Below are positions 1-64,000 of a stretch of 64,000 bases of DNA, piece after piece. Below the pieces are notes generated by a model. That model was not told the origin of the DNA, made no database searches, and saw only the letters and a program-made list of their open reading frames with translations. Each line of letters begins with the position of its first letter. Position 1 is the first letter of the stretch. Origin of the DNA: Sphingomonadales bacterium (GTDB taxonomy: Bacteria; Pseudomonadota; Alphaproteobacteria; SMXS01); the NCBI GenBank assembly GCA_022844405.1, contig JALHLV010000011.1:1-64000 (forward strand), given 5' to 3'. The position numbers and the translations under genes are program-made.

Positions 1-383
1 CCGCCGCGCCGGCAGGCGCCGCCGCGTCCGCCGTCCAGGCCACGCCCGCGCCGGTTGCGTCGGCTGCCGCGCCGGCTCCAGTCGCCCCGGCCGAGCCGAA
101 GAGCCAGATTGTTCAGGTCAGGCAGCCATGGGTGGTCGATCTCGGCGTGTTCGACACCGACGTCGGCGCCCGCGAGACCTGGGAGCGGATCAAGCAGCAG
201 CAGCCTCAGTTCGGTCAGGCGGTGCATTATCTCGAACCCGAAGGCACGACCCGGCGATTGCTGGCCGGACCGTTCTGGGGTGAGGAAGCCGCGCGCACCG
301 CCTGCGTCGCGGTTCGCGGCCAAGGGCTGAAATGCGATCCGCGGCAGGCTTCGGCCGTGCGGCCGGGTGCCGATCAGCGGTAG
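1..383 (+). CDS. SPOR-domain protein, C-terminal part (5' truncated by window edge)
   Basis: The reading frame is open from base 3 and ends at 383, giving the last 126 residues of a longer protein. The visible part is an Ala/Pro-rich linker of about 45 residues followed by a domain beginning QPWVVDLGVF, which has the look of a SPOR (peptidoglycan-binding) repeat: an aromatic/hydrophobic strand, a helix with WERIKQQQP, a central strand and a closing segment AGPFWGEEAARTAC. SPOR domains bind denuded glycan strands at division sites, so the complete protein is probably envelope-associated with an N-terminal signal or membrane anchor outside the window. It converges on the tad operon and is separated from tadC by only 28 bases. 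The domain call is moderately sure; the full architecture is unknown. Confidence 0.6.
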   Translation, partial: AAPAGAAASAVQATPAPVASAAAPAPVAPAEPKSQIVQVRQPWVVDLGVFDTDVGARETWERIKQQQPQFGQAVHYLEPEGTTRRLLAGPFWGEEAARTACVAVRGQGLKCDPRQASAVRPGADQR

Positions 384-411
384 ATCGGGATGGAAACGGC
401 GCCGCGGCGGC

Positions 412-1389
412 TCAGAACGCCTTGAGCGACTTGATGACCGCCGGACCCAGCAGCACCGCGAACAGCGACGGCAGGATGAACATGACCAGCGGCACGGTCA
501 GGATGGCCGGCAGCCTGGCGGCCTTGGCTTCGGCCCTGAGCATGCGCTGCTCGCGGAAGTCGCTGGCGAGAACCCGGAACGACTGGCCGAGCGGGGTGCC
601 GTAACGCTCGGTCTGTCCGAGCGTGTTGACCACGGACTCGATGGCCGAGGTTCCGGTCCGGTGCAGCATGTTGTCGAGCGCCTCCTGCCGGCGCGGCAGG
701 ATGTTCAACTCCACCGAGGTCAGCATCAGCTCGTCGGCGAGCACCGGGTGGCTGTGGCCGATTTCGCCGGAGACACGCTGGAACGCCGAGTCGAGGCCAA
801 GGCCGGCCTCGGTGCACACGACCATGAGGTCGAGCGCATCGGGCAACGCCCGGTCGAGCTTTTCCTTGCGCTTCTTCACCACCCAGCCGACGACCCATTC
901 CGGCAGCTTCAAGCCCAGGAAGGCGAAGCCGATCAGGCCGCCCAGCTTGAGCAGCTGCGGCTTGTCGTGCAGCGCCGGAATGGTGTTGTAGAGCAGGAAC
1001 GCGAACACCACGCCGACCAGCGGCATGATCGCCGAGATGAAGATGTAGATGCCCAGCGCTTCGGTGGATCGCCATCCGGCCTGCGACAGGAAGCGGCGCG
1101 TCTTGGTGGACTGCTCGGTCTGCGCGCGCCGCAGGTTCGCGCCCAGGCGATTGAACATGCTCACGGTCTGGAACTCGCGGCGCACCGTGGCTTTGGCCTG
1201 CGCGGTGCGCTCGCGCCGCTGCAGGCTCTCCTTGTGCGCCGTCATCTCGCGCATGCGCGCCGCCAGATGGTCGCGCTCGATCAGGTTCACCCAGACCAGG
1301 AACACCGTCACCATGATGATCACCATGGAGCCCAGCGCGGTCAGTTCCGTGCCGGTGGCGTTGGCGAAGAACTCGGCGATGGCGTTCAA
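412..1389 (-). CDS. tadC: Tad pilus inner-membrane platform protein TadC
   Basis: 325-residue type II secretion F-domain protein, the usual length for TadC. It has an N-terminal membrane helix (about residues 18-38, MVIIMVTVFLVWVNL), a basic cytoplasmic region, two helices around 105-150, the conserved T2SSF segment DALDLMVVCTEAGLGLDSAF, and a hydrophobic C-terminus. With TadB it forms the inner-membrane platform on which the CpaF ATPase drives Flp pilus assembly. Its start overlaps the tadB stop by 4 bases (1386-1389), so translation is probably coupled. It is the last recognisable gene of the operon in this window; no tadD-like TPR gene follows, because the next gene points the other way. 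Confidence 0.93.
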   Translation of the reverse strand: MNAIAEFFANATGTELTALGSMVIIMVTVFLVWVNLIERDHLAARMREMTAHKESLQRRERTAQAKATVRREFQTVSMFNRLGANLRRAQTEQSTKTRRFLSQAGWRSTEALGIYIFISAIMPLVGVVFAFLLYNTIPALHDKPQLLKLGGLIGFAFLGLKLPEWVVGWVVKKRKEKLDRALPDALDLMVVCTEAGLGLDSAFQRVSGEIGHSHPVLADELMLTSVELNILPRRQEALDNMLHRTGTSAIESVVNTLGQTERYGTPLGQSFRVLASDFREQRMLRAEAKAARLPAILTVPLVMFILPSLFAVLLGPAVIKSLKAF

Positions 1390-2408
1390 AAGTCGAACTT
1401 CACGATTCTGCTCATCACGAAGAAGCCCATGCCGAGGCTGCCGCCTGCGAAATACAGCACCTTGTGGCCGGTGGGGTCCGTGAACAGCGTGTTGATGTAG
1501 TCGGGGTTCAGCACCATCAGGGCGCCGACCACCAGGAACGGCAGGCTGCCGACGATGATCGCCGACGCGCGGGCCTCCGAGGTGAGGGCGTGAATCTTCA
1601 GGTGCATCTGCTGCCGCAGCCGGAGCAGGCGCGACAGGTTGGTCAGGGTCTCGCCCAGATTGCCGCCGGTCTCCTGGGTGATCGACAGCGAGATGGCGAG
1701 GAACGCAAAATCGCTCAGGCCGATGCGCTTCACCGAGCGCGCGAATGCGTCGTCGAGGGGAATGCCGATCCGCATCTGGTCGCTGATCTTGGTGAATTCG
1801 ACCGCCGCCGGTCCCTTCAGGTCACGGGAGATGGCAAAGATCGCCTCCGAGACCGGCAATCCGGACTTGACGCTGCGGACGATGAGGTCGATGGCGTCCG
1901 GCAGGTCCTTCAGGAAGCGCTGGCCGCGCTTCTTGCCGGCCGACGACACGAAATAGCTCGGCAGCGCGATACCGACGGCCAGCGCCGCCGGCAGCGCCAC
2001 CAGGAAAGACAGCTGGAGCATGAGCGTGAACAGCAGCAGCGCGAACAGCGCCAGGCCGGCCGCGATGATCAGCATGGTCGAGACGCTGATGTTCAGGCCT
2101 GCCCGCTCGAGTTTGAGGGTCAGCAGGTCCACGCTCGGCAGCAGCGACGAACCGAGCGCGCCGCCCTCCGCTGCCTTCGACGCGCGGCGCTGGTTGCTCG
2201 CGGCCTTCAGGGTCGGCTGCGACGGGTCGGACTTCTTGCCGGCCCTGGCCGACACCGGCACGCCGCCGCTCTCGACCACCTGGGACAGCCGCCGCTGCAG
2301 GCGGCGTTCGTCGGCGGAGCCGAGCGCCATCAGCGAGACAGTCACCAGGATCGCGACGCCGCAGATCAGGAGGGCGATGATCGAATTTTCCTGCAGGAAC
2401 TCGATCAT
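1386..2408 (-). CDS. tadB: Tad pilus inner-membrane platform protein TadB
   Basis: 340-residue T2SSF-domain protein. An N-terminal transmembrane helix (IIALLICGVAILVTVSLMAL) is followed by a charged segment, a pair of helices around 110-155, the family motif DLPDAIDLIVRSVKSGLPVS, a second conserved block ETGGNLGETLTNLSRLLRLR, and two C-terminal membrane helices. It partners TadC in the inner-membrane pilus platform. The gene overlaps cpaF upstream by 4 bases (2405-2408) and tadC downstream by 4, the tight packing typical of the tad operon. The assignment to TadB rather than TadC rests on order (cpaF-tadB-tadC) and on the EARASAIIVGSLPFL block near the end. Confidence 0.93.
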   Translation of the reverse strand: MIEFLQENSIIALLICGVAILVTVSLMALGSADERRLQRRLSQVVESGGVPVSARAGKKSDPSQPTLKAASNQRRASKAAEGGALGSSLLPSVDLLTLKLERAGLNISVSTMLIIAAGLALFALLLFTLMLQLSFLVALPAALAVGIALPSYFVSSAGKKRGQRFLKDLPDAIDLIVRSVKSGLPVSEAIFAISRDLKGPAAVEFTKISDQMRIGIPLDDAFARSVKRIGLSDFAFLAISLSITQETGGNLGETLTNLSRLLRLRQQMHLKIHALTSEARASAIIVGSLPFLVVGALMVLNPDYINTLFTDPTGHKVLYFAGGSLGMGFFVMSRIVKFDF

Positions 2409-3859
2409 TGCGCGGTCTCGTTCAGCGCGGCCAGCAGCACCCGGTCGTAACCGAAATAGCCGGCTTTCTTCAGGAAAGCGGGACGCAGGCCCGTGTAGCG
2501 GAAATCGCCGACCAGGCGCCCTTCGTGCAGGGCGCCGCCATAATCGAAGGTGAACAGGTCCTGCATCAGGATCACGTCGCCTTCCAGGCCCAGCACCTCG
2601 GAAACCTGGGTGATGCGGCGGATGCCGTCGCGCATGCGCTCGATCTGCACGATCATGTCGATGGCGTTGGCGATCTGGGTGCGCAGGCCGCGCTCGCTCA
2701 TGGAATGGCCGCCCATGGAAATCATGTTCTCGATGCGGATCAGCGCCTCGCGCGACGAGTTGGCGTGCACCGTGCTGAGCGAGCCGTCATGGCCGGTATT
2801 CATGGCCTGCAGCATGTCGATGGCTTCCTCGCCGCGAATTTCGCCCAGGATGATGCGGTCGGGCCGCATACGCAGGGCGTTCTTCACCAGGTCGCGCATG
2901 GTGATCTCGCCGCGGCCCTCGATGTTCATGGGCCGGGTTTCCAGCCGCACCACATGCGGCTGCTGGAGCTGGAGTTCGGCGGCGTCCTCGATGGTGACGA
3001 TGCGCTCGCCGATGTCGATCATCCGCGACAGGGCGTTGAGCAGGGTGGTCTTGCCCGAGCCCGTGCCGCCCGACACCAGGATGTTGAGGCGCGATGCGGC
3101 GGCGATCTTCAGCGTGGTCGCCATGGGGTTGGAGAGGTTCTTCTGCCGCGCCATGACGTCGAGCGTGATCTTCTTCTGCGAGAATTTGCGGATCGAGATC
3201 GACGTGCCGTCGAGCGCCAGCGGCGGCGCGATGATGTTGACGCGGCTGCCGTCGGGAAGGCGGGCATCGACCAGCGGCACGGACTCGTCGATGCGGCGGC
3301 CGACCCGGCTGACGATGCGCTGCGCCACGTTCATCACATGGGCGTTGGAGCGGAAGTTGACGTCGGTCAGCGTGAGCTTGCCGGCGCGCTCCACATAGAC
3401 CTTGCTGGGGCCGTTCACCATGATGTCGGTGACGGTCTCGTCGTTGAGCAGCGGCTCCAGGGGGCCGAAGCCGACCATTTCGTCGACGAGCTGGCGGGTG
3501 AGGTCCTGCTGCTCGCGCTGGCCCAGCACGATGCGACGCTCCAGCAGAATCTCGGACACCAGGCCGCCGAGCTGCGACTGCAGGTCCTCGCGCGACAGCC
3601 GCACAGCGGTCGACGCGTCGATGCGCTCGAGCACTTCGGCCAGGATCTCGTCACGGTTGCCTTCGGCGGCCGAGCGCGACTGCGCGCCCTTTTGCATGGC
3701 GAGCGCGTGGGCGATGTCGTCGATGCCCGTTGCCGGCGCCGGCTCGATCGGTTTGGCGGCAACGGTCTCGGGGACGTTGGTCCGCGCCTCGGCCGCCGGC
3801 TGCACCCGAGAGCGGCTGCGTGTATTGAGATCGGCGTTGGGGGGGCGGCGACCGAACAT
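2405..3859 (-). CDS. cpaF: Tad pilus assembly ATPase CpaF/TadA
   Basis: 484-residue secretion ATPase of the VirB11/PilB superfamily. The N-terminal 90 residues are variable; the catalytic core shows Walker A (VSGGTGSGKTTLLNAL), an Asp box region (ERIVTIEDAAELQL), Walker B (PDRIILGEIRGEEA) and the His box (NTGHDGSLSTVHANS). All nucleotide-binding motifs look intact, so the motor should be active. CpaF powers both polymerisation and retraction of Flp pili from the cytoplasmic face. The gene follows cpaE by 6 bases and overlaps tadB, consistent with one transcript running from flp through tadC. Confidence 0.96.
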   Translation of the reverse strand: MFGRRPPNADLNTRSRSRVQPAAEARTNVPETVAAKPIEPAPATGIDDIAHALAMQKGAQSRSAAEGNRDEILAEVLERIDASTAVRLSREDLQSQLGGLVSEILLERRIVLGQREQQDLTRQLVDEMVGFGPLEPLLNDETVTDIMVNGPSKVYVERAGKLTLTDVNFRSNAHVMNVAQRIVSRVGRRIDESVPLVDARLPDGSRVNIIAPPLALDGTSISIRKFSQKKITLDVMARQKNLSNPMATTLKIAAASRLNILVSGGTGSGKTTLLNALSRMIDIGERIVTIEDAAELQLQQPHVVRLETRPMNIEGRGEITMRDLVKNALRMRPDRIILGEIRGEEAIDMLQAMNTGHDGSLSTVHANSSREALIRIENMISMGGHSMSERGLRTQIANAIDMIVQIERMRDGIRRITQVSEVLGLEGDVILMQDLFTFDYGGALHEGRLVGDFRYTGLRPAFLKKAGYFGYDRVLLAALNETAQ

Positions 3860-3865
3860 GGCGAT

Positions 3866-5104
3866 TTACTTCCTGAAGCGGGCGAGCAGCGACTTCATGG
3901 TCCGGACCGGCGCCGCCTTGGGACCCGGACCCGCCAGCCGCTCGGCGAGCTGATCGATGACGCGGGCCGCCGCGCCGCCGGTCTCGATCAGCGGCCTGCC
4001 CAGATTGGCGGCGTTCAACAAGACGTTGGGCTCGAAGTTGATCCGGAAGTCGACCTTGCGGCCCAGGCCCTTCTCGAACTCGGAAATCGGAATCTCGGCC
4101 TTGGGGTTCTCGCCGATCCGGTTGATGATCATGATGAGCTGGGCGCCCGGATTGTTCTCGCGGACGAATTTGAGCAGCCGCACGGCATCCCGCATGCCGG
4201 CGAGCGACAGGTCGGACGAGATCACCACGACGCTCGACAGCTGGATGGCCCGGTATGCCATGTCGGTGAGCGAGCGCGGGATGTCGATCAGCACGAAGTG
4301 GAAGATCGACCGCAACTCGCTCATCAGCGTGTCGACCGCGAGCGGGTCGCTGGCGAAGGTGGCGCGCGACATGTTTTCCTCGCCGCCGATGACGAAGAGG
4401 CGGTCGCCGCACGGGCTCATCACCCGCTCGAGGAACAGGCTGTCGATGCGGTCCGACTGCTGCAGCGCGTCGGCCAGGCCCTCATGGACGTTGGCGCCCA
4501 TGGACAGGCCGAGATTGCCGAAGTGCAGGTCCAGATCGACCATGGCGACCTTGCGCTTGGAACTTTGCGAGATGGCGCGGCCGCAATTGCTGACCAGCGT
4601 CGTGGTGCCCGAGCCGCCGCGGGCGCCGATGAACGAGATCACCTTGCCGGTGCGTCCCATGGTCGCCGGGCCGGCGTTGCCGTCCTGCAGGCTGTTGATC
4701 GATCGCAGCAGCGCGTCGCGGTCGATGGGCTTCACCAGGTAGTCGGCCGCGCCCATGCTGAGCAGGTCGCGGAACAGGGTGACGTCGTTGTCCGAACCCA
4801 GCGCGATGAAGCGGGTGCCCAGTTCGCAAACGTCGGCCAGTTTCACCACTTCCTCGATCGGATCGGCGGAGCCGTCGATGTCGACGATCAGCAGCCGGGG
4901 CGAATGCATGCGCTCCAGAAAGACGCGGGCCTGTTCCATGGAGCCCCGGCGCACCAGGTCGTCCGGCAGCAGCAGCGATTCGGCGATCTCGCGGACGACG
5001 GCCTCGCTCCGGTCGTCGGTCACGAAGGCGAGAAAGGGATCCCGCTGAGACGAGCCTTGCTTATCGTCAGGGGCTTGGGTCGACATGTTGAGCGGTCCGT
5101 TCAT
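3866..5104 (-). CDS. cpaE: Tad pilus localisation ATPase CpaE/TadZ
   Basis: 412 residues with an N-terminal receiver-like fold (about 25-140, ending in DYLVKPIDRDALL) and a ParA/MinD-type ATPase domain beginning around residue 150. Its P-loop is the deviant form GARGGSGTTTLVSN, which has Thr where a classical Walker A Lys would be expected, as commonly seen in CpaE/TadZ proteins. The switch region VAMVDLDLHFGNL and later block HFVLIDIPRSLTDM fit the family. TadZ/CpaE places the pilus machinery at the cell pole. The start used is the first ATG; a second in-frame ATG lies six codons downstream, and neither has a strong ribosome-binding site. Confidence 0.92.
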   Translation of the reverse strand: MNGPLNMSTQAPDDKQGSSQRDPFLAFVTDDRSEAVVREIAESLLLPDDLVRRGSMEQARVFLERMHSPRLLIVDIDGSADPIEEVVKLADVCELGTRFIALGSDNDVTLFRDLLSMGAADYLVKPIDRDALLRSINSLQDGNAGPATMGRTGKVISFIGARGGSGTTTLVSNCGRAISQSSKRKVAMVDLDLHFGNLGLSMGANVHEGLADALQQSDRIDSLFLERVMSPCGDRLFVIGGEENMSRATFASDPLAVDTLMSELRSIFHFVLIDIPRSLTDMAYRAIQLSSVVVISSDLSLAGMRDAVRLLKFVRENNPGAQLIMIINRIGENPKAEIPISEFEKGLGRKVDFRINFEPNVLLNAANLGRPLIETGGAAARVIDQLAERLAGPGPKAAPVRTMKSLLARFRK

Positions 5105-5135
5105 TTCTATTGCGACGAGAGTTGATCAAGCTTCC

Positions 5136-5834
5136 CTAGTCCAAGCCCTGGGTGGTCGACAGACTCTTCAGTTCCTTCACCTTGTCGTTCCGGTAGCGCT
5201 GGACGGCGCCGACCTCCCTGTATCCCGCGGCCTTGCCCAGCGCGCGTCCGCCGTCGAGGTCGCGGGGATCGGCGAGCATCAGGCCGAAATTGTATTCGTT
5301 GCTGCAGCCGAGCTTGCGGATGTCCACCGGCTCGTCGCTCCACTCCATCATACCCTCGTTGCGCGCGATATCATGGCTGCAGTCGGGCAGGACGACGGCA
5401 TAGCGCTGGATCGCGACTTCGACCGTGTCGCCATAGCCGGGCGCCTCGATGATCTCGACGCGCGATGGCACGTAGCCGCCGGCGAGGAAGCTGCCGCGAA
5501 GGGCGTCGGCGATGGCCGCGTTGCGGCCCGGGCCCGCCAGCGTCGCGGTCCGGATCTCGATATGGTCGCCGTCCGTCTCGCCGTTCGCGGCGAGAAAGCG
5601 GTTCAGGCCGTCGATCTGGGCGCGGGTCAGCGCCGTCTGGCCGCGACCGAGCTCCAGCCGGTAGCTCAACGACGTCATCGTCGCGGTGGTGCGCGCCCTG
5701 ACGTCGATGTAGCCGGTGCGCGGCGGCATGTAACTGTTGTTGGTGCCGCAGGCCGCGAGCAGGGCGGCGCCCGCCACCAGGCCGACGGCCAGGCCGATGG
5801 AGCGCGGCGAAATGGTGGACCTGTAAAGCGTCAT
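5136..5834 (-). CDS. cpaD: Tad pilus outer-membrane-associated lipoprotein CpaD
   Basis: 232-residue CpaD-family protein with a lipoprotein signal: basic start, hydrophobic stretch and lipobox LLAAC, so it is likely anchored in a membrane by its first cysteine. The mature part contains the CpaD signature of short OmpA-like or secretin-companion strands (IDVRARTTATMTSLSYRLEL, VVLPDCSHD). It works with the CpaC secretin. The ATG at 5834 has GGAG eight bases upstream; a GTG three codons earlier (5843) would overlap the cpaC stop in a GTGA arrangement and is the alternative start. The gene lies immediately downstream of cpaC. Confidence 0.88.
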   Translation of the reverse strand: MTLYRSTISPRSIGLAVGLVAGAALLAACGTNNSYMPPRTGYIDVRARTTATMTSLSYRLELGRGQTALTRAQIDGLNRFLAANGETDGDHIEIRTATLAGPGRNAAIADALRGSFLAGGYVPSRVEIIEAPGYGDTVEVAIQRYAVVLPDCSHDIARNEGMMEWSDEPVDIRKLGCSNEYNFGLMLADPRDLDGGRALGKAAGYREVGAVQRYRNDKVKELKSLSTTQGLD

Positions 5835-5839
5835 CTCAG

Positions 5840-7273
5840 TCACTCCACCATGAAGCCGACGGGGCCGGCGATCGGATTGCCGGTGGCCGCCTTGACGTTG
5901 GGTTCAGCGCCCGAATTGGCGAGCTTTTTCTTGAGCATGTTCTCGAACTGGTAGTCCGACATGGGACGGTCCGTCGGCACCACCGGCTTCTTGCCCGCGC
6001 CGATCGGCCTGACCAGATACGGCGTGGCGATGATCACCAGTTCGGTCTCGTTGGCCTGGTAGTTCCGCGACTGGAACAGCTTGCCGAGGATCGGGATGTC
6101 CGACAGACCGGGCACCTTGTCGATGCTGTTGGCGGTGCGGTTCTGCATCAGGCCGCCGATGATGAAGCTCTGGCCGCTCGCCAGCTCGATCGTCGTGTCG
6201 GCCCGGCGGGTGATCAGGCCGGGGATGCGGAAGCCCTCCAGCGTGATGGCGCCGGCGTCGCTCAGTTCGCTGACCTCCGGCCTCAGATGCAGGCTGATCC
6301 GGTCGCCCGACAGCACGGTCGGCGTGAACGACAGGCTGACGCCGTAGGACTTGAAGGCGATGCCGATGTCGCTGCCACCGCCGCCGCTGCCGCTGTCGCT
6401 GTCGACGCTGACCGGGATCGGGAACTCGCCGCCGGCCAGGAACGAGGCGGTTTCGCCCGACAGCGCCGTGAGGTTCGGCTCCGCCAGCAGCGACACCAGG
6501 CCTTCCTGCTCCAGCGCGTCGATCGTGGCCTCGAGAAACACCGGGCCGATCTGCTGTCCGATGTCGATGACCTGGGTCGCCGCGTTGGCCAGCGACGGAC
6601 GCAGTGCCTGGATGTTGAACTGCGTGTTGCCGGTAAAGTCGGTGGCCTGCCAGGACACGCCGAGCGCGCGGACGACTTCCTTCGACACCTCGGCGAACCG
6701 GACGCGCAGGTTGACCTGGGTCGGCGCCGTCACGGCGATGCGGTTCAGCACGGTTTCCTTGTCGCCGAGGAACTTCATCGTGACGTTCTCGATGTCCTCG
6801 GCCTCCTGGGGCTCCTCGACGCTGCCCTCGAGGATGATGCCGCCATCGACGGACGAGACGGTGATGTTGGCATCCGGCGCGATCCGCTTCAGCAGGCCCT
6901 GGAGCTGGGTGCGGTCATGGGTGACGTGGATGGTCGCGTTGATCAGCGGCCTGTCGTTCTCGTCGAGCACCATCAGCGTGGTGTCGCCCAGTTTCTTGCC
7001 ATAGACGAAGATCGACTGCTGCGAGCGGCTTTCGACGTCGGCGATCGTCGGGTCGGCGACGAAGACGGTCACGGCCGGGCGGCTCACGCGAACCATGGTT
7101 CCCTTGTGAACGCTGACCTCGACCGTGGTCTGCGGCGGTTCGTCGACGGCGGCGCCGGCGCCCGATGGACCCGCCAGGGCCAGGAACGAAAACGCAATCA
7201 CTTGAACAAGCCGCGCCGCGCGCCGCCTGAACACCGGGCCCATGCCTCCGTAGCCCCTGGCAGTGATCGTCAT
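5840..7273 (-). CDS. cpaC: Tad pilus outer-membrane secretin CpaC/RcpA
   Basis: 477 residues with a long basic signal region and hydrophobic core (VQVIAFSFLALAGPSGAGAA), a pilus/BON-like N-domain around 50-170 (VRVSRPAVTVFVADPTIADV, TVSSVDGGIILEGSV), and a C-terminal secretin domain from about 230 (LEQEGLVSLLAEPNLTALSG, GGEFPIPV, FTPTVLSGDRISLHLRPEVS, GQSFIIGGLMQNRT). It forms the outer-membrane ring through which the Flp pilus emerges. Start ATG at 7273 is preceded by GGGGGG; a second ATG ten codons in sits too close to its own GGAGG to be preferred. The 46-base gap to cpaB shows no terminator. Confidence 0.95.
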   Translation of the reverse strand: MTITARGYGGMGPVFRRRAARLVQVIAFSFLALAGPSGAGAAVDEPPQTTVEVSVHKGTMVRVSRPAVTVFVADPTIADVESRSQQSIFVYGKKLGDTTLMVLDENDRPLINATIHVTHDRTQLQGLLKRIAPDANITVSSVDGGIILEGSVEEPQEAEDIENVTMKFLGDKETVLNRIAVTAPTQVNLRVRFAEVSKEVVRALGVSWQATDFTGNTQFNIQALRPSLANAATQVIDIGQQIGPVFLEATIDALEQEGLVSLLAEPNLTALSGETASFLAGGEFPIPVSVDSDSGSGGGGSDIGIAFKSYGVSLSFTPTVLSGDRISLHLRPEVSELSDAGAITLEGFRIPGLITRRADTTIELASGQSFIIGGLMQNRTANSIDKVPGLSDIPILGKLFQSRNYQANETELVIIATPYLVRPIGAGKKPVVPTDRPMSDYQFENMLKKKLANSGAEPNVKAATGNPIAGPVGFMVE

Positions 7274-7319
7274 TAAGTGTGGCCCCCCTTTTGGTCTTGA
7301 TTGTTCTGGTTGGTAGCCG

Positions 7320-8147
7320 TTACTTGGCCGCTCCGCCGCGCACGATGGTCGGCATTGAAACCTTCATCGCCTCGCTTCCGGTGGCCATCGAGGCAGCATA
7401 GTCCCAAACCACGGTGCGCCCAAGCGTATCCGTGTCCGCCTTCTGCACGCTGCGCAGGCTAAGTGACAGTTTTCCCATGTCTTCCCCCAGGACGAGCATC
7501 TCGGCCTGGCGCGGCGTCACCTCCAGGGTGGCGGTACGGCCGACGACCGGATCCTTGGGGTCGCCGGACACCTTCTGGTCGAGCGCGATGAGGCGCAGGT
7601 CGGGGATGAAGGTTTCGGTCACGCGGCGGTCCTTGTCCTCGATCTTCAGTCCCTGTGACAGCAGCACGTCGACCCGGTCGCCCGGCAGGATCAGCCCGGC
7701 GCCGCCGCCGGAGGCGGAGATATTGATCGAGATGGCGCGCATGCCCGGCGCCAGGATGGCGGCGAGGAAGCCCTTTTCGCCCGGCTTGATGACCGCGCCG
7801 GTGACGATGGGCTGACCCTTGCCGATGCCGAGGCGCACCACGCTTCCGGCAATCGAATTCTGCAGCGCGGCCGCCTGATCGCCCGGCATGTCGCGGGGTT
7901 TGCTGGTGAAGGTGTCGCTGAGATTCTCTTTTGGCCACTTCTGCCAGGCGACGTCTGTCGGCTGGATCAGCGTCCCCGGCGGCAGATTGTTGGCAGCGAT
8001 CAGGACGTCGACGGAGTCATCGACCGCCGGCGCGGCGGCGGTGCCCGGGGCCGGCGCCTGTGGGGCCCTGCCCATTCCAAGGAATATCACCACGCCGACG
8101 ACCAACAGGATGTTGATCAGCAGAAGGATTGCGAACCGCGCCTTCAT
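7320..8147 (-). CDS. cpaB: Tad pilus periplasmic assembly protein CpaB/RcpC
   Basis: 275 residues. A single N-terminal membrane helix (FAILLLINILLVVGVVIFLG) is followed by a SAF domain (DVLIAANNLPPGTLIQPTDV, about 50-115) and an RcpC/CpaB domain (GMRAISINISASGGGAGLIL, GDRVDVLLSQ). CpaB family proteins sit in the periplasm between the inner platform and the CpaC secretin and may contact peptidoglycan through the SAF fold. It begins one base after the cpaA stop and lies upstream of cpaC, the canonical order. Confidence 0.93.
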   Translation of the reverse strand: MKARFAILLLINILLVVGVVIFLGMGRAPQAPAPGTAAAPAVDDSVDVLIAANNLPPGTLIQPTDVAWQKWPKENLSDTFTSKPRDMPGDQAAALQNSIAGSVVRLGIGKGQPIVTGAVIKPGEKGFLAAILAPGMRAISINISASGGGAGLILPGDRVDVLLSQGLKIEDKDRRVTETFIPDLRLIALDQKVSGDPKDPVVGRTATLEVTPRQAEMLVLGEDMGKLSLSLRSVQKADTDTLGRTVVWDYAASMATGSEAMKVSMPTIVRGGAAK

Positions 8148-8148
8148 T

Positions 8149-8631
8149 TCAGATGGCCTCCGTCAGAAAAGCTTGCCAGGCCGCGATAGAGCCCCCAAGG
8201 GCGATGGCGACACCATACGGCACCGAAGGCGCCGCGTGCACAAGAGTATCAGAATTCCGCGCCTTGAGGCGATGAATTAACAGGACGGCGAGAGTAACGA
8301 ACCCGCCGGCAATCGCCGTATACAGAATAAACGCGACGATGTGACTCAATCCTACCCACAGTCCCATGGCCGCGATCAGCTTGGCATCGCCGCCGCCCAT
8401 GATGTGGAAGTAGAACAGCAGGAAGCCGGCAACCAGCAGGATGGCCGCGCTGATCAGGCCGGAAACCCAGTCGGCGTGCCCGGCGAGCGCATAGACGGCG
8501 TACACGACGACGATGGCGGCGATTGCCGCATGGGGAATGGTGCGGGTCCGGATGTCTTCGACGGCGCACCACGCCAGCAAGCCGAAGAGCGCCGCCAGTG
8601 GCATGATCGCTGTGGCGCCGGCATCAGGCAT
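8149..8631 (-). CDS. cpaA: Flp prepilin peptidase CpaA/TadV
   Basis: 160-residue polytopic membrane protein of the A24 prepilin peptidase family in the short TadV/CpaA form that lacks the N-terminal methylase domain. The two catalytic aspartates are visible: Asp in VEDIRTRTIPHAAI (near residue 26) and Asp in GGGDAKLIAAMGLWVG (near residue 77). At least four hydrophobic helices are evident. It would cleave the 14-residue leaders of the two Flp pilins in this window after Gly14. It lies between the flp1 hairpin and cpaB. Confidence 0.93.
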   Translation of the reverse strand: MPDAGATAIMPLAALFGLLAWCAVEDIRTRTIPHAAIAAIVVVYAVYALAGHADWVSGLISAAILLVAGFLLFYFHIMGGGDAKLIAAMGLWVGLSHIVAFILYTAIAGGFVTLAVLLIHRLKARNSDTLVHAAPSVPYGVAIALGGSIAAWQAFLTEAI

Positions 8632-8763
8632 GGAATCCGCGTCCGTAAAGCTTCAGGCGTGCCGGCAGTGGGCTCGCTGGAGTGTGGCTCGTCAGAAAAC
8701 CGCCCCGGCAGCCTGACGGATCAGGCGGTCGACCGCGGTTCTGCGCAAGCCCGCTTCCCTGCC

Positions 8764-8790
8764 GCCCTGCCAAGTCCTGTATGGCAGGGC
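8764..8790 (-). terminator. Hairpin after flp pilin gene (attenuator or mRNA-end candidate)
   Basis: GCCCTGCCA (8764-8772) and TGGCAGGGC (8782-8790) form a perfect 9 bp stem with a 9-base loop just downstream of the flp stop. No T-tract follows in the direction of transcription, so this is more likely a partial terminator or mRNA-stabilising stem that lets the abundant pilin transcript outnumber the downstream cpa message than a full stop. The stem is seen directly; the role is inferred. Confidence 0.5.
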
Positions 8791-8806
8791 AGCGGAAGAC
8801 GGCCAG

Positions 8807-8968
8807 TTAGACCTTCGTGGACACCGTGGTGAACAGGGTGTTCAGGTTGGTGCCGACGGTGCCGAGGATGGTGGCCAGGGCAACCGCGATCAGGGCGGCG
8901 ATGAGGCCGTACTCGATCAGGGTGACGCCCTTGACGTCCGAGGCGAAATTCTTGAGCACGTTGCGCAT
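8807..8968 (-). CDS. flp: Flp/Fap-type IVb pilin (first copy)
   Basis: 53-residue Flp pilin. Residues 1-14 are the leader ending in Gly14; the mature part begins VTLIEYGLIAALIAVALAT with the invariant Glu at position +5 and Tyr at +6, followed by one hydrophobic helix and a short tail ending STKV. The start is set by GGAG eight bases before the ATG at 8968; an upstream ATG at 9004 lies beyond this ribosome site and is rejected. It is the first gene of the tad operon and, from position and length, the likely major pilin. The second pilin at 10024 has the same length and leader size. Confidence 0.95.
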   Translation of the reverse strand: MRNVLKNFASDVKGVTLIEYGLIAALIAVALATILGTVGTNLNTLFTTVSTKV

Positions 8969-9051
8969 TGGGTTACTCCAGTTGTCGAGGTTACGTTCAT
9001 CCACTGCCAGCGGGTGGTGACCAGCCCGCCTTGGATAACCACAAGAAAGAC

Positions 9052-9077
9052 ATATTTTGCACTGCGGCGCAAAATAT
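9052..9077. promoter_or_regulatory. Inverted repeat upstream of flp/tad operon, operator candidate
   Basis: ATATTTTGC (9052-9060) and GCAAAATAT (9069-9077) form a perfect 9 bp inverted repeat separated by 8 bases, centred about 97 bases before the flp ATG at 8968 in an AT-rich patch typical of a promoter. The geometry suits a dimeric helix-turn-helix protein; the LdtR/MarR-like regulator at 10259-10750 is one candidate. Binding is inferred, the repeat is seen. Confidence 0.5.
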
Positions 9078-9934
9078 TTTTAATTAACTAAAACAAACAT
9101 AAAAATCGAACTTGCGGGAGCATGGTAAGGTTAAGCCTTCATATCGCGACATTAAACCAGTCGGCTCGCCGGTCGCCCCGGCGATATCGAGAACACGCGA
9201 TCCCATCGAAATGTTGTGCGATTGTGGCGGGGTTGCCACAAAGTAAACACAATATATGGGGTATCGCATCTGACTGCCCGGCGTGGCGACGACACCGCCG
9301 CCGGAACTGATGGTCGTCGTCATATCATCACTGGGCCATGCCCTCAAGGGTTGTATTTCAGTCTACCCATAATGGGTTCTTGCCTGCTTGGTGGTATCAA
9401 GATCGGCGTCTAAGGCGTTGGCGCTGTAGAAAGTGTGGGGCGAATGCCCGATTCGAGTGCCGAACACTGCCCAAACCGTCGGTTCTGCAACCGGTTTGCG
9501 CCCTTCATGCCCTTGGCGGCGTCCCGGAAGCCGGGGAGAGGCATCATCCGCGCGGCTGTTTTCAAGGGTGGCCGGCGGGCTACGGTGCCATGCCGGATGG
9601 CGAATGTCCGGCAGGCGGCGGCGGCTGGAGCCGCCGATACGCGGAGGTCATGTTGTGCGCATGAGTGCCGGATCACCTTTCCGCGGTACTCAGATTGGGC
9701 GGGCATTGCTTGCGGTTACTTGTCGCTATTGGCGCCGGTGCGCACTGTTTGCGCTCGTCCGTCTCCGAGTCGCAGCGGTGTCCAGGGCGCGATACATGTT
9801 CGCGGGCCGCGGCCGCGATGGTTGCGCGAGACACGCGGTGGGCGGGAAATGTGTCGAAATTCAGCCGGTTTGTGGCCAAAACATGCCCGCACCCGATTAC
9901 TTCAATTTTCACTCAATTAAATTTATTAGGTATT

Positions 9935-9963
9935 TTGACCCTCTGCGAAGTTTTTGGTATGGG
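9935..9963 (+). promoter_or_regulatory. Candidate promoter of the second Flp pilin
   Basis: TTGACC (9935-9940) followed after 17 bases by TATGGG (9958-9963) resembles a sigma-70 promoter with a good -35 and a poor -10. It would start transcription near 9970, leaving a leader of about 54 bases before the ATG at 10024. A TATAGC hexamer six bases further down is an alternative -10 at non-optimal spacing. Confidence 0.4.
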
Positions 9964-10023
9964 TATAGCCACTGGGTTGCGGGCCGGCACGGGATGCCCC
10001 CGTAGGTCGTTTAGAGGGTCAAC

Positions 10024-10185
10024 ATGCATCAGTCCGTCCGGGACTTCGTCACCGACAATTCGGGTGTGACCATCATCGAGTACGGCTTGATCGCCGTGCT
10101 GATCGGTGTCGTGTTCATCGCCACCATTGGCTCGATCGGTACCAACCTGGATACGATCTTCACGTCGGTGAGCACGAAGATCTGA
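10024..10185 (+). CDS. Flp/Fap-type IVb pilin (second copy, divergent)
   Basis: 53-residue Flp pilin encoded on the opposite strand from the tad operon. It has a 14-residue leader ending Gly14, then VTIIEYGLIAVLIGVVFIAT with the required Glu+5 and Tyr+6, a single hydrophobic helix, and the tail TSVSTKI. The start ATG is preceded by AGAGGG at good spacing. Length and leader match flp1 exactly, with divergence mostly in the leader and the helix, so this is an old duplicate rather than a recent copy. Its own promoter region and isolation from the assembly genes suggest separate regulation. CpaA is the expected processing enzyme. Confidence 0.92.
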   Translation: MHQSVRDFVTDNSGVTIIEYGLIAVLIGVVFIATIGSIGTNLDTIFTSVSTKI

Positions 10186-10258
10186 CGCGCCGCTGCGCGC
10201 CGCAGGCCGTCGCTCGGGTTAGATGAAGGCAGGACCGCCCGTCGCCGCGCGGGTCCTG

Positions 10259-10750
10259 TCAGCGCGTCGGCATCGCGTGCCGCGCCGAAGACCAGAAGCC
10301 TTCCAGCTTGAGCAGGGATTCCCGGGTCTGCATCAGTTCGGTTTCCATCTGCATGCCGTCGAACAGCTGGGTCGAGTGCCACTCGAACAGCTTCTGCAGG
10401 CGGTCACAGATTTCCCGGCCCCGTTCCGAGCTGCGCACATGGAACGAGCGCCGGTCGTAAGGCGAACGCGTCTGCACCACGTAACCGTTCTCGACCATCT
10501 TCTTGATGTTGTACGAGACATTCGAGCCCAGATAATAGCCGCGCTCGATCAGTTCGCCCATCGGCAGTTCCCGGTCGCCGATGTTGAACAGAATCATCGC
10601 CTGGGCGGCGTTCAGATCCCGAATTTCATGCCGGTCGATCTCGGCCTTGATGACGTCAAGACATCGGCGATGCAGGCGTTCGATCAGCCCGATCAGATCA
10701 GCATAGGCATCCGTCACGAAAACCATCCCCTTTTGGCCGCCCAAAGGCAT
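10259..10750 (-). CDS. MarR-family regulator, LdtR-like
   Basis: 163-residue winged-helix protein. The core DLNAAQAMILFNIGDRELPM, ERGYYLGSNVSYNIKKMVE and SPYDRRSFHVRSSERGREI reads as a MarR fold with recognition helix and the DRR wing, and is close in wording to the alphaproteobacterial LdtR group, whose members control L,D-transpeptidase and envelope-stress genes. It converges on the second pilin gene 73 bases away. The first ATG is used; a second ATG eight codons in (10726) directly abuts AAGGGG and is a weaker alternative. A TTGCGC/CATTAT promoter-like pair lies so close to the first ATG that a later start cannot be excluded. Targets are unknown; the pilin promoters are the obvious nearby ones. 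Confidence 0.82.
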   Translation of the reverse strand: MPLGGQKGMVFVTDAYADLIGLIERLHRRCLDVIKAEIDRHEIRDLNAAQAMILFNIGDRELPMGELIERGYYLGSNVSYNIKKMVENGYVVQTRSPYDRRSFHVRSSERGREICDRLQKLFEWHSTQLFDGMQMETELMQTRESLLKLEGFWSSARHAMPTR

Positions 10751-10845
10751 ACAGATAATGCAGTTTTTTGCACGTTCCGCGCAACTCTACAATAGCCACG
10801 ATCCGGCAGTGCCGGCGGCGCGGACCGGTCCAGAGCCGGGCGGAT

Positions 10846-11772
10846 TCAGGAAGACATCCGCTTGCGTGCGTCGCCGCCGAACGGCTCGACCCGGCCGGTT
10901 CCCGCGTGTTTGGCCTGGTAGAGCAGCTTGTCCGCCGAGCGGAGAATCTCGCGCAGGTCCATGCCGGGCGTCATCGCCGAGATGCCGCTGCTGAATGTCA
11001 GGCAGATTGTCAGATCCTCGCGCTCGATCGCCAGCGACCGGCTCATGCCGGCGATCCGCTCCAGCGGAATGGCGGCTTCCGCGACGGTCGTTTCAGGCAT
11101 CAGGATGGCGAACTCGTCACCGCCGATGCGCGCGACCACGTCCACCTCCCGCAGCGTCTGGGTCATCATCTTGACGAATTTGCGCAGCACCTCGTCGCCG
11201 ACCAGATGGCCGAAGCTGTCGTTGATGCCCTTGAAGCCGTCGATGTCGATGATCGCCAGCGCCGCCGGCTTGCCGAAGCGCGCCGCGCGGCGAAGCTCCG
11301 CCTGGGCGATGGATTCGAAGCGCCGCACGTTGACGGCGCCGGTCAGCGGATCGGTTTCGGCCAGCCGGCGCAGCTTGTTCTCGGTGCGCTTGAATTCGGT
11401 GATGTCGATCAGGACGCCGAGGACATCCGCCGCCGTGCCGTCCCGTCCCGGCAACGGCCTGCCCGCCATCTTGACGTAGCGGACGCTGCCGTCGGCGCGC
11501 ACGACACGGGCGTCCATGTGGAACTCCTCGCGGGCGTCGGCGGCGGCGCGCAGGTGCTCCTCGATCACGGCGCGGTCGTCGGCATGCAGGTAGGCGAGCG
11601 CGTCGCGCCTCGGGACCATGCCGCCGTCGGAGCGACGGCCGTGGATCCGATAAATCTGCGGCGACCAGTCGAAGCTGTCGGACTCCGCGTGAAGCTGCCA
11701 ATAGCCGACCTGGCCCGTCTCCTCGATCATCGCGATCAGATCGGAAAGCTTGTCGTGGCTCAGCTCGATCAC
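10846..11772 (-). CDS. PAS-GGDEF diguanylate cyclase
   Basis: 308 residues, apparently cytoplasmic with no membrane helices. A PAS_3-type sensor domain occupies about residues 15-130 (FDWSPQIYRIHG, SVRYVKMAGRPLPGRDG), followed by a GGDEF domain with the intact active-site signature RIGGDEFAILMPE near residue 220 and the upstream DIDGFKGINDSFGH block. It should make cyclic di-GMP from two GTP. The start is GTG at 11772 with AGAGG six bases before it. The next gene, read in the opposite direction, is an EAL phosphodiesterase, so synthesis and breakdown enzymes are encoded back to back beside the pilus locus. Confidence 0.92.
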   Translation of the reverse strand: MIELSHDKLSDLIAMIEETGQVGYWQLHAESDSFDWSPQIYRIHGRRSDGGMVPRRDALAYLHADDRAVIEEHLRAAADAREEFHMDARVVRADGSVRYVKMAGRPLPGRDGTAADVLGVLIDITEFKRTENKLRRLAETDPLTGAVNVRRFESIAQAELRRAARFGKPAALAIIDIDGFKGINDSFGHLVGDEVLRKFVKMMTQTLREVDVVARIGGDEFAILMPETTVAEAAIPLERIAGMSRSLAIEREDLTICLTFSSGISAMTPGMDLREILRSADKLLYQAKHAGTGRVEPFGGDARKRMSS

Positions 11773-12293
11773 TGCGGTCCTCTTGTCGGCCTGCGGAGCC
11801 TGGCGCCGGCTCCCTGCTCTGGATGCATCGCGCCAGGCGGCACATCGATATTCTATCGCGACGGATGTCGCGGCCGTCCGGCCTCCGTGGTGGAGCCCCC
11901 AACTCGCGCGGTATCAGTATATTACCGGTTGGACGCAAAACCGATCATTTTCGCCGCTGCGCCGATCCGGGCCGCCGTCGCCGGGGCATTTCCAACAATC
12001 CAGCCAGCGGCTCCGGAACCTAGAGTAGGCGTTTCCAAACGGCGGACAATTCATTTTATTTGAGCGAAATCCGCGCCAGTCCGGCCGTTGGCGGGAGGTC
12101 GCGAATTAATACCCAAGATTTGAAATATTCTGTGACGAGGGAGACGAGTAGCTGATCCGGCAGCCGCCGCGGCGGGGAATTTCACGTTTTGAGAATCCGG
12201 GCACAGCGGGTACGATGACGCCCGTGACACGCTTGCCGAAATTTCTGACGCAAGTCGGGGCCGGTAGAACAATTGGCAAGGGGGGCCGTCCGA
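11773..12293. other. Divergent intergenic region between cyclase and phosphodiesterase genes
   Basis: 521 bases without a credible gene. It must hold the two divergent promoters. An AT-richer patch around 12050-12135 is present, but I could not identify convincing -35/-10 pairs, terminators or long inverted repeats. Confidence 0.5.
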
Positions 12294-13517
12294 GTGGGCG
12301 ATAAAACGCTCGTGGTTATCGATGATGACGATCTTGTGGGCCAGCTCGTTGTCGAGGCGGCGCGGCAGGTGGGTTTTGTCGCGCTCGCGGTGCAGGATTT
12401 CGAGGCTCTCAAGGTGCAGGTGGATGTGGCCGAGCCCGACGTGATGGTGCTCGATCTGGTGCTGCCCAACGTGGACGGCATCCAGGTTCTGCGGTTCCTC
12501 GCCGACCGCGGCTGCAAGGCGAAGATCTGGCTGCTCAGCGGTTTCGATCCCAAGGTGGTGCAGACCGCCGAGCGTCTCGGCGTGTCGCTGGGCCTCAATA
12601 TCGTCGGCGCCCTCAACAAACCGGTTTCGGTCACCACGCTGAAGGAGGAACTGCGCAAGCAGCTCCGCGAATCCGGCGATTTCAGCGCCCTCGAGCTCGA
12701 GCAGGCGATCTCCGACGACCATCTGTTCGTGCATTATCAACCCAAGGTCCGGCTGGCCGGCGAACGCGACGCGGGCGCCGACATGCTTACCCTCACCGTC
12801 GACGACACGCCGTTCGAGGTGGTCGGGTTCGAGGCGCTGGCCCGCTGGCGCAACCCGCACGGCGCCATGGTCTCGCCGGTGAAGTTCATTCCCGTGGCCG
12901 AGCATTCGCGGATGATGGAGCCGCTGACCCAGTCGGTGTTCCGGCAGGTGATCGAGGCGCTGGCCCAGTGGAAGGCGCGCGGCGTGCGGCTCAACGTCGC
13001 CGTCAATATCTCGCCGTCGACGCTGGCCGATCTGGACCTGCCCGACCGGCTGGCCGACAAGGCCCATGCCGTCGGCGTGTCGCCCGACCAGATGATCCTC
13101 GAGATCACCGAGAATTCGGCGGTCACCGAGGATCCGCATTTCATGGATGTGCTGAGCCGCTTCCGGCTCAAGGGTTTCGGCCTGTCGCTCGACGATTTCG
13201 GCACCGGCTTCTCGTCGCTGATCCAGATCTACCGCATGCCGTTCACCGAACTGAAGATCGACCGCTCGTTCGTCAGCGAGATGGACCAGAACGAGGAGGC
13301 CTACACCATCGTCCGGTCGATCGTCGACCTGGGGCACAATCTGGGCATGAAGGTATGCGCCGAGGGCGTCGAGACCCGGGCGTCGGCCAACACGCTGATG
13401 ACCCTGGGCTGCGACTACGCACAAGGCTTCTATTTCAGCCGTCCGGTCGCGCTGCCTGACATCATGCGCCGGATCGGCACGGCCTCGGCGCTGGATGTCG
13501 CCCGCCGGATCTCATAG
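12294..13517 (+). CDS. REC-EAL cyclic di-GMP phosphodiesterase
   Basis: 407 residues: an N-terminal receiver domain (about 3-120) with acidic pocket VVIDDDD, phospho-acceptor Asp in VMVLDLVLPNVDG and Lys in ALNKPVS, then an EAL domain (about 135-400). The EAL catalytic signatures are intact: GFEALARW, VNISPSTL, EITENSAV, LSLDDFGTGFSSL, LKIDRSFV and CAEGVET. It should therefore hydrolyse c-di-GMP under two-component control; the hybrid kinase just downstream (52 bases away) is the natural partner. The start chosen is GTG at 12294, eight bases after an AAGGGGGG ribosome site; a TTG seven codons earlier would overlap that site. Confidence 0.92.
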   Translation: MGDKTLVVIDDDDLVGQLVVEAARQVGFVALAVQDFEALKVQVDVAEPDVMVLDLVLPNVDGIQVLRFLADRGCKAKIWLLSGFDPKVVQTAERLGVSLGLNIVGALNKPVSVTTLKEELRKQLRESGDFSALELEQAISDDHLFVHYQPKVRLAGERDAGADMLTLTVDDTPFEVVGFEALARWRNPHGAMVSPVKFIPVAEHSRMMEPLTQSVFRQVIEALAQWKARGVRLNVAVNISPSTLADLDLPDRLADKAHAVGVSPDQMILEITENSAVTEDPHFMDVLSRFRLKGFGLSLDDFGTGFSSLIQIYRMPFTELKIDRSFVSEMDQNEEAYTIVRSIVDLGHNLGMKVCAEGVETRASANTLMTLGCDYAQGFYFSRPVALPDIMRRIGTASALDVARRIS

Positions 13518-13568
13518 CGGCCGCCCGGGCAAGGTAGACATGAACATGGGCGCTTGGGGGCGGAAACC

Positions 13569-16325
13569 ATGAAACGGCGGGGCCTTCTGGAAAAGGTGCT
13601 GCCCCCGGTCGCGGCCTATTGGAACCTCGCCGAGGAAGCGTCCAGTTCGCGCCAGCTCGCCCAGGCGCTGATCAGACACACCCCGGCCTCGATCGCCGTC
13701 GTCGACCGGGACATCCGGTTCCTGGGGGTCAGCGACCGCTGGCGCCGGGAATATGGCCTGGGCGACCGGGACGTGATCGGCGAGCGGCTCTACGATGTAA
13801 TGCCGGATACCGAGGCATTGTGGGCCGATGTCCACCTCCGCTGTCTGGCCGGCGAGACCCTGGACTCCGAGGACGTGTTCCTGCGCGCCGACGGCAGCCG
13901 CGAAAGACTGCGCTGGGAAGTCCAGCCGCTGCGCGCGCCCGACGGCGCCGTCGCCGGGCTGGTGATGATCACCGAGGTGGTCACCCAGCAGCGCAACATG
14001 GAGGAGGAAGCGCGTATCCGCCACGCGGCCATGGCCTCGGCGCTCAGCCCGCTCGCCATGTTCGATCTGCAGGGCGTCGTCACCTACGCCAATGCCGCGT
14101 TCGCCGACATGCTCGGCTACGGCGATCCCGACGACCTGACCGGCCAGCGCACCGAGGCGCTGTGGGGCAAGCCGGGCGAGGCGGCGCGCATCTGGCAGAC
14201 GCTGATCGACACCGGCCGCTGGATCGGCGTCACCAACGCGGCCAGGCTCGACGGATCGGTGCGGGTGGTGCAGGTGTCGGCCAGCCTGGTGCGCGCGCCC
14301 GACGGCACGCCCATCGGCGCCATCGCGTCGTGCGTCGACATCACCGCCCAGCGCGAGGCCGAGAAGGCCCTGGGCGAAAGCCAGCGGCGGCTGGTCACGC
14401 TGATGGACAATCTGCCGGGCGGCTTCGCCTTCCGCTGCCGGCACGATCCGTTCTGGACCATGGAGATCATCTCCAAGGGCTGCTTCGAGGTGCTCGGCTA
14501 TCCGCCCGAGGCGCTGATCGAGAACCGCATGGTCGCGTTCGCCACCATGATCCATCCCGAGGACGAGAAGCGGATGCGCCGCGAAATCCTCGAGGCGATC
14601 AATCTGGGCCGGCCGTTCCAGGTCAGCTTCCGCGTCATCACCCGCAAGGGCGACGTGAAGTGGCTGATGCAGCAGGGCACGCCGCAGATCACCGGCCGGT
14701 CCGCCGTGCAGGCGCTCGAAGGCGTGGTCATCGACATCACCGACCGGGTCGTCGCCACCGAGGACCTGCACCGCGAGAAGGCCCGCGCCGAGCAGTATCT
14801 CGACGTCGCCGCCTCGATCATCCTGGCGCTCGACCGGCAGGGCAAGGTCTCGCGGTTCAACCGCAAGGGCACCGAAGTCACCGGCTTCTCCGAGGAGGAG
14901 CTGATCGGCCAGAACTGGTTCGACACGCTGGTCGACCCGGCCGACCGGCAGGAGGCCAAGCGCGCCTTCGCCGAGATCGTCGCCGGCGACGGCGAGGAGA
15001 AGCCCTATTTCGAGAACACCATCCGCGGCCAGAACGGCCAGCGCCGGGTGATCGGCTGGAGCCTGGCGCGCATCCGCGACCAGAGCGGCTATGTGGTCGG
15101 CGTGCTCGGCTCGGGCGAGGACCTGACCGAACAGCGCGAGATCGAGCGCCAGTTGCTGCAGGCGCAGAAGATGCAGGCGGTGGGCGAGCTCACCGGCGGC
15201 CTCGCCCACGACTTCAACAATCTGCTGATGGCGGTGCAGGGCAATATCGAGTTCCTGCGCGAGGTGGTGGCGGAAGACCCGGCGGTGGAACGCTACGTGG
15301 CGGCCGCGCTCAAGGCGGTCGGACGCGGCGCCGAGCTGACCCAGCGGCTGCTGGCGTTCTCGCGCAAGCAGTTGCTGCGCCCCGAATCCACCTCCATCAA
15401 CCGGCTGGTCGCCGACATGACCGAGCTGCTGACCCGGACGCTGGGTCCCCACATCCGCATCGACAACGAGCTGGCGACCGACGTGTGGGACGCGCTGGTC
15501 GACCCGGCCCAGCTCGAGAACGCGCTGCTCAACCTGGCGATCAACGCCCGCGACGCCATGAAGCAGGGCGGCACGCTGTCGATCATGACGTCGAACGAGA
15601 CGCTGCACGACGTCGCCGCCATGCGCCATCCGACGCTGTCGCCGGGCGACTACGTGGTCATTACGGTGCGCGATACCGGCACGGGCATGGCGCCCGAAGT
15701 GCTCGACCGGGCGTTCGAGCCGTTCTTCACCACCAAGGATTCCACCCGCGGCAGCGGCCTTGGCCTCTCCATGGTCTACGGCTTCGTCAAGCAGTCGGGC
15801 GGCCACATCGAGATCAGGAGCGAGATCGGCCAGGGCACGTCCGTGCTGCTGCACCTGCCGCGCGCCATCCACGCGGTATCGCGCGCGCTGGAGGACGAGG
15901 ATTCCTCGTCCACGGTGATCCAGGGCGACGGCGAAACCATCCTCGTCGTCGAGGATGACGAGGAGGTGCGCATCGTCATCGTCGGCACCCTGAAGGCGCT
16001 GGGCTACGTGGTCCGCCAGGCGCCCAGCGCCGGCGAGGCGCAGACCATGCTGGACGAAGGCCTGCGCCCGCACCTGCTGCTGACCGATGTGCTGCAGCCC
16101 CACGGCAAGGACGGCATCCAGTTCGCCCAGGAGGTGCACGAGGCGTTCCCGCAATGCGCCATCCTGCTGATGTCCGGCTATACCGAGGACGCCATGGAGC
16201 GCAACAAGAAGCTGGAAAAGCCCTTCGCCCTGCTGCGCAAGCCGTTCGGCAAGGCCGAGCTGTCACGCCAGCTCCGCATCCAGCTCGACGCCCGGGTCGA
16301 GAACATTCACCGCGCCACCGCCTGA
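13569..16325 (+). CDS. Multi-PAS hybrid sensor histidine kinase
   Basis: 918 residues with no clear membrane helix. Four PAS modules can be followed: about 35-140, 155-270, 280-400 (PAS_3 type, WTMEIISKGCFEVLGYPPE) and 410-525 (LDRQGKVSRFNRKGTEVTGF). A HisKA domain follows with phospho-acceptor His547 in GGLAHDFNNLL, then an HATPase domain (NLAINARDAM, DTGTGM, GSGLGLSMVYGF) and a C-terminal receiver with Asp840 in LTDVLQPHGKDG. The ATG at 13569 follows GGGGGCGG; an upstream TTG is less likely. It lies directly after the REC-EAL gene, suggesting a phosphorelay that tunes c-di-GMP. The sensed signal is unknown. Confidence 0.92.
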   Translation: MKRRGLLEKVLPPVAAYWNLAEEASSSRQLAQALIRHTPASIAVVDRDIRFLGVSDRWRREYGLGDRDVIGERLYDVMPDTEALWADVHLRCLAGETLDSEDVFLRADGSRERLRWEVQPLRAPDGAVAGLVMITEVVTQQRNMEEEARIRHAAMASALSPLAMFDLQGVVTYANAAFADMLGYGDPDDLTGQRTEALWGKPGEAARIWQTLIDTGRWIGVTNAARLDGSVRVVQVSASLVRAPDGTPIGAIASCVDITAQREAEKALGESQRRLVTLMDNLPGGFAFRCRHDPFWTMEIISKGCFEVLGYPPEALIENRMVAFATMIHPEDEKRMRREILEAINLGRPFQVSFRVITRKGDVKWLMQQGTPQITGRSAVQALEGVVIDITDRVVATEDLHREKARAEQYLDVAASIILALDRQGKVSRFNRKGTEVTGFSEEELIGQNWFDTLVDPADRQEAKRAFAEIVAGDGEEKPYFENTIRGQNGQRRVIGWSLARIRDQSGYVVGVLGSGEDLTEQREIERQLLQAQKMQAVGELTGGLAHDFNNLLMAVQGNIEFLREVVAEDPAVERYVAAALKAVGRGAELTQRLLAFSRKQLLRPESTSINRLVADMTELLTRTLGPHIRIDNELATDVWDALVDPAQLENALLNLAINARDAMKQGGTLSIMTSNETLHDVAAMRHPTLSPGDYVVITVRDTGTGMAPEVLDRAFEPFFTTKDSTRGSGLGLSMVYGFVKQSGGHIEIRSEIGQGTSVLLHLPRAIHAVSRALEDEDSSSTVIQGDGETILVVEDDEEVRIVIVGTLKALGYVVRQAPSAGEAQTMLDEGLRPHLLLTDVLQPHGKDGIQFAQEVHEAFPQCAILLMSGYTEDAMERNKKLEKPFALLRKPFGKAELSRQLRIQLDARVENIHRATA

Positions 16326-16408
16326 CACCCGCTTTTTAGTTTGAAGCCCGCGCCTCCCGCCCGCTAAGCTGCGCGCTTACCGGATGGGAACAGGGGAGGA
16401 TCGGGTCG

Positions 16409-17866
16409 GTGACCACGGGTATTACTGCGTTCGGCGCCTACATTCCGCGGCTGCGCCTCAACCGCGCCAGCATCGCGGCCGCGCACAAATGGGCCATGCC
16501 CGGCCTGCGCGGCATGGCCAAGGGCGAACGCTCCATGTGCAACTGGGACGAGGACGCCATCACCATGGCGGTCGAAGCCGCGCGCGACTGCCTGACCGGG
16601 CGTGAACGCTCGGACATCGGCGGCGTCTTCTTCGCCTCGACGACCCTGCCGTTCCTCGACCGCCAGAATGCCGGCGTCATCAGCGCCGCGCTCAACCTCG
16701 AACACGGCATCTCGTCGCTCGATATCGCCGGCTCCCAGCGCGCCGGCACCTCGGCGCTGATCACGGCGCTCAGGAGCGCGGGCGAGGGCGACACGCTGCT
16801 GGCCGCCGCCGATGCGCGCAAGGCCCGGCCGGCTTCCTCCGGCGAGATGCAGTTCGGCCATGGCGCGGCGGCGCTGACGGTTGGGGTCAAGGATGTTATC
16901 GCAAAACTCGTCGCCAGCTACACGGTCACCACCGACTTCGTCGACCACTTCCGCGGCGAAGGCCAGGAATTCGACTATGGCTGGGAAGAGCGCTGGATCC
17001 GCGAGGAAGGCTATTCGAAGATCGTGCCGCAGGCGGTCAAGGCCCTGCTGGCGAAGACCGGCGTCGAGGGCGCGCGGATTTCCCGCTTCGTCATGCCCTG
17101 CACCATGAAGGGCATCCCCGAGAAGATCGCGAAGGATTTCGGCATCCCGGCCGAGGCCGTCGCCGACACCATGGGCGAGGTCTGCGGCGACACCGGCGCG
17201 GCGCACGCCCTGCTGATGCTGGTCGCGGCGCTGGAGACGGCCAAGCCCGGCGACCTGATCCTGGTCGCGTCGTTCGGCCAGGGCGCCGACGCCATCCTGC
17301 TGGAAGTGACCGACGCGATCACGAAACTGCCGAAACGCGAAGGCGTGTCCGGCGCGCTGGCGCGGGGCCGCAAGGAAGAGGACTACATGAAGTTCCTCTC
17401 CTTCCAGGACAATGTGAAGCTGGACTGGGGCATGCGCGGCGAGGTCGACAACAAGACCGCGCTGTCGAGCGAATACCGCAACAAGGACATGGTCACCGGC
17501 TTCACCGGCGGCAAGTGCACGGTCTGCGGCACGGTGCAGTTCCCGCGCACCCATTACTGCGTCAACCCGAACTGCCAGGCGCTCGATACGCAGGAGCCCT
17601 ATTCGTTTGCCGACAGTCCGGCGCGGGTTATGTCATTCACCGCGGACTGGCTGTCCTACAATCCCAGCCCGCCGTTCTTCTACGGCCAGGTGCAGTTCGA
17701 AACCGGCGGCAGGGTGCTGATGGGTTTCACCGACACGGACGCGGGACAGATCGAGGTCGGGTCCGCCCTCAAGATGATGTTCCGCATCAAGGACTACGAT
17801 CACGACCGGGGTTACCGCCGCTATTTCTGGAAGGCGGCGCCGGTTTCAACGGGCAAGGAGGCCTGA
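16409..17866 (+). CDS. HMG-CoA-synthase-like protein fused to a DUF35 zinc-ribbon/OB domain
   Basis: 485 residues. Residues 1 to about 340 have a thiolase/HMG-CoA synthase fold: N-terminal GITAFGAYIPRLRLNR, the acidic block NWDEDAITMAVEAA, and an AGTSAL helix start. Where true synthases have ACYAGT with the catalytic Cys, this protein reads SQRAGT; where they have a catalytic His before a Pro it reads FVMPCTMKG. From about residue 365 a DUF35 module follows, with zinc ribbon CTVC (370-373) and CVNPNC, then an OB-fold. GTG at 16409 is preceded by AGGGGAGGA at 8 bases. The thiolase starts 2 bases after the stop, so the two likely form a complex. The substrate is unknown; bona fide HMG-CoA synthesis looks doubtful. 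Confidence 0.8.
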   Translation: MTTGITAFGAYIPRLRLNRASIAAAHKWAMPGLRGMAKGERSMCNWDEDAITMAVEAARDCLTGRERSDIGGVFFASTTLPFLDRQNAGVISAALNLEHGISSLDIAGSQRAGTSALITALRSAGEGDTLLAAADARKARPASSGEMQFGHGAAALTVGVKDVIAKLVASYTVTTDFVDHFRGEGQEFDYGWEERWIREEGYSKIVPQAVKALLAKTGVEGARISRFVMPCTMKGIPEKIAKDFGIPAEAVADTMGEVCGDTGAAHALLMLVAALETAKPGDLILVASFGQGADAILLEVTDAITKLPKREGVSGALARGRKEEDYMKFLSFQDNVKLDWGMRGEVDNKTALSSEYRNKDMVTGFTGGKCTVCGTVQFPRTHYCVNPNCQALDTQEPYSFADSPARVMSFTADWLSYNPSPPFFYGQVQFETGGRVLMGFTDTDAGQIEVGSALKMMFRIKDYDHDRGYRRYFWKAAPVSTGKEA

Positions 17867-17868
17867 AC

Positions 17869-19068
17869 ATGGCACGGGGAATTCGCGACAAGGTCGCCAT
17901 CATCGGCATGGGCTGCAGCAAGTTCGGCGAACGCTGGGACGCGAACGCCGAGGATCTGATCGTCGAGGCGTTCAACGAGGCGCTCACCGACGCCGGCATC
18001 GAGAAGAACCAGATCGAGGCGGCCTGGTTCGGCACCGCCTTCGACCGGGTGCATGTGGGCGCGTCGGCGCTGCCGCTGTCGACGTCGCTGCGGCTGTCCA
18101 GCATCCCGGTGACCCGCGTCGAGAACATGTGCGCAACGGGCACCGAGGCGCTGCGCGGCGCGACCTACGCCGTCGCGTCGGGCGCCTGCGACATCGCGCT
18201 CGCGCTGGGTGTCGAGAAGCTGAAGGACACCGGCTATGGCGGCCTTCCCGCCGGCTCGCGGGGCCCGCTGCCCGATCTGTGGGTGCCGAACGGCTCGGCG
18301 CCGGGCAACTTCGCCCAGCTTGCCACCGCCTATTCGGCCAAGCATGGCGTCAGCGCCAAGGACCTCAAGGAGGCCATCGGCCACGTCTCGTGGAAGAGCC
18401 ACCAGAACGGCGCCAAGAACGCCAAGGCGCATCTGCAGAAGCCGGTGCCCATGGAAACCATCCTCGGCGCGCAGATGATCGCCGAGCCGCTGGGCCTGTT
18501 CGATTGCTGCGGCGTCAGCGACGGCTCGGCCTGCGCCATCGTCACCACGCCCGAGATCGCCAAGGCTCTCGGCAAGACCGACATCGTCTCCATCAAGGCG
18601 CTGCAATTGTGCCTGTCGGACGGCGTCGAGAGCACCTTCAACACCTGGGACGGCAGCCATTTCGCCACCACCCGCGTGGCGGCCAAGAAGGCCTATGAGG
18701 AAGCCGGCATCAAGGATCCGCGCAAGGAACTCAGCATGATCGAGGTGCATGACTGCTTCTCGATCACCGAGCTGGTGACCATGGAAGACCTCTACATCTC
18801 GGCCGAAGGCCAGGCGGTGAAGGACGTCATGGACGGCTTCTACGACGCCGACGGCCCGCTGCCGTGCCAGATCGACGGCGGCCTGAAATGCTTCGGCCAC
18901 CCGATCGGCGCCTCGGGCCTGCGCATGGTCTACGAGGTCTATCTCCAGCTGCTGGGCCGCGCCGGCCCCCGCCAGCTGAAGAACCCGACCTTCGGCCTCA
19001 CCCACAATCTGGGCGGCGCGCCGCACTCGAACGTGTCGGCGATCGCGGTGATCGGCCGGTATAACTGA
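17869..19068 (+). CDS. Thiolase-family protein (SCP-x/Ltp2-like)
   Basis: 399 residues of thiolase fold. The nucleophilic Cys is present in VENMCATGTEAL, and the C-terminal GHPIGASGLRMV motif is intact, but the usual NEAF is replaced by HDCFSITE and the second active-site Cys region reads THNLGGAPHSN without Cys. This pattern is like SCP-x/Ltp2-type thiolases and aldolases, several of which work only with a DUF35 partner. It begins two bases after the HMGCS-like/DUF35 gene, with AAGGAGG just before the ATG. In archaea a thiolase, an HMG-CoA synthase and a DUF35 protein form one complex; here the last two are fused. The reaction is inferred to be acyl-CoA condensation or its reverse. Confidence 0.88.
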   Translation: MARGIRDKVAIIGMGCSKFGERWDANAEDLIVEAFNEALTDAGIEKNQIEAAWFGTAFDRVHVGASALPLSTSLRLSSIPVTRVENMCATGTEALRGATYAVASGACDIALALGVEKLKDTGYGGLPAGSRGPLPDLWVPNGSAPGNFAQLATAYSAKHGVSAKDLKEAIGHVSWKSHQNGAKNAKAHLQKPVPMETILGAQMIAEPLGLFDCCGVSDGSACAIVTTPEIAKALGKTDIVSIKALQLCLSDGVESTFNTWDGSHFATTRVAAKKAYEEAGIKDPRKELSMIEVHDCFSITELVTMEDLYISAEGQAVKDVMDGFYDADGPLPCQIDGGLKCFGHPIGASGLRMVYEVYLQLLGRAGPRQLKNPTFGLTHNLGGAPHSNVSAIAVIGRYN

Positions 19069-19117
19069 ACGCGATGGGGCTGTCGCGATAACGCGGCGGC
19101 CCCAGGCATTCACCCAT

Positions 19118-19471
19118 ATGTCTTTCTGGGTCTACATCTTGAGGTGCAGCGACGGTTCGTATTACACCGGGCAGACAGACAATATCGAGAAGCGGCTCGC
19201 TGAACATCAGAACGGCATCAAGTGCGTCTACACGCGTCGGCGAAGGCCGGTCGAGCTGGTCTTCACCGAGTATTTTTCTACCCGAGAGGAGGCCCGCGAT
19301 GCCGAGAGGCGGATCAAGGGCTGGTCACGGCTGAAGAAAGAAGCGCTCATCCGGCGCGACTGGGACGAACTGGTGAGATTGTCGAACCTCAAGGCAGAGT
19401 CGCTTCCCCTCTTCGCTCGACCTGTTGAAGACGATGGCGTGTGCAACACTCAAACCTCACCGTGTCCCTGA
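19118..19471 (+). CDS. Small GIY-YIG nuclease family protein
   Basis: 117 residues with the UvrC-like GIY-YIG core at the N-terminus: VYILRCSDGSYYTGQT supplies the VYIL and YTG elements, followed by EKRLAEHQNG and catalytic-type Arg/Glu positions (EARDAERRIKGWSRLKKEAL). Such stand-alone proteins are common and their biological role is not established. The last codons (Ser-Pro-Cys-Pro-stop) are read from the left arm of a hairpin repeat: the TGA stop at 19469-19471 lies inside CCGTGTCCCTGAG. The gene's end has therefore been rewritten by, or evolved with, the repeat. It converges on the quinoprotein gene. Confidence 0.9.
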   Translation: MSFWVYILRCSDGSYYTGQTDNIEKRLAEHQNGIKCVYTRRRRPVELVFTEYFSTREEARDAERRIKGWSRLKKEALIRRDWDELVRLSNLKAESLPLFARPVEDDGVCNTQTSPCP

Positions 19472-19532
19472 GCTTGTCGAAGGGCCTGCATCAGCTTTCG
19501 TGCAAGGCCCTTCGACAAGCTCAGGGACACGG
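19460..19532. repeat. REP-like palindromic repeat, copy 1 (with GIY-YIG gene)
   Basis: Left arm 19460-19490 (31 bases, starting CCGTGTCCCTGAGCTTG) pairs with right arm 19501-19532, with a 10-base loop TCAGCTTTCG. One base is missing near the loop on the left arm (GGCCTGCA against TGCAAGGCC). Pairing extends outward by three more bases (TCA/TGA). Two sister copies are at 60181 and 63845. The stem differs from them by a compensatory T-A for C-G pair (19475 with 19517). It lies between convergent genes. Confidence 0.92.
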
Positions 19533-19689
19533 TGAATATTATTGTTGCACGACTACAGTTGTGTCTCACTCCGGGGGTGGCCCATAGGGAATCGAACTGG
19601 TGAAATGAGCGAGGGTTTCGGTGACGCTTTACTAAATCTGCACGCTGCTGAAGGTTAGGCTCACCGAGCTCAGCCCGCGGACAGCGCGC

Positions 19690-21795
19690 TCACCCCCTCC
19701 CATCCTTCGTCTCATGCGCCCGCCGGATCACATAGGCGCGGATCGCCTCCGCGTCTTCGGCGCTGATCATCTGCCCGAATCCGGCCATGCCGTTTTCCTT
19801 CAGCGTGCCGTCGATGACCACGGCGAGCCAGGCGTCCTTCGTCTTCATGTTGGCGGACCAGCGCAGGTCGGGCACCACGCCCGAGCCGACGGCCGCGTCG
19901 CCGTGGCAGACATGGCACAGCCGGTGGAACAGAGCGTGGCCACGGGCGACGGATCCGGCGCGGGCGGTCTGCGGCGGCGGGTCGGGCCGTGGCGGCGGCG
20001 TCATGTCGAGCGGCGGCAACTTGGCCGTGCCGCCCAGCTTGAAGGTCAGCACCCGCGCCTTGCGGAACCGGGTGGACTCCGGCGCGAAATAGCCGGCGCC
20101 GATGCCGAACGCGCCGCCCCAGCCGGCCATGACGCTGACATACTGCTCGCCGTTCACCTGGTAGGTGATGGGCGCGGCCATCACGCCGGTCTGCGCCGGC
20201 GCCTCCCACAGCTTGTTGCCGTTGTCGGCCTTATAGGCGACCAGCCTGCCGTCGGCGGTGCCCTGGAACAGCAGGCCGCCGGCGGTGGCGAGGACACCGC
20301 CGTTCCACGGTCCGTCATACTGGACGCTCCAGGCCTCCTTCTGGGTCACCGGGTTCCAGGCCGAGAGCTTCCCCTTCACCATCGCTCTGGCCGCCTTGCG
20401 CTGGGCCTCGTCGTCGGGCAGCGAGGCGATCACCATGTCGGTGCCCGTGTTGTAGCGGCCGGGATACACATCGAACGGGTCGTCGGTCTTGTAGAGCGAC
20501 GCCATCTCCAACGCCGGAATGTAGACCAGCCCGGTCTTAGGGCTGTAGGCCATGGGCTGCCAGTTGTGCGCGCCCAGCGGCGACGGCGACACCAGCGCCG
20601 GCTTCAGCGTGTAGCGCGCCGCCTCGTTCTCGATCGGCCGGCCGGTCTTCGGGTCGATCCCCTTCGCCCAGGTCACCGGCACGAAGTTCTTGGCCGAGAT
20701 GAACGCGCCCGTCGCCCTGTCCAGCACGTAGAAGAAGCCGTTCTTGGGCGCCTGCATGATCACCTTGCGCACCTGGCCGTCGATGGTCAGGTCGGCCAGG
20801 ATCATGTGCTGGGTGGCGGTATAGTCCCAGGTCTCGCCCGGCACGGTCTGGTAGTGCCAGACATAGGCGCCGGTATCCGGGTCGAGCGCCACGATCGAGG
20901 CGAGGAACAGGTTGTCGCCGCCCGCCGGGCTGCGGATCTGCTGGTTCCACGGCGAGCCGTTGCCAACGCCCACATAGAGCAGGTCGAGCTCGGGATCGTA
21001 GGCCATGGAATCATAGACGGTGCCGCCGCCGCCCATGGTCCACCATTCGCCGTCCCAGGTCTGGGCGGCCTCCTTCAGCACGTCGCTCTCGAACACGTCC
21101 GCTGGATGCCCCGGCACAGTGTAGAAGCGCCACGCCAGCGCGCCGGTGTCGGCGTCGTAGGCGCTGACATAGCCGCGCACGCCCATGTCGGCGCCGCCAT
21201 TGCCGATGATCACCTTGCCCTTCACCACTCGCGGCGCGCCGGTGATGGTATAGGGCTTGGTCCTGTCGATGGTGCTGACGTCCCACACCGGCTTGCCGGT
21301 GCCGGCGTCGAGCGCCACCAGCCGGCCGTCGATGGTGCCGACGAACACCTTGCCCTTCCACACCGCCGCGCCGCGGTTGACCACGTCGCAGCAGGCATGG
21401 ACGCCCCATTCCTTGGGCACCTCGGGATCGTAGGTCCACAGCAGCCTGCCGGTCGCGGCGTCGAGCGCATAGACCAGGCTCCAGGCGCCGGTGGTGTACA
21501 TCACGCCGTCGACGACGATGGCGGTCGCTTCGATGCCGCGGGTGGTGTCGAGATCGTGGTACCAGGCGAGGCCGAGCTTCGCGACGCTCGCTGCGTTGAC
21601 CTGATCGAGCGGGCTGTAGCGCTGCTCGGCATAGGTCCGGCCCGTGCTCATCCAGTTGCCGGGCTCCAGGTCGGCGTTGACCAGGCGGGTCTCGTCGACC
21701 GCCGCCGGTCCCGCTGGCTTCTCTTCCTGCTTGCCGCAAGCGACCAGCATCACCGCGATCAGCACCGCCGGCAGTACGCGCATCACCGTCGTCAC
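19690..21795 (-). CDS. Lipoprotein PQQ-dependent alcohol dehydrogenase with C-terminal haem c
   Basis: 701-residue quinohaemoprotein. A lipoprotein signal (VLIAVMLVACG) suggests anchoring in the envelope. The eight-bladed PQQ propeller shows the adjacent-cysteine pair (HACCDVVNRG), blade repeats such as VYALDAATGRLLWTYDP, and the active-site region GETWDYTATQH with the catalytic Asp. A cytochrome c domain ends the protein with haem motif CHVCH and a downstream axial Met. It should oxidise an alcohol in the periplasm and pass electrons to a cytochrome. The start is taken as GTG at 21795, eight bases after ACGGGG; an in-frame TTG at 21825 reads through a GGGGAGGA sequence and is unlikely. No PQQ synthesis genes are nearby. 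Confidence 0.88.
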   Translation of the reverse strand: MTTVMRVLPAVLIAVMLVACGKQEEKPAGPAAVDETRLVNADLEPGNWMSTGRTYAEQRYSPLDQVNAASVAKLGLAWYHDLDTTRGIEATAIVVDGVMYTTGAWSLVYALDAATGRLLWTYDPEVPKEWGVHACCDVVNRGAAVWKGKVFVGTIDGRLVALDAGTGKPVWDVSTIDRTKPYTITGAPRVVKGKVIIGNGGADMGVRGYVSAYDADTGALAWRFYTVPGHPADVFESDVLKEAAQTWDGEWWTMGGGGTVYDSMAYDPELDLLYVGVGNGSPWNQQIRSPAGGDNLFLASIVALDPDTGAYVWHYQTVPGETWDYTATQHMILADLTIDGQVRKVIMQAPKNGFFYVLDRATGAFISAKNFVPVTWAKGIDPKTGRPIENEAARYTLKPALVSPSPLGAHNWQPMAYSPKTGLVYIPALEMASLYKTDDPFDVYPGRYNTGTDMVIASLPDDEAQRKAARAMVKGKLSAWNPVTQKEAWSVQYDGPWNGGVLATAGGLLFQGTADGRLVAYKADNGNKLWEAPAQTGVMAAPITYQVNGEQYVSVMAGWGGAFGIGAGYFAPESTRFRKARVLTFKLGGTAKLPPLDMTPPPRPDPPPQTARAGSVARGHALFHRLCHVCHGDAAVGSGVVPDLRWSANMKTKDAWLAVVIDGTLKENGMAGFGQMISAEDAEAIRAYVIRRAHETKDGRG

Positions 21796-22010
21796 AACAT
21801 GACCCCGTTTCCGTCCTCCCCGCAAAAGACGCTACCGCAGGGCAGGGCCGCTGACACTTTCTTTCTGCCGGACCAGCGGACCCCATGCGACCGGTCGGGC
21901 ATCGCGCGCGGGGTTGTATTTCCCCCGTGACGTCCCATTATCAGACTCATGGGGAAGAATTGTCCGTTCATGACGCGCAATTTAACCACCGCGCGGCGCG
22001 AGGGCACCGC

Positions 22011-23102
22011 ATGAGGGCCGAGACCGATATCGGCCCGCCCGATCTGGACCCCAACCACTACTGGCCGTTGCTGCGCTACCTGGACAAGGCGGGTGCTGCC
22101 ATCGCGCCGTTGTCCGAGGCACTCGACGGCCGCGACCGGCTGATCCCGCTCTACCACGCCATGGTGCTGACCCGCACCTTCGACCAGAAGGCGGTGTCGC
22201 TGCAGCGGACCGGGCGGCTGGGCACCTACGCATCCTCGCTCGGCCAGGAGGCGGTTTCGGTCGGTGTCGGGGCATCCATGAACAAGGACGACGTGCTGCT
22301 GCCCGCCTTCCGCGATCACGGCGCCATGCTGTGGCGCGGCGTCACCATGGTCGAGATCCTGCAGTACTGGAGCGGCGATGAGCGTGGCTGCGACTTCGCC
22401 GGCCCGCGCGAGGATTTTCCCGTCGCCATTCCGGTCGCCAGCCAGGCGCCGCACACCGTCGGCGTCGCCATGGCATTCCAGCTGCGCAGGCAGAAGCGCG
22501 TGGCCGTCTGCATCCTCGGCGACGGCGCCACCTCGAAGGGCGATTTCTACGAGGCGATCAACGCCTGCGGCGTCTGGAGCCTGCCGGCCGTGTTCGTCAT
22601 CAACAACAACCAGTGGGCGATCTCCGAGCCGACCCGGATGCAGACCGCCGCGCCGACCCTGGCGCAGAAGGCGGTCGCCGCCGGCATCGCCGGATCGCGC
22701 GCCGACGGCAACGACGTGGTCGCCGTGCGCGACGCGGTGTCCCGGGCCGTGGAGGAAGCGCGCGCAGGCCGCCCGCAGGTCGTCGAGGCGCTGACCTACC
22801 GGCTGGGCGACCACACCACCGCCGACGACGCCCGCCGCTACCGCGATGACGCCGAGGTCAGCGCCCGCTGGCAGGAGGAACCCATCCTGCGGCTGCGCAA
22901 CTACCTGGTCGGGCGCGGCTGGTGGACCAAGGCGGACGAGGAGGCGCTGATCAGGGACATACGCGCGCAGGTCGACGCCGCCGTCGAGGCCTACCTGGCC
23001 ATGCCGCCGCAGGAACCGGCGGCGATGTTCGATTACCTCTACGAGACGCTGCCGCCCTCGCTGGCGGAGCAGCGCCGCCTGGCGGAGGACGGCGATGGCT
23101 GA
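22011..23102 (+). CDS. 2-oxoacid dehydrogenase E1 component, alpha subunit
   Basis: 363 residues of the thiamine-diphosphate E1-alpha family. It shows RTFDQKAVSLQRTGRLGTY, substrate/cofactor loop RDHGAMLWRG, and the ThDP-Mg motif GDGATSKGDFYEAIN...NNNQ. The heterodimeric alpha/beta form fits branched-chain 2-oxoacid or pyruvate dehydrogenases. The ATG at 22011 follows GAGGG by 8 bases; an upstream TTG at 21960 after GGGGAAG is a weaker alternative. It overlaps E1-beta by 8 bases and is divergent from the quinoprotein gene. Substrate cannot be decided from sequence alone; branched-chain 2-oxoacids are most likely given the Bkd-like N-terminal wording. Confidence 0.9.
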   Translation: MRAETDIGPPDLDPNHYWPLLRYLDKAGAAIAPLSEALDGRDRLIPLYHAMVLTRTFDQKAVSLQRTGRLGTYASSLGQEAVSVGVGASMNKDDVLLPAFRDHGAMLWRGVTMVEILQYWSGDERGCDFAGPREDFPVAIPVASQAPHTVGVAMAFQLRRQKRVAVCILGDGATSKGDFYEAINACGVWSLPAVFVINNNQWAISEPTRMQTAAPTLAQKAVAAGIAGSRADGNDVVAVRDAVSRAVEEARAGRPQVVEALTYRLGDHTTADDARRYRDDAEVSARWQEEPILRLRNYLVGRGWWTKADEEALIRDIRAQVDAAVEAYLAMPPQEPAAMFDYLYETLPPSLAEQRRLAEDGDG

Positions 23103-24075
23103 GATCACCCTGGTCGAGGCCGTGGCGATGGCGCAGGCGCGGGCCATGCAGGACGATCCCAGCGTGCTGGTGCTGGGCGAGGACGTCGGCAAGGACGGCG
23201 GCGTGTTCCGCGCCACTGAAGGCCTGCTTGCCCGCTTCGGCCCGGAGCGGGTGCGCGACACGCCGCTTGCCGAGGGACTGATCGCCGGTATGTCGGTCGG
23301 CCTCGCCGCGCAGGGCTTCCGGCCGGTCGCCGAGATCCAGTTCATGGGTTTCGTCTATCCGGCGGTCGACCAGATCGTGAACCACGCCTCGCGGCTGAGG
23401 AACCGCACGCGCGGCCGGCTGAGCTGCCCCATGGTGCTGCGGATGCCCATGGGCACCGGCATCAAGGCGCCCGAGCACCACTCCGAAAGCATGGAGGCCA
23501 TGTTCGCCCACATGCCGGGCCTTCGGGTGGTGATCCCGTCGTCGCCGTCGAAAGCCTACGGCCTGCTGCTCGCCGCGATCCGCGACCCGGACCCCGTCAT
23601 CTTCCTCGAGCCCACGCGCCTCTACCGCGCGGTGAAGGAGGAGGTGGAGGACGACGGCGAGGCGGCCGAGCTCGACCGTTGCTTCGTGCTGCGCGAAGGG
23701 ACCGACATCACCCTCGTCACCTGGGGCGCCATGACCCGCGAGACGCTGGCCGCCGCGGATGCGCTGGCCCTGGACGGCATCCATGCCGAGGTGATCGACG
23801 TCGCCACCATCAAGCCGCTGGACGAGGAGACCATCCTCGCGTCGGTCGGCAAGACCGGGCGCTGCGTCATCGTCCACGAGGCGGCGCTGACCGGCGGCTT
23901 TGGCGGCGAGATCGCCGCGCGGCTCGCCGACAAGGGCCTGCTGTCGCTGACCGCGCCGGTCCGCCGCGTCGCCGGTTGGGACACGGTCATGCCGCTGCCG
24001 CGCATGGAGGACATGTACCTGCCCAGCGTCGCCCGCATCCTCAGGGCGGCCCGCGAAACGGTGAACTACCAATGA
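23095..24075 (+). CDS. 2-oxoacid dehydrogenase E1 component, beta subunit
   Basis: 326 residues. Family motifs include VLGEDVGKDGGVFRATEGL, the LAEGLIAGMSVGLA helix, AEIQFMGFVYPAVDQI, and the C-terminal transketolase block CVIVHEAALTGGFGGEIAA. It completes the E1 active site with the alpha subunit and decarboxylates a 2-oxoacid, passing the acyl group to the E2 lipoyl arm. It overlaps the alpha gene by 8 bases and the E2 gene by ATGA (24072-24075), so the three proteins are probably made in fixed ratio from one mRNA. Confidence 0.93.
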   Translation: MAEITLVEAVAMAQARAMQDDPSVLVLGEDVGKDGGVFRATEGLLARFGPERVRDTPLAEGLIAGMSVGLAAQGFRPVAEIQFMGFVYPAVDQIVNHASRLRNRTRGRLSCPMVLRMPMGTGIKAPEHHSESMEAMFAHMPGLRVVIPSSPSKAYGLLLAAIRDPDPVIFLEPTRLYRAVKEEVEDDGEAAELDRCFVLREGTDITLVTWGAMTRETLAAADALALDGIHAEVIDVATIKPLDEETILASVGKTGRCVIVHEAALTGGFGGEIAARLADKGLLSLTAPVRRVAGWDTVMPLPRMEDMYLPSVARILRAARETVNYQ

Positions 24076-25184
24076 GCCTGTTCAAGCTGCCCGATCTGGG
24101 CGAGGGCCTGCAGGAGGCCGAAATCGTCACCTGGCATGTGGGCGAGGGCGACCACGTCGTCGCCGACCAGCCGCTGGTGTCGGTTGAGACCGAAAAGGCC
24201 GTGGTCGAGGTGCCGTCGCCCTGGTCGGGCCGGATCAGGACCCTGTTCGCTCAGACCGGCGACACCGTCGCCGTGGGCGCCGACCTGGTGGAGATCGAGC
24301 AGGAGATCGGCGCCGATACCGGAACCGTCGTCGGCAGCGTGTCGCCGGCGGCGCCGGTTGGCGCGAAGCCCGTGCGGCCTCAGACACCGGTGGCGCGCGG
24401 CGAGGTGATCAAGTGCACGCCGGCTGTCCGCGCGCTGGCCCGCGAGCTGGGCGTCGACCTGGCAACGGTCGCGCCGACCGGCGATCACGGCCAGGTCACT
24501 CGCGAAGACGTGGAAGCCGCCGCCGGGCGGGGTGCCGCGAAACCCGATCTGGAATGGCAGAGGGTGCGCGGGGTGCGCCGGGCCATGGCGCGCAACATGA
24601 CGGCGTCTGGCCGCTCGGTGGTGCCGGCGACGATCATGGACGAGGCCGACATCCATGGCTGGGCCGAAGGCACCGACGTGACCATGCGGCTGGTGCGCGC
24701 CATCGGCGCCGGCGTCGCCGCGTCGCCCGGCCTCAACGCCTGGTATGACGCGGCCGGCGAGCGGCTGCTGATCCATCCGGAGGTGCATCTGGGCATCGCG
24801 GTCGACACCGAGGGCGGCCTGTTCGTGCCGGTGCTCAACGACATCGCCAACCGGCCCGTCGATGACCTCAAGCGCGGCCTGGAGGCGCTCAAGGCCGCCG
24901 TGCGCTCGCGGCAGATTCCGCTCGAGCACCTGAAGGGCCAGACCATCACCCTGTCGAATTTCGGCACCCTGGGCGGGCGGCACGCCCATCTCGCGATCGT
25001 GCCGCCGCAGGTCGCCATCGCCGGCGCGGGGCGCATCGTCCGCAAGGTCGTGCCCGACGGCGATACCGCCGTGGTCCATCCGGTGCTGCCCATGTCGCTG
25101 ACCTTCGATCACCGCGTCGTGACCGGCGGCGAGGCGGCAAGATTCCTCATGGCGCTCATTCTCGATCTGGAGAAGCGCGCGTAG
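24072..25184 (+). CDS. 2-oxoacid dehydrogenase E2 acyltransferase
   Basis: 370 residues: one lipoyl domain (about 1-78, lipoyl Lys42 in VETEKAVVEV), a short linker, a peripheral-subunit-binding domain (TPAVRALARELGVDLATVAP, about 115-150) and a catalytic acyltransferase domain from about 160. The catalytic His347 is present in FDHRVVTGGEAARF, but the position that is Asp in the classical HxxxD motif is Thr351. The PSBD implies an E3 partner, yet no lipoamide dehydrogenase gene follows; a regulatory-looking gap and an HPF gene come next. The complex must borrow E3 from elsewhere. A start by ATGA overlap fits coupling. Confidence 0.92.
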   Translation: MSLFKLPDLGEGLQEAEIVTWHVGEGDHVVADQPLVSVETEKAVVEVPSPWSGRIRTLFAQTGDTVAVGADLVEIEQEIGADTGTVVGSVSPAAPVGAKPVRPQTPVARGEVIKCTPAVRALARELGVDLATVAPTGDHGQVTREDVEAAAGRGAAKPDLEWQRVRGVRRAMARNMTASGRSVVPATIMDEADIHGWAEGTDVTMRLVRAIGAGVAASPGLNAWYDAAGERLLIHPEVHLGIAVDTEGGLFVPVLNDIANRPVDDLKRGLEALKAAVRSRQIPLEHLKGQTITLSNFGTLGGRHAHLAIVPPQVAIAGAGRIVRKVVPDGDTAVVHPVLPMSLTFDHRVVTGGEAARFLMALILDLEKRA

Positions 25185-25284
25185 GAGGCGCATGATCGCG
25201 AGTCCGGCGCCGGGAACGAACGGCGCCGCGGGAGGCACGACGGGATAGAGAGATTTCTTAAGTACGGAAGAAGGAGAGTGCGTC

Positions 25285-25851
25285 ATGGAGATACCGCTGG
25301 AGATCGCCTTTGAAGGCCTGGAGCCTTCGGAAACCGTGGCGGCCCGCGTCAGGCAGGAAGCCTCCAAGCTGGAGCACTTCTACCACCGCATCACCTCATG
25401 CCGCGTGGTCATCGACAAACCCCATCAGCATCACCAGAAAGGCAACGCCTACTACGTCCGTATCCATGTGACCCTGCCGGGCGGCGGCGATGTGGTCGTC
25501 AGCAAGGACTCGGGCCACCGGCGGTCGCACTCGGACGTCTACAACGCCATTCACGACGCCTTCGCGGCGGCCAAGCGCCAGCTGCAGGACGCCATGCGCA
25601 AGCGCCAGCTTCGCACCAGACACCGCGAGGCGCTGCCGCCGGGGATCATCGCCAAGATCTATCCCTACGAAGGCTACGGCCTGATCGCCGGCCCGGGCGG
25701 GCGCGACCTGTATTTCGACCGCGACAGCGTGGCCGAAGGCGGGTTCGAGACCCTGGAGGCGGGACAGGAAGTGGTGTTCTCGGAGATCGTCGGCGCGCAC
25801 GGCGCCCAGGCCGTGGCAGTCCGCGCCATCGCCCGGCGGCGGGTGCATTGA
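25285..25851 (+). CDS. HPF/RaiA-like ribosome factor fused to a cold-shock-like domain
   Basis: 188 residues. The first 105 or so residues look like an HPF/YfiA/RaiA fold (PLEIAFEGLEPSETVAARVR, a long helix, FAAAKRQLQDAMRKRQ), the family that binds the 30S decoding region and idles ribosomes. Residues about 118-186 resemble a cold-shock/S1-type OB domain: GIIAKIYPYEGYGLIAGPGG followed by RDLYFDRDSV and VVFSEIVGAHG, matching the beta-strand spacing of CSD proteins. The start is preceded by AGAAGGAGAG. It stands alone, 100 bases after the E2 gene and 84 before a flavoprotein. It is likely a stress or stationary-phase ribosome protein that also contacts RNA. Confidence 0.82.
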   Translation: MEIPLEIAFEGLEPSETVAARVRQEASKLEHFYHRITSCRVVIDKPHQHHQKGNAYYVRIHVTLPGGGDVVVSKDSGHRRSHSDVYNAIHDAFAAAKRQLQDAMRKRQLRTRHREALPPGIIAKIYPYEGYGLIAGPGGRDLYFDRDSVAEGGFETLEAGQEVVFSEIVGAHGAQAVAVRAIARRRVH

Positions 25852-25935
25852 CCGGCTGACAGCCGCCATTTCCCCATGGCCATCCAGCCGCGAAGCCAGT
25901 AGTTTTCCCGGCAAAGACACGGATGGAGTGGGGAC

Positions 25936-26937
25936 ATGGCGCTCAAGCAACGCATCGCGGTCACATTGCCCGGCGGGCCGAAGATTCAGGACACTGTCGA
26001 CCGGGTGAAATGGGCCGAGGACAGCGGCTATGACGACGCCTGGTTTGGCGACGGCGGCGCGCCGGATTCGCTGACCACCACGGCGGCCATCGCCCATCAC
26101 ACGCAGCGCCTTCGCCTCGGCGTCGCCGTGACGCCGGTGTTCAGCCGCACGCCCGCCGTGCTCGCCGCCACCGCCAACGTGCTGGGCCAGATCCTGCCGG
26201 GCCGGTTCGTCATGGGGCTGGGCGCGTCGAGCCAGAACATGATGGATGGCTGGCACGGTGTGCCGCTGGAGAAGCCGGTCACCCGCGTCAAGGAAACCGC
26301 GATCATGGTGAAGTCCATGCTGGCGGGCGAGAAATCCAACTTCGACCTGGAGACGCTGCGCAGCCACGGCTACATCCAGCCCAAGCTGGACGTGCCGGTG
26401 CCGGTCTACATGGCCGCGCTGCGCTCGGGCATGATCGAGACCGCGGCCGAATTCAGCGACGGCGTCATCTTCAACCTGTGGCCCAAGCGGGCGCTGCCGA
26501 AGATGATCGAGCATGTCAGGATCGGCGCCCGCCGCGCCGGCAAGGACCCGGACTCGGTCGAGGTGGTGAACCGCCACATGGTGCTGGTGACCGACGACAA
26601 GGACAGCGCCCGCACCCGCTTCCGCGCCGCCTTCGCGCCGTATTACGCCACGCCGGTCTACAACAACTTCCTGGCCTGGGCTGGCTACGAGGACGCCGCC
26701 GCGGTGATCCGCGAGGGCTGGGCGCAGAAGGACCGCAACAAGACCACCGGCGCCATTTCCGACGAGATGGTGGACGAGATCGCCATCATCGGCAGCGAGG
26801 CCGAATGCCGCGAGCGGCTGCAATGGTGCGCCGAGACCGGCATCCACACCCACATCATCGCCCCGCTCGGCGGCGCCACGCCGGACGAGATCGCCCGCAC
26901 CTTCGCCGCGTTCACGCCGGACAACCTTAAATTGTAA
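25936..26937 (+). CDS. LLM-class (luciferase-like) flavin-dependent oxidoreductase
   Basis: 333-residue bacterial luciferase-like TIM-barrel protein. Typical strands and loops are seen: VDRVKWAEDSGYDDAWFGDG near the N-terminus, AHHTQRLRLGVAVTPVFSR, GRFVMGLGASSQ and a C-terminal helix ERLQWCAETGIHTHIIAP. The wording is nearer to F420/FMN-dependent methylene-H4MPT-reductase-like members than to true luciferases. Substrate and cofactor cannot be told from sequence. GGAGTGGGGAC precedes the ATG. It ends at a strong bidirectional terminator. Confidence 0.85.
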   Translation: MALKQRIAVTLPGGPKIQDTVDRVKWAEDSGYDDAWFGDGGAPDSLTTTAAIAHHTQRLRLGVAVTPVFSRTPAVLAATANVLGQILPGRFVMGLGASSQNMMDGWHGVPLEKPVTRVKETAIMVKSMLAGEKSNFDLETLRSHGYIQPKLDVPVPVYMAALRSGMIETAAEFSDGVIFNLWPKRALPKMIEHVRIGARRAGKDPDSVEVVNRHMVLVTDDKDSARTRFRAAFAPYYATPVYNNFLAWAGYEDAAAVIREGWAQKDRNKTTGAISDEMVDEIAIIGSEAECRERLQWCAETGIHTHIIAPLGGATPDEIARTFAAFTPDNLKL

Positions 26938-27149
26938 AAAAACGGTGATCGCTGCGCGCCTGGGGCGAATCCTGTTTCAATTGTGGTGAAATTGTGTTGG
27001 ACTTCGCCCAGAGATTCGGTAGTTTGTTTAAAATTTGAAGCGACCAAGTCGTTTCCGTGGCCGCTGGCCACGATATCAATCGACGCCGCCGGCGGATCGC
27101 TGGCGGAAGATGGGGGCGCGGGATCCGGCCGCCGGTACTGTCCGGAGAG

Positions 27150-27180
27150 AAAAGAGGCGCCTGACGGCGCCTCTTTTTTT
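27150..27180. terminator. Bidirectional rho-independent terminator
   Basis: GAGGCGCC (27154-27161) and GGCGCCTC (27166-27173) enclose a four-base loop. A run of seven T follows on the plus strand and AAAA precedes it for the minus strand. It sits between the convergent flavoprotein (plus) and phosphohydrolase (minus) genes and can serve both. Confidence 0.9.
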
Positions 27181-27185
27181 CTTGA

Positions 27186-28724
27186 TCACGGCGGCGCGGG
27201 CGCGAGCTGCTCGAGAGCACGGCCCTGGAAGCCCGCATGCACCCCGAACAACGCCGCCAGCGACGGCGCCAGGTCGGTGACCGACACGTCGTCGTTGAGC
27301 CGCCGCGGCGCGAAGCCGGGACCGGCCAGCAGGAACAGCCCGTCGGGGCTGTGGTCGCCGGTCCGGATCGACGGATGCGGATGCCGGATGCGGCCGATCG
27401 ACGGCGAGGACACCGACGGGATCGGCGCGTGCCGGTTCCAGGTGACCAGCAGATCCGGCAGCGTATCGGCCATGGGGCCGGTGAAAACATCCCGCGTCCG
27501 AACGATCTCGCCCGCCAGCGCCTCGCCGGTGCCGTCGTTGCGCACGGCGCCGATCTCCTTGATGAGCCAGTCGCAGAACGCCTCGTATTCATCGCCGGGC
27601 TGCACCAGGCCATGGGGATCGCGGCCGACCAGGTTGATTCTGATGCCGCTGCCGCGCTCGCCGGTATAGACCTCGTGGCACTTGCGCGTCTCGGGCGAGG
27701 GCAGGAAGCCTTCACCGTAGAATGCGGCCTTCGCCGCGTCGCGAATCGGCTGCAACCGGTGGCGCACGGGCAGGGGAATCGAGCGCCACGCTTCCCGCAG
27801 CGTCGTGATGATGCCGTTGCGCGTCTCGTCCAGCTCGCCGTTGAGCCTGGCCAGGATGCGGTCCAGCAGCCGCAGGCCGGTGTGCGGCGGCTCCAGTCCG
27901 TGGCTCATGAACACCAGCACGTTGACCCGCTCGCCCGCCTGCCGGACCAGCGTGCCGACCGCCTCGTCGATCGCCATGTACAGCGTTTTCAGCGGATTGC
28001 CGACCTGCGCGGCGATCGCGGCGTCGTCACCCGACGGGTCGAGGAGGTGCCAGCAATGATGCCCGGCGCAGTGGGCGTCCTCGAAATTGACCAGGAAGAA
28101 ATCCCATGGCTCCCGCTGCATCAGGTCGGTGGCGAGCGCGGTCTTGGTCCGGACCCGGCCGATCAGCGAGTCGCGGAACCACGCGAGCTTGGCGGCGCTG
28201 CGCGGCTGATAGTAGTCGCACATCCGCCCCTGCAGCGGATCGCCCGCATAGTCGCGCTCGATGATCTCCCGCAACTCTGGCGGCTGCGTGCTCAGCGTGC
28301 GCCTGGACTTGCCTTCCTCCGGCAGGTGGGAGAACCAGTTGACGACCCGGATTCCCCTCGGCTCGGCGCCATCGGGCACCACCGGCGCCTCGATGACGAT
28401 CGACCGCCGGCCGGCGTCCTCCAGGATGGACCAGAGCGGACGGAGGCCGGCGGCCTCGCCGCCGCTTTTCCCGGCGAGCGCCTTCCTCCGGTCGCGGCTG
28501 CCGTCGTACATGCCGTGGATACCGGGATCGGCGCCGTAGGAGAAGCTCGACCAGACCGCGGCGGCTTCAAGCCCCGGCGGATTGCGCACGCGGCCGGTGA
28601 CCGACGCCGCCATCAGCGCCGTCAGGTGCGGCAACTTGCCTTCCTCCATCCAGGCTTGCGCCAGCTGTGGATCGAACGAGTCGAGTCCGATCACCAGGAC
28701 TTTGGTGTCGTCGGTCAGCGGCAT
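27186..28724 (-). CDS. Alkaline-phosphatase-superfamily phosphohydrolase, paralogue 1
   Basis: 512 residues of the type I phosphodiesterase/nucleotide pyrophosphatase branch of the alkaline phosphatase superfamily. Visible motifs are the N-terminal metal Asp in VLVIGLDSFDP, the nucleophile region VWSSFSYGADPGIHGMYDG, a metal block FEDAHCAGHHCWHLLDP, MSHGLEPPHTG, and the C-terminal TGDHSPDGLFLLAGPGF with a metal His. No signal peptide, so it should act in the cytoplasm. ATG at 28724 is five bases after GGGGGG. It is the last of three paralogues read leftwards. The substrate is unknown; the family covers phosphodiesters, pyrophosphates and phosphonates. Confidence 0.82.
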   Translation of the reverse strand: MPLTDDTKVLVIGLDSFDPQLAQAWMEEGKLPHLTALMAASVTGRVRNPPGLEAAAVWSSFSYGADPGIHGMYDGSRDRRKALAGKSGGEAAGLRPLWSILEDAGRRSIVIEAPVVPDGAEPRGIRVVNWFSHLPEEGKSRRTLSTQPPELREIIERDYAGDPLQGRMCDYYQPRSAAKLAWFRDSLIGRVRTKTALATDLMQREPWDFFLVNFEDAHCAGHHCWHLLDPSGDDAAIAAQVGNPLKTLYMAIDEAVGTLVRQAGERVNVLVFMSHGLEPPHTGLRLLDRILARLNGELDETRNGIITTLREAWRSIPLPVRHRLQPIRDAAKAAFYGEGFLPSPETRKCHEVYTGERGSGIRINLVGRDPHGLVQPGDEYEAFCDWLIKEIGAVRNDGTGEALAGEIVRTRDVFTGPMADTLPDLLVTWNRHAPIPSVSSPSIGRIRHPHPSIRTGDHSPDGLFLLAGPGFAPRRLNDDVSVTDLAPSLAALFGVHAGFQGRALEQLAPAPP

Positions 28725-28866
28725 CAGCACCCCCCTTGGCCGCTACAGGCTAGCAACCGGGCGTGAGGCAAGCAACTCGGCTGGGCGGCAGCCTGCCCAA
28801 GGCATGAGCGTGTCGAGCGGCTGCTGCCTGAAACCGGCCGGAAACGCCGTCGCCGCGCTTTCCCGG

Positions 28867-30399
28867 TCACGGTCTCGCGGGCGCGAGCTGCTCCAGCGCG
28901 CTTCCCTGGAAGGCCGCCGAGCGCACGCCGAATAATGCCGCCAGCGACGGCGCCAGGTCGATGACCGGGACATCGTCGTTGAGCCGCTGCGGCGAAAACC
29001 CAGGGCCGGCCAGCATGAACAGGCCGCCGGGCCTGTGGTCGCCGACGCGGTTCGAGGTGTGCGGATGGCGGAGCCGGCCGATCGACGGCGACGACACCGA
29101 GACAATGGGCGCCGCGCGGCTCCAGATGACGAGCAGATCGGGCAGCACGCCTGCCAGCGGTCCGTGGAAATCGTCCCGGGTGCGGGTGATCTCGGACACC
29201 AGCGGTCCGCCGGTGTCATCGTTGCGCACCGCAAGGAGTTCCGCGATCAGCCAGTCGCAATAGGCTTCGTACTCCTCGGGGCGCACCTTGCCGCCAGAAT
29301 CCCGGCCCGCCAGGCCGATACGGACGCCGCTGCTTCGGTCGCCGCAATAGACCTCGTGGCACCGCCGCGTCGCGGCGCCGGGCAGCAGGTCGCGGTCCGC
29401 ATAGAATCTGTCCCTCAACGGCAAATGCAGGGGCTGCAGCGCCTTCCGCACCCGCGTCGGCAGCATCCGCCAGGCGCGGCGCGCCTGGGGGAGGAGCGCA
29501 TTGCGCGTCTCGTTGAGCTCGCCGTTCAGCCGCGCCAGGATGCGGTCGAGCAGCCGGTAACCGGTATAGGCATGTTCCATGCCGTGGCTCAGATAAACCA
29601 GGACGTCGGCGCCGCCGGCCTCGGCCGCCAGCGCGCCCACGGCATCGTCGATCGCCATGTAGATTTCGAGCAGCGGGTTGCCCACACGGGCGGCCATCCC
29701 GGCGTCGAAGTCGCGGCCCGCGCCCTCCTGCAGATGCCAGCAGTAGTGGCCGCCGCAGTGGCCATCCTCGAAATTGACCAGGCAGAAATCCCACGCCTCG
29801 CGGCGCATCAGGTCGACGGAAAGGGCGGTCTTGGCGCGCACCCGCTGGACCAGGGCGTCGCGAAACCATGCTATCTCATCGGCCGTGCTGGGCTGGTGGT
29901 AGTCGCACATGCGCCCGTGCAACGGATCCTCGCCGTAATCGCGCACGATGCGTTGGCGTAGTTCCGGCGGATGGGTTTGCAGCACGAGCCGGCTCTTTCC
30001 TTCCGTCGGGTGGTGCGAGAACCAGTTCAATATGCGGATACCCTTCGCGTCGGCGCCCTCGGGAACGACCGGCACCTCGACGACGATGGTGCGCTTGCCC
30101 GCGTCTTCCAGGATCGACCAGATCGGGCGCAGATTCGGCGCCGCGCCGCGTCGCTCGGCGACCGTGTCGAGGCTGCGGGAGCCGTCGAAGATACCGTGGA
30201 AGCTTGGATCGGCGCCGTAGCAGAAGCTGGGCCAGACCGACCCGGCATCAAGGTTGCGAGGGTTGCGGACGCGGCCAGTCACCGAGGCCGACATCTGGCG
30301 CGCCAGGTTCGGCAGCCTGCCCTCGGCCATCCACGCCTCGGCGAGTGCCGAATCGAAGGAATCGAGTCCGATGACCAGGACTTTCCCCTGCTGCCCCAT
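28867..30399 (-). CDS. Alkaline-phosphatase-superfamily phosphohydrolase, paralogue 2
   Basis: 510 residues, colinear with its two neighbours. Motifs are VLVIGLDSFDS, VWPSFCYGADPSFHGIFDG, FEDGHCGGHYCWHL, YLSHGMEHAYTGYRLLDRIL, IGRLRHPHTSNRVGDHRPGG and the shared end FQGSALEQLAP. All metal-ligand positions that are visible in paralogue 1 are kept. A very strong ribosome site (AAGGAGGGG) precedes the ATG. It is separated from paralogue 1 by 142 bases with no clear terminator, so the pair may be co-transcribed. It is likely cytoplasmic, with no signal or anchor. Substrate unknown. Confidence 0.82.
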   Translation of the reverse strand: MGQQGKVLVIGLDSFDSALAEAWMAEGRLPNLARQMSASVTGRVRNPRNLDAGSVWPSFCYGADPSFHGIFDGSRSLDTVAERRGAAPNLRPIWSILEDAGKRTIVVEVPVVPEGADAKGIRILNWFSHHPTEGKSRLVLQTHPPELRQRIVRDYGEDPLHGRMCDYHQPSTADEIAWFRDALVQRVRAKTALSVDLMRREAWDFCLVNFEDGHCGGHYCWHLQEGAGRDFDAGMAARVGNPLLEIYMAIDDAVGALAAEAGGADVLVYLSHGMEHAYTGYRLLDRILARLNGELNETRNALLPQARRAWRMLPTRVRKALQPLHLPLRDRFYADRDLLPGAATRRCHEVYCGDRSSGVRIGLAGRDSGGKVRPEEYEAYCDWLIAELLAVRNDDTGGPLVSEITRTRDDFHGPLAGVLPDLLVIWSRAAPIVSVSSPSIGRLRHPHTSNRVGDHRPGGLFMLAGPGFSPQRLNDDVPVIDLAPSLAALFGVRSAAFQGSALEQLAPARP

Positions 30400-30596
30400 G
30401 CGCCCCTCCTTGCGGACAGGCTATCTGTTCGAGGCTGTTGCGGCAATAACCCGGCGACGCCCCCCGTACCGGTTCGTCGGACCTTCAGGTTCTTCCCTGA
30501 TTGCCCTCACGCAGTCTGCACGCTGGTGGTATCCTAACACGCGTCCGGACGGAGGCCTCGGGGGAGGCCGGCCGGGCCTGCGAAGGGGAAACGGGC

Positions 30597-31283
30597 ATGA
30601 TCAGGAAACTAGGCGCGGAGTTTATCGGGACGTTCTGGCTTGTATTCGGCGGCTGCGGGGCGGCGATCCTGGCCGCCGTCTTCAACGACGTCGGCATCGG
30701 ACTGGCGGGCGTTTCTCTCGCCTTCGGCCTCACCGTCGTGACCATGGCCTATGCTCTGGGCCACGTGTCGGGCGGACACTTCAATCCGGCGGTGACGATC
30801 GGCCTCTGGATCGGTGGACGCTGTCCGCCGGGCGATGTCGCGCCCTATGTGGTGGTCCAGGTGGTGGCCGCCATCGCGGCGGCCGGCGTGCTGTACGTCA
30901 TCGCCAGCGGCGCGCCCGGCTTCGAGGTCGGCGGCTTCGCCGCCAACGGCTTTGGCGAGAATTCGCCGGGCGGCTACAGCCTGGTCGCCTGCCTGATTGC
31001 CGAGGCGGTGCTCACCGCCGGATTCCTGATGGTGATCATGGGCGCCACCGACGCGCGGGCGCCGGCGGGCTTCGCGCCGCTGGCCATCGGCCTGGCGCTG
31101 ACCCTGATCCATCTGATCAGCATCCCGGTCACCAATACGTCGGTGAACCCGGCGCGCAGCACCGGCCCGGCGATCATCGTCGGCGGCTGGGCGTTGCACC
31201 AGCTCTGGCTGTTCTGGGTGGCGCCGATCGTGGGTGCCGTCATCGGCGCCGGCGCGTACCGGGCGCTGTTCGCCAGCAAGTAG
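30597..31283 (+). CDS. Aquaporin (AqpZ-like)
   Basis: 228-residue major intrinsic protein with six predicted helices and both pore signatures: [13 protein letters not shown] (first NPA) and [13 protein letters not shown] (second NPA). The second NPA followed by Arg and the short length fit the water-selective AqpZ group rather than GlpF glycerol facilitators. The ATG at 30597 has AAGGGGAA upstream; a longer reading frame beginning at 30501 lacks a ribosome site and reads Arg-rich. It lies on the opposite strand between phosphohydrolase paralogues 2 and 3 and is divergent from paralogue 2. Confidence 0.93.
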
Positions 31284-31314
31284 ACGGCTCATCGGTCACG
31301 CGCCGGGCAACGCT

Positions 31315-32862
31315 TCAGGCGCCGCCCGGCGCGAGCACCGCACGGGGATGCCCCTGGAATCCCGCCGTCGGCAAGCCCATCAGGGCGGTCAATGACGGGG
31401 CCAGGTCGATGATGTCGATGTCGTCGTTGATCCGGCGGGGCGCATAGCCAGGGCCGTTCAGCAGCAGCATCGCGTGCGGGCGGTGATCGCCGGTGCGGAT
31501 GCTGGGATGCGGATGGGCCAGGCGTCCGATGGCGGGCGAGGACACCGCGCGAATCGGCCGGTCGCGATTCCATGTGACGAGCAGGTCGGGCAGGGTATCG
31601 GTCCTGGGTCCATGATAGAAATCGCGCGTGCGGTCGATCTGAGCGATCAGCGGTTCGCCTGTCTCATCGTTGCGCACCTCGCCGAGCTGGGCGATCAGCC
31701 TGTGGCAAAGCGCCTCGTATTCTGCTCCGGGCTGGACGATGCCGCGCGACTCCCGGCCGGCCAGATTGATCCTGATGCCGCTGGTGCGCTCGTTGCAGTG
31801 GGTCTCGAAGCACAGGCGCTTCTCGGGGGCGGGCAGGAAGCCGTCACGGTAGAACGACCCCCGCGCGGCATTGTGCAGTGGGCGCAGCCGGTGGCGCAGC
31901 GAGATGGGCAGTGCGCGCCACGCCCTGCGCAAGCCGGCGACCGCCAGATTGCGGCCCTCGGACATTTCGCCATTGAGGCGCGCCAGAACCCGGTCGAGCA
32001 GGCGAAGTCCGGTATAGCCGGTGCCGATCCCCTGGCTCAGCAGCGTCAGGACCGTCACGTCCGGCCCCGCCTCGCGAACGATATCGCCGAGGGCATCATC
32101 AATGGCCATGTATATGGTCTTCAACGGGTTGCCGACAGCTGCTGCCACGGCGGGATCGAATTCCTCGTGGGAATCGTCGTTCAGGTGCCAGCAATGGTGT
32201 CCCGCGCAATGGCCGTCCGTGAACGTGACCATGAAGAAATCCCACTCTTCCCGCGCCATCAGATCCAGCGTCAGCGAGCGTTTGATCCGCACCCGCTGCA
32301 GCAGGGCGTCGGTGAACCAGCGCATCTGGGCGGCGGTCCGCGGCTGGTAGAAATCGCACATGCGCCCGCCCAGAGGGTCAAGGCCATAATCCTGCTCGAT
32401 GGCCTGCTTCAACTCGGGCGGGTTGGTCCGCAGTTGCATGGTGGCGCCGCTTTCCGCCGGCACATGGGCCAACCAGTCGATGATCCGCACGCCGCGTCTG
32501 GGGCCAATGTCGGGCGCCGTGACCGCATCGATCACGATGGACCTGCCGCCGGCCTCATCGACACGCGACCAGAAGGGACGAAGGGAGATATCCTGGACGC
32601 GGCGGGGGCCAATCTCGTAGGTCTGGGGATCGACATGGCGCATGCCGTCATAAAGGCCGTGAACGCTCGGATCGCAGCCATAGGCGAAGCTTGGCCACAG
32701 CGAACCGGATTCCATGCCCATGGGATTGCGGACGCCCGCGGTCACGCCGGTCGCCATCTGCGCCGCCAGATTGGGCAGCAGGCCGTCGTCCATCCACTGT
32801 TGCGCGAGGCCTCTGTCGAAGGCATCGAGGCCGATAACCAGAAGCTTGCCGTGATGCGCCAT
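31315..32862 (-). CDS. Alkaline-phosphatase-superfamily phosphohydrolase, paralogue 3
   Basis: 515 residues, colinear with paralogues 1 and 2 throughout. Motifs are LLVIGLDAFDRGLAQQWM, LWPSFAYGCDPSVHGLYDG, FTDGHCAGHHCWHLND and IRTGDHRPHAMLLLNGPG. The block that reads SHG in the other two is SQG here (LLSQGIGTGYTG), so a histidine that in this superfamily often binds a metal has been lost. The protein may be altered or inactive, or may use the site differently. CAGGGGGC precedes the ATG. It converges on the aquaporin gene (31 bases apart). No signal peptide. Confidence 0.82.
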   Translation of the reverse strand: MAHHGKLLVIGLDAFDRGLAQQWMDDGLLPNLAAQMATGVTAGVRNPMGMESGSLWPSFAYGCDPSVHGLYDGMRHVDPQTYEIGPRRVQDISLRPFWSRVDEAGGRSIVIDAVTAPDIGPRRGVRIIDWLAHVPAESGATMQLRTNPPELKQAIEQDYGLDPLGGRMCDFYQPRTAAQMRWFTDALLQRVRIKRSLTLDLMAREEWDFFMVTFTDGHCAGHHCWHLNDDSHEEFDPAVAAAVGNPLKTIYMAIDDALGDIVREAGPDVTVLTLLSQGIGTGYTGLRLLDRVLARLNGEMSEGRNLAVAGLRRAWRALPISLRHRLRPLHNAARGSFYRDGFLPAPEKRLCFETHCNERTSGIRINLAGRESRGIVQPGAEYEALCHRLIAQLGEVRNDETGEPLIAQIDRTRDFYHGPRTDTLPDLLVTWNRDRPIRAVSSPAIGRLAHPHPSIRTGDHRPHAMLLLNGPGYAPRRINDDIDIIDLAPSLTALMGLPTAGFQGHPRAVLAPGGA

Positions 32863-32954
32863 GAAGCCCCCTGGCCCAGACTAACGCCAGGGTCCGCCGG
32901 GGGCAACCTGACCGTGGCTTGCGACGGCGAGGATTGGGGGGGGGCCGCGAGGCG

Positions 32955-33608
32955 TCAGAACTCGACGTCGAGCTCTTCCAGTTCCTCGGGTTCGGCCTGG
33001 GCGGCCTCGGTCCATTCGACCATCAGCGGCCAGGCCAGGATGCGCTGGCAGTAGGCGGCGCATTCCTTGTCCAGCTTGACGTCATAGGTCTTGAAGCGGG
33101 TGCAGACGGGCGCGTACATGGCGTCGGCCATGGACATCTCGCCGTAGAGATAAGGTCCGCCACTGGTCAGCAGGCATTCGCGCCAGATGGTCACGATGCG
33201 CTCGATGTCCGCCTGGGCGCCGGCCCAGATCTTGAACCCCGGGAAGCGCGCCTTCAGGTTCATCGGCAGGGCCGAACGCAGATTGGCGAAGCCTGAATGC
33301 ATCTCGCCGGCGATCGAGCGGCAATGGGCGCGGGCGACCGGATCGGCCGGGAACAGTCCGGCTTCCGGGCTGATCTCGTTGAGGTACTCGGCAATGGCGA
33401 GGGTGTCCCAGACCGAGATGCCCTCGTGGGTGAGGCGCGGCACCTGGAACGAGGGCGACAGCAGCAGCAGCTCGGCGCGGGTCGACGGATCGTCGGCGGG
33501 CAGGATTTCTTCCTTGAAATCCAGCCCCGCCATCCTGGTCAGCAACCAGCCGCGCAGCGACCACGAGGAGTAGTTCTTGCTGCTGATCGTCAGTGTTGCC
33601 TGGGCCAT
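32955..33608 (-). CDS. Glutathione S-transferase family protein
   Basis: 217 residues. The N-terminal thioredoxin-like domain (1-80) has a Ser-rich catalytic loop NYSSWSLRGWLL, the cis-Pro loop SFQVPRLTHEG and the glutathione-binding VWDTLAIAEYL; the C-terminal domain is all-helical with the N-capping box region SMADAMYAPV. The enzyme would conjugate or isomerise electrophiles with glutathione in the cytoplasm. ATG at 33608 follows GGAGAAGGACG; an upstream in-frame start would add an implausible poly-Arg leader. It is divergent from the PHA depolymerase gene. Confidence 0.9.
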   Translation of the reverse strand: MAQATLTISSKNYSSWSLRGWLLTRMAGLDFKEEILPADDPSTRAELLLLSPSFQVPRLTHEGISVWDTLAIAEYLNEISPEAGLFPADPVARAHCRSIAGEMHSGFANLRSALPMNLKARFPGFKIWAGAQADIERIVTIWRECLLTSGGPYLYGEMSMADAMYAPVCTRFKTYDVKLDKECAAYCQRILAWPLMVEWTEAAQAEPEELEELDVEF

Positions 33609-33878
33609 CGTCCTTCTCCGCCGGCGCCGCCGCGCGATGCGTCGTTTCAACGCCCGATTCTGAGCGGTTCCGGCCCCGTGTGCAAGTGCGAAAAGATGCT
33701 GGCGTTTCCAGCCGAAACATTAGGCGTCCGTGCCAACAATTAAGGCAGAATAACGAGTGCGGGCGCGTGTAGAAGTCTCTCGCGGTGCAGCAAAAAATAC
33801 ATTAGCCTGACAGTCCGGCGGCTCCCGCGCATGGCGCGACGGGCTGTCCACACGTCTGACCGGATCGGCTTCGCGCGG

Positions 33879-35093
33879 ATGATCTATCTCGCCTATCAAA
33901 CCACCACCGACTTCATGGAGCCGTTCCGCGCGGCCGCCCAGGTGGCTGCCTCCATGCTCGGCGCCAGCGGATTTGGCGACAACTACTTCGTCCGCAATAT
34001 GTCCGCGTCGTTCGAGCTGCTCGGCCGCACCAAACTCACCCATGGCCGTCCGTCCTATCACCTCGACACCGTGACGGTGGGCAATGGCGAGGTCGAGGTG
34101 GTCGAGGAAGCCGCCTTGGCCACGCCGTTCGGCACGCTGCTGCACTTCAGGAAGAAGGACCTGGAGTTGGCGCAGCCCCGGGTGCTGGTGGTGGCGCCGC
34201 TGTCGGGCCATTTCGCCACCCTGCTGCGCAACACGGTCGAGACCCTGCTGCCGGAGAACGACGTCTACATCACCGACTGGCACAACGCCCGCGACGTCCC
34301 CAGGGATGCCGGCGTGTTCGGCTTCGACGAGTATGTCGACCACGTCATCCAGTTCCTCGAGCACATGGGGCCGGGCGCGCACGTGATCGCCGTCTGCCAG
34401 CCCTGCGTGCAGGTACTGGTGGCCGCCTCGGTCATGGCGCAGACCGAAAACCCCGCCCAGCCGCTCAGCATGACCCTGATGGCCGGACCGATCGATACGC
34501 GGATCAATCCCACCAAGGTCAACGAGCTGGCGACGACCCATTCGATCCAGTGGTTCGAGAAGAACCTGATCTCCCGGGTGCCGCTGGGATTCGCCGGCGC
34601 CGGTCGACGGGTCTATCCGGGCTTCGTCCAGCTTACCGCGTTCATGAGCATGAACCTGGACCGCCACATCAAGGCGCATGCCGAACTGTTCGATCACCTG
34701 GTGAACGGCGACGTCGAGAAGGCCGACGCGACCAAGACCTTCTACGACGAGTATTTCGCCGTGCTCGACCTGCCGGCCGAGTTCTACCTCGAGACCGTAC
34801 AGCGCGTGTTCCAGGAGGCGCTGCTGGCGCAGGGCAAGCTCGAATGGCGCGGCATGAAGGTGGACCCGTCGGCGATTCGCCGCACCTCGCTGCTGACCGT
34901 CGAGGGCGAGCGGGACGACATCTGCGCCGTCGGCCAGACCATGGCCGCCCAGGATCTGTGCAGCAAGCTGCGGCCATACCGGAAGCGTCATCACATGCAG
35001 GCGGGCGTCGGGCACTACGGCGTGTTCAGCGGCCGCCGCTGGCAGCACCAGATCTATCCGCTGGTCCGCAACATGATGCTGGCCAGCGAATAG
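33879..35093 (+). CDS. phaZ: Intracellular polyhydroxyalkanoate depolymerase
   Basis: 404-residue alpha/beta-hydrolase of the intracellular PHB depolymerase family. The N-terminus MIYLAYQTTTDFMEPFRAAA matches the family start, which is why ATG at 33879 is chosen over one 16 codons earlier. The nucleophile elbow reads VIAVCQPCVQVL, a Cys in place of the lipase-box Ser, as is usual in this family. The His region HYGVFSGRRWQHQIYP closes the protein. It would break down stored PHB granules to 3-hydroxybutyrate. It stands apart from the beta-oxidation operon that follows but fits the same carbon-use theme. Confidence 0.92.
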   Translation: MIYLAYQTTTDFMEPFRAAAQVAASMLGASGFGDNYFVRNMSASFELLGRTKLTHGRPSYHLDTVTVGNGEVEVVEEAALATPFGTLLHFRKKDLELAQPRVLVVAPLSGHFATLLRNTVETLLPENDVYITDWHNARDVPRDAGVFGFDEYVDHVIQFLEHMGPGAHVIAVCQPCVQVLVAASVMAQTENPAQPLSMTLMAGPIDTRINPTKVNELATTHSIQWFEKNLISRVPLGFAGAGRRVYPGFVQLTAFMSMNLDRHIKAHAELFDHLVNGDVEKADATKTFYDEYFAVLDLPAEFYLETVQRVFQEALLAQGKLEWRGMKVDPSAIRRTSLLTVEGERDDICAVGQTMAAQDLCSKLRPYRKRHHMQAGVGHYGVFSGRRWQHQIYPLVRNMMLASE

Positions 35094-35676
35094 CGGAGGG
35101 CTGCCGGGCGGTCCTGATCGGTGATGTGTTGGAGTGGCCCGGAAATGAGTGGGGCGGCACAGTTAGAAAATTAACTGTGCCGCCCCGCAACCCCAGTACT
35201 GGATCCGGCTATGGGCCGATAGCTCTCCGGATCCTTACCGCAATAGTGCTTGGGCCGGCAAAACAGCGGTACGGGTACAGGGGCTGACCAAATTCGCAAA
35301 TACCCAAACGAGAAACCCCGTCAGTGTGCGTCTCCCCGGTCGCCGGCGCCGTGCGCCTGGCGTTGCCTTCGGGGCTCCAATCCTCAAAACAGGAGTTCCG
35401 TTGGCGTCGTATTCACCGGAGGAAACGCGCTTTACGTGGTTCCCACCCGGTTCAAACATGCCGCGAAATGTCTCCAATCGCAAGAGGAGTCAATCGTTTC
35501 TCCGTCAAAAAAGGGCAAAGATGGGGCAAAGCCGTGTCTGCCACGGTACTTTTCGTGCGCCTTGGCGTTACCTGCCATGCGTTACGGATGAATTCCCCGA
35601 GTTTTCCACGGGGCCGGCGGATCGAATCCGGCGACTCTCAAACCGATTCGCGGCACGCCGTCGTTGGCGGCACCTG
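35094..35676. other. Gap with one long palindrome and no recognised gene
   Basis: 583 bases between phaZ and a 41-aa minus-strand gene. A 15 bp inverted repeat is at 35151-35186. The part from about 35290 to 35640 is less GC-rich than its surroundings and contains overlapping frames of up to about 196 codons on the plus strand, with Arg/Ser-rich translations, no ribosome site and no family resemblance that I can recognise. It may be a decayed remnant of a mobile element, but I see no integrase or transposase motif. Confidence 0.4.
35151..35186. repeat. 15 bp perfect inverted repeat after phaZ
   Basis: GGGGCGGCACAGTTA (35151-35165) pairs perfectly with TAACTGTGCCGCCCC (35172-35186) around a six-base loop. 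There is no T-tract on either side, so it is not a canonical rho-independent terminator, but it lies 58 bases after the phaZ stop and could protect or end that transcript. Confidence 0.7.
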
Positions 35677-35802
35677 TCAACGGGCGGTGACCGGGCTGTA
35701 TTCGGGGGGCGGATCCTCGTGCAGCATCTGGGCGAACGGCACGGCGCTGAAGCCGAGCAGGAAGCCGGCGAGGAGAATGATTCCGATGGATTTGAATGGC
35801 AT
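35677..35802 (-). CDS. Small membrane or secreted protein, 41 aa
   Basis: A 41-codon frame starts at ATG 35802, with a GGGGG ribosome site seven bases upstream. The product begins with MPFKS, then a hydrophobic stretch IGIILLAGFLLGFSAVPFA, and ends in a polar Pro-rich tail (HEDPPPEYSPVTAR). The layout is a single-pass membrane protein or a short secreted peptide with a signal sequence ending after Ala. I do not recognise the family. A positively charged start, well-placed ribosome site and clean hydrophobic core argue for a real gene; there is no neighbour to suggest a function. Confidence 0.5.
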   Translation of the reverse strand: MPFKSIGIILLAGFLLGFSAVPFAQMLHEDPPPEYSPVTAR

Positions 35803-36013
35803 CCGAGACCCCCTAGCCTACGAATGGCCTTGTCGACCGCAGCCATGCTGACTCGAAGAAAGCGCGCCGATCAACCGAAAAGAATCCAGCCGCCGGGACG
35901 GATGCTAACGCCTTGAGGAGGTTGCGAAAGCAACCCGCGCCAACGGGCACCGGAAGGGCGTCGGCGGCTGCCGGCCGCGCGCGCCCCGGCGGAACCGGCG
36001 GCGCGAGTCGCGG

Positions 36014-36862
36014 TCAGTCGTCGTGGGGCCGGCGGTCGCGGCTGACCGGATGCAGGTTGGCGTAACCGGCCGCGCGCTTCTCGCGGAACGCCGCGACTCC
36101 CTCGCGCAGGTCGTGGCCGCCCACCAGGGTCGCCGCGGTCCAGATCGCCACGTAGTTCAGGCTGTCGGCCACGCTGTGGTCGCGGGCGTAGTTCATCAGC
36201 TCCTTCGAGCCGTGGACGGCGAGCGGCGACTTGCTCGCGATGCCGCGGGCGATCTCCATCACCGCCGCCAGCATCTCGTCCTGGCTGTCGAACACCCGGT
36301 TGACGTAGCCCACGTCCTTGGCCTCGTCGCCATACATGCGGCGGCCGGTGAACGCCAGCTCGCGGGCGATCCCGGCGGGAATGAGGCGCGGCAGCCGCTG
36401 CAGCGTGCCCAGGTCCGGCGCCATGCCGATGTTCACCTCCTGCACGACGAAGAACGCATCCTTCGTGCAGTAGCGCATGTCGGCGCACACGGTTATGTCG
36501 AGCCCGCCGCCGACGCAGGCGCCCTGGATGGCGGCGAGCACCGGATAGCGGCATTTCTCGACCCGGCCCAACCGGTCGTGCAGGTCGAGCAGATGGCGCC
36601 GGAACGCCTCGCGCCTGCGGCCTTCGTCCTCGTCGCTGGGGGCGTTCAGGCTCTTGAACGCGTTGAGATCGAGGCCGGCGCAGAAGTGCTTGCCGGTCGA
36701 CGACAGCACCACCACGCGCACGTCGTCGCGGGCCTCGATTTCCTCGAACGCGGCGGGAAACTCCACCCAGAAGTCCGGGTTCAGGGAGTTGAACTCGTCG
36801 GGCCGGTTGAGGATCACATGGGCGATCTGATCCTTGACCTCCAGTTTCACAGCTTTGGACAT
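36014..36862 (-). CDS. Crotonase-family protein, likely delta(3,5)-delta(2,4)-dienoyl-CoA isomerase
   Basis: 282 residues. The oxyanion-hole segments are GKHFCAGLDLNAF and GACVGGGLDITVCAD. The region EVNIGMAPDLGTLQRLP and the later SRDHS-like stretch YARDHSVADSLNYVAIW match the wording of mitochondrial/peroxisomal ECH1, including the acidic residues (Asp in CADMRY, Glu in QEVN, Asp in APDLG) used for dienoyl-CoA isomerisation. This would let the beta-oxidation operon handle unsaturated acids with odd-numbered double bonds. The ATG at 36862 follows AAAGGAAAG; a TTG five codons earlier reads through that site. A large palindrome separates it from the upstream multifunctional gene. Confidence 0.85.
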   Translation of the reverse strand: MSKAVKLEVKDQIAHVILNRPDEFNSLNPDFWVEFPAAFEEIEARDDVRVVVLSSTGKHFCAGLDLNAFKSLNAPSDEDEGRRREAFRRHLLDLHDRLGRVEKCRYPVLAAIQGACVGGGLDITVCADMRYCTKDAFFVVQEVNIGMAPDLGTLQRLPRLIPAGIARELAFTGRRMYGDEAKDVGYVNRVFDSQDEMLAAVMEIARGIASKSPLAVHGSKELMNYARDHSVADSLNYVAIWTAATLVGGHDLREGVAAFREKRAAGYANLHPVSRDRRPHDD

Positions 36863-36894
36863 GTTCTTTCCTTTCAAGGCCTTGGCTCGGCTGG

Positions 36895-36993
36895 AACGCC
36901 CCTCACCCTAACCCTTTCCCAGAGGGAGAGGGAACGGTGTGGCGCACTCCATCGAACCCTCTCCCATTGGGAGAGGGCAGGGTGAGGGGCGTT
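36895..36993. repeat. Large nested palindrome between beta-oxidation genes
   Basis: Outer arms AACGCCCCTCACCCT (from 36895) and AGGGTGAGGGGCGTT (ending 36993) pair. Inside lie two smaller hairpins: CCCTTTCCC/GGGAGAGGG with one mismatch and loop AGA, and a perfect CCCTCTCCC/GGGAGAGGG with loop ATT. The element resembles widespread intergenic palindromic repeats of the CTCACCCTAACCCTCTCCC kind. It does not share sequence with the three CCGTGTCCCTGAG hairpins elsewhere in the window. Confidence 0.88.
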
Positions 36994-37001
36994 GCTTCCG
37001 C

Positions 37002-39164
37002 TTACTCCGCCGCCGCCTTCACCTTGCTTCCGTAGAAGCTTTCGCCCTTGGCCGCCATGTCGCGCAGCAGCTTGGGCGGGGCGAAGCGGGCGCCGTATTG
37101 CTGGGCCAGCCGGTCGCATTCGCGCACGAACGCGTCGACGCCGACCGCGTCGATCAGGCTGAACGGTCCGCCGGTGAACGGCGCGAAGCCCCAGCCGAAG
37201 ATGGCGCCGATATCGCCGTCGGCCGGATCGGTCAGCACGGTCTCCTCCAGGCAGCGGGCGGCTTCGACCGCCTGCCGGTAGAGGAAGCGCTTCTTCACCT
37301 CGGTGACGTCGGGCTGGTCGGCGGCCGACGGCCAGTTCTCGGTCAGGCCCGGCCACAGGAACTTCTTGCCGCCTTCGGGATACTCGTAATAGCCCTTGCC
37401 GGCCTTCTTGCCGAGGCGGCCCAGCTCCATCAGCCTGTCGACGATGTGGTCGCCCGGCGCGGGCTTGTAGGCGTCGCCGAGGTCCTTCTTCGTCTGCTCG
37501 CGGACCTTGTAGCCCAGCTCGATGGACACCGCGTCGCCGACGTCGAGCGGGCCGACCGGCATGCCGGCCTGCTTGCCGCCGTTCTCGATCAGCGCCGGGA
37601 CGATGCCGTCGGCGAGCATGGCCAGGCCCTCGGCCACATAGGTGCCGAAGCAGCGCGAGGTGTAGAAGCCGCGGCTGTCGTTGACCACGATCGGCGTCTT
37701 GCGGATCTGGCCCACATAGTCCATGGCGCGGGCCAGCGTCTCCTGCGAGGTCTCCTTGCCCATGATGATCTCGACCAGCGGCATGCGGTCGACGGGCGAG
37801 AAGAAGTGCAGGCCGATGAAGTCCCGCGGGCGCGAGAAGCTCTTGGCCAGGCCGGTGATCGGCAGGGTCGAGGTGTTGGAGGCGAACACCGGCAGGCCCG
37901 GAACGGCGGCCTCGGTCTTGCGGGTGACGTCGTCCTTGATGTCGCGGCTCTCGAACACCGCCTCGATGACCAGGTCGCAGCCCTTCAGGTCGTCATAGGA
38001 CGTCGTCGGCTTGATCCGGCCGAGCAGGGCCTGGCCTTTCTCGGCGCTGACCTTGCCGCGCTGCACGCCCTTGTCGACCAGGCCCTGCGAATAGGCCTTG
38101 CCCCTTTCGGCGGCTTCCATCGTGGTATCGAGCAGGATCACCGTCATGCCGGCCTCGGCCGAGACATAGGCGATGCCCGCGCCCATCATGCCGGCGCCCA
38201 GCACGCCCAGGGTCTTCACCTGGAACTTGTCGACGCCCTGCGGCCGGCGGGCCAGCTTGTCGGCGGCCTGCTTGTTGATGAACAGCGAGCGGATCATGGC
38301 CTTGGACGACGGGTCCATCATCAGCTTGGTGAAGTAGCGGCTCTCGATCCGCAGCGCCGCGTCCATCGGCACCTGATGGCCTTCATAGACGCAGGACAGG
38401 ATCGCCTGGACGGCGGGGAAATTGCCCAGCGTCTCCTTCTGCGCCATGGCGTTGCCGCCGGTGAATGTCTGGACGATGGCCGGATTGAACGCGCCTTCGC
38501 CGCCCGGCACCTTGAAGCCCTTCTTGTCCCAGGGCTGGACCGGATCGCCCTTCTCCTTGATCCAGGCCTTGGCGCGGGCGACGATGTCGGCCAGCGGCGC
38601 CAGCTCGTGCACCGCGTTGCCGGCCTTGGCCTGCTGCGGCGTCATGGAGTCGCCCTTCAGCAGATACATCAGCGACGCCTGCACGCCCATCAGGCGCGGC
38701 AGGCGCTGGGTGCCGCCGCCGCCGGGCAGCAGGCCCACCTTCACCTCGGGCAGGGCAAGCTGGATCTTCGGATCGTCGGCGCAGACGCGGTAGTGGCAGG
38801 CGAGGGTGATCTCGAGGCCGCCGCCCATGGCAAGGCCGTTGATCGCCGCCGCGAACGGCTTGCCGCAGGTTTCGAGCCGGCGCATCTGCCGGTTCATGGC
38901 GTGGGCGTTCTCGAACATGTCCTTCACCGACGACGCGCCCGCCTGCGAACCCAGCATCCCCAAGTCGGCGCCGGCAAGGAACGCCGGCTTGCCCGAGGTG
39001 ATCACCGCGCCCTTGATGGCGGGGTCGGTCGCAACCTTCTCGATCAGCGACGACAGGTCGCGCGACACGTCGCCGTTGATCACGTTCATGGAGCGGCCGG
39101 GCAGGTCGATGGTGAGGAGGGCGATGCCGTCGCTATCGACCTCGAACTTGATGGTGTCGGTCAT
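37002..39164 (-). CDS. Multifunctional enoyl-CoA hydratase/3-hydroxyacyl-CoA dehydrogenase (FadB/FadJ-like)
   Basis: 720 residues. The N-terminal crotonase domain (about 1-190) has the oxyanion pocket [16 protein letters not shown] and the catalytic region [20 protein letters not shown]. The 3-hydroxyacyl-CoA dehydrogenase domain begins near 312 with the NAD-binding [19 protein letters not shown] and includes [17 protein letters not shown] with its catalytic His. C-terminal domains follow ([15 protein letters not shown]). It carries out the two middle steps of fatty-acid beta-oxidation. It lies 21 bases downstream of the thiolase in the same operon, the usual alpha/beta pairing. Confidence 0.93.
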
Positions 39165-39185
39165 TGATGTTCTCCCGATCCGCGC

Positions 39186-40391
<1,206 letters not shown>

Positions 40392-40417
40392 GGGTTTGAT
40401 CCTTTGGATGCGAATTG

Positions 40418-42208
40418 TCAGAAAGCGTCGGCGGGCAGCGCCATCAGGGATTCGCTGCCGGATTCGATCTTCTTCAACAGGCTGCCAGTGTCGGGCAGCA
40501 TGCGCTCGAAGAAGAAGCGGGCGGTGACCAGCTTGTATTCGTAGAAGGCGCGGTTCCCTGCGCCATTGGCCAGCTTGTCTTGCGCGGCCCTGGCCATCAT
40601 GCCCCAGACATGCCCCATGGCGACCAGCGCCATCAGCCGCAGGTAGTCGGCGGCGCCGGCGCCGGCGTTGTCGGGCTTGGCGAGGCCGTTCTGCATCAGC
40701 CACATGGTCGCCTGCTGCAGCCGGCCCAGCGCCTTCTCGAGCTCGCCGGCCATGGCGCCGAGCGCCGGGTCGGCCTTGGTCTCGGCGACGAACTGGGCCA
40801 CCTCGGCGAAGAACGCCTGGATGGCGCGGCCGCCGTTCATGGCCAGCTTGCGGCCGACCAGGTCCATGGCCTGGACGCCGTTGGTGCCCTCGTAGATCGG
40901 CGCGATGCGGCTGTCGCGCAGGAACTGTTCGATGCCGTTGTCCTGGATGAAGCCGTGCCCACCCCAGGTCTGCACCGCAAGGCTGGCCACATCGACGCCC
41001 ATGTCGGTGAAGTAGGCCTTGATGACCGGAGTCATCAGCGCCATGAAATCATCGGCCTTCTGGCGCACCGCCTCGTCGGGATGGTGATGCAGCAGGTCGA
41101 GTTGCAGGCCGGCGATGGCGGCGAGCGCGCGGGCGCCCTCGGTGAAGGCGCGGCCGGTCATCAGCATGCGGCGCACGTCGGGGTGGACGATGATCGGATC
41201 GGCCGGGCCGTCGGCGTTCTGCGGCCCGCTGATCGCGCGGCCCTGCAGCCGGTCGCGGGCATAGGCGACGGCGTTCTGGTGGGCCACCTCGGCGATGCCC
41301 AGGCCCTGGATGCCGACCCACAGCCGCGCCTCGTTCATCATGGTGAACATGGCCGGCATGCCCTTGTTGACCTCGCCGACCAGATAGCCGGTGGCGCCGT
41401 CATAGTTCATCACGCAGGTGGCGTTGGAGTGGATGCCCATCTTGTGTTCGATGGAGCCGCAGGACACGCCGTTGCGCGCGCCCAACGAGCCGTCGCCGTT
41501 CACCAGGAACTTCGGCACGATGAACAGGCTGATGCCCTTGGTGCCGGCCGGACCCCCGGGAATCTTCGCCAGCACGAGATGGATGATGTTCTCGCTGAGG
41601 TCGTGCTCGCCGGCGGAGATGAAGATCTTGGTGCCGCTGATTTTGTACGCGCCGTCGGCCTGCGGCTCCGCACGGGTGCGGATCAGGCCCAGATCGGTGC
41701 CGCAATGCGGTTCGGTCAGGTTCATGGTGCCGGTCCACTTGCCGGCGACCATGTTCGGCAGGTAGCGCTGCTTCAGCTCGTCCGAGGCGTGGGCGTCGAT
41801 GGCCTCGACCGCGCTTTTGGTCAGGCCCGGATACATGGTGAAGCCCCAGTTGGCGGCGATCATCATCTCCGAAACCATGATGGCGAGCGTCTGCGGCAGG
41901 CCCTGGCCGCCATGCGCGGTCTTGGCCGTGAGGCTGCCCCAGCCGCTTTCCACATAGAGGTCGTAGGCTTGCTTGAAGCCCTTGGGCGTGGTGACGACGC
42001 CGTTGTTCCAGTGACAGCCTTCCAGGTCGCCGCTCTGGTTGATCGGGTGCAGCACCTCGGACGCGACCTTGCCGGCCTCCTCCAGGATGGCATCGACCAG
42101 GTCGGGAGACACCTCCTCGAAGCCGGGCAGGTTGGCGTATTTGTCCAGGCCCAGCAGGTCGTTGAGCACGAACTTGAAGTCGGCGATCGGGGCCGTGTAG
42201 GTGGTCAT
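40418..42208 (-). CDS. Acyl-CoA dehydrogenase with C-terminal extension (DmdC/AcdA long type)
   Basis: 596 residues, longer than the standard 380-390 because of an extra C-terminal helical domain. The core shows [36 protein letters not shown] (FAD/substrate), [11 protein letters not shown], and the catalytic Glu region [20 protein letters not shown]. This long form includes 3-methylmercaptopropionyl-CoA dehydrogenase DmdC, but also general medium/long-chain enzymes; the operon context favours the latter. It performs the first, FAD-linked step of beta-oxidation. Its ATG overlaps the merR stop (ATGA, 42205-42208), so its translation is coupled to the regulator. Confidence 0.9.
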
Positions 42209-42633
42209 TCCGCGACACTCCTCAGCTTGGCGTTGTGCTTGCGCCGGATCTCGTCCAGCGGCGTGCCGGCCTTCCAGTCTTCCAGCAGGCGGCAAAAGCT
42301 GGAAAGTTCGTCGATGGTGGCGTCCAGGTCGGCGCGCTGGCTTTCCAGCGCGGCCAGACGGTCGCGGCACTTCTCCAGGGTCACGACCCGCTGCGTTTCG
42401 CGGCTGTCGCCGAGGTCGTACAGGTTGAGCATCTCGGTGATGTCGGCGAGCGTGAAGCCGACGCGCCGGCCGCGCAGGATCCAGGCGAGACGCGCCCGGT
42501 CGCGGGAAGCGTAGATGCGGTTCTGGCCGTCCCGCTTCGGGGTCACCAGACCCTCGTCCTCGTAGAAACGGATGGTCCGGGGGGTCACCCCGAACTCCTT
42601 GGCGAGTTCCGATATGGTCCAGGTCTGCGACAC
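42205..42633 (-). CDS. MerR-family regulator of the beta-oxidation operon (LiuR-like)
   Basis: 142 residues. An N-terminal winged helix, TISELAKEFGVTPRTIRFYE and DEGLVTPKRDGQNRIYASRD, is followed by a long coiled coil (about 75-125). Unlike metal-sensing MerR proteins there is no Cys cluster, as in the LiuR type that controls acyl-CoA degradation. The start is GTG at 42633. It is the first gene of the operon and is translationally coupled to the acyl-CoA dehydrogenase. A palindrome within a promoter spacer directly upstream (42673-42701) is the obvious autoregulatory site. Confidence 0.87.
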   Translation of the reverse strand: MSQTWTISELAKEFGVTPRTIRFYEDEGLVTPKRDGQNRIYASRDRARLAWILRGRRVGFTLADITEMLNLYDLGDSRETQRVVTLEKCRDRLAALESQRADLDATIDELSSFCRLLEDWKAGTPLDEIRRKHNAKLRSVAE

Positions 42634-42672
42634 GAAGGAAGTTCCCGTTTCGATTCGGCCGGTACGCCCGAG

Positions 42673-42701
42673 TCTATAGTTTACCTTTACGTAAACGTCA
42701 A
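42673..42701 (-). promoter_or_regulatory. MerR-type promoter/operator of the beta-oxidation operon
   Basis: Read on the minus strand there is a -35 TTGACG (42701-42696), a 17-base spacer holding the perfect palindrome TTTACGTAAA (42695-42686), and a -10 TATAGA (42678-42673). A further GGTAAAC half-site lies next to the -10. Transcription would begin near 42665, 32 bases before the GTG of the MerR gene. A palindrome centred in the spacer is where MerR-family regulators bind, and TTTACGTAAA agrees with LiuR-like operators as I recall them. Confidence 0.8.
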
Positions 42702-42766
42702 TACATGATCGCGCCTTGCAACGAAGCGGCGCCTTCGGGCTGGCGGGAGCGCTGCTGCGCGCCCGA

Positions 42767-42985
42767 TCAGGCTTTCCGCAGGCGGAAGCGGAACTGGTCG
42801 CCGGCCTGCTCCCATTCCAGCAGCTCGTGGCCGGTCTGCTCGCAGAAGGCGGGGAACTCGTTGACCGAGGCGGTGTCGGTCGCCAGTACGTCGATGACGT
42901 CGCCGGCCGCCATGCCCTGCAGCGCTTTCTGCGTCCGCAGCACGGGCAGCGGGCAGAGCAGGCCGGTGGCGTCGAGCACCTTCAC
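42767..42985 (-). CDS. TusA-family sulphur carrier/regulator protein
   Basis: 72 residues, the typical size. The start VKVLDATGLLCPLPVLRTQK contains the signature CPxP with the active Cys, followed by helix ALQGMAAGDVIDVLATDTAS and a C-terminal strand. TusA-like proteins carry persulphide sulphur or serve other redox and maturation roles. The start is GTG at 42985 and overlaps the flavin reductase stop as GTGA, so the two are translationally coupled. Any link between sulphur transfer and flavin reduction here is inferred from that coupling only. Confidence 0.88.
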   Translation of the reverse strand: MKVLDATGLLCPLPVLRTQKALQGMAAGDVIDVLATDTASVNEFPAFCEQTGHELLEWEQAGDQFRFRLRKA

Positions 42986-43485
42986 GCGTCGACCTGCGGC
43001 TCCAGCCGCGCGTAGGAACTGCGGTGGAACAGCAGCGGCGCGGCCTCGGACACCACGGCGGTGTGCAGCACGCGGCAGATGAACAGGATGTGGTCGCCGG
43101 CGTCGACCCGTTGGTCCAGCCGGCAGTCGAACGCGGCGAGGGCGCCGGGAATGATTGGCGCGCTGGTCTTCCACAGTTCGAACGGGATGTCGCCGAAGCT
43201 CTTGTCGCCGGGCGTCGAGAATCGCCCGGAAAGGCCGACCTGCTCCTCGCACAGCACGTTCACGGCGAACTCATCGGCGGCCATGAAGTCGTCGTACTGC
43301 TCGGACTTCTTGCCCAGGCTGAACAGGATCAGCGGCGGATCGAGCGACACCGAGGTGAATGAGTTCATCGTCAGCCCGATCGGGCCGCCGGTGCGGTTGC
43401 GGGTCGTGACCACGGTCACGCCGGTCGCGAAACACGAGAAGGCGCGGCGCAGGGCCCTCGGGTCGATGCCGTCGCTGTCTTCCAT
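42982..43485 (-). CDS. Flavin reductase family protein
   Basis: 167 residues of the FMN-binding split-barrel flavin reductase family (HpaC/NtaB type): RRAFSCFATGVTVVTTR, the flavin-binding GLTMNSFTSVSLDPPLILFS, FAVNVLCEEQ and the C-terminal DHILFICRVLHT. It likely supplies reduced FMN or FAD to a partner monooxygenase by oxidising NAD(P)H. ATG at 43485 is chosen (ACGGAAAC upstream); an ATG eleven codons earlier is possible. It overlaps tusA by 4 bases. A partner oxygenase is not adjacent; the acyl-CoA-dehydrogenase-like protein at 60346 or the LLM proteins are candidates by class. Confidence 0.87.
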   Translation of the reverse strand: MEDSDGIDPRALRRAFSCFATGVTVVTTRNRTGGPIGLTMNSFTSVSLDPPLILFSLGKKSEQYDDFMAADEFAVNVLCEEQVGLSGRFSTPGDKSFGDIPFELWKTSAPIIPGALAAFDCRLDQRVDAGDHILFICRVLHTAVVSEAAPLLFHRSSYARLEPQVDA

Positions 43486-43611
43486 GGCGTTTCCGTAAGC
43501 AATCCGACTCGCCGCCATTGATTTCAGAAGTCGGGGCCGAGTGCAAGGTTCACGGCGGTTGCGCGGGCGGGCAGGGCTGCGCATATTGCGCTCCAGAGCA
43601 GGAGCAACACG

Positions 43612-44178
43612 ATGCCGCTTTCAGAGCCGCAGCCGGGCCGCAAGCCGCTGCACACCCGCACCATCGTCATGGACGCGTTCTACCGTGAGGACGGCCTGTG
43701 GGACATCGAGGGCCGGGTCACCGACGTCAAGAACTATGCCTATGACAGCCATGTGCGCGGCCAGGTCGACGCCGGCGACCGGGTGCATGACATGTTCATC
43801 CGCATGACCCTGGACGACCATTTCACCGTGCGCGCGATCGAGGTGAAGATGGACGTCTTCCCGTTCTCCATCTGCAACGAGGTCGAGCCCAATTTCCAGG
43901 ACCTGGTCGGGCTGAAGGTCGGTTCCGGCTGGATGAAGAACGTGCGCGAGCGGGTCGGCGGCAAGCATGGCTGCACCCATGTGGTCGAGCTGTTCGGTCC
44001 CATGGCGACGGTGGCGTTCCAGTCGATCCCCAGCTATTCCCGCCTCCGCGACGCCGGCAAACCGAAGAACCCCGATGCGCCCAAGCGCAAGCCGTTCTCC
44101 ATCGGCGGCTGCCACTCCTGGGCCTATGACAGCCCGATCACGAAAAAGCTGGCACCGGAGTGGTACCGCGAGGATTAG
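43612..44178 (+). CDS. DUF2889 domain protein
   Basis: 188 residues matching the DUF2889 family in wording: HTRTIVMDAFYREDGLWDIE, VHDMFIRMTLDDHFTVRAIE, FPFSICNEVEPNFQDLVGLK and CTHVVELFGPMATVAFQ. No signal peptide or membrane helix is visible. The function of the family is not known to me; in several bacteria it occurs near aromatic or acyl-CoA catabolism genes. AGGAG lies seven bases before the ATG. Its stop codon overlaps tail-to-tail with the stop of the ccdB gene. Confidence 0.85.
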   Translation: MPLSEPQPGRKPLHTRTIVMDAFYREDGLWDIEGRVTDVKNYAYDSHVRGQVDAGDRVHDMFIRMTLDDHFTVRAIEVKMDVFPFSICNEVEPNFQDLVGLKVGSGWMKNVRERVGGKHGCTHVVELFGPMATVAFQSIPSYSRLRDAGKPKNPDAPKRKPFSIGGCHSWAYDSPITKKLAPEWYRED

Positions 44179-44486
44179 AAGCCGAGGATGATGAAATCGA
44201 TGGCGCGGATCAATTGATCGCGCTGTGTTTCCAACGATCCGACGCGCTCGCCCAGCCATGTGGTTGGGGTATTGAAAATGTCCTGCGTCATGACCACGAA
44301 CTGTTCGCCCTGAACCTCGACAATCGGGTTGAGGTGCTTCAGTGGACGACGGACCTCAACCATTCGCTGGAGGGGAATGACAACTCTGGAGGTGAGTTCG
44401 GAAACGAAGTTTGCCTGGACGTCGATCAGAAACGGGATGTCCGCTCCATACCCTGTTTCATTCCGGTAGACGTCAAACTGGGCCAT
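44175..44486 (-). CDS. ccdB: CcdB-family toxin
   Basis: 103 residues, close to the classical CcdB length of 101. Family landmarks are FDVYRNETGYGADIPFLIDVQ at the start, SRVVIPL, HLNPIVEVQGEQFVVMTQ, and the C-terminal gyrase-poisoning region, which ends in RAIDFIILGF rather than the classical WGI. CcdB traps DNA gyrase on DNA. The start overlaps the ccdA stop by 14 bases, the usual coupling. The base composition is visibly lower in GC than neighbouring genes, suggesting recent arrival. Confidence 0.9.
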   Translation of the reverse strand: MAQFDVYRNETGYGADIPFLIDVQANFVSELTSRVVIPLQRMVEVRRPLKHLNPIVEVQGEQFVVMTQDIFNTPTTWLGERVGSLETQRDQLIRAIDFIILGF

Positions 44487-44736
44487 GTTTGGCAGCCCAG
44501 ATTTTCATGCCGAGCGTGCCTTCACGCGCAACGCGCTCGTTGTGTTCATCGATTGCTTCCCGGTTCTCTTCCACCCAACGCCGCTTGCGCTCTTCCGACA
44601 CGGCCTGCTTGAGACTGCTTTCGAATATCTGGGACAGGTTCATGTCCATGGATTTCGCCGCTTCAATGAGTTCAGCGTCCACTCTGAGGTTGACGGCTTT
44701 CCGGCTGCGGCTGGAGAATTTGTCGATCCTGTTCAT
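44473..44736 (-). CDS. ccdA: CcdA-family antitoxin
   Basis: 87 residues. An N-terminal ribbon-helix-helix DNA-binding segment (KAVNLRVDAELIEAAKSMDM) is followed by the CcdB-wrapping C-terminus with RRWVEENREAIDEHNERV, a pattern well conserved in CcdA. ATG at 44736 is eight bases after AAGGAG; a GTG three codons upstream is the alternative. The region before it carries TATGCGCATA palindromes that should be its operator. Sitting between DUF2889 and bioD, the pair looks like an insertion at the border of the biotin locus. Confidence 0.9.
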   Translation of the reverse strand: MNRIDKFSSRSRKAVNLRVDAELIEAAKSMDMNLSQIFESSLKQAVSEERKRRWVEENREAIDEHNERVAREGTLGMKIWAAKHGPV

Positions 44737-44781
44737 TATGCGCACTCCTTATGCGCATATATTATGCGCATATAGACGCAT
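44737..44781. promoter_or_regulatory. Tandem palindromic operator of ccdAB
   Basis: Two perfect copies of the palindrome TATGCGCATA begin at 44750 and 44763, 13 bases apart. A partial copy TATGCGCA at 44737 overlaps the GTG/ATG start region and a GCATA half-site is at 44777. They span the ribosome site and the AT-rich promoter of ccdA, so binding by CcdA/CcdAB would shut off transcription. The repeats are seen; the regulation is inferred from how CcdAB operons work. Confidence 0.8.
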
Positions 44782-44787
44782 ATCCGT

Positions 44788-45450
44788 CTAGCCTATCAGG
44801 CCGGCGAGATCTGGTGCGTCGTTCCAGCCGCTCAAACGCGGCAGGCAGCTGATCTCGATCGAGCCCACGAAGCGTCCCAGCGCAGCCCGTGTCTCCGCCA
44901 GGGGAACGGGGCTGTCCGGTGACTCGGAGATGATGATTCCGGTGACGGTGACGCGCCGGTTGTTAAGCGCCGCCAGCGTCGCGATGGTGTGGCTTAGGGT
45001 GCCGAGATAGGAGCCGCATACCAGCAGGGCAGGGATCGAGAGTTCGGCGATCCAATCGGCGACGGTGTGGTTGTCATTGAGCGGCACGAACGCCCCTCCG
45101 ACGCCTTCGATCAGGGTGTGGTCGGCGTCTTCCGGCCGGTTGCAGAACTCGATCAGCTTCCGGAAGTCGATGGTGCGGCCTTCACGGCTCGCGGCCATGT
45201 CGGGCGAAATCGGTGCCGCGAAGCGCCAGGGCGAAATGTCGGCGATGGTCTCGGGCGTCACCGGCCGGTCCATGGCGCGCAGCAGCTCGGCGGTGTCGCT
45301 TTCGTTCAAGGTTTCGTCCGTGAAGCCGCTGATCACCGGTTTCAGCGCGCGCACCGTCTTGCCCTGCGCCCGCAACTGCCGGGCCAGCACGCTGGTCACC
45401 AGTGTCTTGCCGATGCCCGTGCCCGTCGCGGTGATGAAGGTGCGGCTCAT
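44788..45450 (-). CDS. bioD: Dethiobiotin synthase BioD
   Basis: 220 residues. The P-loop GTGIGKT is at residues 10-16, followed by LVTSVLARQL; the switch region has RALKPVISGF with the catalytic Lys, and LIEGVGGAFVPLND is the BioD signature. It closes the ureido ring of dethiobiotin from diaminopelargonate, CO2 and ATP. The ATG overlaps the bioF stop by 4 bases, so bioF and bioD form a coupled pair running leftwards from the shared bio promoter region. It is the last gene before the ccdAB insertion. Confidence 0.93.
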   Translation of the reverse strand: MSRTFITATGTGIGKTLVTSVLARQLRAQGKTVRALKPVISGFTDETLNESDTAELLRAMDRPVTPETIADISPWRFAAPISPDMAASREGRTIDFRKLIEFCNRPEDADHTLIEGVGGAFVPLNDNHTVADWIAELSIPALLVCGSYLGTLSHTIATLAALNNRRVTVTGIIISESPDSPVPLAETRAALGRFVGSIEISCLPRLSGWNDAPDLAGLIG

Positions 45451-46601
45451 CCCGCCAGTCCCAGCTCCCGCATGGACGCCACCAGCCCATCGATCTCCGG
45501 CTCCGTATGGGCCGAGGAGAAGGTCACGCGCAGCCGGGCCGTGCCTTCGGGCACGGTCGGCGGGCGGATGCCGGTCACCAGGTAGCCGCGCTCCTGCAGC
45601 GCGGCCGAGGCGTCCATCACCCGCCGCGCCTCGCCGAGGATGACGGGGACGATGGGGCTCACGGGCGCAGGCAGGTTGAGCGCGGCGCAGAACCGCGCCG
45701 CGTTGTTCACCGGCCGCGCGCACATCTCCGGGTCGCGCTCGATGATCTCCAGCGCCTTGATGGCGGCGGCGATGGTGCCCGGCGGCAGGCCGGTCGAATA
45801 GACGAAGCTGCGGCCACGGTTGCGGATCAGGTCAGCGACCGGCCGGCTGGCGCAGAGATAGCCGCCATAGGCGCCGACGGCCTTCGACAGCGTGCCCATC
45901 TGCAGCGGCACGTCGGACTTGGTCGCGCCGAGGAAGCTGCTGCCGCGGCCGCCGCCGACCACGCCCAGGCCGTGCGCGTCGTCGGTCATCAGCCAGGCGT
46001 CGTAGTCGCGGGCCAGCGCCGCGAGGCTGTCGATGGGCGCCATGTCGCCGTCCATGCTGAACACGCCGTCGACGGCGATCAGGCAGACGCCGTGCGCGGC
46101 GCGGTGCTCGCGCAGCAGGGCGCGGGCATGGTCCAGGTCATTGTGGCGGAACACCTGCATGGTGGCGCCGCTCATCCGGCCGCCGGCGAACAGGCAGGCA
46201 TGGTTGAGCTCGTCCTGCAGGATCAGGTCGCCCTCGCCGGCGAGGCAGGGAATCACGCCCACATTGGTCAGGTAGCCGCTGCCGAACACCAGGCAGTCCT
46301 CAGTCTGTTTCCAGCGCGCCAGCCCTGCCTCCAATGCGTCATAAAGCGGCGTATTGCCCGAGATCAGCCGCGAGCCGCCCGAGCCGGCGCCGTAGCGCGA
46401 GGTGGCCTCGCGCGCCGCCTCGATCACCTCGGGATGGTGCGACAGGCTGAGATAGTCGTTGCAGCAGAACGAGACGAGGTCGCGGCCGCCGCGCCTGGCG
46501 CCGGTCTCGCTGAAACGGTCGGTCGGGATCATCCGGCGACGCAGGCCCCGGGCCTCCAGCCGCTCCAGTTTTTCCCGGGCAAAGTCGTCGAGCGATGTCA
46601 T
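45447..46601 (-). CDS. bioF: 8-amino-7-oxononanoate synthase BioF
   Basis: 384 residues, PLP-dependent alpha-oxoamine synthase. It has CCNDYLSLSHHPEV and GSGGSRLISGN near the N-terminus, DDAHGLGVVGGGRG with the PLP Asp, and the PLP Lys region QMGTLSKAVGAYGGYL. It condenses pimeloyl-thioester with alanine in the first committed biotin step. The gene is divergent from bioB across 116 bases that hold a 21 bp palindrome. No pimeloyl-supply gene (bioC/bioH/bioZ) is present in the window. Confidence 0.93.
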   Translation of the reverse strand: MTSLDDFAREKLERLEARGLRRRMIPTDRFSETGARRGGRDLVSFCCNDYLSLSHHPEVIEAAREATSRYGAGSGGSRLISGNTPLYDALEAGLARWKQTEDCLVFGSGYLTNVGVIPCLAGEGDLILQDELNHACLFAGGRMSGATMQVFRHNDLDHARALLREHRAAHGVCLIAVDGVFSMDGDMAPIDSLAALARDYDAWLMTDDAHGLGVVGGGRGSSFLGATKSDVPLQMGTLSKAVGAYGGYLCASRPVADLIRNRGRSFVYSTGLPPGTIAAAIKALEIIERDPEMCARPVNNAARFCAALNLPAPVSPIVPVILGEARRVMDASAALQERGYLVTGIRPPTVPEGTARLRVTFSSAHTEPEIDGLVASMRELGLAG

Positions 46602-46639
46602 GGCGCGTCATGTATCATAGTCGCCCAGAACTGGACAGA

Positions 46640-46660
46640 CGCGGCAACATTGTTGCCGCG
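46640..46660. promoter_or_regulatory. 21 bp palindrome in divergent bioF/bioB promoter, operator candidate
   Basis: CGCGGCAAC (46640-46648) and GTTGCCGCG (46652-46660) are perfect arms around ATT. The palindrome is about midway between bioF (start 46601) and bioB (start 46718). A consensus -35 TTGACA lies five bases to its right (46665-46670) facing bioB, although the matching -10 is poor; a TATGAT box faces bioF near 46614. It does not resemble the TTATAGATAA-type BioR sites I know in alphaproteobacteria. Confidence 0.6.
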
Positions 46661-46717
46661 TGGCTTGACAGATGAGGCGGTCGCGGCAAGGGTAGCCGCG
46701 AATTCCGGAGGATGCCG

Positions 46718-47701
46718 ATGACCGATACAATCCGCCACGACTGGACGCTCGGGGAAGTCAAGGCGCTGTTCGACTTGCCGTTCAGCGACCTGATGTTCCG
46801 CGCCCAGGGCGTGCACCGGCGGCACTTCGATCCGAACAAGGTCCAGCTCAGCACCCTCTTGTCGATCAAGACCGGCGGCTGCGCCGAGGATTGCGCCTAT
46901 TGCCCGCAGGCGGCGCGCTACGACACCGGCGTCGACGCCGGCAAGCTTCTGCCGCTCGACGAGGTGCTGGCCGACGCGCGCCGGGCGCGCGACGCCGGCG
47001 CGTCCCGTTACTGCATGGGCGCGGCGTGGCGCTCGCCCAAGGACAAGGACCTGGACAAGGTGATCGACATGGTGCGCGGCGTGCGCGCCATGGGTCTGGA
47101 AACCTGCGTCACCCTCGGCATGCTGAAGGCCGAGCAGGCCCGGCGGCTGAAAGACGCCGGCCTCGACTACTACAACCACAACATCGATACCTCGGAAGAG
47201 TTCTACGGCGAGATCATCACCACCCGCTGCTACGAGGACCGGCTGGAGACGCTGGAGCATGTGCGCGACGCCGGGCTCAGCGTCTGCTGCGGCGGCATCG
47301 TCGGCATGGGCGAGTCGCGCGACGACCGCGCCGGCATGCTGATGACCCTGGCCAACCTGCCCAGGCATCCCGAGAGCGTGCCGATCAACATGCTGGTGCA
47401 GGTCGAGGGCACGCCGCTGTTCGGCGCGGAGAAGCTCGATCACTTCGAATTCGTGCGCACCATCGCCGTCGCCCGGATCATGATGCCCGAGAGCTTCGTG
47501 CGCCTGTCGGCCGGCCGCGAGACCATGGACGACGCGGTGCAGGCGCTGTGCTTCCTCGCCGGCGCCAACTCGATCTTCTATGGCGAGAAGCTGCTGACCA
47601 CGCCGAACCCGGAGAACAACCGCGACGTCCGCCTGTTCGACCGGCTGGGCATCGCGCCGCTGGGCGCGGAAGACCTCGCGGCGCGCCACGCGGCTGAATG
47701 A
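46718..47701 (+). CDS. bioB: Biotin synthase BioB
   Basis: 327-residue radical-SAM enzyme. The 4Fe-4S cluster motif is Cys55-x3-Cys59-x2-Cys62 ([12 protein letters not shown]). Other BioB landmarks are [37 protein letters not shown], and the Arg ligand region near [11 protein letters not shown] that holds the auxiliary 2Fe-2S cluster. It inserts sulphur into dethiobiotin. The second ATG (46718) is preferred because GGAGG is six bases before it but directly abuts the first. It overlaps bioA by ATGA. Confidence 0.95.
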
Positions 47702-48993
47702 CGTCATCCGCGCCAAGGCTGCCCAACACGGCGCCCGAATGGCTCCGCGACGGCTACCAGCACATCTGGATGCCCTACACCCAGATGCAGACCACGCCGC
47801 CGCCGGTGCCGGTGACGCGGACCGACGGCGTGCGGCTGACGCTGGCCGACGGGCGGGACCTGATCGACGGCACCGCGTCGTGGTGGACGGCCTGTCACGG
47901 CTACAATCATCCGCACATCGTCGCGGCCATGCAGCGGCAGGTCGCGGAGATGCCCCACGTCATGTTCGGCGGGCTGGCGCACGAGCCGGCTTTTAGATTG
48001 GCCTCGCGCCTCGCCGCGCTGACGCCGGGCGACCTCGACCGGGTGTTCTTCGCCGAGGGCGGCTCGGTCGCCGTCGAGGTCGCCATGAAGATGGCGCTGC
48101 AGTACTTCATCAACCGTGGCCAGAACGAGCGCACGAAGTTCGTCAGCTTCTATGGCGGCTATCACGGCGACACCTTTGCCGCCATGTCGGTCTGCGATCC
48201 CCAGGACGGCATGCATGCGCTGTTCGCGGACGCCATGCCGCGGAACTACGTGACCGCGCTGCCGCAAACGCCCGAGCAGCAGGACACCTTCAACCTGTTC
48301 ATGGACGAGAACGCCCACCGCATCGCCGCCGTCATCGTCGAGCCCCTGGTACAGGGCGCGGGCGGCATGAAGTTCCACGGCGCCGAGGTGCTGCGTTGTC
48401 TGCGCGAGGCCTGCGACCGGACCGGCGCGCTGCTGGTCTTCGACGAAATCTTCACCGGCTTCGGCCGCACCGGGGCGATGTTCGCCGCCGAGGCCGCCGG
48501 CGTCGTGCCCGACATCATGTGCGTCGGCAAGGCGCTGACCGGCGGCACCACGCCGCTGTCGGCGGCCATCGCCCGCGAGCACGTGTTCGAGGCGTTCCTC
48601 AGCGACGATCCCCGGGCGGCGCTGATGCACGGCCCCACCTTCATGGCCAATCCGCTCGCCTGCGCCGCCGCCAACGCGGCGCTCGACCTGTTCGAGCGGG
48701 AGCCGTGGCGCGAGACCGTCGCGCGGATCGAAGCGCAGATGCGGCGCGAGCTGGAGCCCTGCCGCGCGCTGCCGGGCGTCGTCGATGTCCGGGTGCTTGG
48801 CGCGATCGCGGCGATCCAGCTTGCCGACCTGAGCGACAACGAGGCGCTCAAGGCCCGGTTCATGGAGGAAGGCGTCTGGCTGCGGCCGTTCGGCGACATC
48901 GTCTACCTGACGCCGCCCTTCATCATCGGCGAGGAGGACCTTTGCCGGTTGACGGGCGCGATAGTCGGCGTACTTTCGGCGCGGGGCTCGTGA
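47698..48993 (+). CDS. bioA: Adenosylmethionine-8-amino-7-oxononanoate aminotransferase BioA
   Basis: 431 residues of class III PLP aminotransferase. The start [20 protein letters not shown] is characteristic of BioA, followed by [36 protein letters not shown], the PLP Asp in [15 protein letters not shown] and the PLP Lys in [13 protein letters not shown]. It makes diaminopelargonate from KAPA using S-adenosylmethionine as amino donor. Coupled to bioB by a 4-base overlap. With bioF/bioD on the other strand the window has the complete set for the last four steps. Confidence 0.95.
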
Positions 48994-49066
48994 AACCACG
49001 ACGGAAATCTCTTTTCCGTTGCACCTTCGAACCAATATAAACTGCGCAAGATCGGAAAGCGCCCCA

Positions 49067-51049
49067 ATGGACATTCGAGTCGATCCCCAGCCCGAAGCTG
49101 ACCTGCCGGCCGATGTGCTGGAGCGGGCGAGGGCTGTGGCGGCCGCGCCCGTCAGCCTGGTCACCGGCGTCGACGTTGCGCTGATCGCGGGCGGTGGCAT
49201 GCCGGTCGAGGCTGGCAACCTGGTCGACTATGTGGCGCGTGCCGCCAACGATTTCGCCAGCCAGATCCGGATGGAGAAGGGCGCCGAACGTGTCGCCGCG
49301 CTGCGCGCCGAGCTGGCGCGCCGTGGCCTCGACGGCTTCGTCGTGCCCATGGCCGACGAGTACCAGAACGAATTCGTGCCGCGCCACGCGCAGCGGCTGG
49401 CCTGGCTCAGCGGCTTCCTCGGCTCGGCGGGAGCCATCATCGTGCTCGCCGACAAGGCCGCCGTGTTCGTCGACGGCCGCTACACCCTGCAGGTGCGCGA
49501 CCAGGTCGACCTCGAGGTGTTCGAGACCAGGTCCTATCTCGATGTGCCCAAATGGGTCGGCGAGACCATGAAGACCGGCCAGACGCTGGGCTACGACCCT
49601 TGGCTGCATACCGAAACCGGCGTCAAGGCGCTGCTCGAGGCCTGCGAGAAGGCCGGCGCCGAACTGGTCGCCGTCGACGGCAATCCGATCGACGCCGTCT
49701 GGACCGACCAGCCGCCGCGGCCGCTGGCGCGCATCGTGCCGCACGACCTGCGCTATACCGGCGAACCCGCCGCCGACAAGCGGGCCCGCATGGCCGAGGC
49801 GGTGAAGTCCGCCGGCGCCAGCGCTCTCGCTCTGTCGGCCACCGACTCCATCGCCTGGCTGCTCAACATCCGCGGCGCCGACGTGGCGCGCACGCCGCTG
49901 GCGCTGTCATACGCGCTGCTGCACGACGACGCCTCGGTCGACTTGTTCGTCGACGAGCGCAAGGTGGATGCCGCGCTTGGCGCCCATCTGGGCAATCAGG
50001 TCCGGGTCGAGCCGGAAGCCGCGCTGGCGCTGGCGCTCGCCGGCTTCAGGGACAAGCCGGTGATGGTCGATCCGGCATCCGCGCCGGTCTGGTTCGTCGA
50101 CCGCCTGGAGCAGGGCGGCGCGACCATCGTGCGCAAGACCGATCCGATCCAGAAGGCCAAGGCGCTGAAGAACCCGGCCGAGCTGAACGGCACCCGCGCC
50201 GCCCACAAGCGCGACGGCGTGGCGCTCGCCAAATTCTTCTGCTGGCTGGCCGCGAACGCGCCCAAGGGCACGGTCGACGAGCTGTCGGCGGTGGAGCGGC
50301 TGCAGGCGTTCCGCCAGCAGGGCGACCTGTTCCGCGACCTCAGCTTCGACACCATCTCGGGCGCCGGCCCCAACGGCGCCATCGTCCACTACCGGTCGAG
50401 CGAGAGGACCAACCGGACGCTGGCGCTGGGCGAGCTTTACCTCGTCGACTCGGGCGCCCAATACCTCGACGGCACCACCGACGTGACCCGCGCCGTCGCC
50501 ATTGGCACGCCGTCGGCCGAGCACCGCGACCGCTTCACCCGGGTGCTGCGCGGCCACATCGCGCTGGCCATGGCGCGCTTCCCGAAGGGCACGACGGGTC
50601 ACCAGCTCGACGTGCTGGCGCGGATGCCGCTGTGGCAGGGCGGCTTCAATTTCAACCACGGCACCGGTCACGGCGTCGGTTCGTATCTGGGCGTGCATGA
50701 AGGGCCGCACAGCATCTCGCCGCGCCCGTCCAGCGTCGCGCTGGAGCCGGGCATGATCGTGTCCAACGAGCCGGGCTATTACAAGGAAGGCGACTACGGC
50801 ATCCGCATGGAGAACCTGGTCGCCGTGGTGCCGGCCGAGCCGGGCGAGGACGACTCGCCGTTCTACGAGCTGGAGACGTTGACCCTGGCGCCCATCGACC
50901 GGTCGCTGATCGACCCGGCGATGATGACCGGACCGGAGCTGGACTGGCTGAACGCCTATCACCGCCGCGTTCGCGACGAGATCGGCCCCCGGCTGGACGA
51001 CAAGACCCGCGCCTGGCTGGAAGCCGCCACCGCGCCGATCACGGCTTAG
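49067..51049 (+). CDS. Aminopeptidase P family (X-Pro aminopeptidase), long form
   Basis: 660 residues of M24B metallopeptidase in the three-domain form related to XPNPEP1. Two creatinase-like N-domains (about 70-200 and 215-375) precede the pita-bread catalytic domain. Metal ligands are visible: Asp in LVDSGAQYLDGTTDVTR (two Asp), His in HGTGHGVG, Glu in VSNEPGYY and Glu in RMENLVAV. It would remove N-terminal residues before proline in the cytoplasm. The first 65 or so residues (from MDIRVDPQPE) are an extra N-terminal stretch. The start ATG at 49067 follows GGAAAG; a frame start 16 codons earlier lacks a ribosome site. Confidence 0.92.
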   Translation: MDIRVDPQPEADLPADVLERARAVAAAPVSLVTGVDVALIAGGGMPVEAGNLVDYVARAANDFASQIRMEKGAERVAALRAELARRGLDGFVVPMADEYQNEFVPRHAQRLAWLSGFLGSAGAIIVLADKAAVFVDGRYTLQVRDQVDLEVFETRSYLDVPKWVGETMKTGQTLGYDPWLHTETGVKALLEACEKAGAELVAVDGNPIDAVWTDQPPRPLARIVPHDLRYTGEPAADKRARMAEAVKSAGASALALSATDSIAWLLNIRGADVARTPLALSYALLHDDASVDLFVDERKVDAALGAHLGNQVRVEPEAALALALAGFRDKPVMVDPASAPVWFVDRLEQGGATIVRKTDPIQKAKALKNPAELNGTRAAHKRDGVALAKFFCWLAANAPKGTVDELSAVERLQAFRQQGDLFRDLSFDTISGAGPNGAIVHYRSSERTNRTLALGELYLVDSGAQYLDGTTDVTRAVAIGTPSAEHRDRFTRVLRGHIALAMARFPKGTTGHQLDVLARMPLWQGGFNFNHGTGHGVGSYLGVHEGPHSISPRPSSVALEPGMIVSNEPGYYKEGDYGIRMENLVAVVPAEPGEDDSPFYELETLTLAPIDRSLIDPAMMTGPELDWLNAYHRRVRDEIGPRLDDKTRAWLEAATAPITA

Positions 51050-51114
51050 CGGCCGCCCGCTTCCGCCCCGTCACCCGAATGCCGCCGGCCTCGGACTCCG
51101 CCCGTATGGGGCGG

Positions 51115-51375
51115 TCACTGGCGGGCGATGGTGACCGACCTGTAGGGCTCGCCCAGTTTCATCAGGTCGTCGCTCCGGTAGCATTCGGCTTTCATGCTTT
51201 CCCCCTCCGCCAGCCCGTTGCGGACGCTCTCGATGAAATCCGTGTTGCCGATGGCGGCCTCGCAGGGCCGGGCGGCGTCGATATGCGCCTCGCGCTGGAA
51301 CGCGCCATATTCGCTGACGGTATAGCTGACCAGGTTTCCGTTCAGCAGGTAGAACAGGACGATGAGTGTTTTCAT
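51115..51375 (-). CDS. Hypothetical small exported protein
   Basis: 86 residues I do not recognise. The N-terminus MKTLIVLFYLLNGNLVSYTV could be a short signal or a membrane anchor, and the remainder has two cysteines (RPCEAAIG and AECYRSDD) that could form a disulphide if exported. No obvious domain. The ribosome site is weak (CCCCGGTC before ATG). It lies alone between the aminopeptidase (convergent) and the DUF1289 gene (same strand, 44 bases upstream). Treat as a probable but unproven gene. Confidence 0.5.
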   Translation of the reverse strand: MKTLIVLFYLLNGNLVSYTVSEYGAFQREAHIDAARPCEAAIGNTDFIESVRNGLAEGESMKAECYRSDDLMKLGEPYRSVTIARQ

Positions 51376-51419
51376 GACCGGGGATTATGCCGCCCGCGAG
51401 GGCGCGAGGCCAGGACCCT

Positions 51420-51590
51420 TCAACTGCCGTTGGCGGCGTCGCGGCGGGCCGGAAGCTGGGCCAGCACGGCGCGCTTTTCCTCGTCGTCGTAGCTTGACCA
51501 GCCGCCGATCTCGCGGATGGTGCGGAAGCATCCGAGGCAATGGCGGTCGCCGAGGCGGCACACGCCGATACAGGGGGATTCGATGGTCAT
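51420..51590 (-). CDS. DUF1289 domain protein
   Basis: 56 residues with the full DUF1289 cysteine pattern: SPCIGVCRLGD, then CLGCFRTIREIGGW, and the end EEKRAVLAQLPARR. Four cysteines in C-x3-C and C-x2-C arrangement suggest a small metal or Fe-S site. These proteins are very common in Alpha-, Beta- and Gammaproteobacteria; their role is not established to my knowledge. Start ATG at 51590. It is short enough to be missed by routine calling. Confidence 0.85.
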   Translation of the reverse strand: MTIESPCIGVCRLGDRHCLGCFRTIREIGGWSSYDDEEKRAVLAQLPARRDAANGS

Positions 51591-51784
51591 TGCCGCTCGC
51601 TATGGTTGGCCGTCACTTACCCACAGGCGCGCGGCAAAGCAAGCGCCATGCCGAGTCGCCGGTCGCGGCATGCCCGTCCGCCGGCCCCGCGGATCAGAAA
51701 AAACATATGTTTCTCCGCCAATTGACTTATTATGGCCGGGACTGTTCATTTGCGGTTTAGGTGGGGGTGGGTACAATTCGCCGC

Positions 51785-52084
51785 ATGCGATGGACGACGA
51801 TCATTGTGGGGGCTGCACTGTTGACGGGCGCCGGTCAGGCGTTGGCCAATAGCGAGCAGGAGAGCGCGCGCGACGCCTACCAGCGCGGCGAGATCATGTC
51901 GCTCGAGGACATCAGGCGCAACGTGCAGCGCGACTTCGACGGTCAGATCATCGGCACCCAGCTCAAGTCCGACAACGCCGACTACGTCTACAAGTTCCGC
52001 GTGTTGTCGCCCGACGGGAACATGATGACCATCGACGTCGACGCCAGGACCTCGCGGGTGATTGACGTCAAGGGCCGGCGCTAG
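51785..52084 (+). CDS. PepSY-domain periplasmic protein, FeuN-like
   Basis: 99 residues: a signal peptide (MRWTTIIVGAALLTGAGQALA) and a single PepSY domain (about 35-98: GEIMSLEDIRRNVQRDFDGQ, YVYKFRVLSPDGNMMTIDVD, VIDVKGRR). The stop codon is followed immediately by the response regulator ATG. Small periplasmic PepSY proteins encoded just ahead of PhoP/FeuP-type regulators can restrain the sensor kinase, as FeuN does for FeuQ in rhizobia; by position this one would do the same. The start ATG at 51785 gives a clean signal peptide; a GTG eight codons earlier would not. Confidence 0.8.
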   Translation: MRWTTIIVGAALLTGAGQALANSEQESARDAYQRGEIMSLEDIRRNVQRDFDGQIIGTQLKSDNADYVYKFRVLSPDGNMMTIDVDARTSRVIDVKGRR

Positions 52085-52756
52085 ATGCGCGCCCTGGTCG
52101 TCGAGGACGATCCCGACCTCCTCCGACAGCTCTCCGATACACTGCGCGCCGAAGGCTATGCCGTCGACCAGGCGACCGACGGCGAGGAAGCCATGTATCT
52201 GGGCGAGGTCGAACCCTACGACGTGGTGGTGCTCGACCTGGGCCTGCCGGTCATGGACGGTGTTTCGGTGCTGAAGGGCTGGCGCGCCAAGGACCGCACC
52301 ATGCCGGTGCTGATCCTCACCGCGCGCGGCCAGTGGAGCGAGAAGGTGGCGGGCTTCGACGCCGGCGCCGACGACTACCTGACCAAGCCGTTCCAGATGG
52401 AGGAACTGCTGGCGCGCATCCGGGCGCTGATCCGGCGCGCGGCGGGGCATGCGTCGCCGGTGATGCGCTGCGGCCCGGTCGAGGTGGATACCAACAGCGC
52501 GACCGTGACGGTCGATGGCGAGAGCATCAAGCTGACCGGGCACGAGTACAAGCTGTTGTCCTACATGATCCACCACATGAACAAGATCGTGTCCCGCACC
52601 GAGCTGACCGAACACATCTACGACCAGGACTTCGACCGTGATTCCAACACCATCGAGGTCTTCGTCGGCCGGCTGCGCAAGAAGCTGGGCGTCGATGTGA
52701 TCAAGACCGTGCGGGGCCTGGGCTACCGCATGGAGCCGGACGGTGAGGCGTCCTAG
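52085..52756 (+). CDS. OmpR-family response regulator (PhoP/FeuP-like)
   Basis: 223 residues: receiver domain (1-115) with acidic pocket VVEDDPD, phospho-Asp in VVVLDLGLPVMDG (near residue 51), switch Thr in LILTARG and Lys in YLTKPFQ; then a winged-helix DNA-binding domain (about 130-220) with KLTGHEYKLLSYM, RTELTEHIYDQDFDRDSNT and KLGVDVIKTVRGLGYR. Its wording is closest to PhoP/FeuP-type regulators of Mg2+ or osmotic response. It starts directly after the PepSY gene and overlaps the kinase gene by 14 bases, so all three are one transcript. Confidence 0.93.
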   Translation: MRALVVEDDPDLLRQLSDTLRAEGYAVDQATDGEEAMYLGEVEPYDVVVLDLGLPVMDGVSVLKGWRAKDRTMPVLILTARGQWSEKVAGFDAGADDYLTKPFQMEELLARIRALIRRAAGHASPVMRCGPVEVDTNSATVTVDGESIKLTGHEYKLLSYMIHHMNKIVSRTELTEHIYDQDFDRDSNTIEVFVGRLRKKLGVDVIKTVRGLGYRMEPDGEAS

Positions 52757-54098
52757 CTCCCTAACCCTTCGTCTTATCCTCGGTGCCGGTCTGTGGACCC
52801 TGTTCGCGCTGATCGTCGTCGGCGTGGTGCTGTCGTTCCTGTTCCGCCAGACGGTCGAGCGCAGCTTCGACGCGCGCCTCAACGTGCTGCTCGAGAGCCT
52901 CATCGTCTCGGCCGAGTATGACCGCAAGCGCGGCGTCTATCTCAGCGGGTCGCTGCCCGATCCGCGCTTCGAACAGCCCTATTCCGGCTGGTACTGGCAG
53001 ATCACGCCGCGCAACGGCGCGGTGATGATCTCGCGCTCGCTGTGGGACCGCGAACTGGTCCAGGACCTGTCGCAGCCGGCGCCGCAGCCGCGCCAGTACT
53101 ACGCCATGGGTCCCGACGACCAGGAAGTCCGGGTCATCGAGCGCGACATCATCTTTCCCGACGCCGACGCCAGCGTGCGCTTTGCCGTCGCCGGGGTCAC
53201 CACGGAGAACCAGCAGCAGGTGGCGCGGTTCGTGGGCGCCATCGTCCTCGCGCTCGGCCTGATGGGCCTGGGTCTGCTCGGCGCCGTGATCATCCAGGTC
53301 CGCTACGGCCTCAGGCCGCTGCGCAGCCTGCGGCGCGAGCTGGAGCGGGTGCGATCGGGTACGGTCGACCAGCTCGAGGGCGAGTATCCGGCCGAGATCG
53401 CGCCCGTGGTCGGCGAGCTCAACCAGCTGATCGAGCACAACGCCGCCGTGCTGGCCCGCGCCCGCACCCATGTGGGTAATCTGGCGCATGCGCTGAAGAC
53501 GCCGCTATCGGTGCTGATGAACGAGAGCGACGCCGATTCGAGCGCGCTCGGCGTCTCGATCCGCCGTCAGCTCGAGGTGATGCGCCGCCTCGTCGACCAC
53601 TACCTGGTGCGCGCCCGCACGGCGGCGGCCGGGCAGGTGATCGGCACGCGGACGCCGGTCGCGCCCGCCGTGCACAGCCTGAAGACCACGCTGGAGAAGA
53701 TCTACGCCGGCCGCGACCTGTCGATCGTCGTCGACGGCGGCGAGAAGCTCAGCTTCCGCGGCGAGCGCCAGGATTTCGACGAGATGCTGGGCAATCTGAT
53801 GGACAATGCCTGCAAATGGGCCAGGACCGTGGTCCACGTCACCAGCGAGCGGCGCGACAACCAGCTCGTCTTCCTGGTGGAGGACGACGGCCCCGGCATC
53901 GGCGACGAACAGCGCGAGGCGGTGTTCAGCCGCGGCCAGCGGCTCGACGAGGCGACGCCGGGAAGCGGCCTCGGCCTCAGCATCGTCCGCGACATCTCCG
54001 GCCTCTATGGCGGCGGTATCGCCCTCGACCGCTCGGAGCTGGGCGGGTTGAAGGCCATCCTGACCTTGCCCGCCGCCGCCGACTCGGGCGCCGCCTGA
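52743..54098 (+). CDS. Sensor histidine kinase (PhoQ/FeuQ-like)
   Basis: 451 residues. A first membrane helix (about 12-38, GAGLWTLFALIVVGVVLSFL) is followed by a periplasmic sensor region of about 125 residues, a second helix (about 163-185) and HAMP. The dimerisation domain has the phospho-His in VGNLAHALKTPLSVLMNES, and the ATPase domain has NLMDNACKWA, VEDDGPGIG and GSGLGLSIVRDI. GTG start at 52743 inside the regulator gene. The periplasmic PepSY protein encoded ahead is a likely ligand or restraint on the sensor region. Confidence 0.92.
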   Translation: MRRPSSLTLRLILGAGLWTLFALIVVGVVLSFLFRQTVERSFDARLNVLLESLIVSAEYDRKRGVYLSGSLPDPRFEQPYSGWYWQITPRNGAVMISRSLWDRELVQDLSQPAPQPRQYYAMGPDDQEVRVIERDIIFPDADASVRFAVAGVTTENQQQVARFVGAIVLALGLMGLGLLGAVIIQVRYGLRPLRSLRRELERVRSGTVDQLEGEYPAEIAPVVGELNQLIEHNAAVLARARTHVGNLAHALKTPLSVLMNESDADSSALGVSIRRQLEVMRRLVDHYLVRARTAAAGQVIGTRTPVAPAVHSLKTTLEKIYAGRDLSIVVDGGEKLSFRGERQDFDEMLGNLMDNACKWARTVVHVTSERRDNQLVFLVEDDGPGIGDEQREAVFSRGQRLDEATPGSGLGLSIVRDISGLYGGGIALDRSELGGLKAILTLPAAADSGAA

Positions 54099-54209
54099 GC
54101 GCGGAACATCGTCCGGCCCGGGTCGTTCAGGGATCGTTCAGCTAAGCGGCCGCACTGTTGCGTCGACGTGGCCGGCGGGACGTCCTGACGGTTCAAAACG
54201 AGGTTCAAT

Positions 54210-54683
54210 GTGAAGAAGGTACTTGCGGTCATGCTGTGCGCGGGTCTGCTCGCGGCCTGCGAAAGCGACGGTTACGGCAACGACAACGAGGTGGTCGGCA
54301 CCCTCATCGGCGCCGGTCTGGGCGTGGCGCTCGGCTCCGCGGTGCATGGCGACGGCGGCGCGGCCATGGTGATGGGCGGCCTGCTCGGCGGCGCCATCGG
54401 CAACAGCATCGGCAGCCGCATGGACGAGAAGGATCGCCGGCGGCACGAGCAGGCCTACTACCAGGCCATGAACAACAACCGCGACTACGATACCGCCGGT
54501 TGGTATGACGAAGAAACCGGCGCGCGCGGCGCGGTCACGCCCCGGCGCTCGTACACCGACCGGCGCGGCTACCAGTGCCGCGAGTACCAGCAGGAAATCT
54601 GGATCGGCGGCCGCCGCGAGGAGGGTTACGGCACCGCGTGCCGCATGCCCGACGGCAGCTGGAAGATCATGAACAATTCATAG
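54210..54683 (+). CDS. Glycine-zipper outer-membrane lipoprotein (17 kDa antigen-like)
   Basis: 157 residues. A lipoprotein signal MKKVLAVMLCAGLLAAC precedes a glycine-zipper pair of helices (about 28-72: GTLIGAGLGVALGSAV, MVMGGLLGGAIGNSIGSRM), then a Cys-containing C-terminal region (YQCREYQQEIWIGG, GTACRMPDGSWKIM). The layout is that of Rickettsia 17 kDa/SmpA-like envelope lipoproteins. GTG start at 54210 with GAGG six bases before it. It follows the two-component operon by 111 bases and is a candidate target. A strong terminator follows. Confidence 0.88.
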   Translation: MKKVLAVMLCAGLLAACESDGYGNDNEVVGTLIGAGLGVALGSAVHGDGGAAMVMGGLLGGAIGNSIGSRMDEKDRRRHEQAYYQAMNNNRDYDTAGWYDEETGARGAVTPRRSYTDRRGYQCREYQQEIWIGGRREEGYGTACRMPDGSWKIMNNS

Positions 54684-54738
54684 GGACATCCGCCGGACCT
54701 TCGTGTCCTCGTCAGACTGACTTCCGGCGGATCAAAGT

Positions 54739-54780
54739 GAGGCGCGGCTGATATCCCCCCAGCCGCGCCTCATTCTTTTT
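54739..54780 (+). terminator. Rho-independent terminator after glycine-zipper lipoprotein gene
   Basis: GAGGCGCGGCT (54739-54749) pairs perfectly with AGCCGCGCCTC (54761-54771) around an 11-base loop and is followed by ATTCTTTTT. It lies 56 bases after the lipoprotein stop and abuts the end of the minus-strand 68-aa gene. Confidence 0.88.
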
Positions 54781-54986
54781 CAGGCCTCGAACTCGCCTTC
54801 CGGTGCACGGCGCTTGAACTTGATGGTCACCAGCCAGCTGTCCTTGCCGAACTCTCCCGACACGTCCGCGGCCGCGCTGCTGGTCAGGTCGGTCCCCTTC
54901 GGCAGCGCCTCGGCGGCGATGTCGATGGCGCTCTGCGCGTCCACCGCGCTGACGATGGATTCGAAGGTGCCGCGCAGCCGGGACAT
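54780..54986 (-). CDS. Hypothetical small protein, 68 aa
   Basis: 68 residues, soluble, with a helix-rich N-terminal half (SIVSAVDAQSAIDIAAEALP) and a C-terminal pair of strands (GKDSWLVTIKFKRRAPEGEF). I do not recognise the family. The ATG shares its first base with the last base of the DUF423 stop (54986), which argues strongly for translation as part of that operon. No ligand-binding motif is visible. Confidence 0.7.
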   Translation of the reverse strand: MSRLRGTFESIVSAVDAQSAIDIAAEALPKGTDLTSSAAADVSGEFGKDSWLVTIKFKRRAPEGEFEA

Positions 54987-55354
54987 CAGGGATGCCTCTT
55001 GCCGAGGAACACCGCGACCGCCAGCAGCAGCCAGCCGAGCATCAGCGCCATGCCGCCCGCCGGCGCCATGAAGCTGGGCGTCATGGTCCCGAAGGCGCGC
55101 AGGTAGAGCGAGCCGCAGAACAATACCGTGCCGAACAGGAACGCCATGCCGGCGCCGTGCGCAATGCCCGCCCGGGCGTGGCCGATGGACAGGCCCACGG
55201 CGATCAGCGCGAACGCATGGTAGAAATGATAGCGGCTCGCGGTGTCGAACAGCGAGCGGGCGTGGACGTCCATCGGCACGGCGTGGCTGCCGGCCGCGCC
55301 GAGGGCGACGGCGGCAAGCGCCAATAATGCGCCGGTCGGGGTCCAGAGTTTCAT
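54986..55354 (-). CDS. DUF423 membrane protein
   Basis: 122 residues with four predicted membrane helices. The family pattern is clear: GALLALAAVALGAAGSHAV, RYHFYHAFALIAVGL, GTVLFCGSLYLRAFG and PAGGMALMLGWLLLA. DUF423 proteins (YgdD-like) are widespread inner-membrane proteins of unknown function. The start ATG at 55354 lies 16 bases after the LLM protein stop, and the stop overlaps the next gene by one base. Confidence 0.9.
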   Translation of the reverse strand: MKLWTPTGALLALAAVALGAAGSHAVPMDVHARSLFDTASRYHFYHAFALIAVGLSIGHARAGIAHGAGMAFLFGTVLFCGSLYLRAFGTMTPSFMAPAGGMALMLGWLLLAVAVFLGKRHP

Positions 55355-55370
55355 GGGCGCCCCAATAATC

Positions 55371-56384
55371 TCATCGTCTTTCCAGGCCGAACAGCTCCGA
55401 CAGCAGCTCGTAGGACCGCAGCCTGGCCTTGAAATCATAGCAGATCGTGAGCACCACCAGCTCGTTCACGCCGTAGCTGTCGGCGAATTCGGTCATCTGC
55501 TGTTTCACCTGTTCGGGTGCGCCGATGATCGAGTGGGTCTTGCGCCGGCCGATCATGGCGCGTTCGGCATCGGTATAGGGATAAGCCAGCGAGTCCTCCG
55601 GCGATGGATAGGGGCCGAGCCTTCCCTGCTCGAAGCGCAGCCGCCACAGGTCGCGGCTGGCGGCGGCGTGCTGCGCCGCCTCCTCGGTGTCGGCGCACAG
55701 CACGAACACGCCGACGCTGGCCTTGGGCACGCCGTAGAACCGCGACGGCCGGAAATACGCGCGGTACTGCTCGACGATCTCGCGGCCGCCGTCGGGCGCG
55801 ATGAAATGGGCGTAGGAGAACGCCAGCCCGAACTGGGCCGCCATCGCCGCGCTCTGGTCGCTCGATCCCAGCATCCACACCTGCGGCACGGTGCCCGGCC
55901 GCGGCGTCGCCTTGACCTCGGCGAGCGCCTGGGTCGCCGGCGGCGTGTCGGTCAGGAAGGCCAGCGTGTCGGCCACGCGGGTGCCGAAGAACTCCATGCC
56001 GACCTGCGAGCCATAGGCGAGCGCCGCCGAGGTGAGCTGGTCGGCGCCCGGCGCCCGGCCGATGCCCAGGTCGATGCGGTTCGGCGACATGGTCTCCAGG
56101 ATGCGGAAGTTCTCGGCCACCTTCAGCGGGCTGTAGTGGCTGAGCATGACGCCGCCGGAGCCGACCCGCATGCTCGAGGTCTCGGCGGCGATGCGGCTGA
56201 TCAGGATCTCGGGCGACGAGCCGGCGAAGCCGCTGGTGCCGTGGTGCTCGGCCAGCCAGAACCGCGTATAGCCCCAGCGCTCGGCGGCCTTGGCCAGTTC
56301 GATGGTCTCATGAATGGCGTCGGCCGCGGTGCCGCCCTCGCGGATGGGCGACTGGTCGACGACGCTGAGCTTGAGGTCGGACAT
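55371..56384 (-). CDS. LLM-class flavin-dependent oxidoreductase (luciferase-like, YhbW/MsnO8-type)
   Basis: 337-residue luciferase-like monooxygenase. The start LKLSVVDQSPIREGG and the block GYTRFWLAEHHGTSGFAGSS are hallmarks of the YhbW-like group, as are VGSGGVMLSHYSPLKVAENF and RIDLGIGRAPGADQLT. It uses reduced flavin; the substrate is unknown. It is unlike the other LLM protein at 25936, so the two are not recent duplicates. ATG at 56384 is chosen over one ten codons earlier because it begins the conserved first strand. Confidence 0.9.
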   Translation of the reverse strand: MSDLKLSVVDQSPIREGGTAADAIHETIELAKAAERWGYTRFWLAEHHGTSGFAGSSPEILISRIAAETSSMRVGSGGVMLSHYSPLKVAENFRILETMSPNRIDLGIGRAPGADQLTSAALAYGSQVGMEFFGTRVADTLAFLTDTPPATQALAEVKATPRPGTVPQVWMLGSSDQSAAMAAQFGLAFSYAHFIAPDGGREIVEQYRAYFRPSRFYGVPKASVGVFVLCADTEEAAQHAAASRDLWRLRFEQGRLGPYPSPEDSLAYPYTDAERAMIGRRKTHSIIGAPEQVKQQMTEFADSYGVNELVVLTICYDFKARLRSYELLSELFGLERR

Positions 56385-56544
56385 TGGGGGCAGTGGCTGG
56401 TGAAGAAGCCCCAAGCACTAGGTAGCTTCGTTGCGGAACGCAAGCCCGGCCGCTGTTACGTGGGTGGAAACGTATTGTGGAGAAATCGATCGGGGTATTC
56501 GAGCGTGCCGTGCCTATCCGCACGATACGCGCCTTCCTGAAAAG

Positions 56545-56582
56545 GGAAAGGCCGCTCCATCATCAGGTGGAGCGGCCTTTCC
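56545..56582 (-). terminator. Terminator after the 35-aa small protein gene
   Basis: GGAAAGGCCGCTCCA (56545-56559) and TGGAGCGGCCTTTCC (56568-56582) form a perfect 15 bp stem with an 8-base loop. On the minus strand it is followed by CTTTTCA, a modest T-rich tail. It begins 24 bases after the stop of the 35-aa gene. Confidence 0.75.
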
Positions 56583-56606
56583 TGAGGTCCCGCGAGAGGG
56601 ATCTCA

Positions 56607-56714
56607 TCAGCCGACGAAGGCGGTCAGGAGGCCTGCGCAGGTCAGCAGCGCGATCAGGACGCCGGTAGCGGCATTCAGGGTGCTGTCGATGTCGATGTGC
56701 CGTGTCGTATTCAT
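56607..56714 (-). CDS. Small single-pass membrane protein, 35 aa
   Basis: A 35-codon gene whose ATG at 56714 has a strong ribosome site (GAGGAGAT) seven to eight bases upstream. The product has a polar start with MNTTRHIDIDS and one hydrophobic helix (AATGVLIALLTCAGLLTAFVG) that runs to the end, typical of small inner-membrane proteins. It has an AT-rich upstream region and its own terminator, so it is a complete monocistronic unit. I do not recognise it. It is divergent from the LysR gene 346 bases away. Confidence 0.68.
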   Translation of the reverse strand: MNTTRHIDIDSTLNAATGVLIALLTCAGLLTAFVG

Positions 56715-57060
56715 GTCCGATCTCCTCGGGTCGTGTCTCGGGGCGGGATGCCCTGTCGATGAGAAGAATGTATTGCAGGTGCGGCCGTGTGAAAACGATC
56801 TGATTTTGCATATTGGATGTGCGTTTATGATCTTGATATGCGATTTCATTGGATATCATGGAATCAAGTGTGTCCTGGATTAATTCCATTTAATCGTTAA
56901 TAAACAATCAGATATGAACGGGATGATCGACCCGTGAGATATGCGTGAATGCAATGACATAGCCGGATCGATGCTGCGCCGCAGCGCAAAATCCAAGGAT
57001 GATATGTTGCCGGCGCGCACGTGCTTCCACGCTCGACTCATGCAGGGGAGCCGTGCATTA
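56715..57060. other. AT-rich divergent promoter region between small protein and LysR gene
   Basis: 346 bases without a gene. The stretch from about 56790 to 56945 is clearly AT-rich, with several TTGATA/TATGAT/TTAATC-like boxes, so promoters for both flanking genes are likely here, but no single pair stands out. No long inverted repeat was seen. Confidence 0.5.
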
Positions 57061-58047
57061 ATGCGGTTCATGATCGATTGGGACGACATCCGCTATTTCC
57101 TCGCTGTCGCCCGCCGGGGCTCCATCACCTCGGCCGCGCGCGACCTGGGCGTGAACCATTCGACGGTGTCGCGCCGCATCGCCGCGTTCGAGGACAATCT
57201 GGGCGTCCGCCTGTTCGACCGGATCGCCACCGGCTACAACCTCACACAAGCCGGCCAGGAGATGGTGCCGTCGGCCCAGCGCATGGAGGAAGAGGCGCTC
57301 GGCCTCGACCGCCGGCTCTATGGCCGCGACACCGAACTCAGCGGCGTGCTGCGGGTGACGACGGCGGGCACCTTCGTCAATCCGTTCCTGATGGAGCAGA
57401 TCGGCCGCTTCCTCGCCGAATACCCCGGCATCGACATCGAGCTGGTGGTGTCGAGCGACCTGGCCAACCTGCATGCCCGCGAGGTGGACGTGGCGATCCG
57501 CGCCACGCTCAATCCGCCCGACACGCTGGTCGGCCGCCGCATCGGCCGGCTTACCGCCATGCTCTATGGCCGCAGCGACTTCATCGCACCGGGCGAGCCC
57601 GGCGCCCCGAACTCGGCGGCGGCGCCCGACGTCATCGCCTTCGAAGGCGGCCCGCGCGACTTTGCGCAGGCGAGCTGGTTCCGCGACGCCTACCCCAACG
57701 CGCGGGTGCGCATCCGCCTCAACAGCATCGAGGCGGCGTTCCATGCGATCATTTCCGGCATCGGCATCGGCATGCTGCCCTGCCATGTCGGCGACACCAA
57801 CCGCGAGCTGCGGCGCCTGCCGCCCTATCACCTGGAGCCGGTGTTCGACTTGTGGCTGCTCACCCATGCGGACCTGCGGCGCACCGCCAAGGTCCGGGCG
57901 TTCATCAATTTCATGGCCAACGCCATCATGCCGCACAAGGACCTGATCGAGGGCCGGCGTCCGCCGGGGTTCTCGTCCGGCGACCGGCCCAGCGTCGAGA
58001 GCAGCTACGCCGCCGCGACCAGCGTCTCCGAGGATGTCTCCGGCTAG
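57061..58047 (+). CDS. LysR-family transcriptional regulator
   Basis: 328 residues. The N-terminal helix-turn-helix (IDWDDIRYFLAVARRGSITS, ARDLGVNHSTVSRRIAAFE) is of the type in which the family starts with a Trp-Asp-Asp block and regulates single adjacent genes. The effector-binding domain is about 95-300. ATG at 57061 is ten bases after GGGGAG; another ATG three codons in is possible. It is convergent with the PaaI thioesterase, overlapping its tail by 4 bases (58044-58047). Likely targets are itself, the small membrane protein, or the thioesterase region. Confidence 0.88.
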   Translation: MRFMIDWDDIRYFLAVARRGSITSAARDLGVNHSTVSRRIAAFEDNLGVRLFDRIATGYNLTQAGQEMVPSAQRMEEEALGLDRRLYGRDTELSGVLRVTTAGTFVNPFLMEQIGRFLAEYPGIDIELVVSSDLANLHAREVDVAIRATLNPPDTLVGRRIGRLTAMLYGRSDFIAPGEPGAPNSAAAPDVIAFEGGPRDFAQASWFRDAYPNARVRIRLNSIEAAFHAIISGIGIGMLPCHVGDTNRELRRLPPYHLEPVFDLWLLTHADLRRTAKVRAFINFMANAIMPHKDLIEGRRPPGFSSGDRPSVESSYAAATSVSEDVSG

Positions 58048-58454
58048 CCCTTGCGGGTTGCCAGCTTGGCGGTCGAGGAAGACGTGACCAGCAGGTCGCC
58101 GGCCTCGCTGTAGAGGCGCCCCTCCAGGAACACGATGGAGCGCCCCTGGCGCACGACCTGGCCTTCGCCGATCACCGGGCCGATCGGCGCCGGGCCGATG
58201 AAGGTGGTCTTCATCTCAAGGGTCTGGATGATCTGGCCGTCGCCCAGCCGCTGGCCGACGGCGCGGGACATGGCATTGTCCAGCATCGCCGCCAGGATGC
58301 CGCCCTGGATCAGCCCGCTGCTGTTGTCGAAGGCGGGCGTACCCAGGTAGCGGATGCGGATCCAGCCCTGCTCGGCGTTGCCGTCGATGAAACTGGCGCC
58401 CAGCGTGTCGTTGATCGCGGCGCGGCGGCGCTTCGTCGGATTTTCGTCGGTCAC
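58044..58454 (-). CDS. PaaI-family hotdog thioesterase
   Basis: 136 residues of hotdog fold. The catalytic-type block is FDNSSGLIQGGILAAMLDNAMS, where Asn/Gln-Gly-Gly replaces the classical HGG of many members, followed by LEMKTTFIGPAPIGPVIGEG and GRSIVFLEGRLYSEAGDLL. It would hydrolyse an acyl- or aryl-CoA. The start is GTG at 58454 with a near-perfect ACGAGGAGG ribosome site; upstream in-frame codons have no such site. The gene is divergent from the Rieske oxygenase, hinting at a role in the same catabolic pathway. Confidence 0.83.
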   Translation of the reverse strand: MTDENPTKRRRAAINDTLGASFIDGNAEQGWIRIRYLGTPAFDNSSGLIQGGILAAMLDNAMSRAVGQRLGDGQIIQTLEMKTTFIGPAPIGPVIGEGQVVRQGRSIVFLEGRLYSEAGDLLVTSSSTAKLATRKG

Positions 58455-58620
58455 CCCGGCCTCCTCGTTTTCCCGCGTTCGTCTGGGTTCACGGGGTTTT
58501 AACCGCATGGCGAGCGGCGTCAATGGCGCAGCCGCCTATCAGAATCGATAGTTCGCGGCTCGCTGGCTTTTCTGCTAGGGTGCGGCACGCTGGAAGCAGT
58601 CCGTTTCAAGGGGAAGAACC

Positions 58621-59982
58621 ATGGCAACCAAACTCAAGGATGTGAACGACTGGCGCGTGCAGCCATCGCCCAAGTGGCCGGAGCCGGAGCTCCGCGGTCA
58701 CCGCATCCCGGGCTATCGCTACCATTCCGAGGATTTCTGGAAGCAGGAATGGGAGAACATGTGGACCAAGGTGTGGCTGCTGGTCGGCCGCGCCCCCGAG
58801 ATTCCCGAGCCCGGCGACTACCAGATGGAAGAGATCGGACCCGAGTCCTTCCTCATGGTGCGCCAGCAGGACGGCTCCATCCGCTCCTTCTACAATGTGT
58901 GCCAGCATCGCGGCGCCCGACTGATCTTCAACGATATCGGCACGGTCGACTCGTTCACCTGCCCGTATCACGGCTGGCGCTGGGAGATCGACGGCACGCT
59001 GACCTTCGCGCTCGATCCCGAGGATTTCCCGGAAGGCGACCCCTGCGGCAAGTTGACCCTGGAAGAGGTGCGCACCGAGGTGTTCGCCGGCTTCATCTGG
59101 ATCAACATGGACAAGGACGCCGTCACCCTGAAGGAATATCTCGGCCCGATCTGGGACGACTGGAACGCCTACGGCTTCGACACATGGAAGCGCTACCAGG
59201 CCATGCGCTGCCGGTCGCCGATCAACTGGAAGGTGGTGCTCGACAACTTCAACGAGTCCTATCACCTGCCGGCGGTGCATCCTGAGTCGGACACCTCGAT
59301 CGAAGAGAACTACAAGTGGACCCAGTTCGATCTGTCGGACGAGGGCCACAACCGCATGATCATGAAGGCGGGCGTGCCGTCCAACTCGCTCAAGAGCAAG
59401 AACGTGCCGCTGCTGCGCGAGCCGCTGATCTCCACCCTGAAGGCGTGGGGCCTCGACCCGGCCGACTTCGAGGGCCGCGAGTACGAGACCCGCGAGGCCA
59501 TCCAGAAGGCCAAGCGCGAGCGGGGCAAGGAGAAGGGCTACACCCACTACGAGAACCTGCGCGACGACCAGCTGACCGACGCCTACCACTACACCATCTT
59601 CCCGAACTTCGCGGTGACGGCGTGGGCGGACGGCTTCCACTTCCTGCGCGCCATCCCGCACCCGACCGACCCGACCAAGTGCGTGTTCGACAACTGGTGG
59701 TACGCCAGCCAGCCGGCGGGCGAGACCGCGCCGGTGTTCACGGCGGGCGGCCCGGTGGACCGTGACGCCGAGGTCGAGCTCGACGTGTTCGACTATGGCG
59801 AGAAGAGCCTGGGCTTCGCCATCGACCAGGACATGGGCGTGACCGCGGGCCAGCAGCTCGGCTTCCGCAGCCGCGGCTTCAACGGCGTGTATCTCTCCGG
59901 CCAGGAGCGCCGTATCCGCCGCTACCACGAGATCATCGACGACTATATCGAGGGCCGGCTGCCGGAGAAGAAGGCAGACTGA
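58621..59982 (+). CDS. Aromatic-ring-hydroxylating oxygenase, large subunit (Rieske type)
   Basis: 453 residues. The Rieske 2Fe-2S motif is C-x-H (NVCQHRGARL) and C-x2-H (TCPYHGWRW), about residues 98-120. The mononuclear iron site is DNFNESYHLPAVHPES with its two His, and the third ligand Asp is probably in AIDQDMGVTAGQQLG. It would hydroxylate or demethylate an aromatic or quaternary-ammonium-type substrate. No small subunit, ferredoxin or reductase gene is next to it, so electron partners are encoded elsewhere. A clean terminator follows the stop. Confidence 0.92.
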   Translation: MATKLKDVNDWRVQPSPKWPEPELRGHRIPGYRYHSEDFWKQEWENMWTKVWLLVGRAPEIPEPGDYQMEEIGPESFLMVRQQDGSIRSFYNVCQHRGARLIFNDIGTVDSFTCPYHGWRWEIDGTLTFALDPEDFPEGDPCGKLTLEEVRTEVFAGFIWINMDKDAVTLKEYLGPIWDDWNAYGFDTWKRYQAMRCRSPINWKVVLDNFNESYHLPAVHPESDTSIEENYKWTQFDLSDEGHNRMIMKAGVPSNSLKSKNVPLLREPLISTLKAWGLDPADFEGREYETREAIQKAKRERGKEKGYTHYENLRDDQLTDAYHYTIFPNFAVTAWADGFHFLRAIPHPTDPTKCVFDNWWYASQPAGETAPVFTAGGPVDRDAEVELDVFDYGEKSLGFAIDQDMGVTAGQQLGFRSRGFNGVYLSGQERRIRRYHEIIDDYIEGRLPEKKAD

Positions 59983-60004
59983 CCACGTCACAGACCAACC
60001 GGAA

Positions 60005-60037
60005 GGGCGGCGCGAGTGATCGCGCCGCCCTCTTTTT
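60005..60037 (+). terminator. Rho-independent terminator of the Rieske gene
   Basis: GGGCGGCGCGA (60005-60015) pairs with TCGCGCCGCCC (60020-60030) around GTGA, followed by TCTTTTT. A textbook terminator 22 bases after the stop. Confidence 0.93.
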
Positions 60038-60064
60038 GTTCAGCGCGGATTGGAGCGCTTTCAG

Positions 60065-60084
60065 CCAAGGCGGAATCGCCTTGG
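60065..60084. repeat. Short perfect hairpin CCAAGGCG/CGCCTTGG
   Basis: CCAAGGCG (60065-60072) and CGCCTTGG (60077-60084) are perfect complements around GAAT. It lies between the Rieske terminator and a larger hairpin. No T-tract follows, so it is not a terminator; it is probably part of an intergenic repeat unit. Confidence 0.7.
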
Positions 60085-60108
60085 CGTCCGAAAGCCGCGG
60101 CGACGACT

Positions 60109-60145
60109 GCAAGAGTGGTTCAGCATTAGCTGAAACCACTCTTGC
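60109..60145. repeat. 16 bp hairpin with one bulged base
   Basis: GCAAGAGTGGTTCAGC (60109-60124) pairs with GCTGAAACCACTCTTGC (60129-60145) around ATTA, with one extra A on the right arm. It sits directly before palindromic repeat copy 2. Confidence 0.8.
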
Positions 60146-60180
60146 GCGAAATCGGGGTTTGATGCGGGTCACTACCATAT

Positions 60181-60254
60181 CCGTGTCCCTGAGCTCGTCG
60201 AAGGGCCTTGCATCGACATTCGTGCAAGGCCCTTCGACGAGCTCAGGGACACGG
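60181..60254. repeat. REP-like palindromic repeat, copy 2
   Basis: Perfect 32 bp arms (60181-60212 and 60223-60254) beginning CCGTGTCCCTGAGCTCG enclose the 10-base loop TCGACATTCG. The stem is identical to copy 3 and differs from copy 1 by a compensatory pair and one missing base. It lies between the convergent Rieske and ACAD-like genes. Confidence 0.95.
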
Positions 60255-60345
60255 TGAAAGTTATGTCCTGCCCATGAAAGCTGGAGTGCAGCCAAACCGA
60301 TCAGTCACCGGACCCGCGCTGCCCAGCCAGTTCAACCCACCTCGC

Positions 60346-61581
60346 TCAGACAGGCTCGCAGAGGGCCAGGTAGGTTTCCGGCGGCGCGTGACCGAGGAAT
60401 GTCGCGCCCAGATATTCGTAGTGCCGGTAGGAGATCAGCGCGTGGTTCGCCGCCTGCTGCGCGTCGCGAAGCTGACGCTCGAGCGGGCTGTCCATCCGGC
60501 AACCGGTGGTGGCCGCCGTGTTGTTGATCACGCCGACGACTTCCCGGCAGGTCTGCGCGGCATGGGCGCAGGCCAGCAGCGCGGGCCGGAAATACTCCCA
60601 TTGCGGCATCAGCCGTCCGCCCTTGGCCGGCAGCGGTCCGAGATGGTCCTCCAGCCGGTCCTGCGTCTCCATGACGAAACTGCGCGCGGCCATCAGCTTG
60701 GCCTGGGCTTCGCCGACCCGGTACTGGACCACCGACTGATCCTTGAGCGTCGTGCTGAGGCCCCAGGGCACCTTGCCCATGGCGAGATCGATGAAGTTGT
60801 CGATGGCGCCGCGGCACACCCCGAGCGCGACCGCCGCCTTGTTGTAGATGGCATGGGTCGGGTTCCGGTAGGTCGGGTTGTCCCACAGTTCGCTGGGCGC
60901 CAGCGACCGGCCCGGAAGCAGGTGTTCGGGCGGCACATGACAGTCCGCCATCCGCACGTCGTGGCTGCCCGAGCCGCGCATGCCGGACGTATCCCAGGTA
61001 TCGATGATTTCGAACTCGCCCTTGGGAATCATGAAGGACGCGTCGGCGGTCTTGCCGGTCGCCTCGTCGGTGACCATGGGACCCATCAGGTAGTTCCATG
61101 TGGCGTTCTGGCAGCCGCTGGCGAAACTGCCCTGGTAGTTCAGCCGCCAGCCGGCGCCGTCGCGGCGGGCCTTGCGGCCGGGGTTGGGTCCGTTCGCCGG
61201 ACCGTGGCCCGAGCACACCAGCGCATACCAGTCGTCGAAGATCTTGGCCGCGAGCGCGGGGCCCATCTGGCGGATGACCAGGGCGTTGATCTCCGACGAG
61301 ATCTGGACGCACCAGCCGACCGATCCATCGATCGCCGAGGCCGCCTCGATGATCTCGATCTGCTGCCGCGCCCGAAGGTTCTCGCCGCCAAGCTCCGGCG
61401 GCAGCGCGTAGCGATACAGCCCGATGTCCGCCATCTCCCTGGAGGCCCAGGCCGGCAGGTGACGAAGCCGCTGGGCTTCGTCCCCGGCCGCGGCCAGCGA
61501 GTCCCTCATGGACGCGATGCGCTCCAGCATGGGTGTCCTGGAAATCTGCCGCTGGCGCTCGATGATTTCAGCTTTGACCAT
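60346..61581 (-). CDS. Acyl-CoA-dehydrogenase-fold flavin monooxygenase/hydroxylase
   Basis: 411 residues with the ACAD fold, but without the catalytic Glu and CoA-binding wording of true dehydrogenases. Visible blocks are GLYRYALPPELGGENLRARQ, EAASAIDGSVGWCVQISSE, GSFASGCQNATWNYLMGPMV, DTWDTSGMRGSGSHDVRMAD (a hallmark of HpaB/HsaA-type two-component hydroxylases) and a C-terminal helical domain. Such enzymes use reduced flavin supplied by a partner reductase. Start ATG at 61581 follows GGGGAGA. It is convergent with the Rieske oxygenase and may act on the same kind of substrate. The natural substrate is unknown. Confidence 0.85.
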   Translation of the reverse strand: MVKAEIIERQRQISRTPMLERIASMRDSLAAAGDEAQRLRHLPAWASREMADIGLYRYALPPELGGENLRARQQIEIIEAASAIDGSVGWCVQISSEINALVIRQMGPALAAKIFDDWYALVCSGHGPANGPNPGRKARRDGAGWRLNYQGSFASGCQNATWNYLMGPMVTDEATGKTADASFMIPKGEFEIIDTWDTSGMRGSGSHDVRMADCHVPPEHLLPGRSLAPSELWDNPTYRNPTHAIYNKAAVALGVCRGAIDNFIDLAMGKVPWGLSTTLKDQSVVQYRVGEAQAKLMAARSFVMETQDRLEDHLGPLPAKGGRLMPQWEYFRPALLACAHAAQTCREVVGVINNTAATTGCRMDSPLERQLRDAQQAANHALISYRHYEYLGATFLGHAPPETYLALCEPV

Positions 61582-61652
61582 TTGGTGGTGTCTCCCCGGT
61601 TTAAGTGGCTTGCCCCTGAGCAGGATAATGACAGGGGACGCGCCATTTGTAC

Positions 61653-62906
61653 TCAGACGATCAGTCCCGCGATCGCCGCCGTCATGCACGTGGCAATGGT
61701 GCCCGCCACGATGGACTTGAAGCCCAGGCTGAGGATGTCGCTGCGCCGCTCGGGCGCCATGGCGCCCATGCCGCCGATCATGATGCCCAGGCTGCCGAAA
61801 TTGGCGAAGCCGCACAGCGCATAGGTCATGATCAGCCGCGACTGCTCGGACAGCGTCCCCTCGGGCAGGGCGGCCATCTCCACATAGGCCAGCAGCTCGT
61901 TCAGGATCACCTTGGTGCCGAGCAGGCCGCCGGCGGCCTGGGCCTCGCTCCACGGGATGCCGATCAGCCAGGCGACCGGCGCCAGCAGCCAGCCGGTCAT
62001 GCGCTGCAGGGTCAGCGGCTTGCCGCCCACGTCCGGAAACAGGCCGATGACGCCGTTGATCAGCGTCACCAGCGCCACCAGCACGATCAGCATGGCGATG
62101 ATGTTGAGCAGCAGGGTGATGCCGTTGGTGGTGCCGCGGGTGATCGCGTCCATGCTGTTCTCGGCTTCCGAGCGCGGCACCGACAGGGTCTGGTCCTGCG
62201 GCCGGAGCGACGGCGGCACCATCAGCGCCGCCACCATGATGGCGGCCGGCGCGGTGATCACCGACGAGGTGATCAGGTGCCCGGCCGCGCCCGGCACGAT
62301 CGGCGCCAGCATGGTGGCGTAGAGCACCAGCATGGTGCCGGCGATGCCGGCCATGCCGCCCACCATCACCAGGAACAGGTCGCCCCGGTCCATGCGCGAC
62401 AGATAGGGCCGGATCAGCAGCGGCGCCTCCACCATGCCGACGAACACGTTGGCGGCGGTGCTCAGGCCCACCGGCCCGCTGACGCCCAGCGTCCGGTTCA
62501 GCGCCCAGGCGAAGCCCTTCACGATCATCGGCAGCACCCGCCAGTAGTAGAGCAGAGCGCTGATGGCGCTGACCACCAGCACCAGCGGCAGCGCGTTGAA
62601 CGCCAGGATGAAGCTGCTGCCGGCGCCGCTCGCCGTCCACGGCGAAGGCGCGCCGCCCAGATAGCCGAAGACGAAGGTGGTTCCGGCGGTTGTCGCCCGC
62701 TCCAGCGCCTCGACGGCGCGGTTGATCGCGGCGAACGCCTCCGTCGATCCCGGCAGGCGCAGGAACAGCAGGGCGAGGGCGACCTGCAGCGCCAGCGCGC
62801 CCAGCACCATCTTGGCACGGAACACCTTGCGATCCTCGCTGATCAGCCAGGCAAGCGCGATCAGCGCCACGATGCCGAATATCGCCTGCACGAATTCCCC
62901 CTCCAT
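61653..62906 (-). CDS. Concentrative nucleoside transporter (CNT/NupC family)
   Basis: 417-residue membrane protein with eight or more hydrophobic segments and the CNT motifs: the start FVQAIFGIVALIALAWLISE, GLSTAANVFVGMVEAPLLIRP, GGMAGIAGTMLVLYATML, LLGTKVILNELLAYVEM and ALCGFANFGSLGIMIGGMGAM. The family imports nucleosides with H+ or Na+. ATG at 62906 is preferred over a start 15 codons earlier with Pro/Ala-rich residues. It lies 71 bases upstream of the ACAD-like gene on the same strand; no terminator was noted between them. Confidence 0.93.
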   Translation of the reverse strand: MEGEFVQAIFGIVALIALAWLISEDRKVFRAKMVLGALALQVALALLFLRLPGSTEAFAAINRAVEALERATTAGTTFVFGYLGGAPSPWTASGAGSSFILAFNALPLVLVVSAISALLYYWRVLPMIVKGFAWALNRTLGVSGPVGLSTAANVFVGMVEAPLLIRPYLSRMDRGDLFLVMVGGMAGIAGTMLVLYATMLAPIVPGAAGHLITSSVITAPAAIMVAALMVPPSLRPQDQTLSVPRSEAENSMDAITRGTTNGITLLLNIIAMLIVLVALVTLINGVIGLFPDVGGKPLTLQRMTGWLLAPVAWLIGIPWSEAQAAGGLLGTKVILNELLAYVEMAALPEGTLSEQSRLIMTYALCGFANFGSLGIMIGGMGAMAPERRSDILSLGFKSIVAGTIATCMTAAIAGLIV

Positions 62907-63029
62907 TGCCGGCCTGGCGGTATTTGGCGGTGAAGCCGCCGGTGCAGGCAAAGGATTTCTTCCTGCCGCGCTTACTTTGTCATCCGGCTGCGCTATAAAC
63001 CGTCACCGACGAACACAGGAAGAGACGCC

Positions 63030-63794
63030 ATGAACACGACAGCCCCGCCGCGCCGCACGCCCCTCGAAGGCGCCTCCAACTTCCGCGACCTGGGCGGCTA
63101 CGAGGGCGCCGACGGCCGCACGGTGAAGTGGCGCCATCTCTACCGCTCCAACTCGCTGTCGGCGCTGACCGACGCGGACCTGGAGCACATCTCGGGCCTC
63201 GGCATCAGGCTGATCTGCGACCTGCGCCGCGAGGAGGAGAGCGTCGAGGCGCCGACCCGGCTGCCCAGCACCAACGCGCCGCTGATCCTGCAGCTCCCCG
63301 TCGGCCCGCAGCGGTCGGATTCGAAGCTGTACGAGTATCTCTGGAGCGGCGAGGCCAGCGAGGCCGAGTTGCGCGACGTGATGAAGCACATCTACCGCGA
63401 GTTCGCGATCAAGTTCGCGCCGCAATATGCCGAGTTCATGGGCCGCGTCGCCCGCGCCGACCAGCTGCCGCTGCTGTTCCACTGCGCCGCCGGCAAGGAC
63501 CGCACCGGCTTCGCCGCCGCCATCATCCTCGAGGCGCTGGGCGTGTCGCGCGAGACCATCCTCGAGGACTACGCCCTCACCAACGAGTACACCAGGCGCA
63601 ACCTGCTCGACAGATATCCGCAGCTGAAGTCGCCCGAGCTGTTCCACGTCATGATGGCCGCCAACCCGGATTACCTGCTGGCGTCGTTCGAGGCGGTCGA
63701 CGAGAGCTTCGGCAGCTTCGACCGCTATCTGACGGATGCCCTGGGCGTCACGCCCAAGGTCCGCGAGGAGCTGCGCGCCCTGCTGCTGGAGTAG
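63030..63794 (+). CDS. Tyrosine-protein phosphatase (MptpB-like)
   Basis: 254 residues. The active-site loop HCAAGKDRTG has Cys152 and Arg158 in the CX5R pattern of protein tyrosine/dual-specificity phosphatases; the N-terminal block LEGASNFRDLGGYEGADGRT is typical of the Y_phosphatase3 (MptpB-like) group, which acts on phosphotyrosine and phosphoinositides. No signal peptide. It is divergent from the nucleoside transporter and followed by palindromic repeat copy 3. Confidence 0.92.
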   Translation: MNTTAPPRRTPLEGASNFRDLGGYEGADGRTVKWRHLYRSNSLSALTDADLEHISGLGIRLICDLRREEESVEAPTRLPSTNAPLILQLPVGPQRSDSKLYEYLWSGEASEAELRDVMKHIYREFAIKFAPQYAEFMGRVARADQLPLLFHCAAGKDRTGFAAAIILEALGVSRETILEDYALTNEYTRRNLLDRYPQLKSPELFHVMMAANPDYLLASFEAVDESFGSFDRYLTDALGVTPKVREELRALLLE

Positions 63795-63844
63795 GTTTCG
63801 GTCCGGTTGCTCTCTGACGTGCATGGAGCAGAACACAACCTTTA

Positions 63845-63918
63845 CCGTGTCCCTGAGCTCGTCGAAGGGCCTTGCACGGACGCGGATGCAAGGCCCTTCG
63901 ACGAGCTCAGGGACACGG
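63845..63918. repeat. REP-like palindromic repeat, copy 3
   Basis: Perfect 32 bp arms (63845-63876 and 63887-63918) identical to copy 2, with the unrelated 10-base loop CGGACGCGGA. It lies 50 bases after the phosphatase stop and 38 bases before a putative convergent gene end. Confidence 0.95.
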
Positions 63919-63956
63919 ATATGGGGTGATCTGCATCAAACCCTGACGTCGCGTCG

Positions 63957-64000
63957 TTACGGCGTATAGCCGGTATCGACCAGTACCAGCTCGCTGTCTT
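63957..64000 (-). CDS. Possible C-terminal end of a minus-strand gene (truncated)
   Basis: On the minus strand the last 44 bases read DSELVLVDTGYTP followed by a TAA stop at 63957-63959. The residues look like an ordinary protein C-terminus, but only 13 are visible, so no family can be named. If real, it makes the gap holding repeat copy 3 convergent, as at the other two copies. Confidence 0.3.
   Translation of the reverse strand, partial: DSELVLVDTGYTP

Follow-up and report, generated by a model that had tools for sequence, protein, structure and literature searches.

A small GIY-YIG endonuclease gene and the palindromic hairpin in which it ends make up a compact cassette in the genome of a Sphingomonadales bacterium. 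Sequence comparison indicates that orphan copies of the hairpin are present elsewhere in the genome, that related palindromes lie beside related genes across phyla, that the units on the two flanks of one gene resemble each other, and that gene and hairpin are mostly present or absent together within the genus. The product of the gene very probably recognizes the hairpin, because this hairpin family hugs a GIY-YIG subfamily across phyla and tracks the gene in the genus. That the nuclease also drives the spread of the hairpin is about an even prospect. A sequence-only reading of this DNA had proposed both functions; the association upholds recognition, while spread is something that we infer.

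The gene is located on the + strand at 19118..19471 of the window, the 64,000-nucleotide stretch of DNA analyzed here, and is an open reading frame of 117 amino acids. A Pfam profile search identifies GIY-YIG (PF01541) at residues 3-74, with an E value of 4.5e-19, as the sole match. Structure prediction gives a confident domain for residues 1-90 and a disordered tail, and the final residues of the protein are encoded by the repeat element. Residues Y6, Y16, G18, R26, H30, E63, K67, and K74 are invariant among 30 relatives and appear to be of the catalytic type. UPF0213 proteins and Slx1 are the top sequence and fold matches; the nearest folds are UPF0213 structures (1zg2, 1ywl), with Slx1 matching more weakly. 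Slx1 is a branched-DNA nuclease that acts with Slx4. To our knowledge, neither UPF0213 proteins nor Slx1 are known to pair with a genomic repeat. The PADLOC search gave no match to the 117-residue protein.

Repeat-like sequence also extends into the reading frames of several relatives. In five loci (L072, L077, L078, L088, and L116), the C-terminal tails of the GIY-YIG proteins, such as VRPEPVEG and HPSTSSGRT, resemble a translation of the repeat. In nine loci (L076, L105, L110, L118, L123, L130, L140, L145, and L146), a SpoU-type RNA methylase is predicted to follow in the same frame as GIY-YIG, after a linker that resembles repeat, and the methylase Pfam match is confirmed for L105 and L123. 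The record titles of eight of these nine loci are those of sphingomonads. At L128 (10001-11800) the GIY-YIG frame runs on into an FGGY carbohydrate kinase, and by reading it also does so at L082, from position 3451.

The TGA stop codon of the gene (19469-19471) is inside the left arm of the hairpin, as the sequence-only reading had stated, and the 73-base span which it described (19460-19532) is confirmed. The perfect arms are 31 nt each, with 100% complementarity and a loop of 17, giving a full span of 19457-19535. The stop codon falls in the left arm (19457..19487), as does the unit CTGAG-CTTG-TCGAAG, whose inverted counterpart is in the right arm (19505..19535). An outer stem, formed by GTGCAACA (19441..19448) and TGTTGCAC (19543..19550), adds 8 bp to the predicted fold. 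Compared to shuffled sequences, the fold has a z-score of -13.6 as DNA and -14.4 as RNA. No Rfam match was found in the window. Two more copies are located in the window, at 60181..60254 and 63845..63918, and neither has an adjoining nuclease gene, again in agreement with the first description. TGCA-type outer ends are common to several copies. The repeat adjoins the GIY-YIG gene of the window on the 3′ side only, which counts against the explanation favored here. A further repeated stretch (60053-60141) lies beside the 60.2-kb hairpin and has many copies in the congeners.

When the arm is counted genome-wide, a check proposed in the sequence-only reading, the source genome (3.78 Mb) contains 29 forward and 31 reverse matches to CCGTGTCCCTGAG, compared to 0 for the reversed-pattern control. 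These arm matches correspond to about 30 hairpins, a copy number far above chance. Across the genus, hairpin and GIY-YIG gene go together, save in one incomplete genome. The gene is present in the source genome and in the congeners G001 and G003 (E near 1e-52), which have 43, 18, and 17 core matches, respectively, and neither the gene nor hairpins were found in G002, G005, and G006. The exception is G004 (78% complete), with 11 core matches and no GIY-YIG gene found. It counts against the favored explanation.

In G001 and G003, gene and hairpin are positioned as in the source genome, and matches to the element in the congeners often begin about 19 bases ahead of the hairpin. The 60.2-kb hairpin is part of a segment that is missing at the matching site in these two genomes; this site is not a clean empty one, and no target-site duplication was found. 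Two database loci, L069 and L070 (titled Rhizobium sp. Q54 and Candidatus Kuenenia), have the same locus as these congeners, and at least the Candidatus Kuenenia title looks mislabeled or contaminated.

The association extends well beyond the genus. A search with six close homologs against one genome per species gave 80 loci, with 59-86% identity, whose record titles include Proteobacteria, Nitrospira, Cyanobacteria, Chloroflexi, Planctomycetota, Dependentiae, and others. Within 300 bp of these 80 related genes, the repeat core is 37 times as dense as it is elsewhere in their loci. The core is found in a flank of 60/77 genes and of 47/719 control ORFs, confirming the expectation of the sequence-only reading that the hairpin sits near GIY-YIG genes more often than near random ones, and it is found on both sides of 42/77 genes and only 5/719 control ORFs. 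The flanks of the remaining 17/77 relatives do not contain the core, another point against the favored explanation. Inverted repeats bracket the gene in 37/77 cases, compared to 13/759 for control ORFs and 3/215 for short control ORFs.

A second set of 19 type-2 loci, obtained by matching against 190 genomes sampled from the class, shows the same arrangement, with 14/19 genes bracketed, many of them by repeats with a different sequence between the two boxes. Over the 99 loci, the repeat generalizes to CTGAG-X-TCGAAG, which is 32-fold enriched near the gene and has 242 matches, compared to 2 for the reversed motif. X is mostly CNNG, but many loci have a small hairpin, 15-27 bases long, as X. 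Moreover, the units flanking one gene are more alike than the units of different genes (0/5000 permutations), with the caveat that P values for the association are rough because the loci are partly related.

The explanation that we favor, with roughly even confidence in it as a whole, is a site-specific nuclease in a cassette with its cognate palindrome, with the orphans as dependent copies and with spread driven by the nuclease. The gene product would be a small, site-specific GIY-YIG endonuclease that takes as its cognate site the CTGAG-X-TCGAAG palindrome in which its own gene ends, and the approximately 30 orphan hairpins would depend on this compact cassette. Once the palindrome is single-stranded or extruded into a hairpin, as may happen on the lagging strand, its two conserved boxes would be bound by the enzyme, which would cut near the foot of the hairpin. 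The freed or repaired hairpin would then be copied into new intergenic sites. Binding, cutting, the preference for single strands, and spread by cutting are the putative steps of this mechanism. Points in favor of spread are the cassette arrangement, the orphan copies, and the pattern of presence and absence within the genus.

However, the association would look no different for a site-specific nuclease that serves some other purpose. In Nat Commun in 2025, Chenal, Veyrier and colleagues reportedly described a family (Ssn) of GIY-YIG nucleases that cut single strands site-specifically and have cognate repeats in the genome. An Ssn-like enzyme in the window would cut its own repeat in single-stranded DNA, thereby controlling DNA uptake or recombination, and the repeats would be multiplied by other means or selected instead of being mobilized by the nuclease. 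This is a substantial possibility, though less likely than not. It has in its favor the same enzyme superfamily, the many cognate repeats, and the role reported for Ssn in Neisseria. The two systems share a small GIY-YIG protein and a many-copy repeat: the 117-residue protein is of this kind, and the window hairpin has many genome copies, its status as the cognate repeat coming from association. Single-strand cutting and an effect on transformation are traits reported for Ssn. On the other hand, the repeat is at the edge of the gene in most relatives, as a compact cassette, and gene and hairpins are lost jointly in the genus, both of which look like a mobile element. We do not claim the pairing of GIY-YIG genes and repeats itself as new, because of the Ssn family.

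The sequence-only reading had drawn an analogy with REP/RAYT systems (REPtron, REPIN), and there are several similarities. In both, a gene lies at or between palindromes, orphan copies are present, and the repeat variant is matched to the gene; the palindrome flanks the gene on the 3′ side in the window and on both sides in just over half of the relatives. However, REP/RAYT systems use an HUH tyrosine (Y1) transposase, whereas the window gene encodes a GIY-YIG nuclease, and their GTAG tag is absent from the window hairpin (19457-19535). With a different class of enzyme and a different tag on the repeat, the system falls outside REP/RAYT as strictly defined. Could the hairpins nevertheless belong to a RAYT or another transposase, with the GIY-YIG gene a bystander in repeat-rich intergenic DNA? 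The genome does have four matches to Y1-type transposases, and repeats of this kind do gather between genes. However, the core is within 1.5 kb of none of these four genes, and the RAYT-like genes of the genome carry no such hairpin; a RAYT of the source genome serving the hairpins was rejected on this ground. Control ORFs in the same loci, including short ones, are also rarely flanked, and the units on either side of a gene are alike, making this alternative highly unlikely.

It is just as improbable that the hairpin is solely the transcription terminator of the gene, as its great stability as RNA at the gene end might suggest, since no T-run directly follows it, the repeat of the relatives is upstream as often as downstream of the gene, and the copies conserve a long sequence, beyond pairing. 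It may nonetheless contribute to termination as an additional role. The nuclease and its cognate palindrome account for more of the evidence than does either a terminator alone or a RAYT beside which the nuclease is a bystander.

A second subfamily of small GIY-YIG genes has a layout like that of the window gene, with other repeats. Besides UvrC, the source genome has seven further small GIY-YIG matches, and six of these paralogs (L032-L037) have tagged repeats on both sides, in inverted orientation. The tag is GTCAT in five of the six loci and GTCAC in L033, and the L034 gene is within one inverted tag pair (C10:122478-122958). Overall, the genome has 150 CGTC-type tags, compared to 5 in the control, and they often form inverted pairs. 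In a sample of 42 loci of this subfamily, which includes loci orthologous to each other, 31 are bracketed by inverted repeats beyond every shuffle, compared to 6% of mismatched flank pairs, and most of these repeats carry the GTCAT tag.

The short stems of the repeats around the paralogs carry a CGTC-type tag on their outer end, and, as judged from their sequence, these repeats are of the form of the CGTC REP super-family. CGTC REPs are short tagged palindromes, mostly of Alphaproteobacteria, which apparently have no dedicated transposase, as none was found beside them (Di Nocera et al. 2013, PMC3733652). They have a CGTC tag at one end, a stem of 8-9 bp, and a CCA-like tail, which the window hairpin, with its CTGAG-X-TCGAAG units, does not have.

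What multiplies the CGTC REPs was left open by Di Nocera et al. (2013, PMC3733652). Small GIY-YIG genes lie between CGTC-type repeats in most of the cases sampled here, and the window subfamily lies beside a second widespread palindrome family. With GIY-YIG genes beside both families, the question can be put to a direct test, using proteins about 95 residues long. We tentatively suggest, at somewhat less than even confidence, that stand-alone small GIY-YIG nucleases, without a transposase, mobilize a super-class of palindromic repeats comprising CGTC REPs and the CTGAG-X-TCGAAG family, with every enzyme and its particular repeat packed into a cassette a few hundred bases long. Should spread indeed be driven by the nuclease, then a second class of enzyme would stand behind REP-like repeats. 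Among the papers searched, none connects bacterial GIY-YIG proteins with REP repeats, and none gives the sequence of the 15-mer core. Possible novelties are the view of gene and repeat as a cassette, the CTGAG-X-TCGAAG family, and the connection to CGTC REPs. The two repeat families are also found nested, as CCGTGTCC hairpins are located inside inverted CGTC-type tag pairs at two places in the source genome (G000 C2:99824-99995 and C10:130581-130752).
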